DNA of 64,000 bases, from contig NZ_ATXU01000006.1 of NCBI RefSeq assembly GCF_000421845.1, positions 124,001 to 188,000 on the forward strand, read 5' to 3'. The position numbers and the translations under genes were made by a program. Position 1 is the first letter of the stretch; every line of letters starts with the position of its first letter. Source of the stretch: Leucobacter chironomi DSM 19883 (GTDB lineage: Bacteria > Actinomycetota > Actinomycetes > Actinomycetales > Microbacteriaceae). Positions 1 through 64,000 of the stretch are shown here, in pieces. The notes under the pieces were generated by a model that made no database searches, was not told the origin of the DNA, and worked only from the letters and a program-made list of their open reading frames with translations.

Positions 1-66
1 GAGGAGCAGGCGCAGCGCCTGGCCGATGACCTCGCCGCCATCGTCAAGGAGCGGCTCGCGGTCTGA
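1..66 (+). CDS. 3' end of probable phosphoglucosamine mutase (partial)
   Basis: The window opens inside a reading frame that runs in frame 1 to a TGA at 64-66. Only the last 21 residues are visible (EEQAQRLADDLAA, then IVKERLAV). This charged helix resembles the C-terminus of actinobacterial GlmM. In Micrococcales glmM commonly lies just before coaA and glmS, which follow here. The identity rests on context and a short tail, so it is tentative. Confidence 0.45.
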   Translation, partial: EEQAQRLADDLAAIVKERLAV

Positions 67-108
67 GCTGGTCGGCTGGTTGGTTGACTGGCTGGTCGTT
101 TCCCACGG

Positions 109-172
109 TATGAGATCTGCCGTGGATATGGAGGTTTCCTTCGAAATCTCCATATCCACGGCATTTCTCATA
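109..172. repeat. Intergenic dyad repeat, copy A
   Basis: A long inverted repeat sits between the stop at 66 and the gene at 235. Positions 120-138 pair with 143-161 (19 pairs including one G-T, loop CTTC). After a 4-nt bulge on each side, 109-115 (TATGAGA) pairs with 166-172. The left arm at 109-133 is nearly the same as 1122-1146 and 2811-2835, so this is one copy of a family. It has no T-tract and may be a terminator, a processing site or a small mobile palindrome. Confidence 0.8.
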
Positions 173-234
173 TCTACGAACCTCGCTCACAGGTGGGGGT
201 TTCGGCTCGGGCGAGGTGAATTGTCCACAGTTTC

Positions 235-1098
235 ATGGATCCGGGCCCTCCGGGATTTCGCATCGTCGAGGCTGAGGCCATGCTTCGAGAGATCCTCGCC
301 TCCCACGACGGCGTTGTGCGCACCCGCACCCTCCTTGAAAACGGGGTGAGCAAGCACCGTGTGGCCCGTGCTGTGTCGGATGGCAAGCTGGTGCGAATCA
401 GAAAAGGCTGGGTGGCCTTGCCCCAAGCGGACTCCGCTCTCGTGTTCGCCGCGGGAGCCGGGCTGATGCTCAGCTGCCTCACTCAGGCTCGCCGGCTCGG
501 GATCTGGGTACGGGAGGCGGATCCGCGGCACTTCGCCGTGCCGCGACCGGGGGCCGAGGTCAGACCTGACGGGGCCAGGCTGCACTACGGGAAGCCGCTG
601 ATCCCGCGCGAACGCTTCGCGCTCGTCGACTCTGTCGAGAACGTGCTCGGTCTCATTGCTCACTGTCAGCCGTTTGAAGACGCCGTGGCGGCCTGGGATT
701 CGGCGCTGAATCGGAAGCTCATCGATCGATCTGTGCTCGAACGGCTGCCCCTCGACGGCACGGCGCGGGCGGTGCTCGCGCAGACCACCCCCTTCGCCGA
801 CTCCGGGCTGGAAACGTACGTGAGGCTGCGGCTGCGCAGATTCGGAGTGCGGATCATGTGGCAATCCTGGTTGTACGGGCATCATGTCGACTTCCTCATC
901 GGTGAGCGGTTGGTGCTGCAGATCGACGGTGCCCACCACACCGGTCGTCAGCGCACGAGCGATATCGCCCACGATGCCTTGCTGAGGTTGCGAGGCTTCA
1001 CCGTGCTCCGGGTCAGCTACGAACAGGTGATGTTCCGGTGGCCCGAGGTGCAGGCCCTGGTGATGGATGCCGTCGCCCAGGGTCTGCACCTGGCCTGA
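235..1098 (+). CDS. DUF559 / AbiEi-type protein
   Basis: The 287-residue protein has an N-terminal winged-helix-like segment (about residues 16-60, MLREILASHDGVVRTRTLL). Its C-terminal DUF559/Vsr-like nuclease-fold domain (about 210-285) contains DFLIGERLVLQIDGAHH and VLRVSYEQV. This architecture is common in actinobacteria and is often labelled 'type IV TA AbiEi family antitoxin', but no AbiEii toxin gene is adjacent, so a toxin-antitoxin role is not supported. The D...QIDG core resembles a PD-(D/E)xK active site. The ATG at 235 lacks a close SD; an ATG at 280, preceded by a G-rich stretch, is a plausible alternative. Dyad repeats flank the gene on both sides. Confidence 0.75.
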   Translation: MDPGPPGFRIVEAEAMLREILASHDGVVRTRTLLENGVSKHRVARAVSDGKLVRIRKGWVALPQADSALVFAAGAGLMLSCLTQARRLGIWVREADPRHFAVPRPGAEVRPDGARLHYGKPLIPRERFALVDSVENVLGLIAHCQPFEDAVAAWDSALNRKLIDRSVLERLPLDGTARAVLAQTTPFADSGLETYVRLRLRRFGVRIMWQSWLYGHHVDFLIGERLVLQIDGAHHTGRQRTSDIAHDALLRLRGFTVLRVSYEQVMFRWPEVQALVMDAVAQGLHLA

Positions 1099-1113
1099 CC
1101 GGCCCGGGCTGCG

Positions 1114-1193
1114 GCCGTCGATATGGGATCTACCGTGAATAGGGAGATACCGAGCAGGATCGGCATATCTTCGGCAGATCCCAGATCTACGGC
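1114..1193. repeat. Intergenic dyad repeat, copy B
   Basis: Positions 1114-1135 and 1172-1193 form a 22-nt inverted repeat with three mismatches. The segment 1122-1146 matches copy A (109-133) at 21 of 25 bases. It lies between two convergent genes, so a bidirectional terminator role is possible. Confidence 0.75.
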
Positions 1194-1222
1194 AGGTGCC
1201 GTACCGTCGGTCGAGGGGCGGA

Positions 1223-2164
1223 TCACCCGGCGAGGCGACCCGCCCAGTCGCGCAACAGAGCGGCGAACTCCGGCGGCTCGGCCGAGATCACCCGAGCTCT
1301 AGAGAGGCCCACCAGGAACACCGCCCAGTCGAGCGACGACGCCTCCACCTCGACCCGGCAGCGATCCCCGAGCGCCACCACCGTCGCCCACCGGCCGACG
1401 CGGGGGTGCACTTCGACGGCCGGCCGATCCAGCTCCGCGACGACGACCACCTCGGATCGCCCGTGCACGCCGGCCCGCACGAACGCCGCGGGATCCGCAT
1501 CCCCGGGCAGCCGGCGCTGCCTGAAGCGATCGCCCGTGCCGGCCACCTCGCTCATGCGGTCGAGGCGGAAGCTGCGCCAGTCGCCACGGCCCAGGTCGTA
1601 ACCCACCAAGTACCAGCGCCGAGCGAGCGTGACGAGGCGGTGCGGCTCGACTCGGCGAGACGTCTGAGCGCCATCGGCCGAGGTGTAGGCGAAGGCGATG
1701 CGCTCATCGTCTCGGCAGGCGCGCGCCACCGCGACCAGCGTGCTCGGGTCGATGGTGCTCGACCACGGCGACTCTGCGCTCACCGTCGCCGCGCGCAGCG
1801 CCTCGACGCGGCCGTGCAGACGGGCCGGCAGCACGGGCACCACCTTCGCGAGGGCCCGGGCCGAGGTCTCGGCGGTGTCGGCGATCGGCGACTGAGACGA
1901 GAGCAGGAGACCGACGATCACGGCCACGGCTTCGGCGTCGTCGAGCATCAGTGGCGGCAGTGACGTGCCGGGATCGAGCCGGTAGCCGCCACCCACGCCG
2001 GGGTCGGCGCGCACTGGATAGCCGAGCTCTCTGAGGCGGTCGACATCCCGGCGCAGGGTCCGCAGCGAGACCCCGAGCCGGGAGGCGAGATCCGTGCCGG
2101 CCCAGAATCGCCGTTCCTGCAGCAGCGCGAGCAGACTCAGCGCCCGAGATCCGGTGCCCGCCAT
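1223..2164 (-). CDS. YafY-type transcriptional regulator (HTH_11 + WYL domain)
   Basis: The 313-residue protein has an N-terminal winged helix (about residues 8-60; LASRLGVSLRTLRRDVDRL is the recognition region). A central linker leads to a WYL domain (about 140-300) with RRVEPHRLVTLARRWYLVGYD. WYL domains sense ligands, often nucleic-acid or nucleotide species, and control DNA binding. The ATG at 2164 follows a strong SD (AGGAGGG on the minus strand). It is divergent from the DinB-family gene at 2245 with an 80-bp gap, a common pairing that suggests it controls that gene and itself. The ligand is unknown. Confidence 0.9.
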   Translation of the reverse strand: MAGTGSRALSLLALLQERRFWAGTDLASRLGVSLRTLRRDVDRLRELGYPVRADPGVGGGYRLDPGTSLPPLMLDDAEAVAVIVGLLLSSQSPIADTAETSARALAKVVPVLPARLHGRVEALRAATVSAESPWSSTIDPSTLVAVARACRDDERIAFAYTSADGAQTSRRVEPHRLVTLARRWYLVGYDLGRGDWRSFRLDRMSEVAGTGDRFRQRRLPGDADPAAFVRAGVHGRSEVVVVAELDRPAVEVHPRVGRWATVVALGDRCRVEVEASSLDWAVFLVGLSRARVISAEPPEFAALLRDWAGRLAG

Positions 2165-2244
2165 GCGCCCTCCTATCAGTGACAGAAACTGGCCGCTATT
2201 GCTTCTAGCGTAGGTGATACCAGGCCACCGAAAGGACCAGCACC

Positions 2245-2793
2245 ATGCTCAGCACTGATACCTCTTCCGCGCCGCTCGACGGCGAACGCACCGACTTGCT
2301 CGCGAGCCTTGCGCACGCGCGCTTCTTCCTGCGGCACACCGCCCGCGGCCTCACCACCGAGCAGGCCGCTCTGCAGCCCACCGCGAGCACGCTCTCGATC
2401 GGGGGCCTCATCAAGCATGTGTCGGCCGTCGAGCAGGGCTGGGCCAGGTTCATCCGAGGCGGAGCGGAGGCGATGATGCAGGGGCACAAACCGTTCTCCG
2501 AGTGGACCGCCGAGGACTTCGCCGGGCGCGAGCGGGAGTTCCAGCTGCAGCCGGACGAGACGCTGGAGGGCGTGCTCGCGGCCTACGAGGAGGTCGCCGC
2601 CGAGGTCGACGGGCTCGTCCGATCCGAACCGTCCCTCGACGCCACGTACGAACTGCCGAAGGCGCCCTGGAACACCGACGCGGCGTGGTCGATCCGCCGC
2701 GCACTGCTGCACATCGTCGCGGAGACCGCGCAGCACGCCGGGCACGCCGACATCATCCGCGAGTCGATCGACGGGGCCCAGAGCATGGCGTGA
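2245..2793 (+). CDS. DinB superfamily protein (DUF664)
   Basis: The 182-residue protein belongs to the DinB/YfiT four-helix metal-binding fold. Three histidines occur at typical places: SIGGLIKHVSAVEQGW, LLHIVAETAQHAGHADIIRE. In actinobacteria, members of this superfamily use mycothiol as a thiol cofactor; whether this one does cannot be told from sequence. The start ATG is preceded by GAAAGGA at a good distance. It is divergent from the WYL regulator at 2164, its likely controller. Confidence 0.85.
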   Translation: MLSTDTSSAPLDGERTDLLASLAHARFFLRHTARGLTTEQAALQPTASTLSIGGLIKHVSAVEQGWARFIRGGAEAMMQGHKPFSEWTAEDFAGREREFQLQPDETLEGVLAAYEEVAAEVDGLVRSEPSLDATYELPKAPWNTDAAWSIRRALLHIVAETAQHAGHADIIRESIDGAQSMA

Positions 2794-2803
2794 CGGTGGT
2801 CTG

Positions 2804-2881
2804 CCGTCGGTATGGGATCTGCCGTCGATATGGAGGATCCGGGTGATAGCGGCATATCTCCGGCAGATTCCATATGGACGG
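2804..2881. repeat. Intergenic dyad repeat, copy C
   Basis: Positions 2804-2824 pair with 2861-2881 (21 nt, three mismatches). The core 2811-2835 matches copy A at 23 of 25 positions. It sits between the convergent ends of the DinB gene and coaA. Confidence 0.78.
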
Positions 2882-2896
2882 GACGGAGGGGAATCC

Positions 2897-3928
2897 CTAC
2901 AACTTCCGCAACAGCACCTTCTGCACGCGGTGATCCGCCTCCTTGCGCAGCACCAGTGTGGCCCGCGCCCGTGTCGGCCGGATGTTCTCGACCAGGTTGG
3001 GTTCGTTGATGTTGTTCCAGAACTCGTCGGCGATGGCGCTGGCCGCCTCGTCGTTGAGCGTGGCGAAGCGGCGGAAGTGCGACCGCGGGTTCGAGAATGC
3101 GCTCTCGCGCAGGTGCAGGAAGCGCGTCCGGTACCAGCGCTGGATGTCGGACACCCGCGCATCGACGTAGAGCGAGAAGTCGAAGAGGTCGCTCACCGCG
3201 AGCGGGTGCTGCATCGAGGCCGGCTGCAGCACGTTGAGCCCCTCGACGATGAGGATGTCGGGCTGCCGCACAACGGTGAACTGGTCGGGCACGATGTCGT
3301 AGACGAGGTGGCTGTATACCGGGGCGCGCACTTCCTCGACGCCCGCCTTCACCTGCGACACGAAGCGCAGCAGGGCGCGGCGATCGTACGACTCGGGGAA
3401 GCCCTTGCGGTGCACGATGCCGCGGCGCTCGAGCTCGCGGGTGGGGTAGAGGAAGCCGTCGGTGGTGACGAGCTGCACGCTCGGCGTCTCGGGCCAGCGG
3501 GCCAGCAGATCTCGCAGGATGCGCGCGACCGTCGACTTGCCCACGGCGACGGATCCCGCGATCCCGATCACGAAGGGGCTCTGCCGCTCGCCGTTGCGCT
3601 GCAGGAAACCCCGCGTGCGCTGGTGCATCTCCCGAGTCGCGATCGCGTACTGGTTGATGAGACGGCTGAGGGGCAGGTACACCTCGGAGACCTCGGCGAG
3701 GTCGAGCGGTTCGCCGAGGCCGCGGAAGGCGTCGATCTCCTGCTCGGTGAGCGGCATCGGCGTCTCGCCGGCGAGGCGCGACCACTCGGCGCGGTCGATC
3801 TCCGTGAAGGGCGACGTGAACTCGGGGCGCATGAGCGCCTGGGTGTCGGTGCTCAGTGCGCCGCGAGGGCGGGGCTCGCGGGGAGCGTCTTCGACACGCG
3901 CGGGGTCGGGGGTGCTGTACTCGGCCAT
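2897..3928 (-). CDS. coaA: Pantothenate kinase, type I
   Basis: CoaA phosphorylates pantothenate in the first step of CoA synthesis. The 343-residue protein has the Walker A motif [12 protein letters not shown] and the conserved VEGLNVLQP segment of prokaryotic type I PanK. Homology to the usual N-terminus begins near residue 33 ([17 protein letters not shown]), so the first 32 residues are an extension or the true start is the ATG at 3832. The gene is divergent from glmS with only 32 bp between the annotated starts, so the coaA promoter must lie inside this narrow gap or the extension. The Walker lysine and length are otherwise normal. Confidence 0.95.
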
Positions 3929-3947
3929 CGTTCATCCATCGTGCCAC

Positions 3948-3953
3948 TAAACT
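3948..3953 (+). promoter_or_regulatory. -10 box of glmS (leaderless)
   Basis: TAAACT lies 7 nt before the glmS ATG at 3961, with no SD in between. Transcription would start at or next to the A of ATG. Confidence 0.65.
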
Positions 3954-3960
3954 TGACCCC

Positions 3961-5811
3961 ATGTGTGGAATCGTCGGATACGTCGGCCCCAACGATACGG
4001 TTGAGGCGCTCATCACTGGTCTGCGCCGCCTCGAGTACCGCGGCTACGACTCCGCGGGCATCGCGGTGGTCGACGAGACGGGTGAGATCTCCGTTCGCAA
4101 GCGCTCCGGCAAGCTCGCGCGTCTCGAGGAACTGCTGGAGGCCAGCCCCGTGCAGGCCACGGGCACCGGCATCGGGCACACCCGGTGGGCGACGCACGGC
4201 GGTCCGACCGATGCCAACGCGCACCCGCACCTCGGCGACGGCGGCAAGCTCGCCCTGATCCATAACGGCATCGTCGAGAACTTCGCCGAGCTGCGCGCCG
4301 AGCTCGAGGCCGACGGCATCGAGCTCATCAGCGAGACCGACACCGAGGTGGTGGCTGCGCTCGTGGGCCGCGAGGTGGCGCGTCAGGGCGACCTGGAGAG
4401 CGCGTTGCGCTCGGTGGTCACCCGCCTCCACGGCACCTTCACGCTGCTCGCGATGCACCGCGACGAGCCCGGCAAGGTGGTGGCCGCGCGCCACCACTCG
4501 CCGCTCGTGGTGGGCCTCGGCGAGGGCGAGAACTTCCTCGGCTCCGACGTGGCGGCCTTCGTGTCGGCGACGCGCCGCGCCGTCGCGGTCGACGAGGACA
4601 ACATCGCGATCATCACGCCCGACGAGGTGCGCATCACCGACTTCGCCGGCACCCCCGTCGAGTTCTCCGAGTACGAGGTGCAGTGGGACGCCGAGGCCGC
4701 CGACAAGGGCGGCTGGTCGTCGTTCATGGCGAAGGAGATCAACGAGCAGCCCGACGCCGTCGCGAACACGGTGCGCGGCCGCATCTCCGACGCCGGCGTC
4801 GAGATCCCCGAGCTCACCGAGCTGGGCGACGAGCGACTGCGAGGCATCGAGCGCATCGTCATCATCGCCTGCGGCACGGCGTCGTACGCCGGCCAGGTCG
4901 CTGCCTACGCGATCGAGAAGTGGGCTCGCATCCCGGTCGAGGTGCAGCTGAGCCACGAGTTCCGCTACCGCGATCCGGTGCTCTCGGACCGCACCATGGT
5001 GATCTCGGTGAGCCAGTCGGGCGAGACCATGGACACGCTCATGGCCGTGAAGTACGCGATCGAGCGCGGTGTCACCACCGTCTCGGTCTGCAACACGCAG
5101 AGCGCCACGATCCCGCGCGAATCCGACGCAGCCGTGTACACGCACGCCGGCCCCGAGGTGGCGGTCGCCTCGACCAAGGCGTTCATCGCGCAGATCACGG
5201 CGCTGTACCTCGTGGGTCTCCACCTGGGACGGGTGCGCGGCACGCTGTCGGCCGAGGTCTCGGCGCAGGCCGTGCAGCAGTTCGAGGAGCTGCCCGCGAA
5301 GGTGCGCGAGGCGGTCGACACGCACGATCAGATCGCGCAGCTGGCGCACTGGATGGCCGACACGCGCTCGGTGCTGTTCCTCGGCCGCCACGTGGGGTAC
5401 CCCGTGGCGCTGGAGGGCGCGCTGAAGCTCAAGGAGATCGCCTACATCCACGCCGAGGGTTTCGCTGCGGGCGAGCTGAAGCACGGGCCGATCGCGCTCA
5501 TCGATCACGGCCAGCCGGTGTTCGTGCTGGTGCCGAGCCCGCGCACCTCGCCGCTGATGCACTCGAAGGTCGTGTCGAACATCCAGGAGATCCGTGCTCG
5601 CGGCGCCCGGGTGATCGCCGTGGTCGAGAAGGGCGACACCGCGGTGCTGCCGTTCGCCGACGACGTGATCCGGCTTCCTCTCGCCGACGCCCTCTTCGAG
5701 CCGCTGCTGCAGGTCGTGCCGCTGCAGTGGTTCGCGCTGGAGCTCTCGACGGTGAAGGGGCTCGACGTCGATCAGCCCCGCAACCTCGCGAAGTCGGTCA
5801 CGGTGGAGTGA
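3961..5811 (+). CDS. glmS: Glutamine-fructose-6-phosphate aminotransferase
   Basis: GlmS makes glucosamine-6-phosphate from fructose-6-phosphate and glutamine, the entry to peptidoglycan amino sugars. The 616-residue protein starts MCGIVGYVG, with Cys2 as the catalytic nucleophile of the glutaminase domain (about 1-240). Two SIS sugar-isomerase domains follow (about 300-430 and 470-605), with CGTASYAGQ and SQSGETMDTL, and it ends in the canonical KSVTVE. The start is fixed by the catalytic Cys2. No SD is present; the -10 box at 3948 predicts a leaderless mRNA. Confidence 0.98.
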   Translation: MCGIVGYVGPNDTVEALITGLRRLEYRGYDSAGIAVVDETGEISVRKRSGKLARLEELLEASPVQATGTGIGHTRWATHGGPTDANAHPHLGDGGKLALIHNGIVENFAELRAELEADGIELISETDTEVVAALVGREVARQGDLESALRSVVTRLHGTFTLLAMHRDEPGKVVAARHHSPLVVGLGEGENFLGSDVAAFVSATRRAVAVDEDNIAIITPDEVRITDFAGTPVEFSEYEVQWDAEAADKGGWSSFMAKEINEQPDAVANTVRGRISDAGVEIPELTELGDERLRGIERIVIIACGTASYAGQVAAYAIEKWARIPVEVQLSHEFRYRDPVLSDRTMVISVSQSGETMDTLMAVKYAIERGVTTVSVCNTQSATIPRESDAAVYTHAGPEVAVASTKAFIAQITALYLVGLHLGRVRGTLSAEVSAQAVQQFEELPAKVREAVDTHDQIAQLAHWMADTRSVLFLGRHVGYPVALEGALKLKEIAYIHAEGFAAGELKHGPIALIDHGQPVFVLVPSPRTSPLMHSKVVSNIQEIRARGARVIAVVEKGDTAVLPFADDVIRLPLADALFEPLLQVVPLQWFALELSTVKGLDVDQPRNLAKSVTVE

Positions 5812-5859
5812 GCCGTCGCTCATTCCAGCCAGTCGGAACCGTCTGAGACCGAGGGAGCC

Positions 5860-6306
5860 ATGATCCGGGGGATCGGCGTCGACACCGTCGACATCGCGCG
5901 CTTCGAGCGGCAGCTCGAGCGCACCCCGTCCCTGCGGACGCGGCTGTTCGCGCCGGCCGAGCGCGAGTTGCCGCTCGCCTCGCTCGCCGCTCGCTTCGCC
6001 GCGAAGGAGGCGCTCATCAAGGCGCTCGGCGGTTCGGGCCGGCTGGGTTGGCACGATCTCGAGGTGGTGCGGGATGCGGATCGCGCTCCGTCGTTCGCTG
6101 CGACGCCTGCGCTCGTGGCGGCGCTCGCAGGGCGCGGGGCGGATCGCGCGCATCTCTCGATGACGCACGACGCCGGGGTGGCGACAGCGTTCGTGATCGT
6201 GGAATCGGCGGCGCCGATCGCGGGAATGTCGGAGGTCGGCGGTACGCTCGCAGCATCGCCGACGACGGATCGTCCGACGCCGGAGCAGGAATCGGAGACG
6301 ACATGA
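5860..6306 (+). CDS. acpS: Holo-[acyl-carrier-protein] synthase
   Basis: AcpS transfers 4'-phosphopantetheine from CoA to apo-ACP. The 148-residue protein carries both hallmark motifs: GVDTVDIARFE near the N-terminus (Mg-binding Asp) and RFAAKEALIKALG (catalytic Glu). A tail of about 30 residues rich in P, T and E (after VIVESAAP) is longer than in typical AcpS. The ATG at 5860 follows GAGGGAG. The stop overlaps the alr start (ATGA at 6303). Confidence 0.95.
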   Translation: MIRGIGVDTVDIARFERQLERTPSLRTRLFAPAERELPLASLAARFAAKEALIKALGGSGRLGWHDLEVVRDADRAPSFAATPALVAALAGRGADRAHLSMTHDAGVATAFVIVESAAPIAGMSEVGGTLAASPTTDRPTPEQESETT

Positions 6307-7439
6307 GAACAGGGTCGATGCGGGTCGCGGAGATCTCCCTGTCGGCGATCCGGCACAACGTCGCTCGCGTGCGCGAGCTGACGGGCGGCGCGGTGATCGT
6401 GGTGGTGAAGGCCGACGGCTACGGCCACGGCGCGAGCATCGCCGCCGAGGCGGCGCTGGCGGGCGGGGCGGCGATGGTCGCGACCGCTGATCTCGAGGAG
6501 GCTCTGGCGCTGCGGGAGGCCGGCATCGAGGCTCCGATCCTGTGCTGGCTGCACGGGGTGCGCGTCGACTTCGCGGATGCCGTGGCCGCCGACATCGAGA
6601 TCGGCGTCAGCCATGTGCAGCAGCTCGAAGCGCTCGCCGACGCGGCGCGGCGGGTTGGCCGCACCGCCACGGCGCAGCTGAAGATCGACACCGGGCTCAG
6701 CCGCAACGGCGCTGCTCCGGACGAGTGGACGGCGCTCTTCGCCCGGGCCGCCGAGCTCTCGCGGGAGGGGCTGGTGCGCGTGCGCGGCATCTTCAGCCAC
6801 CTCGCGAACGCCGGCGACGAGAACGACCGAGGTCAGGCGGCGCGCTTCGACGAGGCGATCGCGCAGCTGCGCGAGGCGGGCATCGACCCCGAGATGCAGC
6901 ACCTGGCGGCCAGCGCCGCGACGCTCTCCTCACCGCACCTGCACTACAACACTGTTCGCGTGGGCATGGCCGTCTACGGGCTGAGCCCCTTCGCCGACAA
7001 GACCTCGGCGCAGCTCGGCCTGGTTCCGGCGATGACGCTGCGCTCCGAGATCGTCGCGCTGCGCGGCGTGCCGGCGGGCACCGGCGTCTCGTACGGCTTC
7101 AACCACGTCTGCGAGACCGCGACGACGCTCGCGCTCGTGCCCATGGGTTACGCCGATGGCATGCCGCGCGCCCTCAACGGCGCGGGGGCGTGGGTCACCG
7201 TGGCGGGGGAACCGCGGCCGATCGTGGGGCGCATCGGCATGGATCAGTTCATCGTCGACGTGGGCCCGCTGGCCGGGCGGGTGGCGCTGGGCGAGCCGGT
7301 CGTGCTGTTCGGCGACCCCGAACTGGGGCACCCGCCGGTGGAGATCTGGGCGGGCCTCATGCGCACCATCAACTACGAGATCGTGGCGGGGATCGGTTCC
7401 CGGGTGCTGCGCCTGGCCTCCGACGGGGGTGCCGCGTGA
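6303..7439 (+). CDS. alr: Alanine racemase
   Basis: Alr interconverts L- and D-alanine for peptidoglycan, with PLP. The 378-residue protein has the PLP-lysine motif VVVKADGYGHGA, RVGMAVYGLSP, the GVSYG segment that carries the second catalytic Tyr, and GRIGMDQFIVDV in the C-terminal beta domain. The start ATG at 6303 overlaps the acpS stop by 4 bp; an in-frame ATG at 6318 (MRVAEISL) fits the family N-terminus equally well. It overlaps tsaE by 4 bp (GTGA). Confidence 0.97.
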   Translation: MRTGSMRVAEISLSAIRHNVARVRELTGGAVIVVVKADGYGHGASIAAEAALAGGAAMVATADLEEALALREAGIEAPILCWLHGVRVDFADAVAADIEIGVSHVQQLEALADAARRVGRTATAQLKIDTGLSRNGAAPDEWTALFARAAELSREGLVRVRGIFSHLANAGDENDRGQAARFDEAIAQLREAGIDPEMQHLAASAATLSSPHLHYNTVRVGMAVYGLSPFADKTSAQLGLVPAMTLRSEIVALRGVPAGTGVSYGFNHVCETATTLALVPMGYADGMPRALNGAGAWVTVAGEPRPIVGRIGMDQFIVDVGPLAGRVALGEPVVLFGDPELGHPPVEIWAGLMRTINYEIVAGIGSRVLRLASDGGAA

Positions 7440-8122
7440 GCGCGGAGGGGCGCGTCGTGCGATTGCGCATCGACGACCCTGACGAGATGCACCGCTTCGG
7501 CGTGCGGCTCGGCCGGCTGCTGGGCGCCGGCGATCTCGTGCTGCTGACCGGGCCGCTGGGCGCGGGCAAGACCACGCTCACCCGCGGCATCGGCGAGGGG
7601 CTCGGGGTGCGGGGGCCGGTGCAGAGCCCCACGTTCGTGCTGGCGCGCACGCACCCCTCGCTCGTGGGCGGTGCGCCGCTCGTGCACGTCGACGCCTACC
7701 GGCTCGGCGCGCTCGGCGGCGAGAGCGGCGGCGGAGCCGACGAACTCGACGACCTCGACCTCGATTTCGAGGCTTCGGTGGTGGTGGCCGAGTGGGGCGC
7801 CGGCGTGGTCGGCGTACGGGATTCCTGGATCGAAGTGGTGATCGAGCGTCCGCGCGGCGCTGGTGCTGATGCCGGTGCTGGTGCCGGTGCCGGTGCTGAT
7901 GCCGGTGCTGATGACGCGGCTCTGGGCGCGGGCGGCGCCGCGGATGCAGAACCCGACTGGGGCGAGACCCTGGTCGAGAGTCGGTCGGTCACGGTCACCG
8001 GCCACGGGCCGCGCTGGTCGGCGGGATCCGGTGATCCGCTCGCTTCGATCGAGGCCGCAGCCCGCTCGGGCGGCGCCGACGATGCGGAAGAGCCCCGCGA
8101 CGCGGGGGGGGAGCTGCGATGA
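7436..8122 (+). CDS. tsaE: tRNA t6A synthesis ATPase TsaE, with C-terminal extension
   Basis: TsaE is the ATPase of the TsaBDE complex that makes N6-threonylcarbamoyladenosine at A37 of tRNA. Walker A is GPLGAGKTTLTRG, followed by the family motif SPTFVLARTH and VHVDAYRLG. The protein is 228 residues against about 150-160 usually. The excess is a C-terminal tail holding an Ala/Gly/Asp repeat (about residues 140-165) encoded by GGTGCT/GATGCC units at 7860-7914. The GTG start at 7436 overlaps the alr stop; the ORF overlaps tsaB by 4 bp. Confidence 0.93.
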   Translation: MSAEGRVVRLRIDDPDEMHRFGVRLGRLLGAGDLVLLTGPLGAGKTTLTRGIGEGLGVRGPVQSPTFVLARTHPSLVGGAPLVHVDAYRLGALGGESGGGADELDDLDLDFEASVVVAEWGAGVVGVRDSWIEVVIERPRGAGADAGAGAGAGADAGADDAALGAGGAADAEPDWGETLVESRSVTVTGHGPRWSAGSGDPLASIEAAARSGGADDAEEPRDAGGELR

Positions 8123-8898
8123 GCGAGACCGTGGAGCGGGCGCAGACGATGTCGACAGCGCAGACGGCCTCGACAGCGCAGGTATCGCAGACAGCGCAGC
8201 CGGCGCAGCCGGTGCAGACCGCCGCTGCTCCGGCGACCGCATCCGGGCCGCGCTGCCGCGAGATCGAAGCGCCCGAGCTGGGCGACCGGGTGCTGCTCGC
8301 GATCGACACGGCGATCGGCACCGGTGTGGCGGTGGGTGCGCGCGGCCGCGTCGTCGAGGTGTCGAGCGATGATCCGCGTGGGCACGCCGAGGCGATCGGC
8401 GTGCTGCTGGCCGAGGTGTTCCGGCGGAGCGGGGTCTCCCCGTCCGAGGTGACCGGCGTGGTGGCCGGGATCGGGCCCGGGCCGTTCACCGGTCTGCGGG
8501 TCGGGATCGCGGCCGCGCACGCCTTCGCCGCCGCGCGTCGCGCGCCGCTGCTGCCCGTGCAGGGCCACGAAGCCGTAGCCCTCGACGTGCTCGACGGTGC
8601 GAGCAGCGGGGTGCGGGTGGTGCAGGACGCCCGTCGCCGCGAACTCTTCGTGACGGAGTTCTCCGGTCTCGACTGGGCGGGCATCCCCGAGCGCGCGGCC
8701 GGCCCCGGGCTCGTCGCGCGCGCCGACTACGAGGCCGTGCCGAACGAGGTGTGGCCCGCGAGCATTCCCGCGGCCTCGCTCGTGCGTCTCGCGGCGCGAC
8801 GCCTCGCCGCCGGACGCGAGTTCGAGCCGGATCGCGCGGTCTACCTGCGCGCCCCCGATGTCAAGCAGCCCGGGGCCCCGAAACGGGTGAGCTCGTGA
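8119..8898 (+). CDS. tsaB: tRNA t6A synthesis protein TsaB, with N-terminal extension
   Basis: TsaB is the scaffold partner of TsaD in t6A synthesis, with an actin-like fold. The conserved body starts near residue 52 (LLAIDTAIGTGVAV) and includes GIGPGPFTGLRVGI. About 45 residues ahead of it are low-complexity (Thr/Ala/Gln/Pro) and unusual for the family. The ATG at 8119 overlaps the tsaE stop. An internal start nearer the conserved domain cannot be excluded, but overlap and phase favour 8119. It overlaps rimI by 4 bp. Confidence 0.93.
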   Translation: MSETVERAQTMSTAQTASTAQVSQTAQPAQPVQTAAAPATASGPRCREIEAPELGDRVLLAIDTAIGTGVAVGARGRVVEVSSDDPRGHAEAIGVLLAEVFRRSGVSPSEVTGVVAGIGPGPFTGLRVGIAAAHAFAAARRAPLLPVQGHEAVALDVLDGASSGVRVVQDARRRELFVTEFSGLDWAGIPERAAGPGLVARADYEAVPNEVWPASIPAASLVRLAARRLAAGREFEPDRAVYLRAPDVKQPGAPKRVSS

Positions 8899-9440
8899 GC
8901 AGCCTGTCCGACTCGCCGGAGTCGCGCACCGCCACCGATCCGGCCGCCGCCGGCACCGCCCCCGATCCTGCCGCCGATCCTGCCGGCCTCTCGCTGCGGG
9001 AGGCCTCGGAGGGCGACCTCGACTCGATCTGGCGGATCGAGAGCGCGGTGTTCGGCTCCGATGCCTGGAGCCGCGAGATGATGCGGGAAGAACTCGTCGC
9101 CGACCACCGCCGCTACCTGGTGCTGGTCGACACGGACGGCGCAGTGCAGGGCTACGCAGGCCTGCTGATCGTGGGCTCGGAAGGAGACGTGCAGACCATC
9201 GCCGTCGCTGACGGCGTGCGCGGCGGCGGTCACGGGCGCCGACTCATGGACGCCCTGCTCGCCGAAGCCGAACGCGCCGAGGTGCGCGAGGTATTCCTCG
9301 AAGTGCGCGCCGACAACCCCGTCGCCCGCGGTCTCTACCGCTCGCTCGGCTTCGAAGAGCTCGGCGTGCGACCTCGCTACTACCAGCCCGACGGAGTCGA
9401 CGCGGTGATCATGAAACTCGAGATGAAGGGCCGTCGATGA
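8895..9440 (+). CDS. rimI: Ribosomal-protein-alanine N-acetyltransferase
   Basis: RimI is a GNAT enzyme that acetylates the N-terminus of ribosomal protein S18 and can act more broadly in actinobacteria. The 181-residue protein has the acetyl-CoA motif [15 protein letters not shown] and a C-terminal [20 protein letters not shown] Pro/Ala-rich leader of about 30 residues precedes the domain. The GTG start at 8895 overlaps the tsaB stop (GTGA). Location between tsaB and tsaD is the classic actinobacterial order. Confidence 0.93.
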
Positions 9441-10540
9441 ACGCCGCCGAGACCTCCGGCACCACCCGCGAGCCGCTCGTGCTGGGCATCGAGACGAGCT
9501 GCGACGAGACGGGTGTGGGCATCGTGCGCGGGCGCACGCTCCTCGCCAACGCCATCGCCTCGTCGATGGACGAGCACTCCCGCTTCGGCGGCGTGGTGCC
9601 CGAGGTCGCAGCGCGTGCGCACCTCGAAGCGATGACCCCCACGATCGAACGAGCGCTCGATGAAGCCGGAGTGACGCTCGACGAGCTCGACGCCGTCGCC
9701 GTGACCTGCGGGCCCGGGCTCGCCGGCGCACTCATGGTGGGCGTCGCCGCCGCGAAAGCGCTCGCCGTCGGCCTCGGCAAGCCCCTCTACGCGGTGAACC
9801 ACCTCGTCGGGCACGTCGGCGCCGACCTGCTGCAGGGCGATGGCCTGCGAGAGGCCGTGGGTGCGGTGGGCGAACTCGAACTGCCGACCATCGCTCTGCT
9901 CGTCTCGGGCGGACACACCTCGCTGCTGCTCGTGCGCGACCTCGTGAGCGACGTCGAGATGCTCGGCGAGACCATCGACGATGCGGCCGGAGAAGCCTTC
10001 GACAAGGTCGCGCGCCTGCTCGGCCTGCCCTACCCGGGCGGGCCCCAGATCGACCGCGTCGCAGCCGAAGGCGATCCGCACGCGATCCGCTTCCCGCGCG
10101 GGCTCACCCTGCCGAAAGACCTCGAACGGCATCGCTACGACTTCTCGTTCTCGGGGCTCAAGACCTCGGTGGCGCGGTGGGTCGAGAAGCACGAGCAGAG
10201 CGGCGAGCCGCTGCCCGTCGCCGACGTCGCAGCCAGCTTCCGCGAAGCAGTCGCCGACGTGCTCCTCACGAAGGCGCTCGCCGCCTGCCGCGACCTGGGG
10301 GTGCCGCGCCTGCTGCTCGGCGGAGGCGTCGTCGCCAACGCGCGGGTGCGCGAGCTCGCGCGCGAACGCTGCGAGGCCGCCGGGATCGAACTGCGCGTGC
10401 CACCGCTCTCGCTGTGCACTGACAACGGGGCGATGATCGCCTCGATCGGCGCCCAGCTGGTCGCGGCCGGGCGTGAACCTTCCGGGCTCGGCTTCGGCGC
10501 CGATTCGACCCTGCCGGTGACCGAAATCCAGGTGCGCTGA
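9437..10540 (+). CDS. tsaD: tRNA N6-adenosine threonylcarbamoyltransferase
   Basis: TsaD transfers the threonylcarbamoyl group to tRNA A37. The 367-residue protein begins the conserved domain with [15 protein letters not shown]. It has the metal-binding HLVGH at the family's HxxxH site, and [12 protein letters not shown]. The ATG at 9437 overlaps the rimI stop by 4 bp, so acpS to tsaD are probably translated from one mRNA, possibly starting at glmS. Confidence 0.97.
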
Positions 10541-10599
10541 ACCCGACGCGCCTCAGCAGCGAGTCGGTGACGCACCGACGCAGGGTCGCGGTCGCGGCC

Positions 10600-10624
10600 C
10601 GCTCTTCATTATTGTGGAAGAGCG
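10600..10624 (+). promoter_or_regulatory. Inverted repeat upstream of small membrane protein gene
   Basis: CGCTCTTC (10600-10607) and GAAGAGCG (10617-10624) form a perfect 8-bp inverted repeat around an AT-rich 9-nt centre (ATTATTGTG). This is the only AT-rich patch in the gap, so it may be an operator over the -10 region. Confidence 0.45.
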
Positions 10625-10664
10625 ATCGGGGGAGCGCCCCGTCGAGCCCGACCGAAGGAGCACC

Positions 10665-11054
10665 ATGTCTGACACCCAGCCCGGCGGCCAGCCCGCCGCA
10701 AACCCCGTCCAGCCCGAGGCGCCGGCCTACGCCGCAGCCGCCCCGGCCCCCCAGAGCACCCCGGGCAAGACGCTCGGCATCGTGGGTCTCGTCCTCGCAT
10801 TCCTCATGCCGCTCATCGGCCTGATCCTCAGCATCGTCGCCGTGGTCCAGTCCCGCAAGGTGGGCGCCAGCAACGTGCCCGGCGTCGTCGGCATCATCAT
10901 CGGTGCTCTCGGCACGATCGGCTACATCATCCTCATCGTCACCCTCGTCGGCCTGGCCGGTGTGGGTGTCGACGCGGTGCAGCAGTGCATGAACGGCGCG
11001 GAGTTCGTGGAGATCGCCGGGCAGACCGTGTCCTGCTCCGACGTGAACTACTGA
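10665..11054 (+). CDS. Small DUF4190-like membrane protein
   Basis: The 129-residue protein has a Pro/Ala/Gln-rich cytoplasmic N-terminus (about 1-35) and two hydrophobic segments (about 38-62 and 72-100). SRKVGASNVPGVVGIIIGALG lies between and within them, typical of DUF4190-like proteins. The last 30 residues contain two cysteines (QQCMN and VSCSD) that could form an extracytoplasmic disulfide. AAGGAG precedes the ATG at 10665. Function is unknown. Two relatives lie on the opposite strand at 12517-13531. Confidence 0.75.
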   Translation: MSDTQPGGQPAANPVQPEAPAYAAAAPAPQSTPGKTLGIVGLVLAFLMPLIGLILSIVAVVQSRKVGASNVPGVVGIIIGALGTIGYIILIVTLVGLAGVGVDAVQQCMNGAEFVEIAGQTVSCSDVNY

Positions 11055-11158
11055 CCGTAGCGAGCCCTCGGCGGGGCGGGTTCGGGATCATCCCGAGCCC
11101 GCCCCGCTTCTCGTTTCCGTACTGGTTCGCGCCATCTCGCCGCGAACCTCATCTCGGA

Positions 11159-11215
11159 ATCGGGGTCACTTTTGGTCGCGTGTCGTGCAGACACGCGACC
11201 AAAAGTGACCCCGAT
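11159..11215. repeat. 57-bp perfect palindrome (26-bp arms)
   Basis: Positions 11159-11184 and 11190-11215 are perfectly complementary with a 5-nt loop (GTGCA). The arms contain GGGGTCACTTTTGGTCGCG. It sits between convergent genes and could end transcription both ways. A diverged copy of the same length is at 59259-59315. Confidence 0.85.
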
Positions 11216-11241
11216 CGTGGGGAACGTAACAGCAGCCGCGG

Positions 11242-12504
11242 TCAGCAGCGTTCGGCGAGCAGCGCGGTGTGGCGTCCCTGCTCGTCGCGCGTGAGGAAGA
11301 GCGTGGCGCTGCGCGGGCCGCGCAGCTTCAGACGGCGTCGCAGCGCCGCGGGATCCACGTCCGCGCCGCGCTTCTTGATCTCGAGGGCGCCGATCTCGCG
11401 GGCGGCGAGGGCGCGCCGCAGGTCCTTCTCGCGGGGGCTCAGGGTTTCGAGCACCCGGAACGCGCTCGCGAAGGGCGTGTCGAGGCGGCGGTCGCTCGTG
11501 AGATAGGCGATCCCCGCCGACAGCATCCCGGCGTCGAGCCGATCCGCGAGGGTGCCGATCAGGCGGGCGCGGATCACGGCGCCATCGGGCTCGTAGAGGT
11601 AGTCGCCGAGGCTGCGCACCTCGGCGTCGTCGGCGTCGTGCGCGGCGGTGAGCTCGGCGCTCTCCTCGGCGCCGCGCAGCACCAGGGCGGCGCGGCGCAC
11701 GCCCGGTCGCGCGACGGATCCGAACCAGAGCCCGGTCTCGACGAGCTGGCCGTCGACCGAGATCCACTGGGCCTCGGCGTCGTCGGGGATGAGTTCGCGG
11801 TCGAGGCCGGGGCCGAGCTTCACGCCCGTCGGCCGCTCCTCGGCGAGGCCGAAGGCGAAGCGCAGCGAGGGCGAATAGTCGTCGGGGGAGGCGAGTCTGC
11901 GGGTGCCGCTGTGCCCGGCGGTGCGCCGGGCGGGGTCGAGGAAGGCCGCATCGGCGTCGCCCGGGCCCATCGTTTCGGCGTCGCCCACGCGCACGAGCGG
12001 CGGCTCGGCACCGAGGTGGGCGGCCGCGAGGGAGAGATTGTGCTGCGCGAACGACGCGGTGAGGGGATCCAGCTCGACGGGACGCACGTCGAGGCCGGCG
12101 TCCAGGAAGGCCAGCGATTCCGCGCCGATCCCGCAGCCGAGGTCGGCGACGGAGCGGCAGCCGGCGCTGCGGAAGCGCTCCGCGTGCAGTGCGGCCACCC
12201 GTGCGCGGGTGGCCTGTTCGAGTGCCGCGCGCGTGAAGAGCATGGCAGAGGCGCGCTCGCCGAACTTCGCGACGGCTCGGGCCCGCAGCTCGGTCTGCGT
12301 CAGCGCCGCGGCGAGCAGTTCGGGATCGGCGCCCTCGGCGCGGAGCGCGCGGGCGGCCTGTTCGAGACTGCGCCCCTCGTGCAGCGCTTCAGCGATGCGG
12401 GCGAGCAGGTCTTCGCCCGCCGGGGTCGCCAGGTGCTCCCAGCCGGGGGAGGCGAGCGCTGCGCGTTCGCCTCCCCCGGAGGCGCCTGATCCGGTCGTCC
12501 CCAC
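11242..12504 (-). CDS. Class I SAM-dependent methyltransferase with THUMP-like domain
   Basis: The 420-residue protein has a Rossmann methyltransferase core with SAM motif I VADLGCGIGAESLAFLDAG and the acidic residue of motif II in VELDPL. FLDPARR follows in the catalytic-loop region. The C-terminal third (about 330-420, ending in ATLFLTRDEQG) matches the actinobacterial THUMP-like domain, which suggests an RNA substrate. The GTG at 12504 has no clear SD, and the gene starts 12 bp after its neighbour's stop, so it is likely translated by coupling. The substrate is not known. Confidence 0.8.
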   Translation of the reverse strand: MGTTGSGASGGGERAALASPGWEHLATPAGEDLLARIAEALHEGRSLEQAARALRAEGADPELLAAALTQTELRARAVAKFGERASAMLFTRAALEQATRARVAALHAERFRSAGCRSVADLGCGIGAESLAFLDAGLDVRPVELDPLTASFAQHNLSLAAAHLGAEPPLVRVGDAETMGPGDADAAFLDPARRTAGHSGTRRLASPDDYSPSLRFAFGLAEERPTGVKLGPGLDRELIPDDAEAQWISVDGQLVETGLWFGSVARPGVRRAALVLRGAEESAELTAAHDADDAEVRSLGDYLYEPDGAVIRARLIGTLADRLDAGMLSAGIAYLTSDRRLDTPFASAFRVLETLSPREKDLRRALAAREIGALEIKKRGADVDPAALRRRLKLRGPRSATLFLTRDEQGRHTALLAERC

Positions 12505-12516
12505 GCCCGGGAGGGG

Positions 12517-13056
12517 TCAGTATCCGCTCGCCGAGATGGCGAAGCCGATGATGACGATGTAGAAGAGCAGGAGCAGCGCCCAGAAGCCGATCGCCACGTA
12601 GCCGATGATGAGGCCGGCGAGCGCCATGCCGCGTCCGTTCTCGCCGGTGCGCTTGATCTGGTTCAGCGAGATGTGCCCCATGATGACGCCGCCGATCGCG
12701 AAGATCGCGAAGGTGAAGAAGCCGACGATGCTCGCGATCATGGAGAGGATCGCGAGCGTGTTGGTGGGTACCGGTGCGACGTACACGGCCTGATAGGTCT
12801 GCTGCGCGTACGCCTGCTGGGGCTGCGCGTACGCCTGCTGGGGCTGGGGGTAGCTCGCGGGGGCCGGCTGCTGGTACTGCGGCTGCTGCGGCTGAGCGTA
12901 CTGCGGCTGCTGCGGCTGCTGGTACTGCGGTTGCTGCGGCTGCGCGTACTGCGGCTGTTGCGGCTGCTCAGGCTGCGCGTACTGCGGCTGCTGGGCCGCA
13001 TCGCCCGCGGCGGGGTTCTGGGGGAAGTCGCCTGCGGGCGGCTGGGGGTGGGACAC
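12517..13056 (-). CDS. DUF4190 membrane protein with Pro/Gln/Tyr repeat N-terminus
   Basis: The 179-residue protein starts with about 90 residues of QPQYAQPQQ-type repeats. Two membrane segments follow (about 100-125 and 145-172), bracketing GHISLNQIKRTGENGRGMAL, the DUF4190 signature loop. The ATG follows GAAAGGAA. The repeat region at DNA level is a run of 9- to 12-bp CTGCGGCTG-type units that could expand or contract in frame. Function is unknown. Confidence 0.8.
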   Translation of the reverse strand: MSHPQPPAGDFPQNPAAGDAAQQPQYAQPEQPQQPQYAQPQQPQYQQPQQPQYAQPQQPQYQQPAPASYPQPQQAYAQPQQAYAQQTYQAVYVAPVPTNTLAILSMIASIVGFFTFAIFAIGGVIMGHISLNQIKRTGENGRGMALAGLIIGYVAIGFWALLLLFYIVIIGFAISASGY

Positions 13057-13102
13057 GGGGTTCCTTTCGACGAACGACGTGCGACGGCGGGTCGCCGCCG
13101 GG

Positions 13103-13531
13103 TCAGTAGTAGAGGTCGGATCCGCTGAACGCGGTGCCCATGGCCGCGAACATCATGGCGATGAACCCGATGTAGACGACGAGGAAGATCGCGATGAACG
13201 CGAAGTAGGCGTAGCCGACGATCATGCCGGTCAGTGCGAGGCCTCGGCCGGCGTCGCCGGTGCGCTTGATCTGGGACAGGCCCATGTGGCCGAAGACGAT
13301 GCCGGCGATGGGCACCAGGAAGCCGAAGATGACGGCGAGGACCGCGTAGGTGTTCGTCGCGCCGAGGGTCGTGGCCACGGCCGGCTGCGGACGGTAGGCG
13401 GTCTGCGGCGCGGCCTGCTGCTGGTACCTGACGGCGTTCGCGTCGGCCTGGGGGGCAGCGGCATGCGGTGCCTGGGGGTAGGGCGTCGTGGGCTGCGTGC
13501 CGGGCTGCTGGGGAGGGATCGGGGTGGTCAT
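13103..13531 (-). CDS. DUF4190 membrane protein
   Basis: The 142-residue protein has a Pro/Gln/Ala-rich N-terminus (about 60 residues) and two membrane segments around GHMGLSQIKRTGDAGRGLAL, the same signature loop as its downstream neighbour. The start at 13531 (MTTPIPPQQPG) is chosen because GAGGAG precedes it; an upstream in-frame start at 13579 lacks one. The two genes are 46 bp apart and probably form one operon with the methyltransferase. They look like a tandem duplication. Confidence 0.78.
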   Translation of the reverse strand: MTTPIPPQQPGTQPTTPYPQAPHAAAPQADANAVRYQQQAAPQTAYRPQPAVATTLGATNTYAVLAVIFGFLVPIAGIVFGHMGLSQIKRTGDAGRGLALTGMIVGYAYFAFIAIFLVVYIGFIAMMFAAMGTAFSGSDLYY

Positions 13532-13680
13532 GACTGCTCCTCGAGCGGTTGCGGGATCCCGATCCGCGGTGATGCGCATCGGCTGTCTCTTCTGATTCTA
13601 GGCGGCGCGGCCGCGAAGGTCGCGGGTCGCTCGGTCGGGTCGCCGATCCCGTTCGCTGTGGGCGATCCACCGCCGCCTGG

Positions 13681-13722
13681 TTGGCACTCCCCTTGCAAGA
13701 GTGCCAACCAGGGTCCTAAACT
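13681..13722 (+). promoter_or_regulatory. CIRCE operator and promoter of groES
   Basis: TTGGCACTC (13681-13689), a 9-nt spacer and GAGTGCCAA (13699-13707) form the exact arm-spacer-arm layout of CIRCE, the binding site of the heat-shock repressor HrcA. A -35-like TTGCAA (13693-13698) lies inside it, and TAAACT (13717-13722) is a good -10 box, so HrcA would block the promoter directly. Confidence 0.92.
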
Positions 13723-13788
13723 CTGCTGTAGGCGCGCTCGCACGAGGCGGGCGCGAGAGAACCTTCAGACATTGGAAAGAGGTCAACC

Positions 13789-14085
13789 GTGTCGGTAGCC
13801 ATCAAGCCGCTCGAGGATCGTATCGTCATCAAGCAGGTCGAGGCAGAGCAGACCACCGCGTCCGGTCTGGTGATTCCGGATAGCGCCAAGGAGAAGCCCC
13901 AGGAGGGCGAGGTCGTCGCAGTGGGCCCCGGCCGCGTGGCCGACAGCGGCACCCGCATCCCCCTCGACGTCGCCGTGGGCGACGTGGTGATCTACTCGAA
14001 GTTCGGCGGCACCGAGGTGAAGGTCGGCGGCGCCGACTACCTCGTGCTCTCGGCTCGCGACATCCTCGCGGTGGTCGAGCGCTAA
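13789..14085 (+). CDS. groES: Co-chaperonin GroES
   Basis: GroES caps the GroEL folding chamber. The 98-residue protein starts [21 protein letters not shown], has the mobile-loop segment [19 protein letters not shown] and ends in DILAVVER, all typical. The start is GTG at 13789 with GAAAGAGG upstream. Control by HrcA is predicted from the CIRCE element at 13681. No groEL follows; a terminator closes the unit 12 bp after the stop, so the GroEL partner is encoded elsewhere. Confidence 0.98.
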
Positions 14086-14097
14086 GGCGCTTCCTCT

Positions 14098-14143
14098 CGA
14101 ACAGGCCGGGCCCCGATCTCAGGATCGGGGCCCGGCCTGTTCG
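14098..14143 (+). terminator. Terminator after groES
   Basis: A perfect 21-bp GC-rich stem (14098-14118 with 14123-14143, loop TCAG) follows the groES stop by 12 bp. Confidence 0.85.
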
Positions 14144-14170
14144 TATGCGGGGCGAACGCACCGGCGGGGA

Positions 14171-14176
14171 TAGACT
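14171..14176 (+). promoter_or_regulatory. -10 box of rarD (leaderless)
   Basis: TAGACT ends 6 nt before the GTG start at 14183; no SD is present. Confidence 0.65.
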
Positions 14177-14182
14177 GGGCCG

Positions 14183-16757
<2,575 letters not shown>

Positions 16758-16807
16758 GAGTGCCGCGCTGCGGCCCGACCGCCGCGCAGAGCCTCCTCGC
16801 CACCGCA

Positions 16808-16842
16808 GAGAGTGCCGGGATCCACGGGATCCCGGCACTCTC
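16808..16842. terminator. Terminator between guaB and the LuxR gene
   Basis: A perfect 16-bp stem (16808-16823 with 16827-16842, loop ACG) lies between convergent genes and can serve both. Confidence 0.85.
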
Positions 16843-16847
16843 GCGTT

Positions 16848-17801
16848 TCAGGGGATGAGGCCGTGGCGGCGTGCGGCCGCGACTGCGGCGTGCCTGGTGG
16901 AGGCCTGCAGCTTCGACATGGCGGTCTTGACGTAGCTCTTGATCGTGCTCTCGGTGAGCCCGAGCGCGCGCCCGATCTCGGCATTGGTCCCGCCGAGGGC
17001 GGCGTGGGAAATCACATCGAGCTCGCGCGGCGTGAGGCAGACGCGGTCGGGGCTCGCACCGGCGCCGGCCGTGCGCGGCGCCGGTGCGGCGCGCGCGGTG
17101 TCGCCGGGCCGGGGGCCGTGCCCTGAGCCGTCCGGCGCGGTGCCGGGGGCGGCTCCCGTCTCGATCGTCGTGAGCCGACGGTCGACCTCGGCGAGGCGCG
17201 CCCGGAGTATCGGATCGGGGACGGCGGCGGCGATGCTGCGCAGCTCGGCGTGGCTGCTGCGCAGCGTCTCGAGCGCGGGCCCGGGCAGCGCATGATGCGC
17301 CTGCTGCTCGGCCGCGAGGCGCGCGGCGAGGCAGGCCGCGCGCTGCTCCACCTCGTCCTGCGTCCCGATCTCACGGGCGAGATCGGCGACCACGGCCGCG
17401 GCGGATCGGGCGAACGCCGATCCGGCGAGCGTCGCGTCGCGGGTGCCGCCGTAGAGCACCGCACGGATCTCCCCGTCGACGATCACGGGGTGCGCGAACA
17501 GCGCCACGATCCCCTCGCCGAGCACCTGCGCATCGTAGTCGTGGGTGATGTGGCGCGAGCGCCGGTAGTCCATCGTCAGCCGGGGTCGGTGCTCGGCGAG
17601 CGCCCGTCCTCCGAGGCCCCGTCCGGCCTGCACGCAGAGGCCGTGCAGGCTCAGCGTGCGATGCCCGAAGAGCGCCGTCACCGTCGCCGTTCCGCGCGCT
17701 TCGAAGCCGCCGAAGGCCAGGGGGAAGCGCGTCGCCGCGGCGAACTCGGCCACGGCGAGTTCGAGCAGGGTCTGCTGGGCCTGCGGGTCGAGTCGCTGCA
17801 T
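16848..17801 (-). CDS. LuxR-family regulator with GAF-like domain, RamA-like
   Basis: The 317-residue protein has a GAF-like N-terminal half (about 5-150; EGIVALFAHPVIVDGEIRAV) and a C-terminal LuxR HTH (about 255-315; LTPRELDVISHAALGGTNAE, then IGRALGLTESTIKSYVKTAM). A Pro/Ala/Gly-rich linker joins them. This layout is that of RamA, the acetate-metabolism regulator of Corynebacterium. It is divergent from prpE-DUF485-actP, and the shared promoter contains paired C-G5 / C5-G stretches like the RamA site. The start ATG at 17801 is preferred over a TTG at 17813. Assignment as RamA orthologue is an inference. Confidence 0.82.
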   Translation of the reverse strand: MQRLDPQAQQTLLELAVAEFAAATRFPLAFGGFEARGTATVTALFGHRTLSLHGLCVQAGRGLGGRALAEHRPRLTMDYRRSRHITHDYDAQVLGEGIVALFAHPVIVDGEIRAVLYGGTRDATLAGSAFARSAAAVVADLAREIGTQDEVEQRAACLAARLAAEQQAHHALPGPALETLRSSHAELRSIAAAVPDPILRARLAEVDRRLTTIETGAAPGTAPDGSGHGPRPGDTARAAPAPRTAGAGASPDRVCLTPRELDVISHAALGGTNAEIGRALGLTESTIKSYVKTAMSKLQASTRHAAVAAARRHGLIP

Positions 17802-17817
17802 CGGGACTACCAACTTT

Positions 17818-17883
17818 CGGGGGTATTGCCTGGGCTTCCCCCGTCAATAGCCTAATCCACGCACACAGCGACAGGGTTGTCGC
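17818..17883 (+). promoter_or_regulatory. prpE promoter with candidate RamA-type site
   Basis: CGGGGG (17818-17823) and CCCCCG (17838-17843) are separated by 14 nt and bracket a -35-like TTGCCT (17826-17831). TAGCCT (17848-17853) is a -10 candidate 16 nt further on. A second inverted repeat, GCGACA-GGGT-TGTCGC, spans 17868-17883 just before the SD. Confidence 0.55.
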
Positions 17884-17905
17884 GGAAGTTTCAAAGGAGA
17901 AATGA

Positions 17906-19885
17906 GTGAGCACAGCAACATCGATTCCCCGTCCCGGGCAGCACTATCCGGAGATCGTCGCGCGGAGCACCCGGGACCGCGACGCCTTCTGGCTCGAGGC
18001 CGCCGCGCGGGTGTCATGGACGACCCCGCCGACCCGAGCCCTCGAGGAGCGCAGCGCCACCGAGTGGCGCTGGTTCCCGGACGGACGGCTGAACGTCTGC
18101 TTCAACGCGCTCGACCGCCACGTCGAGGCCGGTCGTGGCGAGGAGACCGCGCTGATCTACGACTCCGCGATGACCGGTACCCGCGCCCGGATCAGCTACG
18201 CGCAGCTGCGCGACCGAGTGGCGCGCTTCGCCGGAGTCCTGCGCGATGCAGGCGTGGTCGTCGGCGACCGGGTGCTGATCTACCTGCCGATGACCCCCGA
18301 GGCAGTGGTCGCGATGCTCGCCTGCGCGCGCATCGGCGCGATCCACTCGGTCGTGTTCGGCGGATTCGCGGCCAACGAGCTGGCGGTGCGGATCGCGGAC
18401 GCCAAGCCCCGCGTGATCGTCACCTCCTCCGGAGGCCTGGAACCCCAGCGGGTCGTCGAGTACCTGCCGCTCGTGCACCGGGCCATCGAGATCGCGGGCG
18501 GCGCGGACTCCGGCGTCGAGACGGTCATCGTGCGCGATCGCGACGCGGTGCCGGGGTCGGCCGCCGACTTCGCGGATGAGGCGGGTGTCGCGTGGCTCGA
18601 CTGGGACGCGCTGGAGGAGCAGGCCGCGCCCGCCGATCCGGTGCCCGTGCGCTCCGAGGATCCGCTCTACATCCTCTACACCTCGGGCACCACGGGCAGT
18701 CCGAAGGGCGTCGTGCGCGACAGCGGCGGCTACGCCGTGGGACTCGGCTGGGCGATGCGCAACATCTACGACTTCGGTCCGGGCGACACGATCTTCACGG
18801 CGTCCGACGTCGGCTGGGTGGTCGGCCACTCGTTCATCGTCTACGGCCCGTTGCTCGCGGGCGGCACGACGGTGCTCTACGAGGGCAAGCCGGTGGGAAC
18901 CCCGGATCCCGGAGCGTTCTGGCGCATCCTGTCGAGCTACGGCGCGAAGATGCTCTCCACCGCTCCGACCGCGCTGCGCGCGATCCGGCGCGAGGATCCC
19001 GAGCTCTCCGAGCTCGCGAAGCACGACCTCTCCTCGCTGCGCGCAGTGTATCTCGCGGGAGAGCGGATGGATCCCGAGACCTGGCACTGGATCAACGACG
19101 GCCTCGGAGTGCCCGTCGTGGACCACTGGTGGCAGACCGAGACGGGGTGGATGATCTGCGCCAACCCCCTCGGGATCGAGACGCTGCCGGCGAAGGCGGG
19201 TTCGACGTCCGTGCCGATGCCCGGTTTCGACGTGCGCATCGTCGACTCGAAGGGCGCCGACATCACGGCGCCGGGCGTCGAGGGCAACATCGCGATCCGG
19301 CTGCCGCTCGCGCCGGGCGCGTTGCTGGGCATCTGGGGGAGCTCGCAGCGCTTCGTCGATTCCTACCTCTCGGCGTTCCCCGGCTACTACGCCACCGGCG
19401 ACGCCGGCCACTTCGACGAGGACGGATACCTCTTCGTGATGGGGCGGACCGACGACGTCATCAACGTCGCCGGGCACCGGCTCTCCACGGGATCGCTGGA
19501 GGAGGTGCTGACGCTTCACCCGGCCGTGGCCGAGTGCGCGGTGATCGGGGTGCACGACGAGCTCAAGGGGCAGCGGGCCGCCGGCTTCGTCGCGCTCAAG
19601 CACGGCGAGACCGTGGTGCGGGAAGAGCTCGCGGCCGAGCTCGTACGGCTCGTCCGCGAGCACATCGGACCCGTGGCCGCGTTCCGCGACGTGACGATCG
19701 TCGAGCGGCTGCCGAAGACCCGATCGGGCAAGATCCTGCGCAAGACCATGCGCCAGATCGTCGACGGCGAGGAGTACCGCGTGCCCGCCACCATCGAGGA
19801 TCCCGCCGTGATCGACGACCTCATCGCTGCGCTCGGTGACACCGTCTCGGCGCCCGCGACCCAGGCGGTGACGGTGCCGCGCTGA
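17906..19885 (+). CDS. prpE: Propionyl-CoA synthetase (acyl-CoA synthetase)
   Basis: The enzyme activates propionate (and acetate) to the CoA ester through an acyl-AMP. The 659-residue ANL-family protein has the ATP motif YTSGTTGSPKG, followed by VVRDSGGYAVGL, which is characteristic of PrpE. VVDHWWQTETGW and the C-terminal PKTRSGKILRKT, with the lysine subject to acetylation, are also present. The GTG at 17906 follows AAAGGAGA. It leads an operon with DUF485 and actP, so uptake and activation of small acids are co-expressed. A role as acetyl-CoA synthetase cannot be excluded. Confidence 0.9.
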   Translation: MSTATSIPRPGQHYPEIVARSTRDRDAFWLEAAARVSWTTPPTRALEERSATEWRWFPDGRLNVCFNALDRHVEAGRGEETALIYDSAMTGTRARISYAQLRDRVARFAGVLRDAGVVVGDRVLIYLPMTPEAVVAMLACARIGAIHSVVFGGFAANELAVRIADAKPRVIVTSSGGLEPQRVVEYLPLVHRAIEIAGGADSGVETVIVRDRDAVPGSAADFADEAGVAWLDWDALEEQAAPADPVPVRSEDPLYILYTSGTTGSPKGVVRDSGGYAVGLGWAMRNIYDFGPGDTIFTASDVGWVVGHSFIVYGPLLAGGTTVLYEGKPVGTPDPGAFWRILSSYGAKMLSTAPTALRAIRREDPELSELAKHDLSSLRAVYLAGERMDPETWHWINDGLGVPVVDHWWQTETGWMICANPLGIETLPAKAGSTSVPMPGFDVRIVDSKGADITAPGVEGNIAIRLPLAPGALLGIWGSSQRFVDSYLSAFPGYYATGDAGHFDEDGYLFVMGRTDDVINVAGHRLSTGSLEEVLTLHPAVAECAVIGVHDELKGQRAAGFVALKHGETVVREELAAELVRLVREHIGPVAAFRDVTIVERLPKTRSGKILRKTMRQIVDGEEYRVPATIEDPAVIDDLIAALGDTVSAPATQAVTVPR

Positions 19886-19931
19886 GCGGACCGTCGTCGT
19901 TCCCCGTATTCCCATGAGGCAAGGAGGCCCC

Positions 19932-20330
19932 ATGTCCAATGAACCCCGGGGGTTCGAAGAGACCACCCCCATCGACTACGAAGCATTTCAGGCACGGCCC
20001 GAGTTCCAGGAGTACAAGCACCGCTTCCGGCGCTTCGTGTTCCCAATCGCGGTGGCGTTCATGATCTGGTTCCTGCTCTACGTCGTCCTCGCCGCCTACG
20101 CGCACGAGTTCATGGCGCAGCCGATGCTCGGCCTGAACGTCGGGCTGTGGCTCGGCCTGGCGCAGTTCGTCACGACCTTCGGCATCACCATGTGGTACGT
20201 ATCCTTCGCGAACCGGAGGCTCGACCCCGCCACTGCGGCACTGCGCGCCGAGCTCGAAGACCTCGAGCACGCCGCGCCGGGCGGCCCGAACGGCAGCGGC
20301 ATCGCCGGTGCCGAGGGAGGTTCCCGATGA
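19932..20330 (+). CDS. DUF485 membrane protein, ActP partner
   Basis: The 132-residue protein has two transmembrane segments (about 35-58 and 68-92) with the DUF485 signature ending in TTFGITMWYVSFANRRLDP. Such proteins are almost always encoded next to acetate/solute:sodium symporters and are thought to support them. AAGGAGG precedes the ATG at 19932. It overlaps actP by 4 bp (ATGA). Confidence 0.92.
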   Translation: MSNEPRGFEETTPIDYEAFQARPEFQEYKHRFRRFVFPIAVAFMIWFLLYVVLAAYAHEFMAQPMLGLNVGLWLGLAQFVTTFGITMWYVSFANRRLDPATAALRAELEDLEHAAPGGPNGSGIAGAEGGSR

Positions 20331-21946
20331 ACGCGCAGATCCTCCATCTCGAAGCCGCAGCCGGTCAGCAGAACCCCGTGCTCAACATCGGGATCTTCCT
20401 CGCGTTCGTCGCGGTGACGATGGTCATCGTGATACGCGCGAGCCGGAACAACAAGAGCGCTGCCGACTTCTACGCCGGCGGACGCTCGTTCTCGGGCCGG
20501 CAGAACGGTCTCGCGATCGCGGGCGACTACCTCTCGGCCGCCTCCTTCCTCGGCATCTGCGGCGCTATCGCGATCAACGGATACGACGGCTTCCTCTACT
20601 CGATCGGATTCCTCGTCGCCTGGCTCGTCGCGCTGCTGCTCGTCGCCGAGCTGATGCGCAACACCGCGAAGTTCACCATGGCCGACGTGCTGTCGTTCCG
20701 GCTGCGCCAGAAGCCGGTGCGCATGGCCGCAGCGCTCACCACGCTCGCGGTGTGCTTCTTCTACCTCCTGGCGCAGATGGCGGGTGCCGGCGGGCTCGTC
20801 TCGCTGCTGCTCGGCATCGACGACAAGCTCGGGCAGTCGCTCGTGATCGCGGTGGTCGGCGTGGTCATGATCCTCTACGTGCTCATCGGCGGTATGAAGG
20901 GCACCACCTGGGTGCAGATCATCAAGGCCGTGCTGCTCATCGCCGGCGCCGCCGCGATGACCGTCTGGGTGCTCGCGCTCAACCGCTTCGATTTCGGCGC
21001 AGTGCTCGACGCCGCCGTCACCAACCCCGAGAACGCCAATGGCGCGGCGATCCTCGCCCCCGGCCTGCAGTACGGGGCGAATCCGATCGACTTCGTGTCG
21101 CTCGCGCTCGCCCTCGTGCTCGGCACCGCCGGCCTGCCGCACGTGCTCATGCGCTTCTACACGGTGCCCACCGCGAAGGAGGCCCGGCGCTCCGTGGTGT
21201 GGGCGATCTGGCTCATCGGCGTCTTCTACCTCTTCACGCTCGTGCTCGGCTACGGCGCCGCGGCGCTCGTCGGCCCGGAGACCATCGCGAACGCCCCCGG
21301 CGGGCAGAACTCCGCCGCTCCGCTGCTGGCGCTGCACCTCGGCGGACCGCTGCTGCTGGGCTTCATCTCGGCCGTCGCGTTCGCGACGATCCTCGCGGTG
21401 GTCGCGGGACTCACGATCACGGCTTCGGCGTCGTTCGCGCACGACATCTACAACAGCGTGATGAAGCGGGGCCAGGCCTCGGCCCGGCAGGAGGTGAAGG
21501 TCGCGAAGATCACGACGCTCGTGATCGGCGCTGCGGCGATCCTCGGCGGTATCGGCGTGCAGGGGCAGAACATCGCCTTCCTCGTGGCGCTCGCCTTCGC
21601 GGTCGCCGCATCCGCGAACCTGCCCACGATCCTGTACTCGCTGTTCTGGAGCCGCTTCACGACGCGCGGCGCCGTGTGGTCGATGGTCGGGGGCCTGCTC
21701 TCGGCGGTGCTGCTGATCGCGTTCTCCCCGGTCGTCTCCGGCGATCCGGCCGCCATGCTGGGCGACGGCGTGGACTTCGCGATCTTCCCGCTGAAGAACC
21801 CCGGGATCATCTCGATCCCGCTCGGCTTCCTGCTCGGGTGGCTCGGATCGATCACCGATCCCGGTCGCGAGTCGAAGCAGCTCGCCGCCGAGATGGAGGT
21901 GCGGGCGCTCACCGGTCACGGCGCGGAGCCGCCCGTGCAGCACTGA
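20327..21946 (+). CDS. actP: Cation/acetate symporter
   Basis: ActP takes up acetate and other short monocarboxylates with a cation. The 539-residue SSS-family protein has about 13 membrane segments. The family motif FYAGGRSFSGRQNGLAIAGD, then YLSAASFLG, lies near the N-terminus, and GLPHVLMRFYTVP is in the middle. The start is fixed by the 4-bp overlap with the DUF485 gene. Together with prpE it feeds propionyl-/acetyl-CoA. Confidence 0.93.
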   Translation: MNAQILHLEAAAGQQNPVLNIGIFLAFVAVTMVIVIRASRNNKSAADFYAGGRSFSGRQNGLAIAGDYLSAASFLGICGAIAINGYDGFLYSIGFLVAWLVALLLVAELMRNTAKFTMADVLSFRLRQKPVRMAAALTTLAVCFFYLLAQMAGAGGLVSLLLGIDDKLGQSLVIAVVGVVMILYVLIGGMKGTTWVQIIKAVLLIAGAAAMTVWVLALNRFDFGAVLDAAVTNPENANGAAILAPGLQYGANPIDFVSLALALVLGTAGLPHVLMRFYTVPTAKEARRSVVWAIWLIGVFYLFTLVLGYGAAALVGPETIANAPGGQNSAAPLLALHLGGPLLLGFISAVAFATILAVVAGLTITASASFAHDIYNSVMKRGQASARQEVKVAKITTLVIGAAAILGGIGVQGQNIAFLVALAFAVAASANLPTILYSLFWSRFTTRGAVWSMVGGLLSAVLLIAFSPVVSGDPAAMLGDGVDFAIFPLKNPGIISIPLGFLLGWLGSITDPGRESKQLAAEMEVRALTGHGAEPPVQH

Positions 21947-22022
21947 GCGGCGCCGTCGACGGCGGGGGAGGGGCGGTGAACGCGTCCCGCCCCCGCCGGA
22001 CCACCGCACAGGGGAGGCCGGA

Positions 22023-22028
22023 TAGACT
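22023..22028 (+). promoter_or_regulatory. -10 box of guaB3 (leaderless)
   Basis: TAGACT ends 6 nt before the GTG start at 22035, with the same TAGACTGG context as rarD and purN. Confidence 0.65.
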
Positions 22029-22034
22029 GGTCGG

Positions 22035-23156
22035 GTGAGTAACGAGATCGAGATCGGGCGGGGCAAGCGCGCCCGCCGCGTGTACACCTTCGACGAGATC
22101 GGTATCGTGCCGACCCGGCGCACCCGCGATCCCGAGCTCGTCTCGACCTCCTGGTCGATCGACGCCTTCCAGTTCGACATCCCGGTGCTCGGCGCCCCGA
22201 TGGACTCGGTGATGTCGCCGGCCACGGCGATCGAGCTCGGCCGCCTCGGCGGCCTCGGCGTGCTCAACCTCGAGGGGCTGTGGACCCGGCACGAGCACCC
22301 CGAGTCCCTGCTCGCCGAACTCGCGGGCATCGACGACGAGGTCGCCGCGGTGCACCGCATGCGCGAGCTCTACTCGGCGCCGATCCGCCCGGAACTCATC
22401 ACCGCGCGTCTCGGCGAGATCCGCGAGGCCGGCGTGACCGTCGCCGGCGCGCTGTCGCCGCACCGCACCGCCGAGTTCACGGAGACCGTGGTGCGGGCGG
22501 GCGTCGACCTGTTCGTGATCCGCGGCAACACCGTCTCGGCCGAGCACGTCGCGAAGGAGGGGCGCGAGCCGCTCAACCTCAAGCAGTTCATCTACGAGCT
22601 CGACGTTCCCGTCATCGTCGGCGGCGCGGCCACCTACCAGTCGGCCCTGCACCTCATGCGCACGGGCGCCGCGGGCGTGCTCGTCGGCTTCGGCGGCGGC
22701 GCCTCGTCGACGACCCGCGTCACGCTGGGCATCCGCGCGCCCATGGCCACCGCGATCGCCGACGTGGCCGGTGCGCGCACCGACTACCTCGACGAGTCGG
22801 GCGGGCGCTACGTGCACGTCATCGCCGACGGCGGCCTCGGCACCTCGGGCGATCTCATCAAGGCGATGGCGTGCGGCGCCGACGCCGTCATGCTGGGCAC
22901 CGCGCTCGCGAAGGCCTCGGACGCCCCCGGCAACGGGTGGCACTGGGGTCAGGAGGCCCACCACGAGGATCTTCCCCGCGGCAAGCGCCTGCGCGTCTCG
23001 CCCGTGGCCCCGCTCTCGGAGATCGTGAACGGCCCGGCGCACGTGCCCGACGGCAGTGCCAATCTGATCGGCGCGCTGCGCCGGGCGATGGCGACCACCG
23101 GCTACTCGGAACTCAAGGAGTTCCAGCGCGTCGGCGTCGTGCACGCCGAGCGCTAG
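22035..23156 (+). CDS. guaB3: GuaB3-family IMP dehydrogenase-related protein
   Basis: The 373-residue TIM-barrel protein belongs to the GuaB3 group, which lacks CBS domains. It starts EIEIGRGKRARRVYTFDEIG and ends SELKEFQRVGVVHAER. The phosphate loop VIADGGLGTSGDLIKAMACG is intact, but at the catalytic-loop position it reads GFGGGASSTTR, with no Cys where IMPDH has its nucleophile. The true reaction of the actinobacterial group is not settled. The GTG start follows a -10 box by 6 nt. SURF1 follows after 15 bp. Confidence 0.9.
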   Translation: MSNEIEIGRGKRARRVYTFDEIGIVPTRRTRDPELVSTSWSIDAFQFDIPVLGAPMDSVMSPATAIELGRLGGLGVLNLEGLWTRHEHPESLLAELAGIDDEVAAVHRMRELYSAPIRPELITARLGEIREAGVTVAGALSPHRTAEFTETVVRAGVDLFVIRGNTVSAEHVAKEGREPLNLKQFIYELDVPVIVGGAATYQSALHLMRTGAAGVLVGFGGGASSTTRVTLGIRAPMATAIADVAGARTDYLDESGGRYVHVIADGGLGTSGDLIKAMACGADAVMLGTALAKASDAPGNGWHWGQEAHHEDLPRGKRLRVSPVAPLSEIVNGPAHVPDGSANLIGALRRAMATTGYSELKEFQRVGVVHAER

Positions 23157-23171
23157 GGGGCCGCGGAGCCG

Positions 23172-24089
23172 GTGTCCTCGAGCCAGCCTTCCTCCCCGGA
23201 TCCTGCGGCTCATCCCGGGACCGGCGTGCAGCCGACCCCGCACCCCCGCCAGAAGCGACCGGAGTACCTGGGCGACCCCACCCTCGGCCAGGTCATGCGC
23301 CGGCCCCGCTGGATCCTCGCGCTCGTGTTCGCGATGCTCGTGGCCGCGGTCTTCGCGTGGCTGGGGCAGTGGCAGATGGACAGCGCGGTGCGGCAGGCGG
23401 CGGTCGAGGAGATCGACACGGAGACCCCGCGGCCGCTCGCCGAGGTCTCCGACACTCTGATGGGGGTCACCGACGCGGGGGCCGGCGTGGTCGTGCACCT
23501 CGAGGGCTCCTTCGTGCCGGGCGACTCGCGGGTCGTGGCGCCGCGCGTGAACGACGGCGAGTCCGGCGCCTGGGTGGTGGGCCACCTCGTGGCGGACGGG
23601 CCCGACGCCGAGCCCGGCGCGCACCTCGCGGTCGCCATCGGCTGGGCTCCCGGTGAGGCCGAAGCCGAGCAGGCGATCGATCGCATCGAAGCGGATCCGG
23701 CGTTCGGCGAGCCCCGCACCGTCGAGGGCCGCTTCATGCCGCCCGAGGGGCCGCAGGTGCCGAAACCGGGCGAGGATCCGCAGGTGTTGCGCACGATGAT
23801 CCCCGCCTTCCTCGCGAACGTGTGGACCGGCGTGGAGAGCCCCGTCTACTCCGGCTACCTCGTGCTGCACGACGAGGGGGGCTCGGAGGCGCTGCTCGCC
23901 GAGGCGCAGCTCGACGCCGTCGACTCGGTCGCGCCGCTGCCCGCCGAGACCGTCAACTGGCTCAACATCTTCTACGGGGTCGAGTGGATCGTGTTCGCCG
24001 GCTTCGCGCTCTTCCTCTGGTATCGCCTCACCCGCGACGCCTGGGAGAAGGAGCATGAACTCAAGCTGCTCCAAGCGGCGCAAGAATAG
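23172..24089 (+). CDS. SURF1-family cytochrome oxidase assembly protein
   Basis: The 305-residue protein has the SURF1 topology: a membrane segment near the N-terminus (about 40-60, WILALVFAMLVAAVFAWLGQ), a long periplasmic-side domain, and a second segment near the C-terminus (FYGVEWIVFAGFALFLWYRL). SURF1 proteins aid heme a insertion into cytochrome c oxidase. The start is GTG at 23172, 15 bp after guaB3. The TAG stop is part of the -10 box of the next gene. Confidence 0.88.
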   Translation: MSSSQPSSPDPAAHPGTGVQPTPHPRQKRPEYLGDPTLGQVMRRPRWILALVFAMLVAAVFAWLGQWQMDSAVRQAAVEEIDTETPRPLAEVSDTLMGVTDAGAGVVVHLEGSFVPGDSRVVAPRVNDGESGAWVVGHLVADGPDAEPGAHLAVAIGWAPGEAEAEQAIDRIEADPAFGEPRTVEGRFMPPEGPQVPKPGEDPQVLRTMIPAFLANVWTGVESPVYSGYLVLHDEGGSEALLAEAQLDAVDSVAPLPAETVNWLNIFYGVEWIVFAGFALFLWYRLTRDAWEKEHELKLLQAAQE

Positions 24090-24092
24090 AAT
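24087..24092 (+). promoter_or_regulatory. -10 box of the DUF3817 gene, containing the SURF1 stop
   Basis: TAGAAT ends 7 nt before the ATG at 24100. Its first three bases are the SURF1 stop codon. Confidence 0.6.
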
Positions 24093-24099
24093 GGAACCC

Positions 24100-24558
24100 A
24101 TGCAACTGCAGCCCAAGCCCTCCGACTACCCGCGCATTCGCAAGGCATTGAGCTTCTACAAGGTCACCTCGGTGGTCACCGGCGTCATGCTGCTGCTGCT
24201 GTGCGCCGTGATGGTCATGAAGTACGCCTTCGGCGTGCAGCTCTTCCTCTTCACCGCCGACGGCTTCGCGCACTTCTACCCGATCGCGCCCGAGGGCGTC
24301 GAGGCCGACTTCCACCCGGAGGGCTTCGACCTGTTCAAGGCGATCCTCATCGCCCACGGCTGGTTCTACGTGATCTACCTCGTCTCCGACTTCCTGCTGT
24401 GGAGCCCCATGCGCTGGAACTTCTGGCGCTTCATCCTCATCGCTCTCGGCGGCGTCATCCCGTTCATGTCGTTCTTCCTGGAGGCCCGTATCGTGCGCGA
24501 GGTCACCGGATTCCTCGACGCCCGTGAAGCCGAGGCCGCCCCGGCCCTGCTTCAGTAG
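24100..24558 (+). CDS. DUF3817 integral membrane protein
   Basis: The 152-residue protein has three to four membrane segments (about 20-45, 80-100, 108-130) and the signature [21 protein letters not shown] of DUF3817. This family is widespread in actinobacteria between SURF1 and guaA; its function is unknown. The ATG at 24100 is preferred over 24091 because the -10 box ends 7 nt before it, which predicts a leaderless mRNA. The TAG stop again coincides with the next -10 box. Confidence 0.88.
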
Positions 24559-24561
24559 AAT
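24556..24561 (+). promoter_or_regulatory. -10 box of guaA, containing the DUF3817 stop
   Basis: TAGAAT begins with the TAG stop of the preceding gene. It would give a leader of about 30 nt with an SD (GAAAGG, 24585-24590). Confidence 0.55.
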
Positions 24562-24596
24562 CGACTTCCTCACCCACAACCCCTGAAAGGCCTGCA

Positions 24597-26180
24597 ATGG
24601 CAGAACAGACTGACACGGATCACCGTCCGGTTCTCGTGGTCGACTTCGGCGCGCAGTACGCGCAGCTGATCGCGCGCCGCGTGCGCGAGGCCGGCGTGTA
24701 CTCCGAGCTCGTGTCGCACAGCATCACCGCGGCCGAGGTCGAGGCCAAGCAGCCGCTCGGCATCGTGCTCTCGGGCGGCCCCTCGTCGGTGTACGAGGAG
24801 GGCGCGCCCCAGTTCGACCCGGCGATCTTCGAGCTCGGCGTGCCCGTGCTCGGCATCTGCTACGGCTTCCAGATCATGGCGCACACCCTCGGCGGCACCG
24901 TCGGCAACACGGGTGACCGCGAGTACGGCGGCGTCGAGGCCACGATCCTCGGCGACGGCGGTGCGATCCTCGGCGGCCAGCCAGAGACGCAGAACGTCTG
25001 GATGAGCCACGGCGACGCCGTGCAGCAGGCACCGGAGGGCTTCGACGTGCTCGCGCGCACCTCGGTCACCCCCGTGGCCGCGTTCGGCTCGCCCGAGCGC
25101 AAGCTCTACGGCGTGCAGTGGCACCCCGAGGTCAAGCACTCGGATCACGGGCAGCGCATTCTCGAGAACTTCCTGCACCACGTCGCCGGCATCCCCGCCG
25201 ACTGGAATGCGGGCAACGTGATCGCCGAGCAGGTGGAGCGGATCCGGGCGCAGGTCGGCGACGCCCGCGTCATCTCGGCGCTGTCGGGCGGCGTCGACTC
25301 CGCCGTGTCGACCGCGCTCGTGCACAAGGCCATCGGCGACCAGCTCACCGCGGTCTTCGTCGACCACGGCCTGCTGCGGCAGGGGGAGCGCGAGCAGGTG
25401 GAGCGCGACTACGTCGCCTCGACCGGTGTGCGCCTCATCACGGTCGACGCGGCCGACGTCTTCCTCGGCCACCTCGAAGGCGTCACCGATCCCGAGGAGA
25501 AGCGCAAGATCATCGGCCGCGAGTTCATCCGCGCGTTCGAGAAGGTGCAGCTCGACCTCGTCGCCGAGGCGAAGGCCGAGGGCGAGAAGGTGAAGTTCCT
25601 CGTGCAGGGCACGCTCTACCCCGACGTGGTCGAGTCGGGCGGCGGCGCCGGCACGGCGAACATCAAGTCGCACCACAACGTGGGCGGCCTGCCCGAGGAT
25701 CTCGACTTCGAGCTCATCGAGCCGCTGCGCACGCTGTTCAAGGACGAGGTGCGCGAGATCGGCCGCGAGCTCGGCATTCCCGAGGCCATCGTGGGACGTC
25801 AGCCGTTCCCCGGCCCCGGCCTCGGCATCCGCATCGTGGGCGAGGTGACCCGCGACCGTCTCGAGACGCTGCGCGCCGCCGACGCGATCGCCCGCGAGGA
25901 GCTGACCGCCGCCGGCCTCGACGCCGAGATCTGGCAGTGCCCGGTGGTGCTGCTCGCCGATGTGCGCTCCGTGGGCGTGCAGGGCGACGGCCGCACCTAC
26001 GGCCACCCGATCGTGCTGCGCCCGGTCTCGTCCGAGGACGCGATGACCGCCGACTGGACGCGCGTGCCCTACGAGGTGCTCGCGCGCATCTCGAACCGCA
26101 TCACCAACCAGGTGCCCGAGGTCAACCGCGTCGTGCTCGACGTCACCTCGAAGCCCCCGGGGACCATCGAGTGGGAGTGA
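24597..26180 (+). CDS. guaA: GMP synthase (glutamine-hydrolysing)
   Basis: GuaA aminates XMP to GMP using glutamine and ATP. The 527-residue protein has a class I glutaminase domain (about 12-205; catalytic Cys in GICYGFQIM, His and Glu in WHPEV). The ATP pyrophosphatase domain (about 210-400) has the P-loop [11 protein letters not shown]. The C-terminal dimerisation domain ends KPPGTIEWE. The SD GAAAGG is 6 nt from the ATG. The last codons and the stop are the first part of a 67-bp tandem repeat that continues downstream. Confidence 0.98.
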
Positions 26181-26314
26181 CGAAGGAGCTCCCACTCGCG
26201 TAGATGCTGCGTGGAACTCGATCGCGCCAGCGATCGAGTGGGAGTGACGAAGGAGCTCTCACTCGCATAAGTGCTGCGTGGAACTCGATCGCGCCGGCGA
26301 TCGAGGGGGAGTGA
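26166..26314. repeat. 67-bp tandem repeat beginning in the guaA stop region
   Basis: Units begin at 26166, 26233 and 26300 (the last is cut after about 15 nt). Units 1 and 2 differ at few positions. Each has two hairpins: GAGTGGGAG with CTCCCACTC (unit 2 has CTCTCACTC, still paired through a G-T), and CGATCGC-N4-GCGATCG. Unit 1 includes the last guaA codons and its TGA. Confidence 0.9.
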
Positions 26315-26337
26315 GCTGAGTGCTCGCCTGTCTGAGG

Positions 26338-26369
26338 CCGGCGGTCGCCTCTGCGGAGGCGGCCGCCGG
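26338..26369 (+). terminator. Terminator of guaA
   Basis: A 14-bp stem with one wobble (26338-26351 with 26356-26369, loop TGCG) is followed by TTTCGGCGTTTCTG. Confidence 0.75.
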
Positions 26370-26391
26370 TTTCGGCGTTTCTGTGAGAACG

Positions 26392-27057
26392 TCATGGGGG
26401 TGTGAGGATCCCGGCGGCGATGTCCGCCCCGGCGAACACGCCGGTCCAGGCGCCGGCGAGCATCCACGGCCCGAACGGGAAGGCCGCAAGGCTGCGCGGA
26501 TCCGCCCCGCTGCCGGCCCGGTGCTGCAGGCCCTGCACGATGAGCAGCCCCGCCGCGAAGACGCCGCCGAGCAGGAACGGGGCGACTGCGCCGAGCAGCG
26601 CTGACCCCCACCCGAGCGGGCCGAGGGCGACGCCGAGCAGCGCGGCCAGCTTGACGTCGCCGCCGCCGAGGCTGCGCGGCGAGCAGCGCCACAGCAGGCC
26701 GTACCCGGTCGCGAGCGCCAGGCCGCAGACGACGCTGCGGATCAGCAGCCCCGGATCGCCCGCCGCCGCACTGGTCGCGATCACCAGGGCGAGCAGCGCG
26801 GCGCCCGAGGGCAGCAGGATCGCATTCGGCAGCGTGCGCGACACGAGATCGATGACTGCGAGCACTGCGCTGACAACGGCGAGCAGCAGGTAGGCGGCGA
26901 GCAGCAGCCAGAAGGCGGGCCCCTCGACATCGGCGCCGGCCCGCGGCCACCACCAGACCACGGTCGTCGCAAGTGCGGCCGCCGCAAGTGCGATCGTCGT
27001 CGCCGCGATGGCTGTCGCCGCGCTGGCCGTCGCGGGCATCGGATCGGGGGTCTGCAT
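26392..27057 (-). CDS. A24-family prepilin peptidase
   Basis: The 221-residue membrane protein has about six to seven hydrophobic segments and both catalytic aspartates of type IV prepilin peptidases: VIDLVSRTLPN and GGGDVKLAALLG. It lacks the N-terminal methylase domain of full PilD, as usual for actinobacterial A24 proteins that serve tad/flp or com pili. No pilin gene is adjacent. The start at 27057 (MQTPDPMPAT) is preferred over 27108; an SD-like AAAGCAGG lies upstream. Confidence 0.83.
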   Translation of the reverse strand: MQTPDPMPATASAATAIAATTIALAAAALATTVVWWWPRAGADVEGPAFWLLLAAYLLLAVVSAVLAVIDLVSRTLPNAILLPSGAALLALVIATSAAAGDPGLLIRSVVCGLALATGYGLLWRCSPRSLGGGDVKLAALLGVALGPLGWGSALLGAVAPFLLGGVFAAGLLIVQGLQHRAGSGADPRSLAAFPFGPWMLAGAWTGVFAGADIAAGILTPP

Positions 27058-27211
27058 GGCGCCTGCTTTCGGAGGGGGTGCCCTCGACCGTAGTTCGCGC
27101 CATCGCACCGCGTACCCGGCTGTCCACAGCCCCGTCCCTCCGGGCGGTCCTCCGGCCGCCCGTCCCTCCGGCCCTCCGGACGTCCGTCTGGCCGGACCCG
27201 GATACGGCTGA

Positions 27212-27239
27212 GGCCGGTCACCCGAGTGGATGACCGGCC
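27212..27239 (-). terminator. Terminator of the BI-1 family gene
   Basis: A 9-bp stem (GGCCGGTCA with TGACCGGCC, 10-nt loop) follows the stop of the minus-strand gene at 27279. Confidence 0.7.
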
Positions 27240-27278
27240 CCGATCACCGGAGCACGAGGCTCCGGGTCGCAGACGGTG

Positions 27279-28103
27279 TCAGTCGCCGCGCAGGATCGCG
27301 AGGATGCGCAGGATCTCGACGTACAGCCAGATCAGCGTCACCATGAGGCCGAAGGCCGCCGACCAGGCCCACTTCTCGGGCACGCGGTTCTTCACACCGT
27401 TCTGGATGAGCTCGAAGTCCATGACGAGCGAGTAGGCGGCGAGCAGCACGGCGAGCGCGCCGATCGCGAGGCCGAGCCAGCCGGTGCGCAGCCCCCACGG
27501 GTCCTGGTTGACGCCGGTGAGCATGAGCACGAGGTTCACGACCGAGAACGCCAGGTAGCCGAAGATCGCGACCATGAAGATCTTGTTGAGCTTCGGGCTG
27601 GTGCGCACCTTGCCGCTGCGGAAGAGCAGCAGGGTCACGCCGAACACCGAGAGGGTGCCGATGATCGCCTGCGACACGATGCCCGCCCACTGCGCCTCGA
27701 AGATGCCCGAGATGCCGCCGAGGAAGACGCCCTGGAACACCGCGTACAGCACGATGAGGGGAACGCTCGGCTCCTTCTTGAAGGAGTTGACGAGGCCGAG
27801 CACCAGGCCGGCGATGGCCGCCGGCAGTGCGAGGATCGGCATGAACCAGCCGACCGCGCCGAAGACGAGCACGATGAGGAACAGCATCACCGTCTTGGAG
27901 ATGGTGTTCTCGTAGGTCATCGGACGGTCGGAGGGGGCGATGACGGGCGGCTGCTCGCCGCCGAAGCCCGCCTCGGCGACGGGCTCGTCGATGCCTGGCC
28001 GCTGCGTCTGCGCAGCGGGCTGATCGTAGATGCGGCGCAGCTCGTCAGCGGTGAGGGTCTTGCCGTTGAGTGCCGGGTTGTTGCTGAGAGCCGGGTTGCT
28101 CAT
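27279..28103 (-). CDS. Bax inhibitor-1/YccA-family membrane protein
   Basis: The 274-residue protein has a soluble N-terminus of about 80 residues (MSNPALSNNPALNGKTLTAD, conserved in actinobacteria) and seven membrane segments. The C-terminal DFELIQNGVKNRVPEKWAWS is the family hallmark and includes the Asp linked to pH-dependent Ca2+ leak in BI-1 homologues. The start at 28103 matches the conserved MSNPALS; AAAGGA lies about 10 nt upstream. Its physiological role here is unknown. Confidence 0.9.
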   Translation of the reverse strand: MSNPALSNNPALNGKTLTADELRRIYDQPAAQTQRPGIDEPVAEAGFGGEQPPVIAPSDRPMTYENTISKTVMLFLIVLVFGAVGWFMPILALPAAIAGLVLGLVNSFKKEPSVPLIVLYAVFQGVFLGGISGIFEAQWAGIVSQAIIGTLSVFGVTLLLFRSGKVRTSPKLNKIFMVAIFGYLAFSVVNLVLMLTGVNQDPWGLRTGWLGLAIGALAVLLAAYSLVMDFELIQNGVKNRVPEKWAWSAAFGLMVTLIWLYVEILRILAILRGD

Positions 28104-28212
28104 GCGTCGGAATCCTTTCCTGGCGTATGGGAACGGTTCCAGCTTATCCACAGGGGGCGCTTCCGTGGCTGTGACTCTGCCCGATCCGCCGCCCCTGTTC
28201 GCGCAGCGCGGA

Positions 28213-28218
28213 TAGGCT
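28213..28218 (+). promoter_or_regulatory. -10 box of the GDPD gene (leaderless)
   Basis: TAGGCT ends 6 nt before the ATG at 28225. Confidence 0.6.
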
Positions 28219-28224
28219 GGGCGC

Positions 28225-29241
28225 ATGGAGAGCCCGGATCCTGCGCCCATCGTCATCGGCCACCGCGGGGCACCGGGCTACCGTCCCGAGCACAGCGCCT
28301 CCTCGTACCGGCTCGCCTTCGAGCTCGGCGCCGACGCTGTGGAGCCCGACATCGTCGCGACGCGCGACGGGGTGCTCGTGGTGCGGCACGAGAACGAGAT
28401 CTCGGGCACCACCGACGTCGCGCAGCACCCCGAGTTCGCCGCTCGCCGCACCACCAAGACGATCGACGGCAAGCGCCTCACCGGATGGTTCACCGAGGAC
28501 TTCACCTGGGACGAACTCGCGACCCTGCGCTGCGCCGAGCGCCTGCCGCGGGTGCGCCCCGGCAATCGCGAGTTCGACGGCGCCGAGCCGATCCTGCGCC
28601 TGCGCGACGTGCTCGCGATCGTCGACGAGGAGAGCGCGCGGCTGGGGCGGCGGCTGCGCGCGGTGGTGGAGGTGAAGCACGCCGCCTACTTCGCGGGCGT
28701 CGGGCACGACCTCGGAGCGCTGCTGCTCGCCGAGCTCGCGGCCACCGGGTGGGATGCGGATCGCGAGCGTCTGGTGATCGAATCGTTCGAGCTCGGGGTG
28801 CTGGATCGGCTGCGCGCCGCCGGGGTGCGCGCCGATCTCGTGTTCCTCGCCGACCGCTTCGGGTCGCCGGCCGACGAGCCCGTCGACGGCGCCCCCTCGC
28901 GCAGCTTCGCCTGGTACCGCAGCGACCCCGGGCTCGAGCTGCTCGCGCAGCGGGTCGACGGGATCAGCGTCGCGAAGGGCAACCTGATCCGGGTGAACGC
29001 GCTGGGGCGCGCGATCGGCGCCACCGACCTCGTGGCGCGGGCGCACGCGCGCGGGCTGCTCGTCTACACCTGGACGCTGCGGCCCGAGAACCGCTACCTC
29101 AACGTGCGCCACCAGACCTCGCTGCGCGGGGCGGCGTGGGGTGACTGGCAGGCGGAGTTCGCGCTGCTGCTGCGGTCCGGCGTCGATGGCGTGTTCGTGG
29201 ACCACCCCGATCTCGGGGTGGCGATCCGCGACGCGCAGTAG
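28225..29241 (+). CDS. Glycerophosphodiester phosphodiesterase family protein
   Basis: The 338-residue TIM-barrel enzyme would split glycerophosphodiesters into an alcohol and glycerol-3-phosphate. The catalytic start is VIGHRGAPGYRPEHSASSY, with His, Arg and the following Glu. EPDIVATRDGVLVVRHE holds the metal ligands, and VFVDHPD closes the barrel. There is no signal peptide, so it is probably cytoplasmic. Translation likely starts on a leaderless mRNA. It is convergent with the asparaginase gene 35 bp away. Confidence 0.93.
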   Translation: MESPDPAPIVIGHRGAPGYRPEHSASSYRLAFELGADAVEPDIVATRDGVLVVRHENEISGTTDVAQHPEFAARRTTKTIDGKRLTGWFTEDFTWDELATLRCAERLPRVRPGNREFDGAEPILRLRDVLAIVDEESARLGRRLRAVVEVKHAAYFAGVGHDLGALLLAELAATGWDADRERLVIESFELGVLDRLRAAGVRADLVFLADRFGSPADEPVDGAPSRSFAWYRSDPGLELLAQRVDGISVAKGNLIRVNALGRAIGATDLVARAHARGLLVYTWTLRPENRYLNVRHQTSLRGAAWGDWQAEFALLLRSGVDGVFVDHPDLGVAIRDAQ

Positions 29242-29276
29242 CGCGATCGCGGGCGGTGACGCGGAGGCCGCGGTGC

Positions 29277-30263
29277 TCAGCGGGTGAGCTCCCCGACGAG
29301 GTTCTGCTCCATCAGGGCGCGCAGCTCGGCGCCGCGATGGCCGCGGTCGAGCAGGAAGCCGAGCTTGGCCGTCGCCGCCTCCACGGTGAGGTCGGATCCG
29401 TCGATCACTCCCGCCGCCGCCAGCTCGCGGCCGACCGCGTAGCGGGCGAGATCCACCCCGCCGACCGCGCACTGAGTGACGGCGACCACGGGCATCGATC
29501 CGCAGATCTCCCGCAGCGTGCCCAGCATGCCGGGTCGTGCCATAGGCGCATTGCCGGACCCGTAGCACTCCAGCACGAGCCCGTCGGGCTGCCCGCCCAC
29601 CATTGCGCGCAGGTCGGCCGCGGTCACCGCCGGGGTGAAACGGAACGAGAGCACGCGGGCCGGCGCGGCGGGGGAGTCCTGGCCTGTCGGCTCCGCTGAA
29701 ATGCCAGCGGAGCCGGCGGCGAGCGGACGTTCGGCGCGGAAAGCGGCGAGCGACACGCTGTCGTGCTTGACCGCGCGCACGGCGGGCAGGATCGCGCCCC
29801 CGAAGGCCACCGACACCGGCGCGCCCGGTGCGGCCTTCACGGAGGCGCGGATCGCGAGGGCGAGATTGTCGAGAGCGTCGGTGCCGGGGGCGCCGTGCGC
29901 GAGCTGGCTGCCCGTCACCACGACGGGGCTGCCGATGCCGGAGAGCTCGAACGCGAGCCGGGACGCGGTATAGGCGAGCGTGTCGGTGCCGTGCAGGATG
30001 ACGACGCCGCGGGGGCGGTGGGTGCGCACGCGGGCGCTGATCGCGCGGGCGATGCGGGGCGCCGTATCGGCGTCGGCGTTCGCGCTGTCGATCGCGGGGA
30101 GCAGGTGGTTGATGCGCGCCTCGACGCCGAGCGGGCCGCAGATGCCGGCCACGAGCCGTTCGAGCACCTCGGGGAAGTCGGGGTCGGGGGCGAGCCCCGC
30201 GTCGGTCTCGTGCATGCCGATCGTGCCGCCCGTCGCGAAGACGAGCACGCTGGGAGTAGCCAT
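29277..30263 (-). CDS. Asparaginase
   Basis: The 328-residue protein hydrolyses asparagine to aspartate and ammonia. Both catalytic threonine motifs are present: VFATGGTIGMH near the N-terminus and VILHGTDTLAYTASRLAF. No signal peptide is seen, so it resembles the cytoplasmic form. A C-terminal domain (about 215-328) contains LVLECYGSGNAP. It lies between GDPD (convergent) and pcrA (divergent). Confidence 0.93.
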   Translation of the reverse strand: MATPSVLVFATGGTIGMHETDAGLAPDPDFPEVLERLVAGICGPLGVEARINHLLPAIDSANADADTAPRIARAISARVRTHRPRGVVILHGTDTLAYTASRLAFELSGIGSPVVVTGSQLAHGAPGTDALDNLALAIRASVKAAPGAPVSVAFGGAILPAVRAVKHDSVSLAAFRAERPLAAGSAGISAEPTGQDSPAAPARVLSFRFTPAVTAADLRAMVGGQPDGLVLECYGSGNAPMARPGMLGTLREICGSMPVVAVTQCAVGGVDLARYAVGRELAAAGVIDGSDLTVEAATAKLGFLLDRGHRGAELRALMEQNLVGELTR

Positions 30264-30348
30264 CCCTCTATTCTGGCCTGTTCGCCGCGCGGTTGCTCGC
30301 CGGGGCGGATCGGGTGGGGGCGCGGACGTGAATGTCAGTGGTCATGCC

Positions 30349-30354
30349 TAGACT
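30349..30354 (+). promoter_or_regulatory. -10 box of pcrA
   Basis: TAGACT ends 10 nt before the ATG at 30365, leaving a leader of only about 3-4 nt. Confidence 0.55.
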
Positions 30355-30364
30355 GGATCCCACG

Positions 30365-32950
30365 ATGAGCGAGTTTGAACTTCTGGAGCCCGGGGCTCCG
30401 TTCGGTGGTCCTTCGGCGGGCGGCGCGGGGGCGGCAGACGGCGGCGATCCGCTGCTCCACGGGCTGAACCCGGCGCAGGAGCGCGCCGTGGTCTCGCGCG
30501 GACAGGCGCTGCTGATCGTCGCCGGCGCCGGATCCGGCAAGACCCGCGTGCTCACCCACCGCATCGCCCACCTCATCCGCAACAAGGAGGCGTGGCCCAG
30601 TCAGATCCTCGCGATCACCTTCACTAACAAGGCCGCCGCCGAGATGCGGGAGCGCATCGAGGGGCTGCTCGGCGAGGGCGCGCAGGGCATGTGGGTCTCC
30701 ACCTTCCACTCCGCGTGCGTGCGGATCCTGCGGCGCGAAGCCGAGCGCTTCGGCTACGTCTCGGGCTTCACCATCTACGACTCCGCCGACTCGCGCGCTC
30801 TGCTCAAGCGCATCATCAAGGAGCTCGACGCCGACACCTACGGCTTCACCCCCGCGAACGCCGGCTCGAAGATATCGAAGCTCAAGAACGAGCTGAGCGA
30901 CGCCGACGACTACGCCGCGACCATGAACGAGAGCGACCCGCGCGATCGCCTGTTCGTCGAGATCTTCAAGATGTACGAGCAGGAGCTGCGCCGCGCCAAC
31001 GCCTTCGACTTCGACGACCTCATCGGGCAGACGGTGCAGCTCTTCCGCGCGCACCCCGACGTGGCCGCCGTCTACCAGCGGCGCTTCCGCCACGTCCTCG
31101 TCGACGAGTACCAGGACACGAACCACGCCCAGTACTCCCTGATCCGAGAGCTCACGCGCTTCATCGAGCCCGAAGAGGTCGACAGGCTCGTGCCGCCCGC
31201 CCGCGCGCGCGAACTCGACGCGAGCGGCCGCATCCCGCCGGCCAGCCTCACCGTCGTGGGCGACAGCGACCAGTCGATCTACGCCTTCCGCGGGGCCGAC
31301 ATCCGCAACATCGTCGAGTTCGAGCGCGACTTCCGCGGCGCCGAGGTCGTGAAGCTCGAGCAGAACTACCGCTCCACGCAGAACATCCTCTCGGCCGCCA
31401 ACGCCGTCATCGGCAACAACTTCGACCGCCAGGAGAAGAACCTCTTCACCACCGAGGGCGACGGCGCGAAGATCGTCGGCTTCACCGGGTACTCACAGCA
31501 CGACGAGGCGCGCTTCGTCGCCGAGGAGATCGAGGATCTGCACCGGGGCGGCATGGCCTACGGCGACGTGGCCGTGTTCTACCGCACCAACTCGCAGACC
31601 CGAGCGCTGGAAGAACTGCTCATCCGATCCGCGATCCCGTACCGCGTGCTCGGCGGAACCAAGTTCTACGAGCGCGCCGAGATCAAAGACGCGATGTCCT
31701 ACCTCACCAGCATCGCGAACCCCTACGACCCGATCGCGTGGTCGCGGCTGCTGGGCGCCCCCAAGCGGGGGATCGGCCCGATGGCCGAGGCGCACCTCGC
31801 CAACTTCCAGGAGGCGCAGGGCCTCTCGTTCCACGACGCCATGCTGCGCGTCGACGAGATCCCGGCGATCGGGCCGAAGCTTCGGGGCACGGTGCGGCAG
31901 CTCGCCGAACTGCTCGCCCGAGCCGCGCGCATGGCCGCCGGCGGCGGTGCGACCGACGACTCGGACGAGGAGGCGAAGCCCGCTCCCGTCGGCGACGTGC
32001 TCAAGCTGATCCTCGATGAGACCGAGATGATCGAGAAGCTGCGGGCCAAGCGCGATCCGCAGGACGACGCGCGCGCCGAGAACCTCGAAGAGCTCATCGC
32101 GGTGGCCCGCGAGTTCGACGCCAAGCAGCCGGGCGCCGGGCTGCTCGCCTTCCTCACCGAGGTCAGCCTCGTCGCCGCAGCCGACGACCTCGACGACACG
32201 AGCGGCACCGTCTCGCTCATGACGATGCACACCGCGAAGGGCCTCGAGTTCAAGGCCGTGTTCATCACGGGAGTGGAGGAGGGGCTGCTGCCGCACCAGA
32301 TGTCGGTCGACGAGGTCGGCGGCATCAGCGAGGAGCGGCGCCTCATGTACGTCGGTATCACCCGCGCCCGCGAGCAGCTGTACCTCACGCTCGCATCCAC
32401 CCGCGCCACCTTCGGCGACGTGTCGGTCGCGATGCCTTCCCGCTTCCTGCAGGAGATCCCCGAGGGGCTCATCGATTGGCGCCAGTCGCCCGGCGAGGTC
32501 ACGGGTCGTGGCGGCACCGAGTCGCGCGCGCTTAACGCGCCGCGCGGATCGTCCTCGGGGTACGGCTCGGGGGCCTCCCGGTCGCGGGGGCGCGTCGACT
32601 CCTCGGTGTCGTTCGGCACCTCGGGCGGCGGTTACGGCTCGGCGGCGGTCAGCGAGCCCGCGAGCGGCAACATGCAGTCCGCGCTCGACAAGTGGCGAGA
32701 GCGCAAGCGTCAGGCGAAGGCGGCGCAGGCCGCGGGCGGCGGCTTCCCCAACATGATCGGCGGCGCCGCACGCGACAACGGCGACCTCGAACTCTCCTCG
32801 GGTGACCGCATCCGCCACGACGAGTACGGCGAAGGCCGTGTGACGAGCGTCACGGGCGCCGGCTCGAAGCGGATCGCGCACGTCGTGTTCGACGCGGTCG
32901 GGGAGCGCAAGCTGCTCGTGAAGCTCGCCCCGATCTCCAAGATCGACTGA
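30365..32950 (+). CDS. pcrA: ATP-dependent DNA helicase PcrA/UvrD
   Basis: PcrA is a superfamily 1A 3'-5' helicase for repair and replication restart. The 861-residue protein has Q-motif LNPAQERAV, Walker A GAGSGKTRVLTHRI, DEYQDTNHAQY (Walker B) and VGDSDQSIYAFRGAD, then motif V/VI regions HTAKGLEFKAVF and LMYVGITRAREQLYL. The C-terminus has a Gly/Ser-rich linker and the RNA-polymerase-binding Tudor-like domain (GDRIRHDEYGEGRVTSV). The start at 30365 is chosen by the -10 box; an in-frame ATG at 30332 lies upstream of it. Confidence 0.96.
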   Translation: MSEFELLEPGAPFGGPSAGGAGAADGGDPLLHGLNPAQERAVVSRGQALLIVAGAGSGKTRVLTHRIAHLIRNKEAWPSQILAITFTNKAAAEMRERIEGLLGEGAQGMWVSTFHSACVRILRREAERFGYVSGFTIYDSADSRALLKRIIKELDADTYGFTPANAGSKISKLKNELSDADDYAATMNESDPRDRLFVEIFKMYEQELRRANAFDFDDLIGQTVQLFRAHPDVAAVYQRRFRHVLVDEYQDTNHAQYSLIRELTRFIEPEEVDRLVPPARARELDASGRIPPASLTVVGDSDQSIYAFRGADIRNIVEFERDFRGAEVVKLEQNYRSTQNILSAANAVIGNNFDRQEKNLFTTEGDGAKIVGFTGYSQHDEARFVAEEIEDLHRGGMAYGDVAVFYRTNSQTRALEELLIRSAIPYRVLGGTKFYERAEIKDAMSYLTSIANPYDPIAWSRLLGAPKRGIGPMAEAHLANFQEAQGLSFHDAMLRVDEIPAIGPKLRGTVRQLAELLARAARMAAGGGATDDSDEEAKPAPVGDVLKLILDETEMIEKLRAKRDPQDDARAENLEELIAVAREFDAKQPGAGLLAFLTEVSLVAAADDLDDTSGTVSLMTMHTAKGLEFKAVFITGVEEGLLPHQMSVDEVGGISEERRLMYVGITRAREQLYLTLASTRATFGDVSVAMPSRFLQEIPEGLIDWRQSPGEVTGRGGTESRALNAPRGSSSGYGSGASRSRGRVDSSVSFGTSGGGYGSAAVSEPASGNMQSALDKWRERKRQAKAAQAAGGGFPNMIGGAARDNGDLELSSGDRIRHDEYGEGRVTSVTGAGSKRIAHVVFDAVGERKLLVKLAPISKID

Positions 32951-33000
32951 GCCGCCCGATCTTTCCTCCCAGGGGGCCGCGATCCCACGCGGCCGACCGC

Positions 33001-33630
33001 TCAGCCGATGAGGACGCGGTACTCCTGCATGATGCGTTCGAGGTCGGCCTCGTCGGCGGCGATGTCGCCGTCGCGCTGCATCCACTCGCCGAGTTGCGCA
33101 CTGATGACGCCGTGCGCGAGCGACGCCGCCATCGTGGCTTCGCGGAACGGGGAGTCGAGCTTCGCGTGCTCGGGATGCGCGATGAGCCACGCCGTCGCGG
33201 TTGCGGTGATGTGGTGGGCCGACTCGAGCAGGGTGACGAGCGCCATGCGTCCGGCCTCCGGCTGCTCGGCGAGCAGCTGGGCGCGCAGGCGTGCCACCTC
33301 GGTGTTGACGTTGCTGTGCCCGATGGCGGCGAAGATGAGACGCAGGATGCCGAGGGTGAGGTTGTCGGGGCAGCTGTCGAGCACCACGAAGGCTTCATCG
33401 CCCTCGGGGATGCTGATCGCACGCCCCACGATGGCGTAGTCGCGCCCGGCGAAGTAGTTGAAGAAGGTGCTGCGCGAGATGTCCGCCATCTCGCAGATCG
33501 CTTCGACCGTGACGTGTTCGACGCCGTGCTCCAGGGCCAGAGTCACGGCCGAGGTCTCGATGGCGTTCTCGGTCGCTCGACGCTTGCGCGCCCGCAGGCC
33601 CTCGCGCTTGGGTGTCTCGGTCTCTTCCAC
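33001..33630 (-). CDS. TetR-family transcriptional regulator
   Basis: The protein of about 209 residues has an N-terminal TetR HTH (about 15-60; VTVEAICEMADISRSTFFNYFAG without a break is the recognition helix region) and an effector domain of unassigned ligand. The SD AGGGAGG lies directly against a GTG at 33636, so the next in-frame GTG at 33630, with normal spacing, is preferred. It is divergent from the diguanylate cyclase pair and probably acts on the palindrome at 33777. Confidence 0.88.
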   Translation of the reverse strand: MEETETPKREGLRARKRRATENAIETSAVTLALEHGVEHVTVEAICEMADISRSTFFNYFAGRDYAIVGRAISIPEGDEAFVVLDSCPDNLTLGILRLIFAAIGHSNVNTEVARLRAQLLAEQPEAGRMALVTLLESAHHITATATAWLIAHPEHAKLDSPFREATMAASLAHGVISAQLGEWMQRDGDIAADEADLERIMQEYRVLIG

Positions 33631-33776
33631 GTCCACCTCCCTTGTTCACCGGCCGCCGGAGAGGTCTGATGCCTCCGGGCGGGAACCCCGCCGTCAGCAG
33701 CCCCCTCAGCATACCGCCCGCAGCCTGTGATTCCGGTGGCTGCAGCGCGGTCCGCAGGGTGAAGCCAGGGTGATTC

Positions 33777-33798
33777 CACACGGAAGCGTGTGTACGCT
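33777..33798 (+). promoter_or_regulatory. Operator and -10 box before the diguanylate cyclases
   Basis: CACACG-GAAG-CGTGTG (33777-33792) is a perfect inverted repeat that touches a -10-like TACGCT (33793-33798). A repressor bound here would block transcription of the plus-strand pair. The divergent TetR gene is the obvious candidate. Confidence 0.5.
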
Positions 33799-33853
33799 GG
33801 CAGAAACTGGCAGGGGCATCGACGGAATGGGGATACGTCGGGGAGGGGGAGTC

Positions 33854-34831
33854 ATGAGGCGAGTCTCGGCGCTGATGCGGCGGCAGGATGCGCACTCCCT
33901 GTATCTCTCCTCAGCGGCCCTGCTGCTCGGACTCACTCTGGTGGTCGACGTGGTGTTCCACGCCGGTCTGGGCAACCCCGCGCTGACGTGGGGGCTGCTG
34001 CTGTTCTGCGTGGTCGGCGGATGCTCGGCCTTCCTGTTCGGCAAGCAGGTGCCGCGCTGGATCGGCACCCTCAGCGTGCTCATCTTCATCGTGGCGCAGA
34101 CCTACTACCTGAGTCTCGCCGATGATCCCCAGGCGGTGATCTCCTCGGCGCAGCAGCTGCCGGTGGTCGCGTTCTACCTCGGCTGGTTCGTGCGGCCGCG
34201 CCTCGCGCTGCTGCTCGTGATGCTGTGCCTGGTGTCGTTCGGCATCACGATGTGGATGAACCCGCTGTTCAGCGCGGACGGCGTCATCGGGGCCCCGGTC
34301 GCCGTGCACGCGCTGCTCGCGATGCTGTTCTGCTTCGGCGCCGGGCTGTACCTGTGGCGCAGGCAGGCGCAGTCCGCCGCGATCGATCCGCTGACCGGCA
34401 CCTATCATCGGCGGGCGATCGTCGAGCGGATCTCGCACCGGCTGCAGCGGCGCTCGACGCGGCGCGATCCGTTCTGCCTGGTGGTGATCGACTTCGACGA
34501 CTTCAAGCGGCTCAACGACACCCGGGGGCACGCCGCCGGCGACGAGGCCCTGTTCGAGACGACCGCGGGCTGGCGGGCCGAGCTGCGCGCGGGCGATGCG
34601 GTCGGCAGGATCGGCGGCGACGAGTTCGTGCTGCTGCTGCCGCATGTGCGGATCGAGGAGGCCCAGTGCATCGTGGACCGCCTGCGGGACGGGGCCCCTC
34701 ACCCGTGGTCGGCGGGGATCGCGCAGTCCGGCGCCGGCGATACGCCGGCGGCGATGCTCGCGCGGGCCGACGGCGAACTGTATCGGGAGAAGCAGTCGAA
34801 AGCGGATCGGCGGGTGAAGAACGATGGCTAG
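33854..34831 (+). CDS. Membrane-bound diguanylate cyclase with intact I-site
   Basis: The 325-residue protein has about six membrane segments (about 15-170) followed by a GGDEF domain (about 175-320) that makes c-di-GMP. It contains DPLTGTYHRRAIVE, VVIDFDDFKRLND and the active-site RIGGDEFVLLLPH. RAGD sits five residues before GGDEF, matching the RxxD product-inhibition site. The start at 33854 (MRRVSALMRR) follows GGGGAGGGGGAG. The stop overlaps the next cyclase by 8 nt. Confidence 0.88.
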   Translation: MRRVSALMRRQDAHSLYLSSAALLLGLTLVVDVVFHAGLGNPALTWGLLLFCVVGGCSAFLFGKQVPRWIGTLSVLIFIVAQTYYLSLADDPQAVISSAQQLPVVAFYLGWFVRPRLALLLVMLCLVSFGITMWMNPLFSADGVIGAPVAVHALLAMLFCFGAGLYLWRRQAQSAAIDPLTGTYHRRAIVERISHRLQRRSTRRDPFCLVVIDFDDFKRLNDTRGHAAGDEALFETTAGWRAELRAGDAVGRIGGDEFVLLLPHVRIEEAQCIVDRLRDGAPHPWSAGIAQSGAGDTPAAMLARADGELYREKQSKADRRVKNDG

Positions 34832-35849
34832 CGGGTCGGTTGAGTGGGCGGCCGGCGTCTTCGACCGGGCGGGCGCGCTGCTGCGCCGCTTCGTGCGGTG
34901 GCAGACGCCGTTCTCGACGGTGAGCGCGTTGATCCCGCTGATGCTCGCGGTCGTGTTCGCCTCCGATCTCGTGGTCGGTCACCCGCACATCGAGCGGCCG
35001 ATGGTGAGCGTGTGGCTGGTGCTGTACCTGCTGCTCGCGATGGTGCCGCTGGTGCTGGGACGCCACTACCCGCTCTGGGCGGGGTTCGCGGTGGTGCTCG
35101 GCATGGAGGCCTGGTCGAGCTACTTCCTGATGTTCTCCCGCCACAGCCACGCGGAGATCAACGCGCTGCTGGAGCTGCCGCTCGTGGCGCTCTACGTGGC
35201 CTGGTTCTACCCCACGGTGGTCGCGTGGAGCTTCATCGGGCTGAGCATGGCGCGGGTGTCGAGCACGCTGATCTGGAACCCCGACATGGGGAATGATGTC
35301 GGATCGCCGTTCGTCATGATCGGCTACGCGCTCATCATCATGCTGTTCTGCTTCGAGGGGGCGCGAGCGGTGCGCCGTCAGCTGCGCGCCCAGGCGTGCA
35401 CCGATGCGCTGACGGGCGCGCTGAACCGGCGGGGAATGGCGGAGGCCGGATCGCGGATGCTGCGCCGTTCCGAGCGCCTCGACGAGCCGCTGGCGGTCGC
35501 CGTAATCGACTTCGACGACTTCAAGCTCGTCAACGACGCCGGCGGTCACGCCGCCGGCGACACGGCGCTGCGCGAGTCGGTGCGGCAGTGGTCGGCGATG
35601 GTGGGGATGCGCGGGCACTCCGGCCGCGGCGGAGGCTTCGTGGCGAGGCTCGGGGGAGACGAGTTCGTGCTCGTGGCGCGTGCCGGCTCGGGGGAGCTGA
35701 GGGCGAGTCTCGGTCGTGCGCATGACGAGTCCCCGTTCTCGTGGTCATGGGGCGTGGTGGCCGCGCAGACGACCGAGGGTCTGGACGAGGCGATCGCGCG
35801 CGCCGACGCCGAGCTGTATCTCGGTCGTGGCGCACGACGCGAGGGATGA
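34824..35849 (+). CDS. Second membrane-bound diguanylate cyclase, I-site lost
   Basis: The 341-residue protein has the same plan: six membrane segments (about 30-190), then a GGDEF domain (about 195-340) with TDALTGALNRRGMAE, AVIDFDDFKLVND and RLGGDEFVLVARAG. At the inhibition-site position it reads RGGG instead of RxxD, so feedback inhibition should be absent or altered. The insert before it (GMRGHSGRGGG) is Gly-rich. It overlaps the first cyclase by 8 nt, so the two are translated together and likely arose by duplication. Confidence 0.88.
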   Translation: MASGSVEWAAGVFDRAGALLRRFVRWQTPFSTVSALIPLMLAVVFASDLVVGHPHIERPMVSVWLVLYLLLAMVPLVLGRHYPLWAGFAVVLGMEAWSSYFLMFSRHSHAEINALLELPLVALYVAWFYPTVVAWSFIGLSMARVSSTLIWNPDMGNDVGSPFVMIGYALIIMLFCFEGARAVRRQLRAQACTDALTGALNRRGMAEAGSRMLRRSERLDEPLAVAVIDFDDFKLVNDAGGHAAGDTALRESVRQWSAMVGMRGHSGRGGGFVARLGGDEFVLVARAGSGELRASLGRAHDESPFSWSWGVVAAQTTEGLDEAIARADAELYLGRGARREG

Positions 35850-35881
35850 GCCGCGGCCGGGAGGCGCCCATATCGCGGTGC

Positions 35882-35918
35882 TAGACTCTCGGATGGTCGA
35901 GATATCTCGACGTCGAGA
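35882..35918 (+). promoter_or_regulatory. sucCD promoter with two overlapping palindromes
   Basis: TAGACT (35882-35887) is a -10 candidate. Downstream of it TCGAGATATCTCGA (35897-35910) and TCTCGACGTCGAGA (35905-35918) are perfect 14-bp palindromes that share six bases. They suit an operator at the start of the leader. The regulator is not identified. Confidence 0.55.
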
Positions 35919-35965
35919 CATTTTTCTGCCTCGGATCACCATTACTCCCAAGCGAAGGACAGTAC

Positions 35966-37132
35966 GTGGATCTGTACGAGTACCAGGCACGAGATCTTTT
36001 TGAGCGATACGGAGTGCCGGTGCTTGCCGGCATCATCGCTGATACGCCGGAGGAGGCGCGAGCCGCCGCCGAGAAGCTCGGCGGCGTGGTCGTGGTCAAG
36101 GCTCAGGTGAAGACCGGCGGGCGCGGCAAGGCCGGCGGCGTGAAGGTGGCGAAGACCCCTGACGAGGCGTTCGACGCGGCCCAGGCGATCCTCGGACTCG
36201 ACATCAAGGGGCACGTGGTGCAGCGCGTGATGGTCGCCGCCGGCGCCGACATCGCGCAGGAGTTCTACTTCTCGGTGCTGCTGGATCGTGCCAACCGCTC
36301 GTACCTCTCGCTGTGCTCGGTGGAGGGCGGCATGGAGATCGAGCAGCTCGCGGTCGAGAAGCCGGAGGCGCTGGCGCGCATCGAGGTCGATCCGATCGTC
36401 GGCATCGACGCCGCGAAGGCGGAGGAGATCGCTCGCGCCGCGAAGTTCCCCGAGGAGCTCGTCGCCAAGGTCGCGGCTGTGTTCGAGCGGCTCTACGCGG
36501 TCTACACCGGTGAGGATGCGACGCTCGTCGAGGTGAACCCGCTCGTGCTCACCGGCGCCGGCGACGTCATCGCCCTCGACGGCAAGGTCTCGCTCGACGC
36601 GAACGCCGACTTCCGCCACCCCGAGCACGAGGCGCTCGAGGACAAGGCCGAGGAGGATCCGCTCGAGGCCAAGGCGAAAGCGCAGGATCTCAACTACGTG
36701 AAGCTCGACGGCGAGGTCGGCGTGATCGGCAACGGCGCGGGCCTCGTGATGTCGACGCTCGACGTGGTCGCCTACGCCGGTGAGAACCACGGCGGGGTGA
36801 AGCCCGCGAACTTCCTCGACATCGGCGGCGGCGCGTCGGCCGAGGTCATGGCCGCTGGCCTCGACGTGATCCTCGGCGATCCGCAGGTGAAGTCGGTGTT
36901 CGTCAACGTCTTCGGCGGCATCACCGCCTGCGACGCGGTGGCCAACGGCATCGTCGGCGCGCTGCAGAAGCTGGGCGACTCGGCCAACAAGCCGCTGGTC
37001 GTGCGGCTCGACGGCAACAACGTCGAGGAGGGGCGCCGCATCCTCGCCGAGGCCGCGCACCCGCTCGTCACGCTCGCCGCCACCATGGACGAGGGCGCCG
37101 ACAAGGCCGCCGAACTCGCGAACGCCCGCTAA
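35966..37132 (+). CDS. sucC: Succinyl-CoA synthetase, beta subunit (ADP-forming)
   Basis: With SucD, SucC interconverts succinyl-CoA and succinate with formation of ATP in the TCA cycle. The 388-residue ATP-grasp protein starts [19 protein letters not shown] and has [19 protein letters not shown] (nucleotide binding) and [12 protein letters not shown]. The GTG at 35966 follows GAAGGA. It is 30 bp from sucD, so the two form an operon. Confidence 0.97.
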
Positions 37133-37162
37133 CCCACGAGACTCACGGAAAGAAGCAACAGA

Positions 37163-38065
37163 ATGTCGATCTTCCTGAACAAGGATTCCAAGGTCATCGT
37201 GCAGGGCATCACGGGCGGCGAGGGCACCAAGCACACCGCGCGCATGCTCGCCTCAGGCACTGACATCGTGGGCGGCGTGAACGCCCGCAAGGCCGGCACC
37301 ACGGTGACGCACACCGACCGGGACGGCAACACCGTCGAGCTGCCCGTCTTCGCGACGGTCGCCGAGGCCATGGAGCAGACCGGCGCCGACGTATCGGTCG
37401 CCTTCGTGCCCCCGGCCTTCACCAAGGACGCAGCCGTCGAGGCCATCGACGCGGGCATCGGCCTGCTGGTGATCATCACCGAGGGCGTGCCGGTCAAGGA
37501 CTCGGCAGAGCTGTGGGCCCACGCGAAGGCCACCGGCAACAAGACCCGCATCATCGGCCCGAACTGCCCCGGCATCATCACGCCCGACGAAGCGCTCGCA
37601 GGCATCACGCCCGCGACGATCACGGGCAAGGGGCCCATCGGCCTCGTCTCGAAGTCGGGCACCCTCACCTACCAGATGATGTACGAACTGCGCGATCTCG
37701 GCTTCTCGACCGCCATCGGCATCGGCGGAGACCCCGTCATCGGCACGACGCACATCGACGCCCTCGCGGCGTTCGAGGCCGATCCGGAGACGAAGGCGAT
37801 CGTGATGATCGGCGAGATCGGCGGCGACGCCGAGGAGCGCGCGGCCGATTTCATCAAGGCCAACGTGACGAAGCCTGTCGTCGGCTACGTCGCGGGCTTC
37901 ACCGCGCCCGAGGGCAAGACGATGGGCCACGCCGGCGCCATCGTGTCCGGCTCGGCCGGCACCGCGCAGGCGAAGAAGGAGGCCCTCGAGGCCGCTGGCG
38001 TCAAGGTGGGCAAGACCCCCACCGAGACCGCCGAGCTGCTGCGCGCGGCGTACGCCGCCCTGTAA
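37163..38065 (+). CDS. sucD: Succinyl-CoA synthetase, alpha subunit
   Basis: The 300-residue CoA-binding subunit starts [20 protein letters not shown]. It contains [28 protein letters not shown], and the phosphohistidine loop [17 protein letters not shown]. The length and C-terminal [10 protein letters not shown] are normal. AAAGAAG serves as SD. Hairpins at 38111 and 38185 follow the stop. Confidence 0.97.
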
Positions 38066-38110
38066 GCGCTTCGGGTTGCAGGGGGCGGGCGGGTGCGCTC
38101 GCCGCTGCTG

Positions 38111-38144
38111 AGGGGCGGATCGCGCAGCTGTGCGATCCGCCCCT
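38111..38144 (+). terminator. Terminator of sucCD
   Basis: A perfect 13-bp stem (38111-38123 with 38132-38144, 8-nt loop), 45 bp after the sucD stop. Confidence 0.75.
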
Positions 38145-38184
38145 GTTGCATGCCTGTGCTCGCGCGAGCGCGATCCACCCCTCT

Positions 38185-38240
38185 CGAAAGGCGGATTTCG
38201 CAGCTGGATTCTTGGGTCCGCATGCGAAATCCGCCTTTCG
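38185..38240. repeat. Perfect palindrome, 17-bp arms
   Basis: CGAAAGGCGGATTTCGC (38185-38201) pairs with 38224-38240 around a 22-nt loop. Its outer 11 bases (CGAAAGGCGGA) are the same as in the palindrome at 54248. It lies in the 308-bp gene-free gap after sucD. Confidence 0.75.
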
Positions 38241-38281
38241 CGTATTCGGGCAGAGGGAGAGGCAGGGGCCACCCGAGGCTT

Positions 38282-38325
38282 GGGGGCTTGGGGGATTGGG
38301 GGCGTCGGGGCTTCGGGGCTCGGGG
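38282..38325 (+). other. G-quadruplex-prone tract
   Basis: Six runs of four or five G (38282-38286, 38290-38294, 38298-38302, 38307-38310, 38315-38318, 38322-38325) are separated by 3- to 4-nt loops. This fits the G-quadruplex pattern on the plus strand, ending 35 bp before the -10 box at 38361. Confidence 0.7.
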
Positions 38326-38360
38326 CTGCCGGGAGGTTCAGGCCCCCCGACCCCGCTCAC

Positions 38361-38366
38361 TACACT
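38361..38366 (+). promoter_or_regulatory. -10 box of the MetE-like gene (leaderless)
   Basis: TACACT ends 7 nt before the ATG at 38374. Confidence 0.6.
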
Positions 38367-38373
38367 GGAGCGC

Positions 38374-39423
38374 ATGAGCGAACCCCAGGGAGCCCACCTC
38401 GTCGGCAGCATCAACTTCGACGACGCCGAGACCACCATGCGCACCGCTGCCGAGCACCTCGGTGACCGGCTCAAGCGCATCCCCGACGGCGAGGTGGGGG
38501 AGCGCTTCCACTGGATCGTGTTCCAGGCCGACCGTCTGGGCGCGGCTGACGGCATCGAGCGCGTCGGCGATGCGCCGATCCCGCTGCGCATGCTCGACAT
38601 GCGGCCGGTGCGCCTCGCCGAAGGGGTGCGCGCCGCCGATCTCGAACTGCCGCCGCTCGGCTACGCCGACGCCGCGCTCGAGTCGTACGCGGTCTTCTCG
38701 CGGCTGAAGGGCGAGGGCGCGATCCCCTTGGCCACCCGCTTCCAGGTGTCGCTGCCCACGCCGCTCGGCGTGGTCGGCAGTTTCGTGTGGGCGGCGGATC
38801 GCATCGAGTTCGAGCCGGTCTACGAGCGCGCGCTCGCCGCCGAGCTCGACCGCATTCTCGCCGAGATCCCGCACGACGAGCTCGCGATCCAGTGGGATGC
38901 GGCTCTGGAGTTCGCGATGCTGGAGCAGCAGAAGAGCTTCACGGGGCAGCCCTACGAGTGGTTCGACGATGTCTGGTCCGGCACGAGCGAGCGGCTCGCC
39001 CGCCAGATCGACAGGGTGCCCGCAGACGTGGAGGTGGGGGTGCACCTCTGCTACGGCGACGTGGCCGAGAAGCACTTCGTCGAGCCGCGCGACACCGAGA
39101 ACCTGGTGCGATTCGCGAACCTCGCAGTCGGGGCCGCAGAGCGCCCGCTCACCTGGCTGCATCTGCCGGTGCCGATCGAACGCGACGACGCCGACTACTT
39201 CGCGGCGCTCGCGGGGCTCGCGATCCCGCAGCAGACCGAGCTCTACCTCGGCCTCGTGCACCGCGAGGACGGCGCCGAGGGCGCCGAGCGCCGTATCGCC
39301 GCCGCGCAGCAGCACGTGTCCCGCCCCTTCGGCGTCGCCACCGAGTGCGGCTTCGGTCGCGCCCCCGAGGGCACGACGGTCCCGCTGTTCGAGACGCACC
39401 GGGCGGTCGCAGCCGCCTGGTAG
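38374..39423 (+). CDS. MetE/UROD-superfamily protein
   Basis: The 349-residue protein has the TIM-barrel pattern of cobalamin-independent methionine synthase C-terminal domains. It starts with LVGSINFDDAETTMRTAAEH, has EVGVHLCYGDV and ends with ATECGFGRAPEGT, whose Cys resembles the Zn-ligand region. It lacks the MetE N-terminal half, so it is not a full methionine synthase. Such proteins often act on other methyl or alkyl-thiol substrates; none can be named here. The start ATG at 38374 has no SD and is set by the -10 box. Confidence 0.75.
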   Translation: MSEPQGAHLVGSINFDDAETTMRTAAEHLGDRLKRIPDGEVGERFHWIVFQADRLGAADGIERVGDAPIPLRMLDMRPVRLAEGVRAADLELPPLGYADAALESYAVFSRLKGEGAIPLATRFQVSLPTPLGVVGSFVWAADRIEFEPVYERALAAELDRILAEIPHDELAIQWDAALEFAMLEQQKSFTGQPYEWFDDVWSGTSERLARQIDRVPADVEVGVHLCYGDVAEKHFVEPRDTENLVRFANLAVGAAERPLTWLHLPVPIERDDADYFAALAGLAIPQQTELYLGLVHREDGAEGAERRIAAAQQHVSRPFGVATECGFGRAPEGTTVPLFETHRAVAAAW

Positions 39424-39462
39424 CGGGGCGGATCGCGACGGCACGATCGTTCCGGCCGCCGC

Positions 39463-40248
39463 TCAGCCGATGATCGGCAGGTCTATCCCGAGCTGCGTCG
39501 CGCCGGATCTGGCGAGCAGGAAGCCGATGATACCGAGGATCCACGCCGTGTTCTCCGCGCCCGTGCGCTGCATCCACCCGGTGAAGCGGCGCAGCGGGCG
39601 GTCGACAGAGCGTGCGGCGACCAGGCGTGCCGCCAGCAGGATGAGGGCGGGCAGGATCATCACGACGCAGTAGCCCGCGAGCATCGCGAAGCGGGCCGGC
39701 ATGCCGATGGGGGCGTCGGCCAGCATCGTCATGCCGATGAGGTAGGGGAGCATGCCCGCCACCTCGGCGAGGCCCGCGGCGAGGGCGACACCCACGACCG
39801 CGGCGCGACTCGTGCCGTCGGAGAGCAGGCGGTCGCGCCATCGCAGGATCCGCCCGCTCGTCTGAGCCGTCGGGCTGCTGTCAGGAAGCGCCGCGGCGGC
39901 CTTTCGCTTGCGCGCATCCGACACCCCGATCACGATGCCGCTCGCGAGCAGCGCGAGCCCGCCCGCAAGCAGCACCACCCGGCCGAGCGTCGAGCCGAGG
40001 AAATCGCGTCCCGCGTCGATGACGTTGACGAGCCCCAGCGTGAAGAGCACGCCGATCGCGAGGTAGAACAGCGTGATCGTGCCGAGGTACAGCAGCACGC
40101 GGGCGATACGGGGCCGCCCGGGTGCGATGAGGAAGAACAGGGGGATCAGCAGGGTGCCGACGCTGAGCCCGTCGAGCAGGGCGAGCAGCGCGAGGGCGAG
40201 GGGCAGCGGGACATCGGCGAGGATCGGAAGCTGGGCGGTGACGAGCAT
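39463..40248 (-). CDS. GAP/SfLAP-family membrane protein
   Basis: The 261-residue protein has about six membrane segments with the N-terminal pattern LALALLALLDGLSVGTLLIP, which fits the actinobacterial GAP family (related to Sap/SfLAP, glycolipid-addressing proteins, and LysE-type exporters). A polar loop lies at about 110-150. The start at 40248 (MLVTAQLP) is preferred; a GTG at 40296 is possible. It is divergent from the two-component system at 40356. The cargo is unknown. Confidence 0.7.
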   Translation of the reverse strand: MLVTAQLPILADVPLPLALALLALLDGLSVGTLLIPLFFLIAPGRPRIARVLLYLGTITLFYLAIGVLFTLGLVNVIDAGRDFLGSTLGRVVLLAGGLALLASGIVIGVSDARKRKAAAALPDSSPTAQTSGRILRWRDRLLSDGTSRAAVVGVALAAGLAEVAGMLPYLIGMTMLADAPIGMPARFAMLAGYCVVMILPALILLAARLVAARSVDRPLRRFTGWMQRTGAENTAWILGIIGFLLARSGATQLGIDLPIIG

Positions 40249-40355
40249 GCCGCCACTCTCGCGGCTGCGCTCCGCGCGCGCATCGGCGGAAGGCACGACA
40301 CCGCCTCATCCTTTGGCCGGAGACGGATGTCCGAGGCTGCTGCTTGGATGGGAGC

Positions 40356-41138
40356 ATGACCACTGAGACTGCGCAGCCCCGGGGGATGCTTCGAGTGATC
40401 GCCGATCGGCCGGCGGCGTTCGCGGGCAGCTACCTGCTGCTCGCGATCGTGCTCGCGGCGTTCGGGTGGTCGGGGTTGTGGAGCATGTTCTCGCTGCTGC
40501 CTGGCGGGGTATCGCCGTGGTGGGGGCTGGCGACGGCGGCGCCCGCCTGCGCGCTGGTGCTGCTGCGGCGTCGTGCGCCGCTGGTGGGCCTCATCGCCGC
40601 CGCAGTCGTCTTCGTCGCCGACCTGCTCACCGTCGGTGGGCTCGTGCCGCTGCTCGTGCTGCTCGAGCTCTTCCACGCGCGCACGGTTCGGCTCGCCCCG
40701 GCCCAGCGCAGGCGCATGCTCGGGGTGGTGATCGTGAGCACGCTCGCGCTCGTGGTGGCCGCCCTCGCGCTCTCCGACGATCCGCGAGAGGCGGTGATGG
40801 TGGGCATCCAGTTCGTCGGGCTCGCCGGGCTGACGTACTGGTATGCGAACTCGGTCGCGCAGTCGCGTGAGCTGGTTGCGCTCTACCGGCAGCGCGCCGA
40901 CGACACGGCCCGGCTCGCCGAGCTCGACCGCACCGCCGCGGTGCAGGGAGAGCGGGATCGTATGGCCCGTGAGCTGCACGACGTGGTCGCGGGGCACATC
41001 TCCGCGATCGCGATCCGCAGCGAGGCCGCGCTCGGACTGCCCGCGGGCGCTGCGGGCGAGACTCAGGAGCGTCGCGCCCTGCGTGCAATGCGCGACGCGA
41101 GCCTTGAAGCCCACGGAGCGCTGCGCACCATGATCTAG
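40356..41138 (+). CDS. Sensor histidine kinase, N-terminal part (membrane + dimerisation domain)
   Basis: This 260-residue product has four to five membrane segments (about 20-155) and a HisKA_3 domain with the phospho-acceptor His in ERDRMARELHDVVAGHIS. The frame stops at a TAG (41136-41138) right after LRTMI, exactly between the dimerisation and ATP-binding domains. Reading through the stop restores a normal NarL-type kinase of about 402 residues. The ATG at 40356 is chosen; a TTG at 40344 is less likely. No base is missing, so this is a nonsense change, a natural split or a sequencing error. Confidence 0.8.
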   Translation: MTTETAQPRGMLRVIADRPAAFAGSYLLLAIVLAAFGWSGLWSMFSLLPGGVSPWWGLATAAPACALVLLRRRAPLVGLIAAAVVFVADLLTVGGLVPLLVLLELFHARTVRLAPAQRRRMLGVVIVSTLALVVAALALSDDPREAVMVGIQFVGLAGLTYWYANSVAQSRELVALYRQRADDTARLAELDRTAAVQGERDRMARELHDVVAGHISAIAIRSEAALGLPAGAAGETQERRALRAMRDASLEAHGALRTMI

Positions 41139-41564
41139 GTGCTGCGGTCGGGCGAGCGCGATTTTCAGCTGCCGCCCGGCCGAGCCGGGCTGCCCGGGCT
41201 GGTCGAGGCCGCGAACGGCTCAGGGGTCGCCGCGACGCTCAGCGACCAGGGCGGCAGCGGGCTGCCCGCGCAGCTCGATCAGGCCGTGGGCAGCGTGGTG
41301 CGCGAGGCGCTCGCGAACAGCGTGCGCCACTCGTCGGGCGCCGATGTCGACGTGCGGCTGTCGAGGGGCGAGGGCGAGGTGCGCGTCGATGTGGTCTCGC
41401 GCGGTGGTTCCGCCCTCGCCAGCCCCGCGCTCATGGGCAGCGGCATGGGGCTCGAACTGCTGCGAGAGCGCGTGCGCGCGCTCGGCGGGGAGCTCTTCGC
41501 CGGGCCGGAGGGCGCCGGTGTGTGGGCGGTGCGCGCGCGACTGCCCGAAGAGGGGGCGGTGTGA
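41139..41564 (+). CDS. Sensor histidine kinase, C-terminal ATPase part
   Basis: The frame continues from a GTG directly after the TAG and encodes 141 residues. It carries the N-box VVREALANSVRHSSGADV and G-box GSGMGLELLRERVRALGG of a HATPase_c domain, so it is conserved, not decayed. No SD precedes the GTG; translation would need reinitiation at TAGGTG or stop read-through. The end overlaps the response regulator start by 4 bp (GTGA). Confidence 0.75.
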   Translation: MLRSGERDFQLPPGRAGLPGLVEAANGSGVAATLSDQGGSGLPAQLDQAVGSVVREALANSVRHSSGADVDVRLSRGEGEVRVDVVSRGGSALASPALMGSGMGLELLRERVRALGGELFAGPEGAGVWAVRARLPEEGAV

Positions 41565-42334
41565 AGGCGGGGGGCGCTGAGCGGACTGCGGCGGTGGAGC
41601 CGGGCCGGGCCGGGGCGGCGCCTCCGAGGGTGCTGCTCGCCGACGACCACGGCATGATCCGCGAGGGCCTCCGGATGATCCTCGAGACCCACGGTGTCGT
41701 CGTGGTGGGTGAGGCGGGTGACGGTGCGGCCGCGATCCGCAACGCGGCCGCACTGCGCCCCGACGTGGTGGTCATGGATCTGCGCATGCCGGGCATCGAT
41801 GGCGTCGAGGCCACCCGCCGCATCGTTGCCGAGGGCAGCGCCGAAGTGCTGGTGCTCACGAGCTTCGACGAGGACGAACTGGTGTTCGCGGCCATCCGAG
41901 CGGGAGCTGCGGGGTTTCTGCTGAAGACCACCGAGGCGGCTCCGCTCGTCGAGGCGGTGCGACGAGTGGCGGCCGGCGAGGGCGTGCTCGATCCCAGGGT
42001 GACCCGGCGCGCGCTCGCCGCATTCGCGGCGGTGTCGCCGGCGACCGAGCCGGCGCCGCTGCCCGGCCTCGAACAGCTCACGGCTCGAGAGCGGCAGGTG
42101 CTCGACGCGATGCGCGCGGGCCGCTCGAACGCGGGCATCGCGGCCCGGCTCGGCATCTCGGTGCCGACCGTCAAGACCCACGTCTCCAGTATCTTGGTCA
42201 AGCTCGGCGCTGAGAACCGCGCGCACGCCGCGGCGCTCGCGCGAGACGCGCAGCTTGATGCCGGGCTCGAGGCCGACGACGGCCCTCGCCCCGAGCGTCC
42301 CGCGAGCGGCGGCGGATCACTGCGCGACGGGTGA
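41561..42334 (+). CDS. NarL/LuxR-type response regulator
   Basis: The 257-residue protein has a receiver domain (about 23-140; acidic DD in LLADDHGMIREG, phospho-acceptor Asp in VVVMDLRMPGIDG, Lys in FLLKTTEA) and a LuxR HTH (about 165-225; LTARERQVLDAMRAGRSNAG, ISVPTVKTHVSSILVKLG). All receiver key residues are present. The GTG start overlaps the kinase end. Its targets are unknown; the ABC importer starting 110 bp downstream is a candidate. Confidence 0.93.
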   Translation: MKAGGAERTAAVEPGRAGAAPPRVLLADDHGMIREGLRMILETHGVVVVGEAGDGAAAIRNAAALRPDVVVMDLRMPGIDGVEATRRIVAEGSAEVLVLTSFDEDELVFAAIRAGAAGFLLKTTEAAPLVEAVRRVAAGEGVLDPRVTRRALAAFAAVSPATEPAPLPGLEQLTARERQVLDAMRAGRSNAGIAARLGISVPTVKTHVSSILVKLGAENRAHAAALARDAQLDAGLEADDGPRPERPASGGGSLRDG

Positions 42335-42336
42335 CG

Positions 42337-42443
42337 TAGAATGGTGGGGTTGCGCGGGCTGATCCGCGCGCCCGCGCTGTTCCGGCATCTCGTCAGCCGA
42401 TCCGCGGTCTCCTGCCGTGCGGCAGCCCCCGAAAGGACCCCCT
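42337..42443 (+). promoter_or_regulatory. Promoter and structured leader of the ABC importer
   Basis: TAGAAT (42337-42342) is a -10 candidate 3 nt after the response-regulator stop. The leader of about 95 nt has GCGCGG-N6-CCGCGC and, right before the SD, CTGCCG-TG-CGGCAG (42412-42425). I cannot match it to a known riboswitch; TPP core motifs are absent. Confidence 0.45.
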
Positions 42444-43445
42444 GTGACCAGTCGTCTGCTTCGTTCGCTTTCCGTCACTGCCGCAGCCGCGGCCGCCCTC
42501 GCGCTCGGGCTCACCGGCTGCGCGAGCGGCGCCGGTTCCGCCGGTCAGGGCGCCGCCGGCGACACCATTCGTATGGGCACGCAGCCGTGGCTCGGCTACG
42601 GCCAGTGGTACGTGGCCGAGGATCAGGGGTTCTTCGCGGATCGCGGCGTCGAGGTCGAGCTGTCGAGCTTCAACGCAGACGCGGATGTGAACGCCGCGCT
42701 TGCCGCGGGCCGCCTCGACATGGCGAACGTGGGGGCCCAGGCGGCACTGCAGTTCATCGAGCAGGGCGTCGACGTCTCGATCGTGCTGCTGCTCGACTCG
42801 GCGACCGACGCCGACGCGATCATCGCGGGCGAGGGCGTCGGCTCGGTCGAGGATCTCGCAGGCAAGAAGGTGGGCTTCGAGCGCGGCGCGACGAGCGAGA
42901 TTCTGCTCGCCGAGGCGCTGGAGGGCGCCGGCATGTCGTTCGACGACATCGAGACGGTCGAGCTGTCGGCCGACAAGGTGGCGCCCACGCTCATGTCGGG
43001 CAGCATCGACGCCGGTGTCACCTACGAGCCCTACATCAGCGAGGCGCTCAGCGCTGGCAAGGGCGTCGAGGCCGTCGCCACCGCCGGCGAGTTCCCGGGG
43101 CTCATCACCGACGTGCTGGTGGTGCGCAACGACGTGCTCGAAGAGCGCCCCGATGAGGTGACCGAGGTACTGGCCGCGTGGGATGACGCGGTCGCGTTCT
43201 ACGGCGAGCACACCGATGAGGCGCGTGCGGTGATCGCGGCCGGCGTCGGCTCCGATGTCGCCGACCTCGAGACCGCGTTCGACGGCGTGCACTTCTACAC
43301 GCTCGCCGAGAACCGCGAGCTGCTGAACGGCGCCTACACCGCCGAGACGCTGCCGGCGCTCATCGAGGTGGCGCAGCGGATCGGCCTGATCTCGGGCGAT
43401 GTCGACGCTGCCGGCGCGATCCGCACCGAGTTCCTCGGCGAGTAG
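42444..43445 (+). CDS. ABC transporter substrate-binding lipoprotein, NitT/TauT family
   Basis: The 333-residue protein has a lipoprotein signal peptide with lipobox LTGC (Cys about residue 23). The NMT1/SsuA-like fold has RMGTQPWLGYGQWYVAEDQG, ARLDMANVG-like AAGRLDMANVGAQAAL, and AGKKVGFERGATSEIL. Members bind sulfonates, taurine, nitrate or pyrimidine precursors; the ligand cannot be told. The start is GTG at 42444 with GAAAGGA 7 nt upstream. Permease and ATPase genes follow in order. Confidence 0.9.
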   Translation: MTSRLLRSLSVTAAAAAALALGLTGCASGAGSAGQGAAGDTIRMGTQPWLGYGQWYVAEDQGFFADRGVEVELSSFNADADVNAALAAGRLDMANVGAQAALQFIEQGVDVSIVLLLDSATDADAIIAGEGVGSVEDLAGKKVGFERGATSEILLAEALEGAGMSFDDIETVELSADKVAPTLMSGSIDAGVTYEPYISEALSAGKGVEAVATAGEFPGLITDVLVVRNDVLEERPDEVTEVLAAWDDAVAFYGEHTDEARAVIAAGVGSDVADLETAFDGVHFYTLAENRELLNGAYTAETLPALIEVAQRIGLISGDVDAAGAIRTEFLGE

Positions 43446-43456
43446 TCGCGCACCGC

Positions 43457-44287
43457 ATGACCCGCACTGCTCCGGCTCCGGCCCCGCGCCGCCAGGTGCG
43501 CCGCCGAGCACGCATCGGCCGCCCGCTGGGCCGCCCCGCCTATCTCGCGACGGCGGTCGGCACTTTCGTGCTGCTCGTCGCGATCTGGGCGGTGGTCACC
43601 TCGCTCGGGCTGGTCGATCCGATGTTCCTGCCCGGCCCGGGCGAGGTGCTGGGCGCGCTCGCGGAGCAGGCCGCGAACGGGGAGCTGTGGGCCGATATCG
43701 GGGTGAGCGCGTTCCGCATCCTGGTGGGCTTCGTGCTCGCCACGGTGATGGCGGTGCCGATCGGCACGCTGATGGGGGTGAGACCGCGGGTCGAGGCCGC
43801 GCTCGAACCTCTCATGGACTTCATCCGCTACATGCCGGTGGTGGCGTTCGTGCCGCTCACGATCGTGTGGGTCGGGATCGATGAGGGGCAGAAGTTTCTC
43901 ATCATCTGGATGGGCACGTTCTTCCAGCAGGTGCTGATGGTGGCCGATGCGGTGCGGCGCACGCCGCGCACGCTGGTGAGCCTGGGGGAGACACTGGGTT
44001 TGAGCTGGCTGCAGCTCCTCACTCGCATCGTCGTGCCGTCGGCGATGCCGCGCATCTGGGATGCGCTGCGGATCACCCTCGGCTGGGCTTGGACCTGGCT
44101 GGTGGTGGCCGAGCTCGTGGCGGCGTCGAGCGGTATGGGGTTCCGCATCACGGTGGCGCAGCGCTTCTTCCAGACGGATCTCATCATCGGCTACGTGTTC
44201 GTGCTGGGGCTGCTGGGTCTCGTGCTCGATCAGGCGATGCGCGCCGCGGGGCGCCGCATGTTCGCGTATCAGGAGGGTCGCGCATGA
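43457..44287 (+). CDS. ABC transporter permease, NitT/TauT family
   Basis: The 276-residue membrane protein has six membrane segments and a Arg/Pro-rich cytoplasmic N-terminus. The EAA-type loop that contacts the ATPase is LGETLGLSWLQLLTRIVVPS, followed by AMPRIWDALRITLGWAW, typical of SsuC/TauC. It lies 11 bp after the binding protein and overlaps the ATPase start by 4 bp. Confidence 0.93.
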   Translation: MTRTAPAPAPRRQVRRRARIGRPLGRPAYLATAVGTFVLLVAIWAVVTSLGLVDPMFLPGPGEVLGALAEQAANGELWADIGVSAFRILVGFVLATVMAVPIGTLMGVRPRVEAALEPLMDFIRYMPVVAFVPLTIVWVGIDEGQKFLIIWMGTFFQQVLMVADAVRRTPRTLVSLGETLGLSWLQLLTRIVVPSAMPRIWDALRITLGWAWTWLVVAELVAASSGMGFRITVAQRFFQTDLIIGYVFVLGLLGLVLDQAMRAAGRRMFAYQEGRA

Positions 44288-45114
44288 GCGGTCAGGATCG
44301 GGCGGCGTCGGCCGGGGCGGCGGCTTCGGCCCAGGGTCCGGGTGAGCCGAAGCTCAGGGTCGCGGGGCTCGTGAAACGGTTCGGTCGCGGGGATCGCGCG
44401 GTGACCGCGCTCGAGGGCGTCGACCTGGAAGTGGCGGAGAACGAGTTCGTGTCGATCGTGGGGGCCTCGGGCTGCGGCAAGTCGACGCTGCTCTCGCTGG
44501 TCGCGGGTCTCGACGAGCCCAGCGCGGGCACCATCGAGGTGAGCGGCCGCGAGGTCGCGGGGCCGGGCCGGGACCGCGGCGTGGTGTTCCAGCAGGCGAC
44601 GCTCATGCCGTGGTTGACGGTGCAGCAGAACGTCGAGTTCGCGCTGCGCGGCGAGCCCGGGCTGTCTCGCGGAGACCGTGCGGATCGGGCTCGCGAGTTC
44701 TTGCGGCTGGTGGGGCTCGACGGTTTCGAGCGCTCGTTCCCGGCCCAGCTCTCCGGCGGTATGCAGCAGCGGGTGGCGCTGGCCCGCTCGCTGAGCTACG
44801 GGCCGGACATGCTGCTCATGGACGAGCCGTTCGGTGCGCTCGACGCGCTGACGCGTCGCACGATGCAGGAACTGCTGCTCGAGGTCTGGGAGCAGCACCG
44901 CCTGACGGTGCTGCTCGTCACCCACGACATCGACGAGGCGGTGGTCACGAGCGATCGTGTGGTCGTTATGAGTCCGCGCCCGGGGCGCGTGCAGCGCATC
45001 GTCGATGTGCCGATCCCGCGCCCGCGCACGCTCGCGTCGGAGCGCAGCCCCGAGTTCCGCGGGCTGAGCGACGACATTCTCGCGCTCATCCGCGACGCGC
45101 CTCGCGCCGAGTGA
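44284..45114 (+). CDS. ABC transporter ATP-binding protein, NitT/TauT family
   Basis: The 276-residue ATPase has Walker A GASGCGKSTLLSLVAG, Q-loop VFQQATLMPW, signature LSGGMQQRVALARSL and Walker B LLMDEPFGALDALT, then the H-loop VLLVTHDIDEAV. It energises the permease encoded just upstream. The ATG at 44284 overlaps the permease stop (ATGA). It is also the nearest ATPase to the thiamine importer at 47164, which lacks its own. Confidence 0.94.
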   Translation: MSGQDRAASAGAAASAQGPGEPKLRVAGLVKRFGRGDRAVTALEGVDLEVAENEFVSIVGASGCGKSTLLSLVAGLDEPSAGTIEVSGREVAGPGRDRGVVFQQATLMPWLTVQQNVEFALRGEPGLSRGDRADRAREFLRLVGLDGFERSFPAQLSGGMQQRVALARSLSYGPDMLLMDEPFGALDALTRRTMQELLLEVWEQHRLTVLLVTHDIDEAVVTSDRVVVMSPRPGRVQRIVDVPIPRPRTLASERSPEFRGLSDDILALIRDAPRAE

Positions 45115-45140
45115 AGCGGCGCTGCCGCTGAGATGCGGAG

Positions 45141-45146
45141 TAAGCT
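45141..45146 (+). promoter_or_regulatory. -10 box of perM (leaderless)
   Basis: TAAGCT ends 7 nt before the ATG at 45154. Confidence 0.55.
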
Positions 45147-45153
45147 GCTGGCG

Positions 45154-47007
45154 ATGAGAGCCATAGTCACCGCCGTGGTCGCCGCGATCGAGGCGGCGGC
45201 CGTCGCCTTCGCCGGGCTCGCGGTGGTCGCGGTGCCGGCGCTGCTGCTCTGGATGGTGGTGTTCGGACTCGCGGCGGAGCCCGGCGCGGTGGTCGCCGGG
45301 ATCTCGGGTGTCTGGTTGCTGGCGCACTGGGTGCCGATGCGGCTCGAGATCGATGCCCAGGCTGCGTTGAGTCTCGGGCTCTCCCCGGAACCGCTCGGGT
45401 TCGCGCTCTCGCTCGCCCCGCTCGGGCTCACCCTCGTCACCGTGCTGCTCGCGGCGCGGGCGGGGTGGCGCTTCGGCGCGCGCGGCGGCACGGGCGCTGC
45501 GGGGGCGCTGGGGGGTCTGCTGGGCTTCGGGGCCGTGGCCTTCGGGGCGGCGACCTTCGCCGCTCCGCTCGCGGTGTGGCCGCTGTGGCTGGCGGTGCTG
45601 GTGCCGGCGCTGAGCTACGGGGCCGTCTCGGCTGCGGCGTTCGTGGTGCGCGCCGCTCGTGACGACCACGGCTGGTGGCGTGCGTGCACGCGTGCGGTGC
45701 AGCGCGCGGTGGAGCGGCTGGGCGCCTCGCACGCGGCGGCGGTGCTGCCGGTGCGTGCGGCCGAAGCGGTGCGCCTCGCCACGGCCGTGCTGGTCTCCGT
45801 GCTGGGGCTCGCGTCGTTCGTCTTTGCAGTCGCCGTGGTCGTGGGCTACCCGCACGTGATCGCGCTGACGCAGGGCCTGCACCTCGATCCTCTCGGTTCG
45901 GTGCTCGTGTTCCTGGTGCAGCTCGCGCTGCTGCCGGTCGCGATCGTCTGGAGCACGGCGTGGCTGACCGGGGCGGGCTTCGCGGTGGGGGCCGGCAGCT
46001 TGGCGACCCCGTTCGAGGCGCTGCTCGGTCCGCTGCCCGCACTGCCGATCTTCGGGGTGATCCCCCAGGGGTGGGGAGCGCTCGGCGCGCTCGCTCCCGC
46101 CGCGATCGTGCTCGTCGGCGTGGTGGTGGGCGTGCTCTTCGCCCGCAGCGCCCGGCAGCGGCGCTCGACGTGGCTCGCGGCGCTCGTCACGCCCGTCGTC
46201 GCAGCGGCGCTCGCGGGGCTCGCGGTGGCGGCGCTCTGCGCGCTCGCCGCCGGGTCGCTCGGACCCGGCCGGCTCGACACCGTCGGCGCCGAGCCGTGGC
46301 TGACGGGAGGTCTTGCGGCGGCAGAGCTGGGCGGAGGCCTGCTCGTCGGCGTCGTCGCGGCACGGATCGATCTGGCTGGGGTGCGGATCTCGCTGCCCGA
46401 CGCGGTGCGTGCGGTGAACGGGCGAGTGCGCGGAGCGCGTCCCGCAACGGGGGAGTCGCGGTCCGGGGCGCTGCCGCTCTTGAGCGAGTCCGACGATGAG
46501 ATCCTGGGGTCCATCCCGCAGGATGCGGCGGATCCGGTCGACGGCGAGACCGTCGACCTCTCGGAGGCGAGGGCGGCGGAAGCTCGCGGGAAGGCCGACG
46601 CGGAGCACCCGCGCGGGGCCGGGGCGGCGCTGCGGCGGTGGATGTCGCGGGACGCCGGCACCGTCGAACCCGCCGTAGATGCTGCAGCCGATCTCGACGG
46701 TGCCCAAGACGCCGATGCCCAGGAAACCGCCGCGCTCGACACCGCCGACCTCGACACCGCCGCGCTGGACGCCGCCGACCTCGACACCGCCGCCGACCTC
46801 GACACCGCCGCGCCCGACGGCTCCGCGGACACGAGTGTCGCGCCCGCGGACGCCCCAGCCGAGGGCGGCCGGAGCGACGCCCCCGCGCCCGACGACACCG
46901 CGCACGACACCGAGGCGCTGCTGCGCGCGTACTCCTGGGATGAGCGGGAGTCGCAGGACGGTGAGCCCGATCCGCCCCGCCGACCCTGGGGCCGTCGCAA
47001 GCGCTGA
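45154..47007 (+). CDS. perM: DUF6350 membrane protein, PerM-like
   Basis: The 617-residue protein has about ten membrane segments in the first 420 residues and a long acidic cytoplasmic tail. The family corresponds to mycobacterial PerM, a membrane protein tied to cell division, which also lies between sucCD and purNH. The tail (about 470-617) holds repeats of the type LDTADLDTAALDAADLDTAA and ends PWGRRKR. The start at 45154 is chosen by the -10 box; an ATG at 45133 is possible. The symbol rests on family and synteny. Confidence 0.8.
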   Translation: MRAIVTAVVAAIEAAAVAFAGLAVVAVPALLLWMVVFGLAAEPGAVVAGISGVWLLAHWVPMRLEIDAQAALSLGLSPEPLGFALSLAPLGLTLVTVLLAARAGWRFGARGGTGAAGALGGLLGFGAVAFGAATFAAPLAVWPLWLAVLVPALSYGAVSAAAFVVRAARDDHGWWRACTRAVQRAVERLGASHAAAVLPVRAAEAVRLATAVLVSVLGLASFVFAVAVVVGYPHVIALTQGLHLDPLGSVLVFLVQLALLPVAIVWSTAWLTGAGFAVGAGSLATPFEALLGPLPALPIFGVIPQGWGALGALAPAAIVLVGVVVGVLFARSARQRRSTWLAALVTPVVAAALAGLAVAALCALAAGSLGPGRLDTVGAEPWLTGGLAAAELGGGLLVGVVAARIDLAGVRISLPDAVRAVNGRVRGARPATGESRSGALPLLSESDDEILGSIPQDAADPVDGETVDLSEARAAEARGKADAEHPRGAGAALRRWMSRDAGTVEPAVDAAADLDGAQDADAQETAALDTADLDTAALDAADLDTAADLDTAAPDGSADTSVAPADAPAEGGRSDAPAPDDTAHDTEALLRAYSWDERESQDGEPDPPRRPWGRRKR

Positions 47008-47050
47008 GGCGGCCGCAAGCACCGAGGCCGAGCAGCCCGGCGCGACCTGT

Positions 47051-47056
47051 TAGGCT
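47051..47056 (+). promoter_or_regulatory. -10 box of the thiamine importer operon
   Basis: TAGGCT, the same hexamer as before the GDPD gene, sits about 11 nt upstream of the TPP aptamer. Confidence 0.5.
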
Positions 47057-47066
47057 GAACGGGCAA

Positions 47067-47155
47067 TCCACGGGAGTCCCGACGCGAGGGGCTGAGAGGG
47101 AGCACGCGTGCTCCGACCGTTCAACCTGATCTGGTTCATTCCAGCGGAGGAAGGA
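47067..47155 (+). ncRNA. TPP riboswitch (THI element)
   Basis: The conserved core elements occur in order: CGGGAGTCCCG (47071-47081), GGGGCTGAGAGGG (47088-47100), GACCGTTCAACCTGATCTGG (47115-47134) and CCAGCGGAGG (47141-47150). The closing strand contains GGAGG, the likely SD for the ATG at 47164, so TPP binding would hide the ribosome site. A variable arm (GAGCACGCGTGCTC) forms the P3-type extension. No separate terminator hairpin is seen. Confidence 0.95.
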
Positions 47156-47163
47156 AGCCTTCA

Positions 47164-48267
47164 ATGATGCCTGCACGCCCCACGCACGCCCCCGCCCGCC
47201 GTTCCGCGGTCCCGTTCGTCGCGCTCGCCGCGGTCTGCGGTCTCGCGCTCACCGGCTGCGCGGGGTCCGCCCCCGGCACCCCGGCCGAGAGCGAGAAAGT
47301 CACGCTCGTCGTGCACGACTCGTTCCCGAACGACGAGTTCGCGGAGGCCGCGAGCGCTGCGACCGGGTACGACGTCGAGGTGATCTCGGCCGGCGACGGC
47401 GGCGAACTCACCAACAAGCTCGTGCTCACCGCGGGCGCGCCCATCGCCGACGCCTTCTTCGGCGTCGACAACATCTTTGCCTCGCGGCTCATCGAGCGCG
47501 ACGTGGTCGAGCCCTACCGCCCGGCCGGGTTCCCCGACAGCGGCCTCGGCTTCACGATCGACGGCGAAGGCTCCGACGGCGCCCCGTTCTCCCTCACCCC
47601 CGTCGACCACGGCGCCACCTGCGTCAACATCGACCCCGCCTGGTTCGCAGAGCAGGGGCTGGCCGAGCCCGCCACCTACGAGGATCTCGCGAAGCCGGAG
47701 TACGCCTCGCTCACCGCGTTGCTCGACCCGACCGCATCCTCGACCGGGGCCTCCTTCCTCGTGGGCACCGTGGCGAAGTTCGGCGAGGACGGTTTCGCCG
47801 ACTACTGGAAGCGTCTCACCGACAACGGCGCCCGCATCGAGCAGGGCTGGAGCGACGCCTACTACGGCCAGTTCACCCAGGGCGGCGAGGGCGGCACGAA
47901 GCCGATCGTCGTCTCCTACGCCTCGTCGCCGGCGTTCACCGTCGACGACGAACTGACCGCCAGCAGCACGCGGGCGCTGCTCGACACCTGCACCCGCCAG
48001 GTCGAGTACGCCGGCGTGCTGCAGGGCGCCGCGAACGAGGCGGGCGCGCAGGCCGTCGTCGACTACCTCGTGTCGCACGAGTTCCAGCAGACGATCCCGG
48101 ACGCCATGTACATGAGCCCGGTCGACGCGTCGGTGGAGATGCCCGAGGCGTGGGCGAAGTTCGCGCCCGAGCCCGCCGAGGGCCAGACCCACGACCTCGC
48201 GCCCAGCGCGATCGAGCGGGGCCGCGAGGGCTGGCTGCAGACCCTGGGCGACACGATCGGGCTCTGA
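47164..48267 (+). CDS. thiB: Thiamine ABC transporter substrate-binding lipoprotein
   Basis: ThiB captures thiamine outside the membrane. The 367-residue protein has a lipoprotein signal with lipobox LTGC (Cys about residue 32) and the ThiB/iron-binding type II fold: TLVVHDSFPNDEFAEAASA, SAGDGGELTNKLVLT, FFGVDNIF and LTPVDHGATCVNID. The start is ATG at 47164 or the next codon, 47167. Expression is controlled by the TPP riboswitch directly upstream. thiP follows after 1 bp. Confidence 0.93.
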   Translation: MMPARPTHAPARRSAVPFVALAAVCGLALTGCAGSAPGTPAESEKVTLVVHDSFPNDEFAEAASAATGYDVEVISAGDGGELTNKLVLTAGAPIADAFFGVDNIFASRLIERDVVEPYRPAGFPDSGLGFTIDGEGSDGAPFSLTPVDHGATCVNIDPAWFAEQGLAEPATYEDLAKPEYASLTALLDPTASSTGASFLVGTVAKFGEDGFADYWKRLTDNGARIEQGWSDAYYGQFTQGGEGGTKPIVVSYASSPAFTVDDELTASSTRALLDTCTRQVEYAGVLQGAANEAGAQAVVDYLVSHEFQQTIPDAMYMSPVDASVEMPEAWAKFAPEPAEGQTHDLAPSAIERGREGWLQTLGDTIGL

Positions 48268-48268
48268 C

Positions 48269-49981
48269 GTGGCGCGGCGGAGCAGGACCGCCGCGCGCAC
48301 GAGCGCGTGGGCCGTCGCGGGGTGGACCCTCGCGACGGCCCTGCCGCTCGCCTTCCTGATCGTCTTCTTCCTGTGGCCGGTGCTCTCGCTCGTGGCCACG
48401 GGCTTCACCGACGACGGCCGCCTCAATCTCGGGGCCGTGCCGGAGGTGTTCGGGGCGGCTCGCACCTGGCGGGTCATCGGACAGACCCTGCTGCAGGCCG
48501 GTCTCGCCGCGGCGCTCGCGGTCGTGCTCGGCGTCCCCGCCGCCTACGTGCTCTACAAGCTCGACTTCCCGGGGCGCACGCTGCTGCACGGGCTCATGAC
48601 CGTGCCCTTCGTGCTGCCGACGGTGGTGGTGGGCGTCGCCTTCTCAGCGCTGTTCGGGCCGGCGGGGCCGCTCGAATGGCTGGGTCTCGACCGCACGCTC
48701 ACGGTGCTGGTGCTCGCCCTCGTGTTCCCCAACGTCGCGGTCGTAGCCCGCACCGTCGGCAGTTTCTGGGCGCGGCTCGACGACAGCTCCGCGATGGCGG
48801 CGAGGGTGATGGGGGCGGGGCGGATCCGCGCCTGGTGCACCGTCACGCTGCCGGCTCTCGCACCTGCCCTCGCGTCGGCAGCGGCCCTCGTGTTCCTCTT
48901 CTGCTCGACCTCGTTCGGCATCGTGCTGATCCTCGGCGGGCGCGAGTTCTCGAACGTCGAGACCGAGATCTACCGCCTCACGGTGCAGTTCCTCGACCTG
49001 CGGGGGGCGGCCGTGCTGTCGCTCGCCCAGTTCGTGATCGTGGGTGCGACGCTCGTGGTGTCGGCGCGGCTGCGGCGGGCGGGCGAGCGGGCCGTGGAGC
49101 TGCGCGAGGACGCCCCCCGCGAGCAGCGGCCGGGCCTCGCCGACCTGCCCGCGATCCTGGTCTTCTCGCTCACCGCGCTGCTGCTGCACGCCGTACCGCT
49201 GCTCACCCTCGTGCTCCGATCGCTGCGCGACCGCGACGGCGGCTGGACGCTCGCCCACTACGCGGCGCTGGTGCAGCCGCCCGCCGCGCTGCCGCTCGAC
49301 GCCCCGGTCGCGCACGCCGCGTGGCTCTCGATCCGCATCGCGGCCGTCGCCGCCGCGATCGCGCTGGTGCTGGGAATGCTCATCGCGCTGGTGCTGTCGC
49401 GCAAGCCGCGCGCGCCCGGCCTGCGGCGGGCCCAGGGCCTCTTCGACGGGCTCGTGATGCTGCCGCTCGGGGTTTCGGCGGTCACCCTCGGCTTCGGCCT
49501 GCTCATCACGATGCACCGGCCCCTCGGCATCGGCTTCGATCTGCGCACCTCGACGGTGCTGATCCCGGTCGCGCAGGCGCTCGTGGCGCTGCCGCTCGTG
49601 GTGCGCATCCTGCTGCCGGTGCTGCGCGGCATCGATGAGCGGATCCGCTTCGCCGCGGCGACCCTCGGCGCCGCCCCGATGACGGTGCTCGGCACGATCG
49701 ACCTGCCGCTGCTCGGCCGCAGCGCGGGTCTCGCGCTCGGGTTCTCCTTCGCCGCGTCGCTCGGGGAGTTCGGGGCGACGTCGTTCCTCGTGCGTCCTGG
49801 TGCGCAGACCCTGCCGGTCGCGGTGGGCGAGCTGATCGGGCATCAGGCGCCCGGCAGCTACGGCGCGGGCCTCGCCGCGGCGGTGGTGCTCGGCACCCTG
49901 ACGGCGGCCATCATGCTCATCGCAGAGCGGCTGCGGGTCGACGGCCGCTGGGGCGGGCGCCGGCAGGGGGAGCTGTTCTGA
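48269..49981 (+). CDS. thiP: Thiamine ABC transporter permease (fused double-domain)
   Basis: The 570-residue protein has about twelve membrane segments and two permease modules. Each has its own EAA-like loop: ARVMGAGRIRAWCTVTLPAL in the first half and AATLGAAPMTVLGTIDLPLL in the second. This duplicated form is typical of ThiP. The GTG start at 48269 is 1 bp after thiB. The stop overlaps the next gene by one base. No thiQ ATPase gene follows. Confidence 0.93.
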   Translation: MARRSRTAARTSAWAVAGWTLATALPLAFLIVFFLWPVLSLVATGFTDDGRLNLGAVPEVFGAARTWRVIGQTLLQAGLAAALAVVLGVPAAYVLYKLDFPGRTLLHGLMTVPFVLPTVVVGVAFSALFGPAGPLEWLGLDRTLTVLVLALVFPNVAVVARTVGSFWARLDDSSAMAARVMGAGRIRAWCTVTLPALAPALASAAALVFLFCSTSFGIVLILGGREFSNVETEIYRLTVQFLDLRGAAVLSLAQFVIVGATLVVSARLRRAGERAVELREDAPREQRPGLADLPAILVFSLTALLLHAVPLLTLVLRSLRDRDGGWTLAHYAALVQPPAALPLDAPVAHAAWLSIRIAAVAAAIALVLGMLIALVLSRKPRAPGLRRAQGLFDGLVMLPLGVSAVTLGFGLLITMHRPLGIGFDLRTSTVLIPVAQALVALPLVVRILLPVLRGIDERIRFAAATLGAAPMTVLGTIDLPLLGRSAGLALGFSFAASLGEFGATSFLVRPGAQTLPVAVGELIGHQAPGSYGAGLAAAVVLGTLTAAIMLIAERLRVDGRWGGRRQGELF

Positions 49982-50502
49982 TGGGGGAAGGCTTCGACGT
50001 GCTGCTCATCGACGGGCGTTCGGGATCCGGCAAGACCTCGCTCGCCGCGCGGATCGTGCGCGAGCTGCGCGGGGCGGGCGCCGAGCCGCAGCTGCTGCGC
50101 GTCGAGGACCTCTACCCGGGCTGGGACGGGCTCGCTGCGGGATCCGGCGCTCTCTCCGAGGTGCTCGACGAGGGGCGCTACCGCCGGTACGACTGGTACG
50201 CCGGCGCCTTCGCGGAGGAGCACCGCATCGACCTCCGCGCGCCGCTCGTGATCGAGGGCTGCGGTGCGATCACGGTTCGCAACCTCGCTGCGGCGCGGCG
50301 CTGGGCCGTGCGGGCGGTGGGGGAGCGCGCGGTGGTGCGCAGCCTCTGGCTCGACTGCCCAGACGGGGTGCGCCGATCCCGAGCCCTCGCCCGCGACGGT
50401 GAGAGCTACGCGCCCCACTGGGATCGCTGGGCCGCTCAGGAGGACGCGCTCTACGCCGTGCACGAGCCGTGGCGCTTGGCCGACGAGACGCGGCTCTCCT
50501 GA
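49981..50502 (+). CDS. P-loop kinase-like ATP-binding protein in the thiamine operon
   Basis: The 173-residue protein starts with Walker A LLIDGRSGSGKTSLAARIV and has VEDLYPGWDGLAAGSGAL and LVIEGCGAITVRN, as in uridine-kinase-like nucleoside kinases of actinobacteria. It has no ABC signature, so it is not ThiQ. It starts on the last base of the thiP stop, so it is co-translated under the TPP riboswitch. That context suggests a role in thiamine handling, for example phosphorylation after uptake, but this is only inference. Confidence 0.75.
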   Translation: MGEGFDVLLIDGRSGSGKTSLAARIVRELRGAGAEPQLLRVEDLYPGWDGLAAGSGALSEVLDEGRYRRYDWYAGAFAEEHRIDLRAPLVIEGCGAITVRNLAAARRWAVRAVGERAVVRSLWLDCPDGVRRSRALARDGESYAPHWDRWAAQEDALYAVHEPWRLADETRLS

Positions 50503-50540
50503 CGCTCGGGCCGCGGCTCTCCCTCTCCTTGTCCGTTGTC

Positions 50541-50605
50541 TCGGATCTCTCCTGTTTTTCGGATGGAGACCTGGGGGATCCATCCGAAAAACAGGAGAGA
50601 TCCGA
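50541..50605. terminator. 27-bp perfect palindrome after the thiamine operon
   Basis: Positions 50541-50567 pair perfectly with 50579-50605 around an 11-nt loop. The arms contain T5 and A5 tracts. It begins 38 bp after the stop and is the likely terminator, though far longer than needed. Confidence 0.7.
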
Positions 50606-50674
50606 AATACGGGATAGGCGCACGACGAGGGTGCGGGACGAGCGCCCCTGGCCGCTCAGCAGCGCAGCGCCGGG

Positions 50675-50680
50675 TAGACT
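50675..50680 (+). promoter_or_regulatory. -10 box of purN (leaderless)
   Basis: TAGACT ends 7 nt before the GTG at 50688, again in TAGACTGG context. Confidence 0.62.
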
Positions 50681-50687
50681 GGTCTGC

Positions 50688-51299
50688 GTGCTCAAACTCG
50701 CGGTTCTGATCTCCGGCGGCGGCAGCAACCTGCAGGCGCTGCTCGAAGCGGCGGCGGATCCCGGGTTCCCCGCGAAGATCGTGTGCGTCGGCTCCGACAC
50801 CGACGCCCCCGGCCTCGCCCACGCCGAAGCCGCCGGCGTGCCCGCCTTCGTGGTGCGCCCCCGAGACTACGCCTCGCGTGAGGAGTGGGGGCAGATGCTG
50901 GCCGCGGCGATCCAGGAGCACGGCGTCGGCACCGGCCCCGAGCCCGGCCTCGTCGTCAGCGCCGGCCTCATGCGCATCCTGCCCGCAGGCTTCGTGCGCG
51001 AGTTCTCCCCGCACCTCATCAACACCCACCCGGCGCTGCTGCCGCTCTACCCCGGCGCCCACGCCGTGCGCGACGCGCTCGCCGCCGGTGCGACCGAGAC
51101 CGGCGTCACCGTGCACGTCATCGACGAGGGCGTCGACACCGGCCCCGTGCTGCGCCAGGCCCGCGTCGACATCCGCGACGGCGAGAGCGAGGCAGAGCTG
51201 CACGAGCGCATCAAGCAGCTCGAACGCCCGCTGCTCGTGCAGACCGTGCGCGACATCGCGCTCGGCGAGCTCGAGCTGCCCGCTCAGGCCCACGCCTGA
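50688..51299 (+). CDS. purN: Phosphoribosylglycinamide formyltransferase
   Basis: PurN formylates GAR with 10-formyl-THF, step three of purine synthesis. The 203-residue protein has [19 protein letters not shown] (phosphate loop), the catalytic [15 protein letters not shown] (Asn and His) and [13 protein letters not shown] (Asp). The GTG at 50688 is set by the -10 box and the conserved N-terminus. purH follows after a 182-bp gap. Confidence 0.96.
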
Positions 51300-51481
51300 G
51301 CCGTCAGCCCCAGGCCCACACCACTCCGACCAGCCCCAGCCGCCAACGATATGAGCCCTGCCGAGGACATGCCCGAATCGGAGTGACACCCGATCACAGC
51401 GGCAGCCCCGGATCGACGGCGGATCCGCCCCAGGATCCCGGATCCGCCCCAGCCCCACCCCCAGACCCGAAGGAACCCCGC

Positions 51482-53140
51482 ATGGCAGTCCAGAGCCACG
51501 ACCCCAGCCTCTACGAGCACCGCGACGTGGTGCCGGTCACGCGCGCCCTCATCTCCGTGAGCGACAAGACCCGCCTGCTCGACCTCGCCGCCGCGCTCGC
51601 CGCGGCCGGCGTCGAAATCGTCTCGACAGGCTCCACCGCCGCCACCATCCGCGACGCCGGCCACCCGGTTACCGACGTCTCCGAGGTGACCGGCTTCGCG
51701 GAGGCCCTCGACGGCCGCGTGAAGACCCTGCATCCCGCCGTGCACTCCGGCCTGCTCGCCGACCTGCGCCTCGCCGACCATCGTGCGCAGCTCCAGCAGC
51801 TCGGCTTCGCCCCCTTCGAGCTCGTCGTGGTGAACCTCTACCCCTTCGAGCAGACCGTCGCCTCGGGCAAGCCCGCCGCCGACGTCATCGAGAACGTCGA
51901 CATCGGGGGCCCCGCCATGGTGCGCGCCACCGCGAAGAACCACGCCAACGCGGCCATCGTGGTCTCGCCCGGCCGCTACGACGAGGTCATCGAGGCGGTG
52001 CGCGCCGGCGGCACCACGCTCGCGCAGCGCCGCTCGCTCGCGACCGAGGCCTTCGTGCACACCGCGCAGTACGATGCCGCGGTCGCGAACTGGTTCCTCG
52101 ATCAGGAGGACGTCGAATGGGGTGACGCCCCCGCCGACGAGGCCCCCGTCGAGGACGGCTCGATCGACAGCATCTTCGAGACCACCGAGGGCTACGTCGG
52201 CTACGAGGTCTTCGGTCTGCGCGAGGCGGTGCTGCGCTACGGCGAGAACAGCCACCAGCGCGCCGCCCTCTTCACCGAGAACGAGGGCGCCGGCATCGCC
52301 CAGGCCACGCAGCTGCACGGCAAGGAGATGTCGTACAACAACTACGTCGACGCCGACGCTGCACTGCGCGCCGCCTTCGACCACGACCGCCCCGCAGTCG
52401 CGATCATCAAGCACGCCAACCCCTGCGGCATCGCGGTCGCCCCCGAGGGCGCCGCAGACCCGATCGCCGCCGCGCACGAGCTGGCGCACGCCTGCGATCC
52501 GGTCTCCGCGTTCGGCGGTGTGATCGCCGCCAACCGCGTCGTCACCGCGAAGATGGCCGAGACGGTCTCGGGCATCTTCACCGAGGTGATCGTGGCGCCC
52601 GGCTTCGAGCCGGAGGCGCTCGCGATCCTCACCCAGAAGAAGAACGTGCGGCTGCTCGTGCTGCCCGCCGACTTCACCCCCAACCCGGTCGAGCTGCGCC
52701 AGGTCTCCGGCGGCTTCCTGCTGCAGGACGCCGACCGCAGCTTCGCACCGGCCGCCGAGTGGCAGCTCGCGACCGGCGAGCCCGCCGACGCCGCCACCCT
52801 CGCCGAGCTCGAGTTCGCGTGGCGCGCCTGCCGTGCCGTGAAATCGAACGCGATTCTGCTCGCGCAGGACGGCGCATCGGTGGGCGTGGGCATGGGCCAG
52901 GTCAATCGTGTCGACTCCTGCCGCCTCGCGGTGGAGCGCGCTGGCGAGCGTGCGCGCGGCGCGGTCGCCGCGTCCGACGCCTTCTTCCCCTTCGCCGACG
53001 GCCTGCAGGTGCTCATCGACGCCGGAGTGCGCGCCGTCGTGCAGCCCGGCGGCTCGGTGCGCGATCCCGAGGTCATCGAGGCGGCCCAGGCCGCCGGCGT
53101 GACCATGTATTTCACGGGCGAGCGCCACTTCTTCCACTAG
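51482..53140 (+). CDS. purH: Bifunctional AICAR formyltransferase/IMP cyclohydrolase
   Basis: PurH carries out the last two steps to IMP. The 552-residue protein has an N-terminal MGS-like cyclohydrolase domain (about 15-165; [28 protein letters not shown]) and a transformylase domain with the catalytic Lys-His in [13 protein letters not shown]. It ends [14 protein letters not shown], as expected. GAAGGAA precedes the ATG at 51482. The 182-bp gap from purN contains only weak similarity to the dyad repeats of the first 3 kb. Confidence 0.97.
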
Positions 53141-53209
53141 GACTCAAGCCACGCGCCGGGCTCTGACGGCGCACGCGGTACCCGAAGCACCCCAGTCATT
53201 GGAGAACAC

Positions 53210-53563
53210 ATGGAAATCGTCAAAGGCATCCTCGTCGTAATGCACCTCGTCGGCTTCGGTGCGGTGTTCGGCGGCGCGCTCGCGCAGCTGCCCGCCGTGA
53301 AGGCCGGCCGCGCGCGCATCACCCCCGGCATCCTGCACGGCGCCTCGCTGCTGTTCGCGACCGGTCTGCTGCTCGTCGCGTCGATCTACATGATGGGCGG
53401 CCAGCCGAACAACATGAAGATCGGGATGAAGACGGTGGTGCTCATCGCGCTCGTCGTCGTCATTCTCGTGAACCGCAAGCGGGACAGCGTGCCCGGCAGC
53501 GTCATCGGTGCGGTGGCGGGCCTGTCGCTCGTGAACGTGGTCCTGGCGGTGCTCTGGCACTGA
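53210..53563 (+). CDS. Small integral membrane protein
   Basis: The 117-residue protein consists of four membrane segments (about 5-25, 40-62, 70-88, 95-115) with short loops (QPNNMKIGMKT, NRKRDSV). A GxxFGGALAQ stretch lies in helix one. SD AGAACA is weak; the ATG at 53210 follows TTGGAGAACAC, where GGAG is a fair SD. It follows purH by 69 bp and may share its transcript. I do not recognise a named family. Confidence 0.75.
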   Translation: MEIVKGILVVMHLVGFGAVFGGALAQLPAVKAGRARITPGILHGASLLFATGLLLVASIYMMGGQPNNMKIGMKTVVLIALVVVILVNRKRDSVPGSVIGAVAGLSLVNVVLAVLWH

Positions 53564-53587
53564 GCGCGTCGCCGCGACTCGCGCCGT

Positions 53588-53627
53588 GATCGGCCCGGCC
53601 CCGTCTTCGGATGGGGCCGGGCCGATC
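53588..53627 (+). terminator. Terminator after the small membrane protein gene
   Basis: A perfect 15-bp GC-rich stem (53588-53602 with 53613-53627) has a loop containing TTCG. Confidence 0.85.
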
Positions 53628-53734
53628 TGCGTGGCGGGGTGGTGTTCGGGGGGCCGGGCGCTGGGGTGCCGGGGCTCGGCGGCGTGCGGCGGCGGATCGC
53701 GGGTGCTCGGGAGGCGGATCGCGATCCGCCCGGG

Positions 53735-54121
53735 TCAGTCGTCGGCGCGCTGCAGCGTGCCGATCTCGCCGCCGTCCTCGTCGAGCAGAGTGAGCGTGTC
53801 GCCGGATAGTTCGGCGGAGCGGGCGAGGCTCAGCCAGGTGTCGACGCCCTCGCAGAACATCCGCGTCGAGTGCATGGTGCCGAGGTCGACGGTGTCGTCG
53901 GCGCCGGTGTCGTTGCGCCAGCGGCCGCCGATGCCGTTGCAGCCGTCGTTGCCGGTGTAACTGCCGTCGGGCTCGAACACGATCGAGGGCTCGCCGCGGG
54001 TCTCCGGGGCGCCCCACGCGCCGATCACCGACGGTTCTTCCGCCGAGGCGCAGGCACTGAGCGCGAGCAGCCCGGTGAACGCGGTCGCGGAGAGCGCCAG
54101 CACGCGCAGAGATCGGTTCAT
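53735..54121 (-). CDS. META/HslJ-domain lipoprotein
   Basis: The 128-residue protein has a lipoprotein signal with lipobox LSAC (Cys about residue 24). The META domain pattern is SYTGNDGCNGIGGRWRND, STRMFCEGVDTW and LSGDTLTLLDEDGGEIGTL. META-domain proteins are envelope proteins, some heat- or stress-linked; the exact role is unknown. The two Cys in the domain could pair. It is convergent with the purH unit. Confidence 0.85.
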   Translation of the reverse strand: MNRSLRVLALSATAFTGLLALSACASAEEPSVIGAWGAPETRGEPSIVFEPDGSYTGNDGCNGIGGRWRNDTGADDTVDLGTMHSTRMFCEGVDTWLSLARSAELSGDTLTLLDEDGGEIGTLQRADD

Positions 54122-54247
54122 GCTGCCACCGTACGGGCGACGCCTATGGAAACGCCCAGAACCCGGCGGCCCTGGCGCTCGTGGGCCCTGCGCCCCTGAG
54201 CCTGTGCCCCCTGAGCCTGTGTGCCTGTGAATCAGTGCGTATGTGAG

Positions 54248-54305
54248 CCGAAAGGCGGAAAACGCACGCCGTCCTCGCGGTGAGCGTGCGTTTTCCGCCT
54301 TTCGG
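54248..54305. repeat. Perfect palindrome, 22-bp arms
   Basis: Positions 54248-54269 and 54284-54305 are perfectly complementary with a 14-nt loop. The base of the stem (CGAAAGGCGGA) is shared with 38185-38240. It lies in the 316-bp gap between the META gene and the aldehyde dehydrogenase gene. Confidence 0.78.
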
Positions 54306-54383
54306 TGAGGTCTGGCTGGCTGGGGGGTGCTGAAGGTCTGGGCCTGAGGGCCCGGGCGGTCTCAGCCTCGAAGCCCCTCAGAG

Positions 54384-54449
54384 CCTCAGCCTCACGGGTG
54401 CCTCAGCCTCACGGGTGCCTCAGCGCCAGCGCCCGCCTCAGCGCCAGCG
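54384..54449. repeat. Short tandem repeats at the 3' end of the aldehyde dehydrogenase gene
   Basis: CCTCAGCCTCACGGGTG occurs twice in tandem (54384-54400, 54401-54417). CCTCAGCGCCAGCG occurs at 54418-54431 and again at 54436-54449, where it covers the stop codon and last codons of the minus-strand gene. Confidence 0.8.
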
Positions 54450-55961
54450 GGCGCCCCACTGCTTCGACTCGCCCGCGGGGGAGATCGCCTGGGGCACGCC
54501 GAGCGGGTTGTCGTCGCGCAGGGCCTCGGGCAGGAACGCGGCGGGCGCGTTCTGGAACGCGACGGGCCGCAGGAAGCGGGTGATCGCCGCGGTGCCCACC
54601 GAGGTGCTCGTGTCGTTGGAGGTGGCGGGCCACGGGCCGCCGTGCTGCTGCGCGGGGGTGACGGCCACGCCGGTCGACCAGCCGTTGAAGAGCACGCGAC
54701 CGACCTGGCGGCTCAGCGCGGCGACGAGCGCGCGGAGCTCCTCGGCGTTCGCGGTCTCACCCGTCGCCTCGGCCTCGCTCAGGTGCAGCGTGCCGGTGAG
54801 GTTGCCCTCGTAGAACTCGGGCATGAGGGCCGCGAGGTCGGTGCCCTCGGGGGTTTCGACCAGGATCGCGAGCGGGCCGAAGGCCTCCTCGACGAGCGCC
54901 TCCTTGCCGCGGCGGAAGTCGTCGAGCGACACGGTGACGACCGTGGGCGTGGCCCAGCCCTGCCCCGCCTCGTCGAAGCGGATCCCGCCGGGTACCACGG
55001 CGCCCACGCCGGGGGAGGCGAGGATCGCGCTGCGGCGCTCCTCGAAGCTGCGGGCGATGCGCGGGTCGAGCAGGCGGTGCTCCGCGAGGAAGTCGCCGGC
55101 CGCTGCGGTGATCGCCGCGGGGAGCGCCGAGCCCGCGGGCACGAACACGAAGCCGGGCTTGGTGCAGAGCTGGCCCGCAGAACCCGAGACGCTGGTGAGG
55201 AAGCCCTGGGCGATCTCCTCAGCGCGCTCGGCGATGGCGTCTGCCGTGACGAACACCGGGTTCACGCTGCCGAGTTCACCGTAGAACGGGATCGGGGCGG
55301 GGCGGGAGGCGGCGATGTCGGCGAGCAGGCGGCCCACGCCGATCGAGCCGGTGAAGGCGCCGGCCTTCACCCGCGGATCCTTCAGCACTGCGACGCCGGC
55401 CTCTCGGCCGTGGATGAGGTGGAAGACGCCCTCGGGCATGCCGGCCGCGGCCAGCGCCTCGCGCGCGACCTCGGCGGTCGCGTCGGAGAGCTCGGGGTGG
55501 CCGGAGTGCGCCTTCACGATGAGGGGGCAGCCCGCGGCGAGGATCGACGCGGAGTCGCCGCCCAGCACCGAGAACGCGAAGGGGAAGTTCGAGGCCGAGA
55601 AGTTGATGACCGGGCCGAGCGGGAGCAGCGTGCGACGGACATCGGGCCGCACGCCGAGTGCGAAGTCGGCGTCGGCGGGGTCGATGCGGGCGTCGAGGTA
55701 TCCGCCGTCGACGAGGGTGTCGGCGAACAGTCGCAGCTGCACGGCCGTGCGCACCACCTCGCCGTTCAGGCGGGCCTCGGTGAGCCCGGTCTCGCGCATC
55801 GCGATCCCGACGAGGCGCTCCTTCGCGGCTTCGAGTGCGTCGGCGACCGCGACGATCGCTCGGGCGCGGTCGGTGGGAGCCGTGGCGGCGAAGGCCGGTG
55901 CGGCCGCGGCGGCTGCGGCGACGACGGCCTCGAGTTCGGGGGAGAGCGCTTCGTTGGTCAT
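54438..55961 (-). CDS. NAD(P)-dependent aldehyde dehydrogenase (alpha-ketoglutarate semialdehyde type)
   Basis: The 507-residue protein lacks the usual N-terminal oligomerisation arm and matches the ketoglutarate-semialdehyde branch. It has LGPVINFSASNFPFAFSVLG, cofactor loop FTGSIGVGRLLAD, general base in YGELGSVNPVFV and nucleophile in GSAGQLCTKPGFVFV. The start at 55961 (MTNEALSPELEAVV) is chosen over 56009; CACAAT ends 6 nt before it, which again suggests a leaderless mRNA. Nearby agmatine deiminase and PuuD-like genes hint at amine-derived aldehydes. Confidence 0.88.
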   Translation of the reverse strand: MTNEALSPELEAVVAAAAAAAPAFAATAPTDRARAIVAVADALEAAKERLVGIAMRETGLTEARLNGEVVRTAVQLRLFADTLVDGGYLDARIDPADADFALGVRPDVRRTLLPLGPVINFSASNFPFAFSVLGGDSASILAAGCPLIVKAHSGHPELSDATAEVAREALAAAGMPEGVFHLIHGREAGVAVLKDPRVKAGAFTGSIGVGRLLADIAASRPAPIPFYGELGSVNPVFVTADAIAERAEEIAQGFLTSVSGSAGQLCTKPGFVFVPAGSALPAAITAAAGDFLAEHRLLDPRIARSFEERRSAILASPGVGAVVPGGIRFDEAGQGWATPTVVTVSLDDFRRGKEALVEEAFGPLAILVETPEGTDLAALMPEFYEGNLTGTLHLSEAEATGETANAEELRALVAALSRQVGRVLFNGWSTGVAVTPAQQHGGPWPATSNDTSTSVGTAAITRFLRPVAFQNAPAAFLPEALRDDNPLGVPQAISPAGESKQWGARWR

Positions 55962-56079
55962 GGGGAGATTGTGCCACGCGCGCGCGAGCTGCGGGCCGCC
56001 GGTCTGCACAGTTGCGGGGGTGTCGGCCGTGCGAGGCTGCCGTAGTGCCGTGGGTGCCCAGCGCGGTGCTCGCGCCGCG

Positions 56080-57909
56080 CTATCCGATCACATCGAAGCG
56101 CTTGAGCCGCTTGCGGTCCGCCCTCGAAGCCGAGTGCTGCAGCGCGAGCAGCTCGGCGTAGATACCGCCCGATTCGGCGAGCTCCGCGGGCGTGCCGATC
56201 TCGTCGATGCGCCCATCGCGCAGCGTGACGATGCGGTCCACCTCGGCGATGGTGGAGAGCCGGTGCGCGATGATCAGGCTGGTGCGCTGGCGCATGAGAT
56301 CGTCGAGGCCGGCCTGCACGAGGCGCTCCGATCTCGTGTCGAGCGCCGAGGTGGCCTCGTCGAGAACGAGGATCGGCGCGTCCTTCAGCATGGCCCGCGC
56401 CACCGCGATCCGCTGCTTCTGACCGCCCGAGAGCTTCATGCCGCGCTCGCCGATCACGGTGTCGTAGCCGTCGGGCAGCTTCGAGACGAAGCCGTCGACC
56501 GCGGCGCGCCGCGCCACAGCCTCGATCTCGTCGCGTGTCGCCCCCGGGCGGCCGTACGCGATGTTCTCGGCGACCGTGCCGGAGAAGAGCGACGGATCCT
56601 GGAACACCACGCCGATGCTGCTCCGCAGCGAGGCGAGATCCGTCCCGGCTCCGGCCACCTCGATACTGCCCGAGCGCATCCGGTAGAGGCCCAGCAGCAG
56701 GTTGACGAGCGTGGTCTTGCCGCCGCCCGATTCGCCGACGAACGCGATGCGCTCGCCCGGCCGCACCTCGAAGGTCACGTCGCCGAGCACCTCGGTGCGT
56801 TCGTCGTACCCGAAGCTCACGCGCTTGAACGACACGGCCGCGCCCGGGGCGCTCCGATCCGCTCCCTCGCCCGACGCGGGCTCTGCCGACCGCGGCAGCG
56901 ACCCGGGGCCGCCCACGACGGCGGGGTCGAGATCCATGACCTCGAAGTACGAGCGCGATCCGGCGGCGGCCCGCTGCGCGGTGTCGACCACCCAGCTGAG
57001 GTTCTGCACGGGCTGCCGGGCCATGGCCATGAGCTGGATCAGCATCACCATCTCGCCGGGCGTGAAGTGGCCCATGACGGTGCGCACGAAGATCATGGCG
57101 TAGAGCGCGAAGAAGATCAGGTTGAGCACGCCGCGCCGCACGGCGTCCATGGTGTGCCAGTAGCGCGACTGCTCGGAGGCGAGGCGCACGGTCTCGCCGA
57201 AGTGGCGGGAGAAGCGGTCGAGTTCGCCGCGTTCGCGCGCGAACGATTTCACGACGCGGATCTGCCCGACGACCTCGGCGAAGCGCCCCGACGCCTCGTC
57301 GACGTGCTCGTTCTTCTCGCGCTCGATGCGCTGCCACTTGCGGCTGGTCATCGCTGTGAGCCAGAGGTAGGCGGGGTAGGCGAGCAGCAGGAGGAGCGCG
57401 AGCGGCCAGTAGTGCCACGCGCTGATGGCGAGCACCGCGACGGTCGTCATGAGCATCGTCACGAACATGTTCGAGAACGTCTTCATGAAGCCCGTGATCT
57501 CGGTGATCGAGCGGTTCAGCCTGGCGACGATCGTGCCGGTCAGCTCGTTGTCGTAGTAGCGCTGCGGCAGGGTGAGCAGCTGCTCGAAGTAGCGGGTGGA
57601 GAGGATCGTGCGCATGCGCTCGCTCATCACGTCGCCCCAGTAGCCGCCGAGGTTGCTCACGACCGTCTCGACGAGGCTCGCAGCCAACAGCGCGAGCGCG
57701 AGCAGCATGACGGAGCGGATCGCACCGTCGGGGATCCCCGAGCCGTTCGACACCGAGCCGACGGCATCCACCACCACGTCCGTCGCCGCGCCCGTGATGA
57801 AGGGCACGGCGATGCCCGCCCCGGTGACCACGGCGGCGGCGGCCATGATGGCGAGGTAGTAGGGCGTGAGGGTGCGGGTGAACCGCAGAATGCGCAGGAT
57901 GGTGGTCAC
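56080..57909 (-). CDS. ABC exporter, fused membrane and ATPase domains
   Basis: The 609-residue half-transporter has six membrane segments (about 1-300) and a nucleotide-binding domain (about 355-585): Walker A VGESGGGKTTLVNLLLG, signature LSGGQKQRIAVARAM, Walker B ILVLDEATSALDT and H-loop IIAHRLSTI. Family members export lipids, peptides or drugs as dimers; no partner gene is adjacent, so it is probably a homodimer. The GTG at 57909 is preferred over a TTG at 57954; its SD is weak and far. Confidence 0.9.
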   Translation of the reverse strand: MTTILRILRFTRTLTPYYLAIMAAAAVVTGAGIAVPFITGAATDVVVDAVGSVSNGSGIPDGAIRSVMLLALALLAASLVETVVSNLGGYWGDVMSERMRTILSTRYFEQLLTLPQRYYDNELTGTIVARLNRSITEITGFMKTFSNMFVTMLMTTVAVLAISAWHYWPLALLLLLAYPAYLWLTAMTSRKWQRIEREKNEHVDEASGRFAEVVGQIRVVKSFARERGELDRFSRHFGETVRLASEQSRYWHTMDAVRRGVLNLIFFALYAMIFVRTVMGHFTPGEMVMLIQLMAMARQPVQNLSWVVDTAQRAAAGSRSYFEVMDLDPAVVGGPGSLPRSAEPASGEGADRSAPGAAVSFKRVSFGYDERTEVLGDVTFEVRPGERIAFVGESGGGKTTLVNLLLGLYRMRSGSIEVAGAGTDLASLRSSIGVVFQDPSLFSGTVAENIAYGRPGATRDEIEAVARRAAVDGFVSKLPDGYDTVIGERGMKLSGGQKQRIAVARAMLKDAPILVLDEATSALDTRSERLVQAGLDDLMRQRTSLIIAHRLSTIAEVDRIVTLRDGRIDEIGTPAELAESGGIYAELLALQHSASRADRKRLKRFDVIG

Positions 57910-57950
57910 GACGGGGTGCGGCCTCCGGGGGAGAGATAGGTATGAACAGG

Positions 57951-57994
57951 GCAACGCCCCGGCGGCCAGAGTATTCCGGCAGCCGGGGCGTTGC
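57951..57994 (-). terminator. Terminator of agmatine deiminase gene
   Basis: A perfect 13-bp stem (57951-57963 with 57982-57994) lies 17 bp beyond the minus-strand stop at 58011 and before the ABC exporter gene. Confidence 0.7.
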
Positions 57995-58010
57995 GACGGG
58001 TGAGGGCCGG

Positions 58011-59036
58011 TCAGGCGACCTTGGGCTGCTGCTGCGTGATGCAGTGGATGCCGCCACCGCGCGCGAAGAGCGGACGGGCGTCGATGCCGACCACCGTGCG
58101 ACCCGGGTAGACCTCGCGCAGCGTTGCGAGCGCGCGGTCATCGGCGGGATCGCCGAAGGCGCAGGCGATCACCGCGCCGTTGAGCACGACGTGGTTGATG
58201 TAGCTGTAGTCGACGAAGCCCTCGTCGTCGCGCAGCGCCTCGGGGGCGGGCAGGTCGATGATCTCGAAACCGGCCGAGGCGTCCGCGAGATAGCGCTCGG
58301 CCACGGCGCGGTTGGTCTTCGCGATGACGTGGTCGGGGTGCGATTCGGCGTCCTGGCGGTGCATGAGCAGCACGTCGGGCGTCGCGAAGGCCGCGAGGAT
58401 GTCGGAGTGCCCGCGGGTGCCGAAGGTGTCGTGGTCGCGGGTGAGGCCGCGGGGCAGCCACAGGGCGCTCGTCGTGCCGATGGTGCGGTTGAGCTCGGCT
58501 TCGACCTGCTCCTTGGTCCAGCCCGGGTTGCGGCCCGGATCGAGCTGCACGGTCTCGGTGAGGACCACGCGGCCGGTGCCGTCAACCTGGATGCCGCCGC
58601 CCTCGTTGGTCATCTCCGAGTTCACCAGCTCGGCGCCGGCGGCCTCCGCCACGATGCGGCCGATGTGCTGATCCTTGTCCCACTGCGCCCAGTCCTGGCC
58701 GCCCCAGCCGTTGAACACGTAGTTCACGGCGCCGAGCCGGCCGTCGTCGCCGATGACGAAGCTCGGCCCGATGTCGCGCATCCACGCGTCGTTGAGGGGG
58801 GCGGTGATGCGGTCGACCTGCGCCGAGAGGTACTTCGCGGCGATCTCCTCGTCGCCCGGGTTCACCACCACGGTGACGGGTTCGAACTCGCTGGCGGTGT
58901 TCGCGACGGCGGCCCAGGTGGTGCGCGCCTCGTGGGCCTCGGCCTCGGTCTCGCCGAGCGTGTAGCCGGTGGTCGGCCACGCGAGCCAGAGCCGCTCCTG
59001 CTCGTGTCCCTCGATGGGCATGCGCCAAGTAGTCAT
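58011..59036 (-). CDS. aguA: Agmatine deiminase
   Basis: The enzyme converts agmatine to N-carbamoylputrescine and ammonia. The 341-residue pentein-fold protein has WMRDIGPSFVIGDD, TNEGGGIQVDGTGRVVLTE, GHSDILAAFATPD (catalytic His and Asp) and the nucleophile in GGGIHCITQQQP. The start MTTWRMPIEG is typical; GAGCAAC upstream is a weak SD. No N-carbamoylputrescine amidase gene is seen in the window. A permease and PuuD-like hydrolase 3-5 kb away suggest a shared polyamine pathway. Confidence 0.93.
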   Translation of the reverse strand: MTTWRMPIEGHEQERLWLAWPTTGYTLGETEAEAHEARTTWAAVANTASEFEPVTVVVNPGDEEIAAKYLSAQVDRITAPLNDAWMRDIGPSFVIGDDGRLGAVNYVFNGWGGQDWAQWDKDQHIGRIVAEAAGAELVNSEMTNEGGGIQVDGTGRVVLTETVQLDPGRNPGWTKEQVEAELNRTIGTTSALWLPRGLTRDHDTFGTRGHSDILAAFATPDVLLMHRQDAESHPDHVIAKTNRAVAERYLADASAGFEIIDLPAPEALRDDEGFVDYSYINHVVLNGAVIACAFGDPADDRALATLREVYPGRTVVGIDARPLFARGGGIHCITQQQPKVA

Positions 59037-59192
59037 TCAGTTGCTCCTTGAATCTCGCGGCGCCACCTCAAAGCAGGCAAGCAGGCCGCTGACATATCAG
59101 TCTACCGGGGCGTGCGCCGCACCCGTCTCGATCTTCTTCGAGCTGCGCGCAGGCCTATCGATCGCTTGCCGGGGTTGTCTCTCATCCGAGTC

Positions 59193-59226
59193 GTTTCGCT
59201 TTCGACGCCGTTTCGCTTTCGACGCC
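59193..59226. repeat. 17-bp tandem repeat
   Basis: GTTTCGCTTTCGACGCC occurs twice without spacer (59193-59209, 59210-59226) in the 449-bp gap between aguA and the FG-GAP gene. Confidence 0.85.
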
Positions 59227-59258
59227 GTGCCTTCTTCCGAAGCCGCCTCCTTTCCGAG

Positions 59259-59315
59259 ATCGAGGTCACTTTTGATCGCGTGTCGTGCTGCGACTCGGCA
59301 AAAAGTGACCCCGAT
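59259..59315. repeat. Diverged second copy of the 57-bp palindrome
   Basis: The left arm (59259-59284) matches that of 11159-11184 at 24 of 26 positions, and the segment AAAAGTGACCCCGAT is identical in the right arm. The loop-proximal half of the right arm has changed, so pairing is partial. Length and spacing are the same as at 11159. It lies between divergent genes, so here it is not a shared terminator. Confidence 0.8.
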
Positions 59316-59415
59316 TGTGCGGGGAGCGACGGGCGCGTATCGCGGCCCGAGTCCCCAGCCCGCGGCGCCGCCACAAGGTCACAGCTAGCCGCATCGATAG
59401 ATCATCGGATGAAAG

Positions 59416-59437
59416 TAAAGTTAGGCTAAGCTAATCT
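59416..59437 (+). promoter_or_regulatory. DtxR/IdeR-type iron box over a -10 element
   Basis: TAAAGTTAGGCTAAGCTAA (59416-59434) matches the 19-bp iron-box consensus TTAGGTTAGGCTAACCTAA at 16 positions. TAATCT (59432-59437) is a -10 candidate that overlaps it. Iron-loaded DtxR/IdeR would repress the FG-GAP gene that starts at 59486. Confidence 0.75.
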
Positions 59438-59485
59438 CGTTTGTCGTCTCGCGGCGCCCCTCGCCGCACCGCAGAAAGGCCTGTC

Positions 59486-61243
59486 TTGAAGCTCCTCCCT
59501 CCTCGATCGGCGGCCCTCGGCGCCGCCGCCGCGCTCGCCGTGTCGAGCGCGCTCCTCGTCGCCTCGCCGGCGTTCGCCGCCACCGTCACTGACGACGCCG
59601 CGCTCACCGGCGTTCCCGGCTCCGCGCTCGGGGCCACCGCCACGCAGACGAAGTGCGATCTTGACGGCGATGGCAGGCTCGACCTGGCGGTCGGCATGTA
59701 CATGACGATGATGAGCGGCGGCGCCACGAACGACGAGGGGGCCTACGTGCTGATGGGGGCCGGTGACGGCGTCGCGAGCGGAGAGCTCGCCGCGGCGAAC
59801 CCCGTGACGATCATGGATCCCTCCGATCTCGGCTGGTACAACGGGGGAGTCGACGTGCGCTGCGCGGGCGATGTGAACGGCGACACCTTCGACGATCTGG
59901 TGCTCGTCGCGCAGGGCTCGGCCGCCTACATCGTCTACGGCGATGCCGATTTCGCGACGCTCGGTCCCATCGATCTGGTCGCGGATCTCGGCACGCGCGT
60001 GCACAAGCTCTCGGGCGGCGTCGGCGATATCGACGGCGACGGCCGCGACGAGGTCGCGGTGAATCAGATCGGCGGGGCCGTGGTGATCGTCGACGCGGAG
60101 CAGCTCGTGGCCCCCGACACTGCGATCGCGACGATGCCGGGCACGCGCATTGCGGGGGCGGGCATCGACATCGTCTCCATGGCGGGCGTCGGCGATGTGA
60201 ACGGCGACGGCCGCGACGATCTCGCCGTGGGCAGCGCCTCGTACACGGGTCCCGCCGCGGCCAGCCCCTACACCGGCGCGGTCTGGGTGCTCACCGATCT
60301 CGGCGCCGATGTGACGCTCGGCACGGGCCCCGTTCCGGGTTTCCGCATCGACGGCCCCGCTCGCGGCTACGACCTGCTCGGCACCTCGGTCGTCGGCCTG
60401 GGGGACATCGACGGTGACGGTCTCGGCGACCTCCTGATCGGCGGAGAGTCGGACTCGCCGCGTTCGGGCAGTGCGGTTGTTGTGCGCGGCGGGGCCGATG
60501 GCGCGAACGTCGCGACCGATCCGCTCGCGACGACCGGCTTCGCCGTGCACGCGGCGGATGACTCGTCGGTGCAGCGCGGCTGGTGGCTCAACGGCGTGGC
60601 CGGGGACGACCACTTCGGGCATGCGGTCGGCGCGGTGCGCATGGCCGGCTGGTCGATGCTGCTCGCGGGCGGCATGGACGGCTCGATCGACCCGGCACAG
60701 CCCGGGGCGGGCTATGTGCTCGCGCTCGACTCGCGCTATCTCGTCGGCGGGCGGATCCCGCTGTCGCCCACGGGCGTCTTCGAAGTCTCAGGGCTCGTCG
60801 GGGCGGCCGATGCGGTCGGCGCGAACCTCGTTCTCGGCGCGGAGGCGGGCCAGCATCTCGCCCGATCCTTCGCCGACCTCACCGCAGATGCGACCGGCGA
60901 TCAGGTGCGATTCGCTGCGGGAGCTACGGCGCTCTTCAGCCCGGGCACCGCGCCGGCGGTGCGGGTGATCACCATGAACGCTCCTGCCCCGGCGGCGCCC
61001 CCGAATCCGGGTACCAAGCCGACGCCGAACCCGACGCCGAACCCGACGCCCGTGCCGCAGCCCACGGCGCCGAGTCCGACGCTTCCGACGGGGGACGATC
61101 CGTCCCCGGGTGATCGCGAGGCGAGAAGCCTGAGTCGCACTGGCGCGGCGGATCCGGTCTGGGGTCTCGCTGCAGCTGGTGCCGCCGTCGTCCTCGGTGC
61201 GGGGTTCGTGCTGGTACAGCGCCGACGTCGCCCTTCCGTATAA
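59486..61243 (+). CDS. Secreted FG-GAP repeat protein with sortase-type wall anchor
   Basis: The 585-residue protein has a Sec signal peptide (cleavage after AFA, about residue 31). It then has at least five FG-GAP/calcium-loop repeats such as DLDGDGRLDLAVG, DVNGDTFDDLVLV, DIDGDGRDEVAV, DVNGDGRDDLAVG and DIDGDGLGDLLIG. A Pro/Thr-rich wall-spanning stretch (KPTPNPTPNPTPVPQPTAP) leads to LSRTG (549-553), a hydrophobic helix and RRRR, a sortase sorting signal variant. The start is TTG at 59486, with AGAAAGG upstream. An iron box precedes it, so expression in iron shortage is predicted. Its ligand is unknown. Confidence 0.85.
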   Translation: MKLLPPRSAALGAAAALAVSSALLVASPAFAATVTDDAALTGVPGSALGATATQTKCDLDGDGRLDLAVGMYMTMMSGGATNDEGAYVLMGAGDGVASGELAAANPVTIMDPSDLGWYNGGVDVRCAGDVNGDTFDDLVLVAQGSAAYIVYGDADFATLGPIDLVADLGTRVHKLSGGVGDIDGDGRDEVAVNQIGGAVVIVDAEQLVAPDTAIATMPGTRIAGAGIDIVSMAGVGDVNGDGRDDLAVGSASYTGPAAASPYTGAVWVLTDLGADVTLGTGPVPGFRIDGPARGYDLLGTSVVGLGDIDGDGLGDLLIGGESDSPRSGSAVVVRGGADGANVATDPLATTGFAVHAADDSSVQRGWWLNGVAGDDHFGHAVGAVRMAGWSMLLAGGMDGSIDPAQPGAGYVLALDSRYLVGGRIPLSPTGVFEVSGLVGAADAVGANLVLGAEAGQHLARSFADLTADATGDQVRFAAGATALFSPGTAPAVRVITMNAPAPAAPPNPGTKPTPNPTPNPTPVPQPTAPSPTLPTGDDPSPGDREARSLSRTGAADPVWGLAAAGAAVVLGAGFVLVQRRRRPSV

Positions 61244-61265
61244 AACATCTAACGCGCTAAGGTTT

Positions 61266-61292
61266 AAGCGGCGGCGCAGCTGCCCGCCGCTT
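61266..61292 (+). terminator. Hairpin between FG-GAP and cupin genes
   Basis: AAGCGGCGG pairs with CCGCCGCTT (9 bp, 9-nt loop), 22 bp after the stop. It may end the FG-GAP transcript or sit in the cupin leader; TATAAA at 61239-61244 overlaps the upstream stop and is a -10 candidate for the cupin gene. Confidence 0.5.
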
Positions 61293-61320
61293 CGACGAAC
61301 ATCCAACGATGGAGATTGCA

Positions 61321-61677
61321 ATGACGCAACACGTGGCCGTGACCGAGGTATTCGAGCGCATCGCCGATGCCGGTCCGCTGGGCGCCCCGCTGGGCACCTC
61401 GACGACGGGCCCCACGCAGACCTGGCTCGAGGAGTTCACCTCGGATTCCGAGAAGGGCGTACACACCGGTTTCTGGCGTTGCGAGCCGGGCGTCTCGGAG
61501 TGGGACTTCGCCGATATGGGCGAGGTGATCCACGTGCTGCGCGGGCGCATGGTCGTGACCGAGCAGGGCGGCGAGCCGGTCGAGCTCGGTCCGGGCGACG
61601 TGGCGTCGTTCCCCACCGGCTGGAAGGGCACGTGGGAGATCACCGAGACGCTCGAGAAGTTCTACGTGATGCTCTGA
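61321..61677 (+). CDS. Single-domain cupin (DUF861 type)
   Basis: The 118-residue protein is one cupin barrel of the ureidoglycine-aminohydrolase-like group: TGFWRCEPGVSEWDFADMGE, VIHVLRGRMVVTEQGGEPVE, LGPGDVASFPTGWKGTWEI. The second metal motif lacks a His, as in many DUF861 members. Such cupins often sit beside amine-oxidation and gamma-Glu-GABA genes. The ATG at 61321 follows GGAG. A terminator follows at 61690. Confidence 0.87.
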   Translation: MTQHVAVTEVFERIADAGPLGAPLGTSTTGPTQTWLEEFTSDSEKGVHTGFWRCEPGVSEWDFADMGEVIHVLRGRMVVTEQGGEPVELGPGDVASFPTGWKGTWEITETLEKFYVML

Positions 61678-61689
61678 CCTGTTTGCGCG

Positions 61690-61721
61690 CGAAGGCCGGG
61701 GTCGTGAGACCCCGGCCTTCG
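61690..61721 (+). terminator. Terminator after the cupin gene
   Basis: A perfect 14-bp stem (61690-61703 with 61708-61721, loop GTGA), 12 bp after the stop. Confidence 0.87.
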
Positions 61722-61746
61722 TCGTCTCCGCGGCATCTGCTCGGAG

Positions 61747-61839
61747 AATTCATGCATCTGTGCATGAATTTGTTTCCGATGTGTTGCGGTATTGATTCCG
61801 TTACCCTTCAGCGCTTGCCTTTGAAAAACATCTAGATGT
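61747..61839 (+). promoter_or_regulatory. AT-rich control region of the permease gene with two palindromes
   Basis: AATTCATGCA-TCTG-TGCATGAATT (61747-61770) is a perfect 10-bp inverted repeat. ACATCTAGATGT (61828-61839) is a perfect 12-bp palindrome about 75 bp before the ATG. Base composition drops sharply to AT here. AAAACATCTA is shared with the region just before the cupin gene (about 61242-61251), which suggests a common regulator. Confidence 0.6.
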
Positions 61840-61914
61840 AGTTTGTATATGGCGATCCCGTCGTGACGGCGGGTGCGTCATCACAGGCAGACGTACAAGG
61901 GAGTACTTGCGACC

Positions 61915-63411
61915 ATGTCAGACAACACACCCGTCGTGGAGCACGACGAGGACGCGGCCCATCTCGCGTCCCTCGGCTATTCCTACGACACCACCTTCAA
62001 ACGAGACATGACCTTCTGGGGCAACGTCTCGCTCGGCTTCACCTACCTGTCGCCGATCGCCGGCGTCTACTCGATGTTCGCGATCTCGCTCGGCCAGGCC
62101 GGGCCGCCCATGGCGTGGGCGCTCGTCATCGCGCTCGTGGGCCAGTTCCTCGTGGCGCTCGTCTTCGGCGAGGTCGTCTCGAACTATCCCGTCGCCGGTG
62201 GCGTCTATCCGTGGTCGCGTCGCCTCTGGGGTCGCAAGTGGGCCTGGATGAACGGCTGGATCTACGTCGTCGCCCTCGTCGGTACCCTCGCGGCGGTGGC
62301 GTACGGCGCCGCGCCGTTCGTCGCTTCGATCTTCGGCGGCAGTCTCGACGCCGGCGGCACCGTGCTCGTCGCGCTCGGCACGCTCGTGATCGCCACCATC
62401 CTCAACTTCTCGGGCACGCGAGTGCTGAGCCTCGCCGCCACGGTCGGCCTCATCGCCGAGATGATCGGAGCCGTCGGCATCAGCCTTTACCTGCTGCTGT
62501 TCCACCGCCAGCAGGACTGGTCGGTGGTCTTCGACAACCAAGGCATCGGCAACGACGCACCCGGCGGCTACCTTGGCGCCTTCGCCGCAGCGGCGCTCAT
62601 CGGCATGTTCGCGTATTACGGCTTCGAGGCCAATGGCGACGTGGCCGAGGAGATCAAGAACCCGAGCGCCCGCGTGCCGAAGGCCATGCGCATGACGCTC
62701 TACATCGGCGGCTTCGCGGCCAATGTGCTGGTGTTCTCGCTCGTATTCGCTGTGCCCGATTTCGCAGCTGTCGCGAGCGGCGATGTGGCCGACCCGATTG
62801 GCGAGGCGCTGCACAACGCTTTCGGCCCTGTCTTCCCGCTCGTCATGTTCGTGGTGGTCGTCGCCTTCATCTCGTGCATCACGAGCCTGCAGGCCGCTGC
62901 GAGCCGCCTCGTCTACTCGATGGCGCGCGACGGGTTCCTGCCCGCTTCGCGCTTCCTCGCCAGCTTCAACGAGAAGCGCCACGTGCCGAACAACGCACTG
63001 CTCACCGCGGCGTTCTTCCCGGCCGCAGTGGTAGTGCTCTCGCTGCTGCTCGAGGATGCGCTGACCGCGATGGTCGGTTTCGGCACCGTGGGCATCTACA
63101 TCGGATTCCAGATGGTCGTGCTCGCCGCCCTGCGCGCCCGCCTGATGGGATGGCGTCCTGCCGGCAAGTTCCGGCTCGGTGCCTGGGCCTACCCCGTCAA
63201 CGTGCTCGCGCTGGTCTGGGGCATCGCGGCGGTGCTCAACATCCTGTGGCCGCGCCCGACAGGTGGCGGCTGGGGCGAGGACTACCTGCTCATCATGACG
63301 ACGGTCGGCGTGATCGCCGTCGGCTGGATCTACATGCTCGCCTCGAAGGCGTACGCCAAGGGCGACGCGCCCGCCGGTGACGCGAGCGGGCCGATCCGCA
63401 CCACGGTCTGA
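61915..63411 (+). CDS. APC-family amino acid/polyamine permease
   Basis: The 498-residue protein has twelve membrane segments in the APC fold. It has LGFTYLSPIAGVYSMFAISL, the Pro-rich NYPVAGGVYPWSRRLWGRKW, and YYGFEANGDVAEEIKNPSAR, the conserved loop of eukaryotic-like GABA/choline permeases. Substrate is unknown, but the following PuuD-like gene favours GABA, putrescine or a related amine. The ATG at 61915 has AAGGGA about 13 nt upstream. A terminator-like stem follows, then the hydrolase gene. Confidence 0.88.
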   Translation: MSDNTPVVEHDEDAAHLASLGYSYDTTFKRDMTFWGNVSLGFTYLSPIAGVYSMFAISLGQAGPPMAWALVIALVGQFLVALVFGEVVSNYPVAGGVYPWSRRLWGRKWAWMNGWIYVVALVGTLAAVAYGAAPFVASIFGGSLDAGGTVLVALGTLVIATILNFSGTRVLSLAATVGLIAEMIGAVGISLYLLLFHRQQDWSVVFDNQGIGNDAPGGYLGAFAAAALIGMFAYYGFEANGDVAEEIKNPSARVPKAMRMTLYIGGFAANVLVFSLVFAVPDFAAVASGDVADPIGEALHNAFGPVFPLVMFVVVVAFISCITSLQAAASRLVYSMARDGFLPASRFLASFNEKRHVPNNALLTAAFFPAAVVVLSLLLEDALTAMVGFGTVGIYIGFQMVVLAALRARLMGWRPAGKFRLGAWAYPVNVLALVWGIAAVLNILWPRPTGGGWGEDYLLIMTTVGVIAVGWIYMLASKAYAKGDAPAGDASGPIRTTV

Positions 63412-63435
63412 TCCCGATTCACTTCGCAACAAACG

Positions 63436-63493
63436 ACGGGAGTCCCGTCGCACCGCCCCGGCTTCGGTGGGGGCAGGGCGGCGGGACTCCCGT
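63436..63493 (+). terminator. Hairpin between permease and hydrolase genes
   Basis: ACGGGAGTCCCG (63436-63447) pairs with CGGGACTCCCGT (63482-63493), with an inner CCGCCC/GGGCGG stem. It ends 7 nt before the SD of the next gene, so it could terminate, attenuate or stabilise. Confidence 0.6.
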
Positions 63494-63514
63494 CTCTCAC
63501 CCGAAAGGACCCCG

Positions 63515-64000
63515 ATGACCGACCTCGCCGTCGACCCGACCCCCTTCCTCGCCGTGGGCGAGGAGGATCCGGATGGCCCGCTGATCCCGATGGTGGTGTC
63601 ACTCACCTTCCCGGGAATGGATGCCCTTTCGCACGGGCTGCAGGACGAGTTCACGAGGATCGCGTTCGACGCGGTGCGCGCCGCGGGCGGCAGGCCGCGG
63701 CTCGTCGATTCGGCCGGCGAGCGGTTGGCGTCGGCGGAGGAAGTGCTGGGCGGTGCTGACGGGGTGGTGTTCCTCGGCGGCGGAGACGTCGACCTCGACT
63801 GCTACGGTCACGGCGGCCCGCCGCCGGCGAATCTGTACGGTGTGGATCGTCGCGCCGACGACTACTGCATCGGGTTGATCCGCGACGCGGTGGATCGCGA
63901 TCTGCCGACGCTCGCGATCTGCCGCGGCTCGCAGCTGCTCAATGTGGCATTCGGCGGCACGCTGATCCCCGATATCGGCAATTGGCCGATGCACAAGGGC
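63515..64000 (+). CDS. Gamma-glutamyl-gamma-aminobutyrate hydrolase, PuuD-like (partial)
   Basis: The frame runs off the window after 162 codons. It is a class I glutamine-amidotransferase-like peptidase C26: IPMVVSLTFPGMDAL at the start, VVFLGGGDVDLDCYG, and the nucleophile elbow LAICRGSQLLNVAFGGTLIP. PuuD releases GABA from gamma-Glu-GABA in putrescine breakdown. GAAAGGA precedes the ATG at 63515. The catalytic His/Glu part lies outside the window. Confidence 0.9.
   Translation, partial: MTDLAVDPTPFLAVGEEDPDGPLIPMVVSLTFPGMDALSHGLQDEFTRIAFDAVRAAGGRPRLVDSAGERLASAEEVLGGADGVVFLGGGDVDLDCYGHGGPPPANLYGVDRRADDYCIGLIRDAVDRDLPTLAICRGSQLLNVAFGGTLIPDIGNWPMHKG

Follow-up and report, generated by a model that had tools for sequence, protein, structure and literature searches.

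Several systems are described in which the phospho-acceptor and catalytic domains of a sensor kinase reside in different proteins. In the available sections of PMC3591291 and PMC7656254, two distinct proteins, CheA3 and CheA4 of Rhodobacter sphaeroides, were shown to work jointly, and two others, Hik36 and Hik43 of Synechocystis, interact in a two-hybrid assay. The same portion of PMC3591291 cites work on EnvZ in which HisKA and HATPase, split from one another and supplied on separate polypeptides, stayed active in vitro, and counts in SMART 1556 of 42417 HisKA proteins without a HATPase domain. As far as these sections go, EnvZ and the natural split kinases make a two-piece kinase chemically possible. 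The locus examined here is like the CheA3/CheA4 and Hik36/Hik43 pairs, as those sections present them, in that phospho-acceptor and catalytic domains lie on separate reading frames; it is unlike them in that a single codon breaks one gene, this in one genome, and that the second piece has no start signal of its own. It also resembles the NarL/DesK-type sensor kinases, sharing their HisKA_3 and HATPase_c make-up, adjoining a NarL-type regulator and matching by profile the DesK structures 3gig and 7ssj, which could be aligned to the region of the stop, whereas its frame, unlike theirs, is interrupted at residue 261. With recently nonsense-mutated genes (young pseudogenes) it has in common a premature stop confined to one strain, intact relatives and no decay, and there is no difference of note. 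We consider it likely that an ordinary one-piece NarL/DesK-type kinase gene was hit very recently, and in this strain only, by a nonsense change close to where its phospho-acceptor domain ends.

The window, by which we mean the whole stretch of 64,000 nucleotides of Leucobacter chironomi DSM 19883 that was analysed, belongs to contig 6 of a draft genome of 2.96 Mb in 27 contigs, and the copy of the locus in the whole genome is identical in sequence to that in the window. Translation from the ATG at 40356 runs for 260 codons to the in-frame TAG, and 141 further codons lead from the GTG that directly abuts it to a TGA at 41562-41564, the frame being open on either side (Table 1). Pfam places a HisKA_3 match in residues 199-260 of the first piece (36.1 bits), with the phospho-acceptor His, and a HATPase_c match in the second (31.7 bits); the ATP-binding domain is present, yet it sits on a separate reading frame after the TAG and not on the polypeptide that carries HisKA_3. 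The second piece also contains what, on visual comparison with the known motifs, we take to be the N and G boxes. The first-pass annotation had described an in-frame TAG in an otherwise unbroken frame, a His before it, an ATP-binding part after it beginning with GTG, and a downstream half coupled to the response regulator, and all of this was borne out, the coupling by the overlap of the regulator start with the kinase stop.

Table 1. Features of the interrupted kinase locus and its neighbours, in window positions.
Feature	Position	Strand	Remarks	Evidence
SfLAP-family membrane protein, divergent	39463..40296	-		Pfam PF11139, 89.6 bits
Kinase first piece: membrane part and HisKA_3	40356..41138	+	260 aa, ends at in-frame TAG	Translation, Pfam
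In-frame TAG at residue 261 of the uninterrupted frame, within the HisKA_3 span	41136..41138	+		
Kinase second piece: HATPase_c (ATP-binding)	41139..41564	+	141 aa if GTG 41139 is the start	Pfam
NarL-type response regulator (Response_reg and GerE), intact	41561..42334	+	Start GTG 41561, overlaps kinase stop	Pfam

The occurrence of the stop among relatives was surveyed in a genus set of 54 genomes, the strain's own included. Some match was found in 53 of the 54, and 20 hold this kinase, namely the strain itself and 19 others with orthologues at 53-92% identity; the remaining matches, with E values of 1e-30 or weaker, were taken as putative paralogues. Read in frame, none of the 19 orthologues has an internal stop, including that of the closest genome (G022, 92% identity). 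One pattern scan of genome contigs likewise found no stop at the junction in any of 64 named loci, a set that overlaps with the 19. A shared or ancient split was rejected, since no relative examined carries one. Other flagged stops were also set aside: the TAG that seemed to interrupt a kinase in another genome (locus L029 of G018) is the end of that gene, and the stops in L048, L050, L067 and L071 all read as natural ends. Plasmid relatives were limited to short matches at 3 places in 2 records. One of the 64 loci, the relative in Microbacterium sp. Se63.02b (L076, 3001-4099), is frame-shifted near its start; either this kinase has been broken there a second time, independently, or the sequence is in error.

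A public protein search, in which 8000 candidates were scored and 708 matched, brought a closer comparison. Among the best 120 of the 708 matches, a full-length protein of 402 aa (P0001) differs from the window frame at position 261 only, the 401 other positions being identical. It comes either from another strain or from another assembly of the same strain, and an intact copy exists either way. It belongs to a 90% cluster of 22 members; proteins of G022 and other near species may be among them, so the figure does not count the kin of this strain. A second protein within the same best 120, of 260 aa (P0004), is letter-for-letter the same as the first piece and stands in a cluster of 1 member. 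A premature stop is here accompanied by a near-identical intact copy, as in genes with a recent nonsense change; this explanation, one of three offered by the first-pass annotation, is well supported by the 19 uninterrupted orthologues and by P0001.

An intact protein that is otherwise the same would also be seen if the strain's kinase gene were whole and the TAG came from an error in base calling or assembly, or from the consensus of a mixed population. The sequence is a draft in many contigs with an estimated contamination of 1.19, and the event is isolated. In the comparison with G022, 53 of its genes were predicted in 80 kb and 33 of them matched the window at >65% identity, genes missed by the filter, the response regulator among them, being left out. 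A stop lies inside the match for only two of the 33, the kinase and g42, and that of g42, which precedes the start predicted for its window counterpart, reads as a difference in start choice; the kinase therefore has the only clear internal stop, which marks it as an isolated event. On the other hand, substitution errors at the consensus level are less usual in draft genomes than indels, and in other respects the quality of the genome is good (completeness 99.67). Taking both sides into consideration, we regard an error or a mixed population as unlikely, though a real contender; the most fitting description of the locus is that of a NarL/DesK-type kinase gene that recently acquired a nonsense change, or of a sequence error resembling one.

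To the first-pass annotation the stop lay exactly between the two catalytic domains, a description that does not fit the domain limits. In P0001, where HisKA_3 and HATPase_c are carried on one polypeptide and the phospho-acceptor His is present, Pfam gives a HisKA_3 span of 199-266, and the AlphaFold2 model, used solely for helix limits (mean pLDDT 85.8, about 60-72 in this region and around the stop), predicts a helix at 237-265, the second of the HisKA_3 domain. A stop at residue 261 is consequently inside the domain and cuts the last turns of its phospho-acceptor and dimerisation part. In 43 wider relatives M259-I260 before the stop are nearly invariant and L263-R264 after it are invariant, while residue 262 is Val in 38 and Leu in 5. 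Nor does the weight implied for a stop at a domain border hold. In the intact G022 gene 65 of the 412 codons are one substitution from a stop and 8 of these fall in residues 261-305, so that about one random nonsense change in eight would hit that stretch; the place is unremarkable.

A true two-piece kinase, another of the explanations that had been put forward, would terminate at the TAG, restart at the adjoining GTG and reassemble from its pieces as the EnvZ domains do when supplied apart. It has in its favour a legal start codon directly after the stop, two intact pieces with ordinary dN/dS, and the activity in vitro of EnvZ split between HisKA and HATPase, reported in the portion of PMC3591291 mentioned above. 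The GTG itself argues against it. The residue that it codes for is Val in all 19 orthologues, 17 of which also use a GTG codon, so that it is a conserved internal Val codon and was not acquired as a start. No Shine-Dalgarno sequence was found before it, the duplex energy with the 16S tail being -1.2; the median of 2000 random places is stronger (-4.0), and so are all of the 11 further starts that were compared, which range from -3.7 to -11.4. Given that some real starts nearby are weak too (-3.7), these values make poor re-initiation at GTG 41139 likely and say nothing firmer; as judged from the sequence, stop-start re-initiation at a low level is possible. The break, moreover, falls within the HisKA_3 span and the predicted helix and not in a linker, and the split is common to no relative examined: neither the 19 orthologues nor the 64 loci keep it, the former and P0001 being in one piece. 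The second piece lacks a start signal of its own. Positive support for a working two-piece kinase was not found in these comparisons, and we hold it to be very improbable. Even slighter is the probability that a single nonsense change has just created such a kinase, re-initiating at a conserved Val codon and reassembling on the membrane, in which event the locus would show a split kinase at the very moment of its origin.

The age of the stop bears on how the intact second piece is to be read. Relative to G022, dN/dS is 0.245 for the first piece and 0.201 for the second, against 0.353 for the response regulator and 0.191 for the SfLAP gene; the values of both pieces are unremarkable and agree with the remark in the first-pass annotation that the downstream half shows no decay. 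Relaxed selection on the second piece was rejected, as it is not seen in this comparison. These ratios show no more than that the gene was ordinarily constrained during almost the whole period since the divergence from G022. Residue differences assigned by branch (first/second piece) number 7/3 on the strain's own branch, 10/2 on that of G022 and 8/5 unassigned, which gives no excess of changes on the strain's own branch, in counts that are small and dependent on the alignment (10 second-piece differences here, 7 in the dN/dS comparison). With an intact copy identical at 401 positions, the stop has existed too briefly for decay to be measurable. An undecayed second piece does not speak for function, and a working split gene would equally show no decay.

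The remaining explanation, programmed or suppressor read-through of the TAG that would yield some full-length kinase, gains from a frame that is open past the stop. Against it, no tRNA with a CTA anticodon was found among the 45 typed by ARAGORN, out of 46 RF00005 matches in this draft, from which a tRNA may have been missed; the 46th match is weak, lies beside a tRNA-Pro gene, is not called by ARAGORN and holds no CTA. A suppressor tRNA was rejected on these grounds, none that reads TAG having been found. TAG also serves as the stop codon of 9 of the 46 other window genes predicted (10 of 47 when the kinase first piece is counted), the 47 having been predicted with a purpose-made codon-position filter that missed some genes, the response regulator included. 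It is an ordinary terminator in this genome, and the stop in the kinase is not conserved. Read-through thus found no support, and we give it scarcely any credence; natural mis-reading of the TAG at a low level is possible as far as the sequence shows.

With a recent nonsense change as the preferred reading, the cell would make a membrane-bound fragment that has the His and is without the ATP-binding domain. Such a fragment should be unable to autophosphorylate, this activity being probably abolished, and the ATP-binding part would be made poorly or never, because nothing seen would allow efficient re-initiation. The response regulator has a strong Shine-Dalgarno sequence of its own before GTG 41561 (duplex energy -11.4), so it is probably still made, and would be deprived of its cognate phosphate donor. 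The significance is most likely ordinary, that of a fresh knock-out (or a sequencing slip) rather than of a new two-piece kinase. If matters are as they seem, one sensor has been lost at strain level, a routine event, and the strain is a natural kinase-minus one, of use mainly for studying a regulator that is still intact. Should the two pieces work together, the locus would show a split kinase arising in one step; nothing found points there.

The gene neighbourhood is conserved. In all 19 genus relatives the kinase is flanked by the regulator and the divergent SfLAP gene, and the whole SfLAP-kinase-regulator block (window 39463-42334) is kept, which suggests that the SfLAP protein and the two-component system belong together. 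The unit is thus a two-component system that has been conserved and is probably linked to the SfLAP protein.

Other differences from G022 were observed along the window. In the reverse comparison 36 of the 47 window genes matched G022, and two of them have stops in G022 within about the first fifth of the match; the counterparts of 27279-28256 and 50469-51299 with these early stops reflect either start-choice differences or breaks in G022. The region 16848-21946 encodes a LuxR-type (GerE) regulator, an acetyl-CoA-synthetase-like AMP-binding enzyme and a sodium:solute symporter (SSF), and nothing longer than 300 bases was matched to it in the 80 kb of G022 that were aligned; it is probably a metabolic block that was gained, lost or moved. 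A large membrane protein encoded at 45133-47007, beside ABC transporter genes, shows 67% identity to G022 and a dN/dS of 0.418, and diverges from its G022 counterpart far more than the other eight genes compared.
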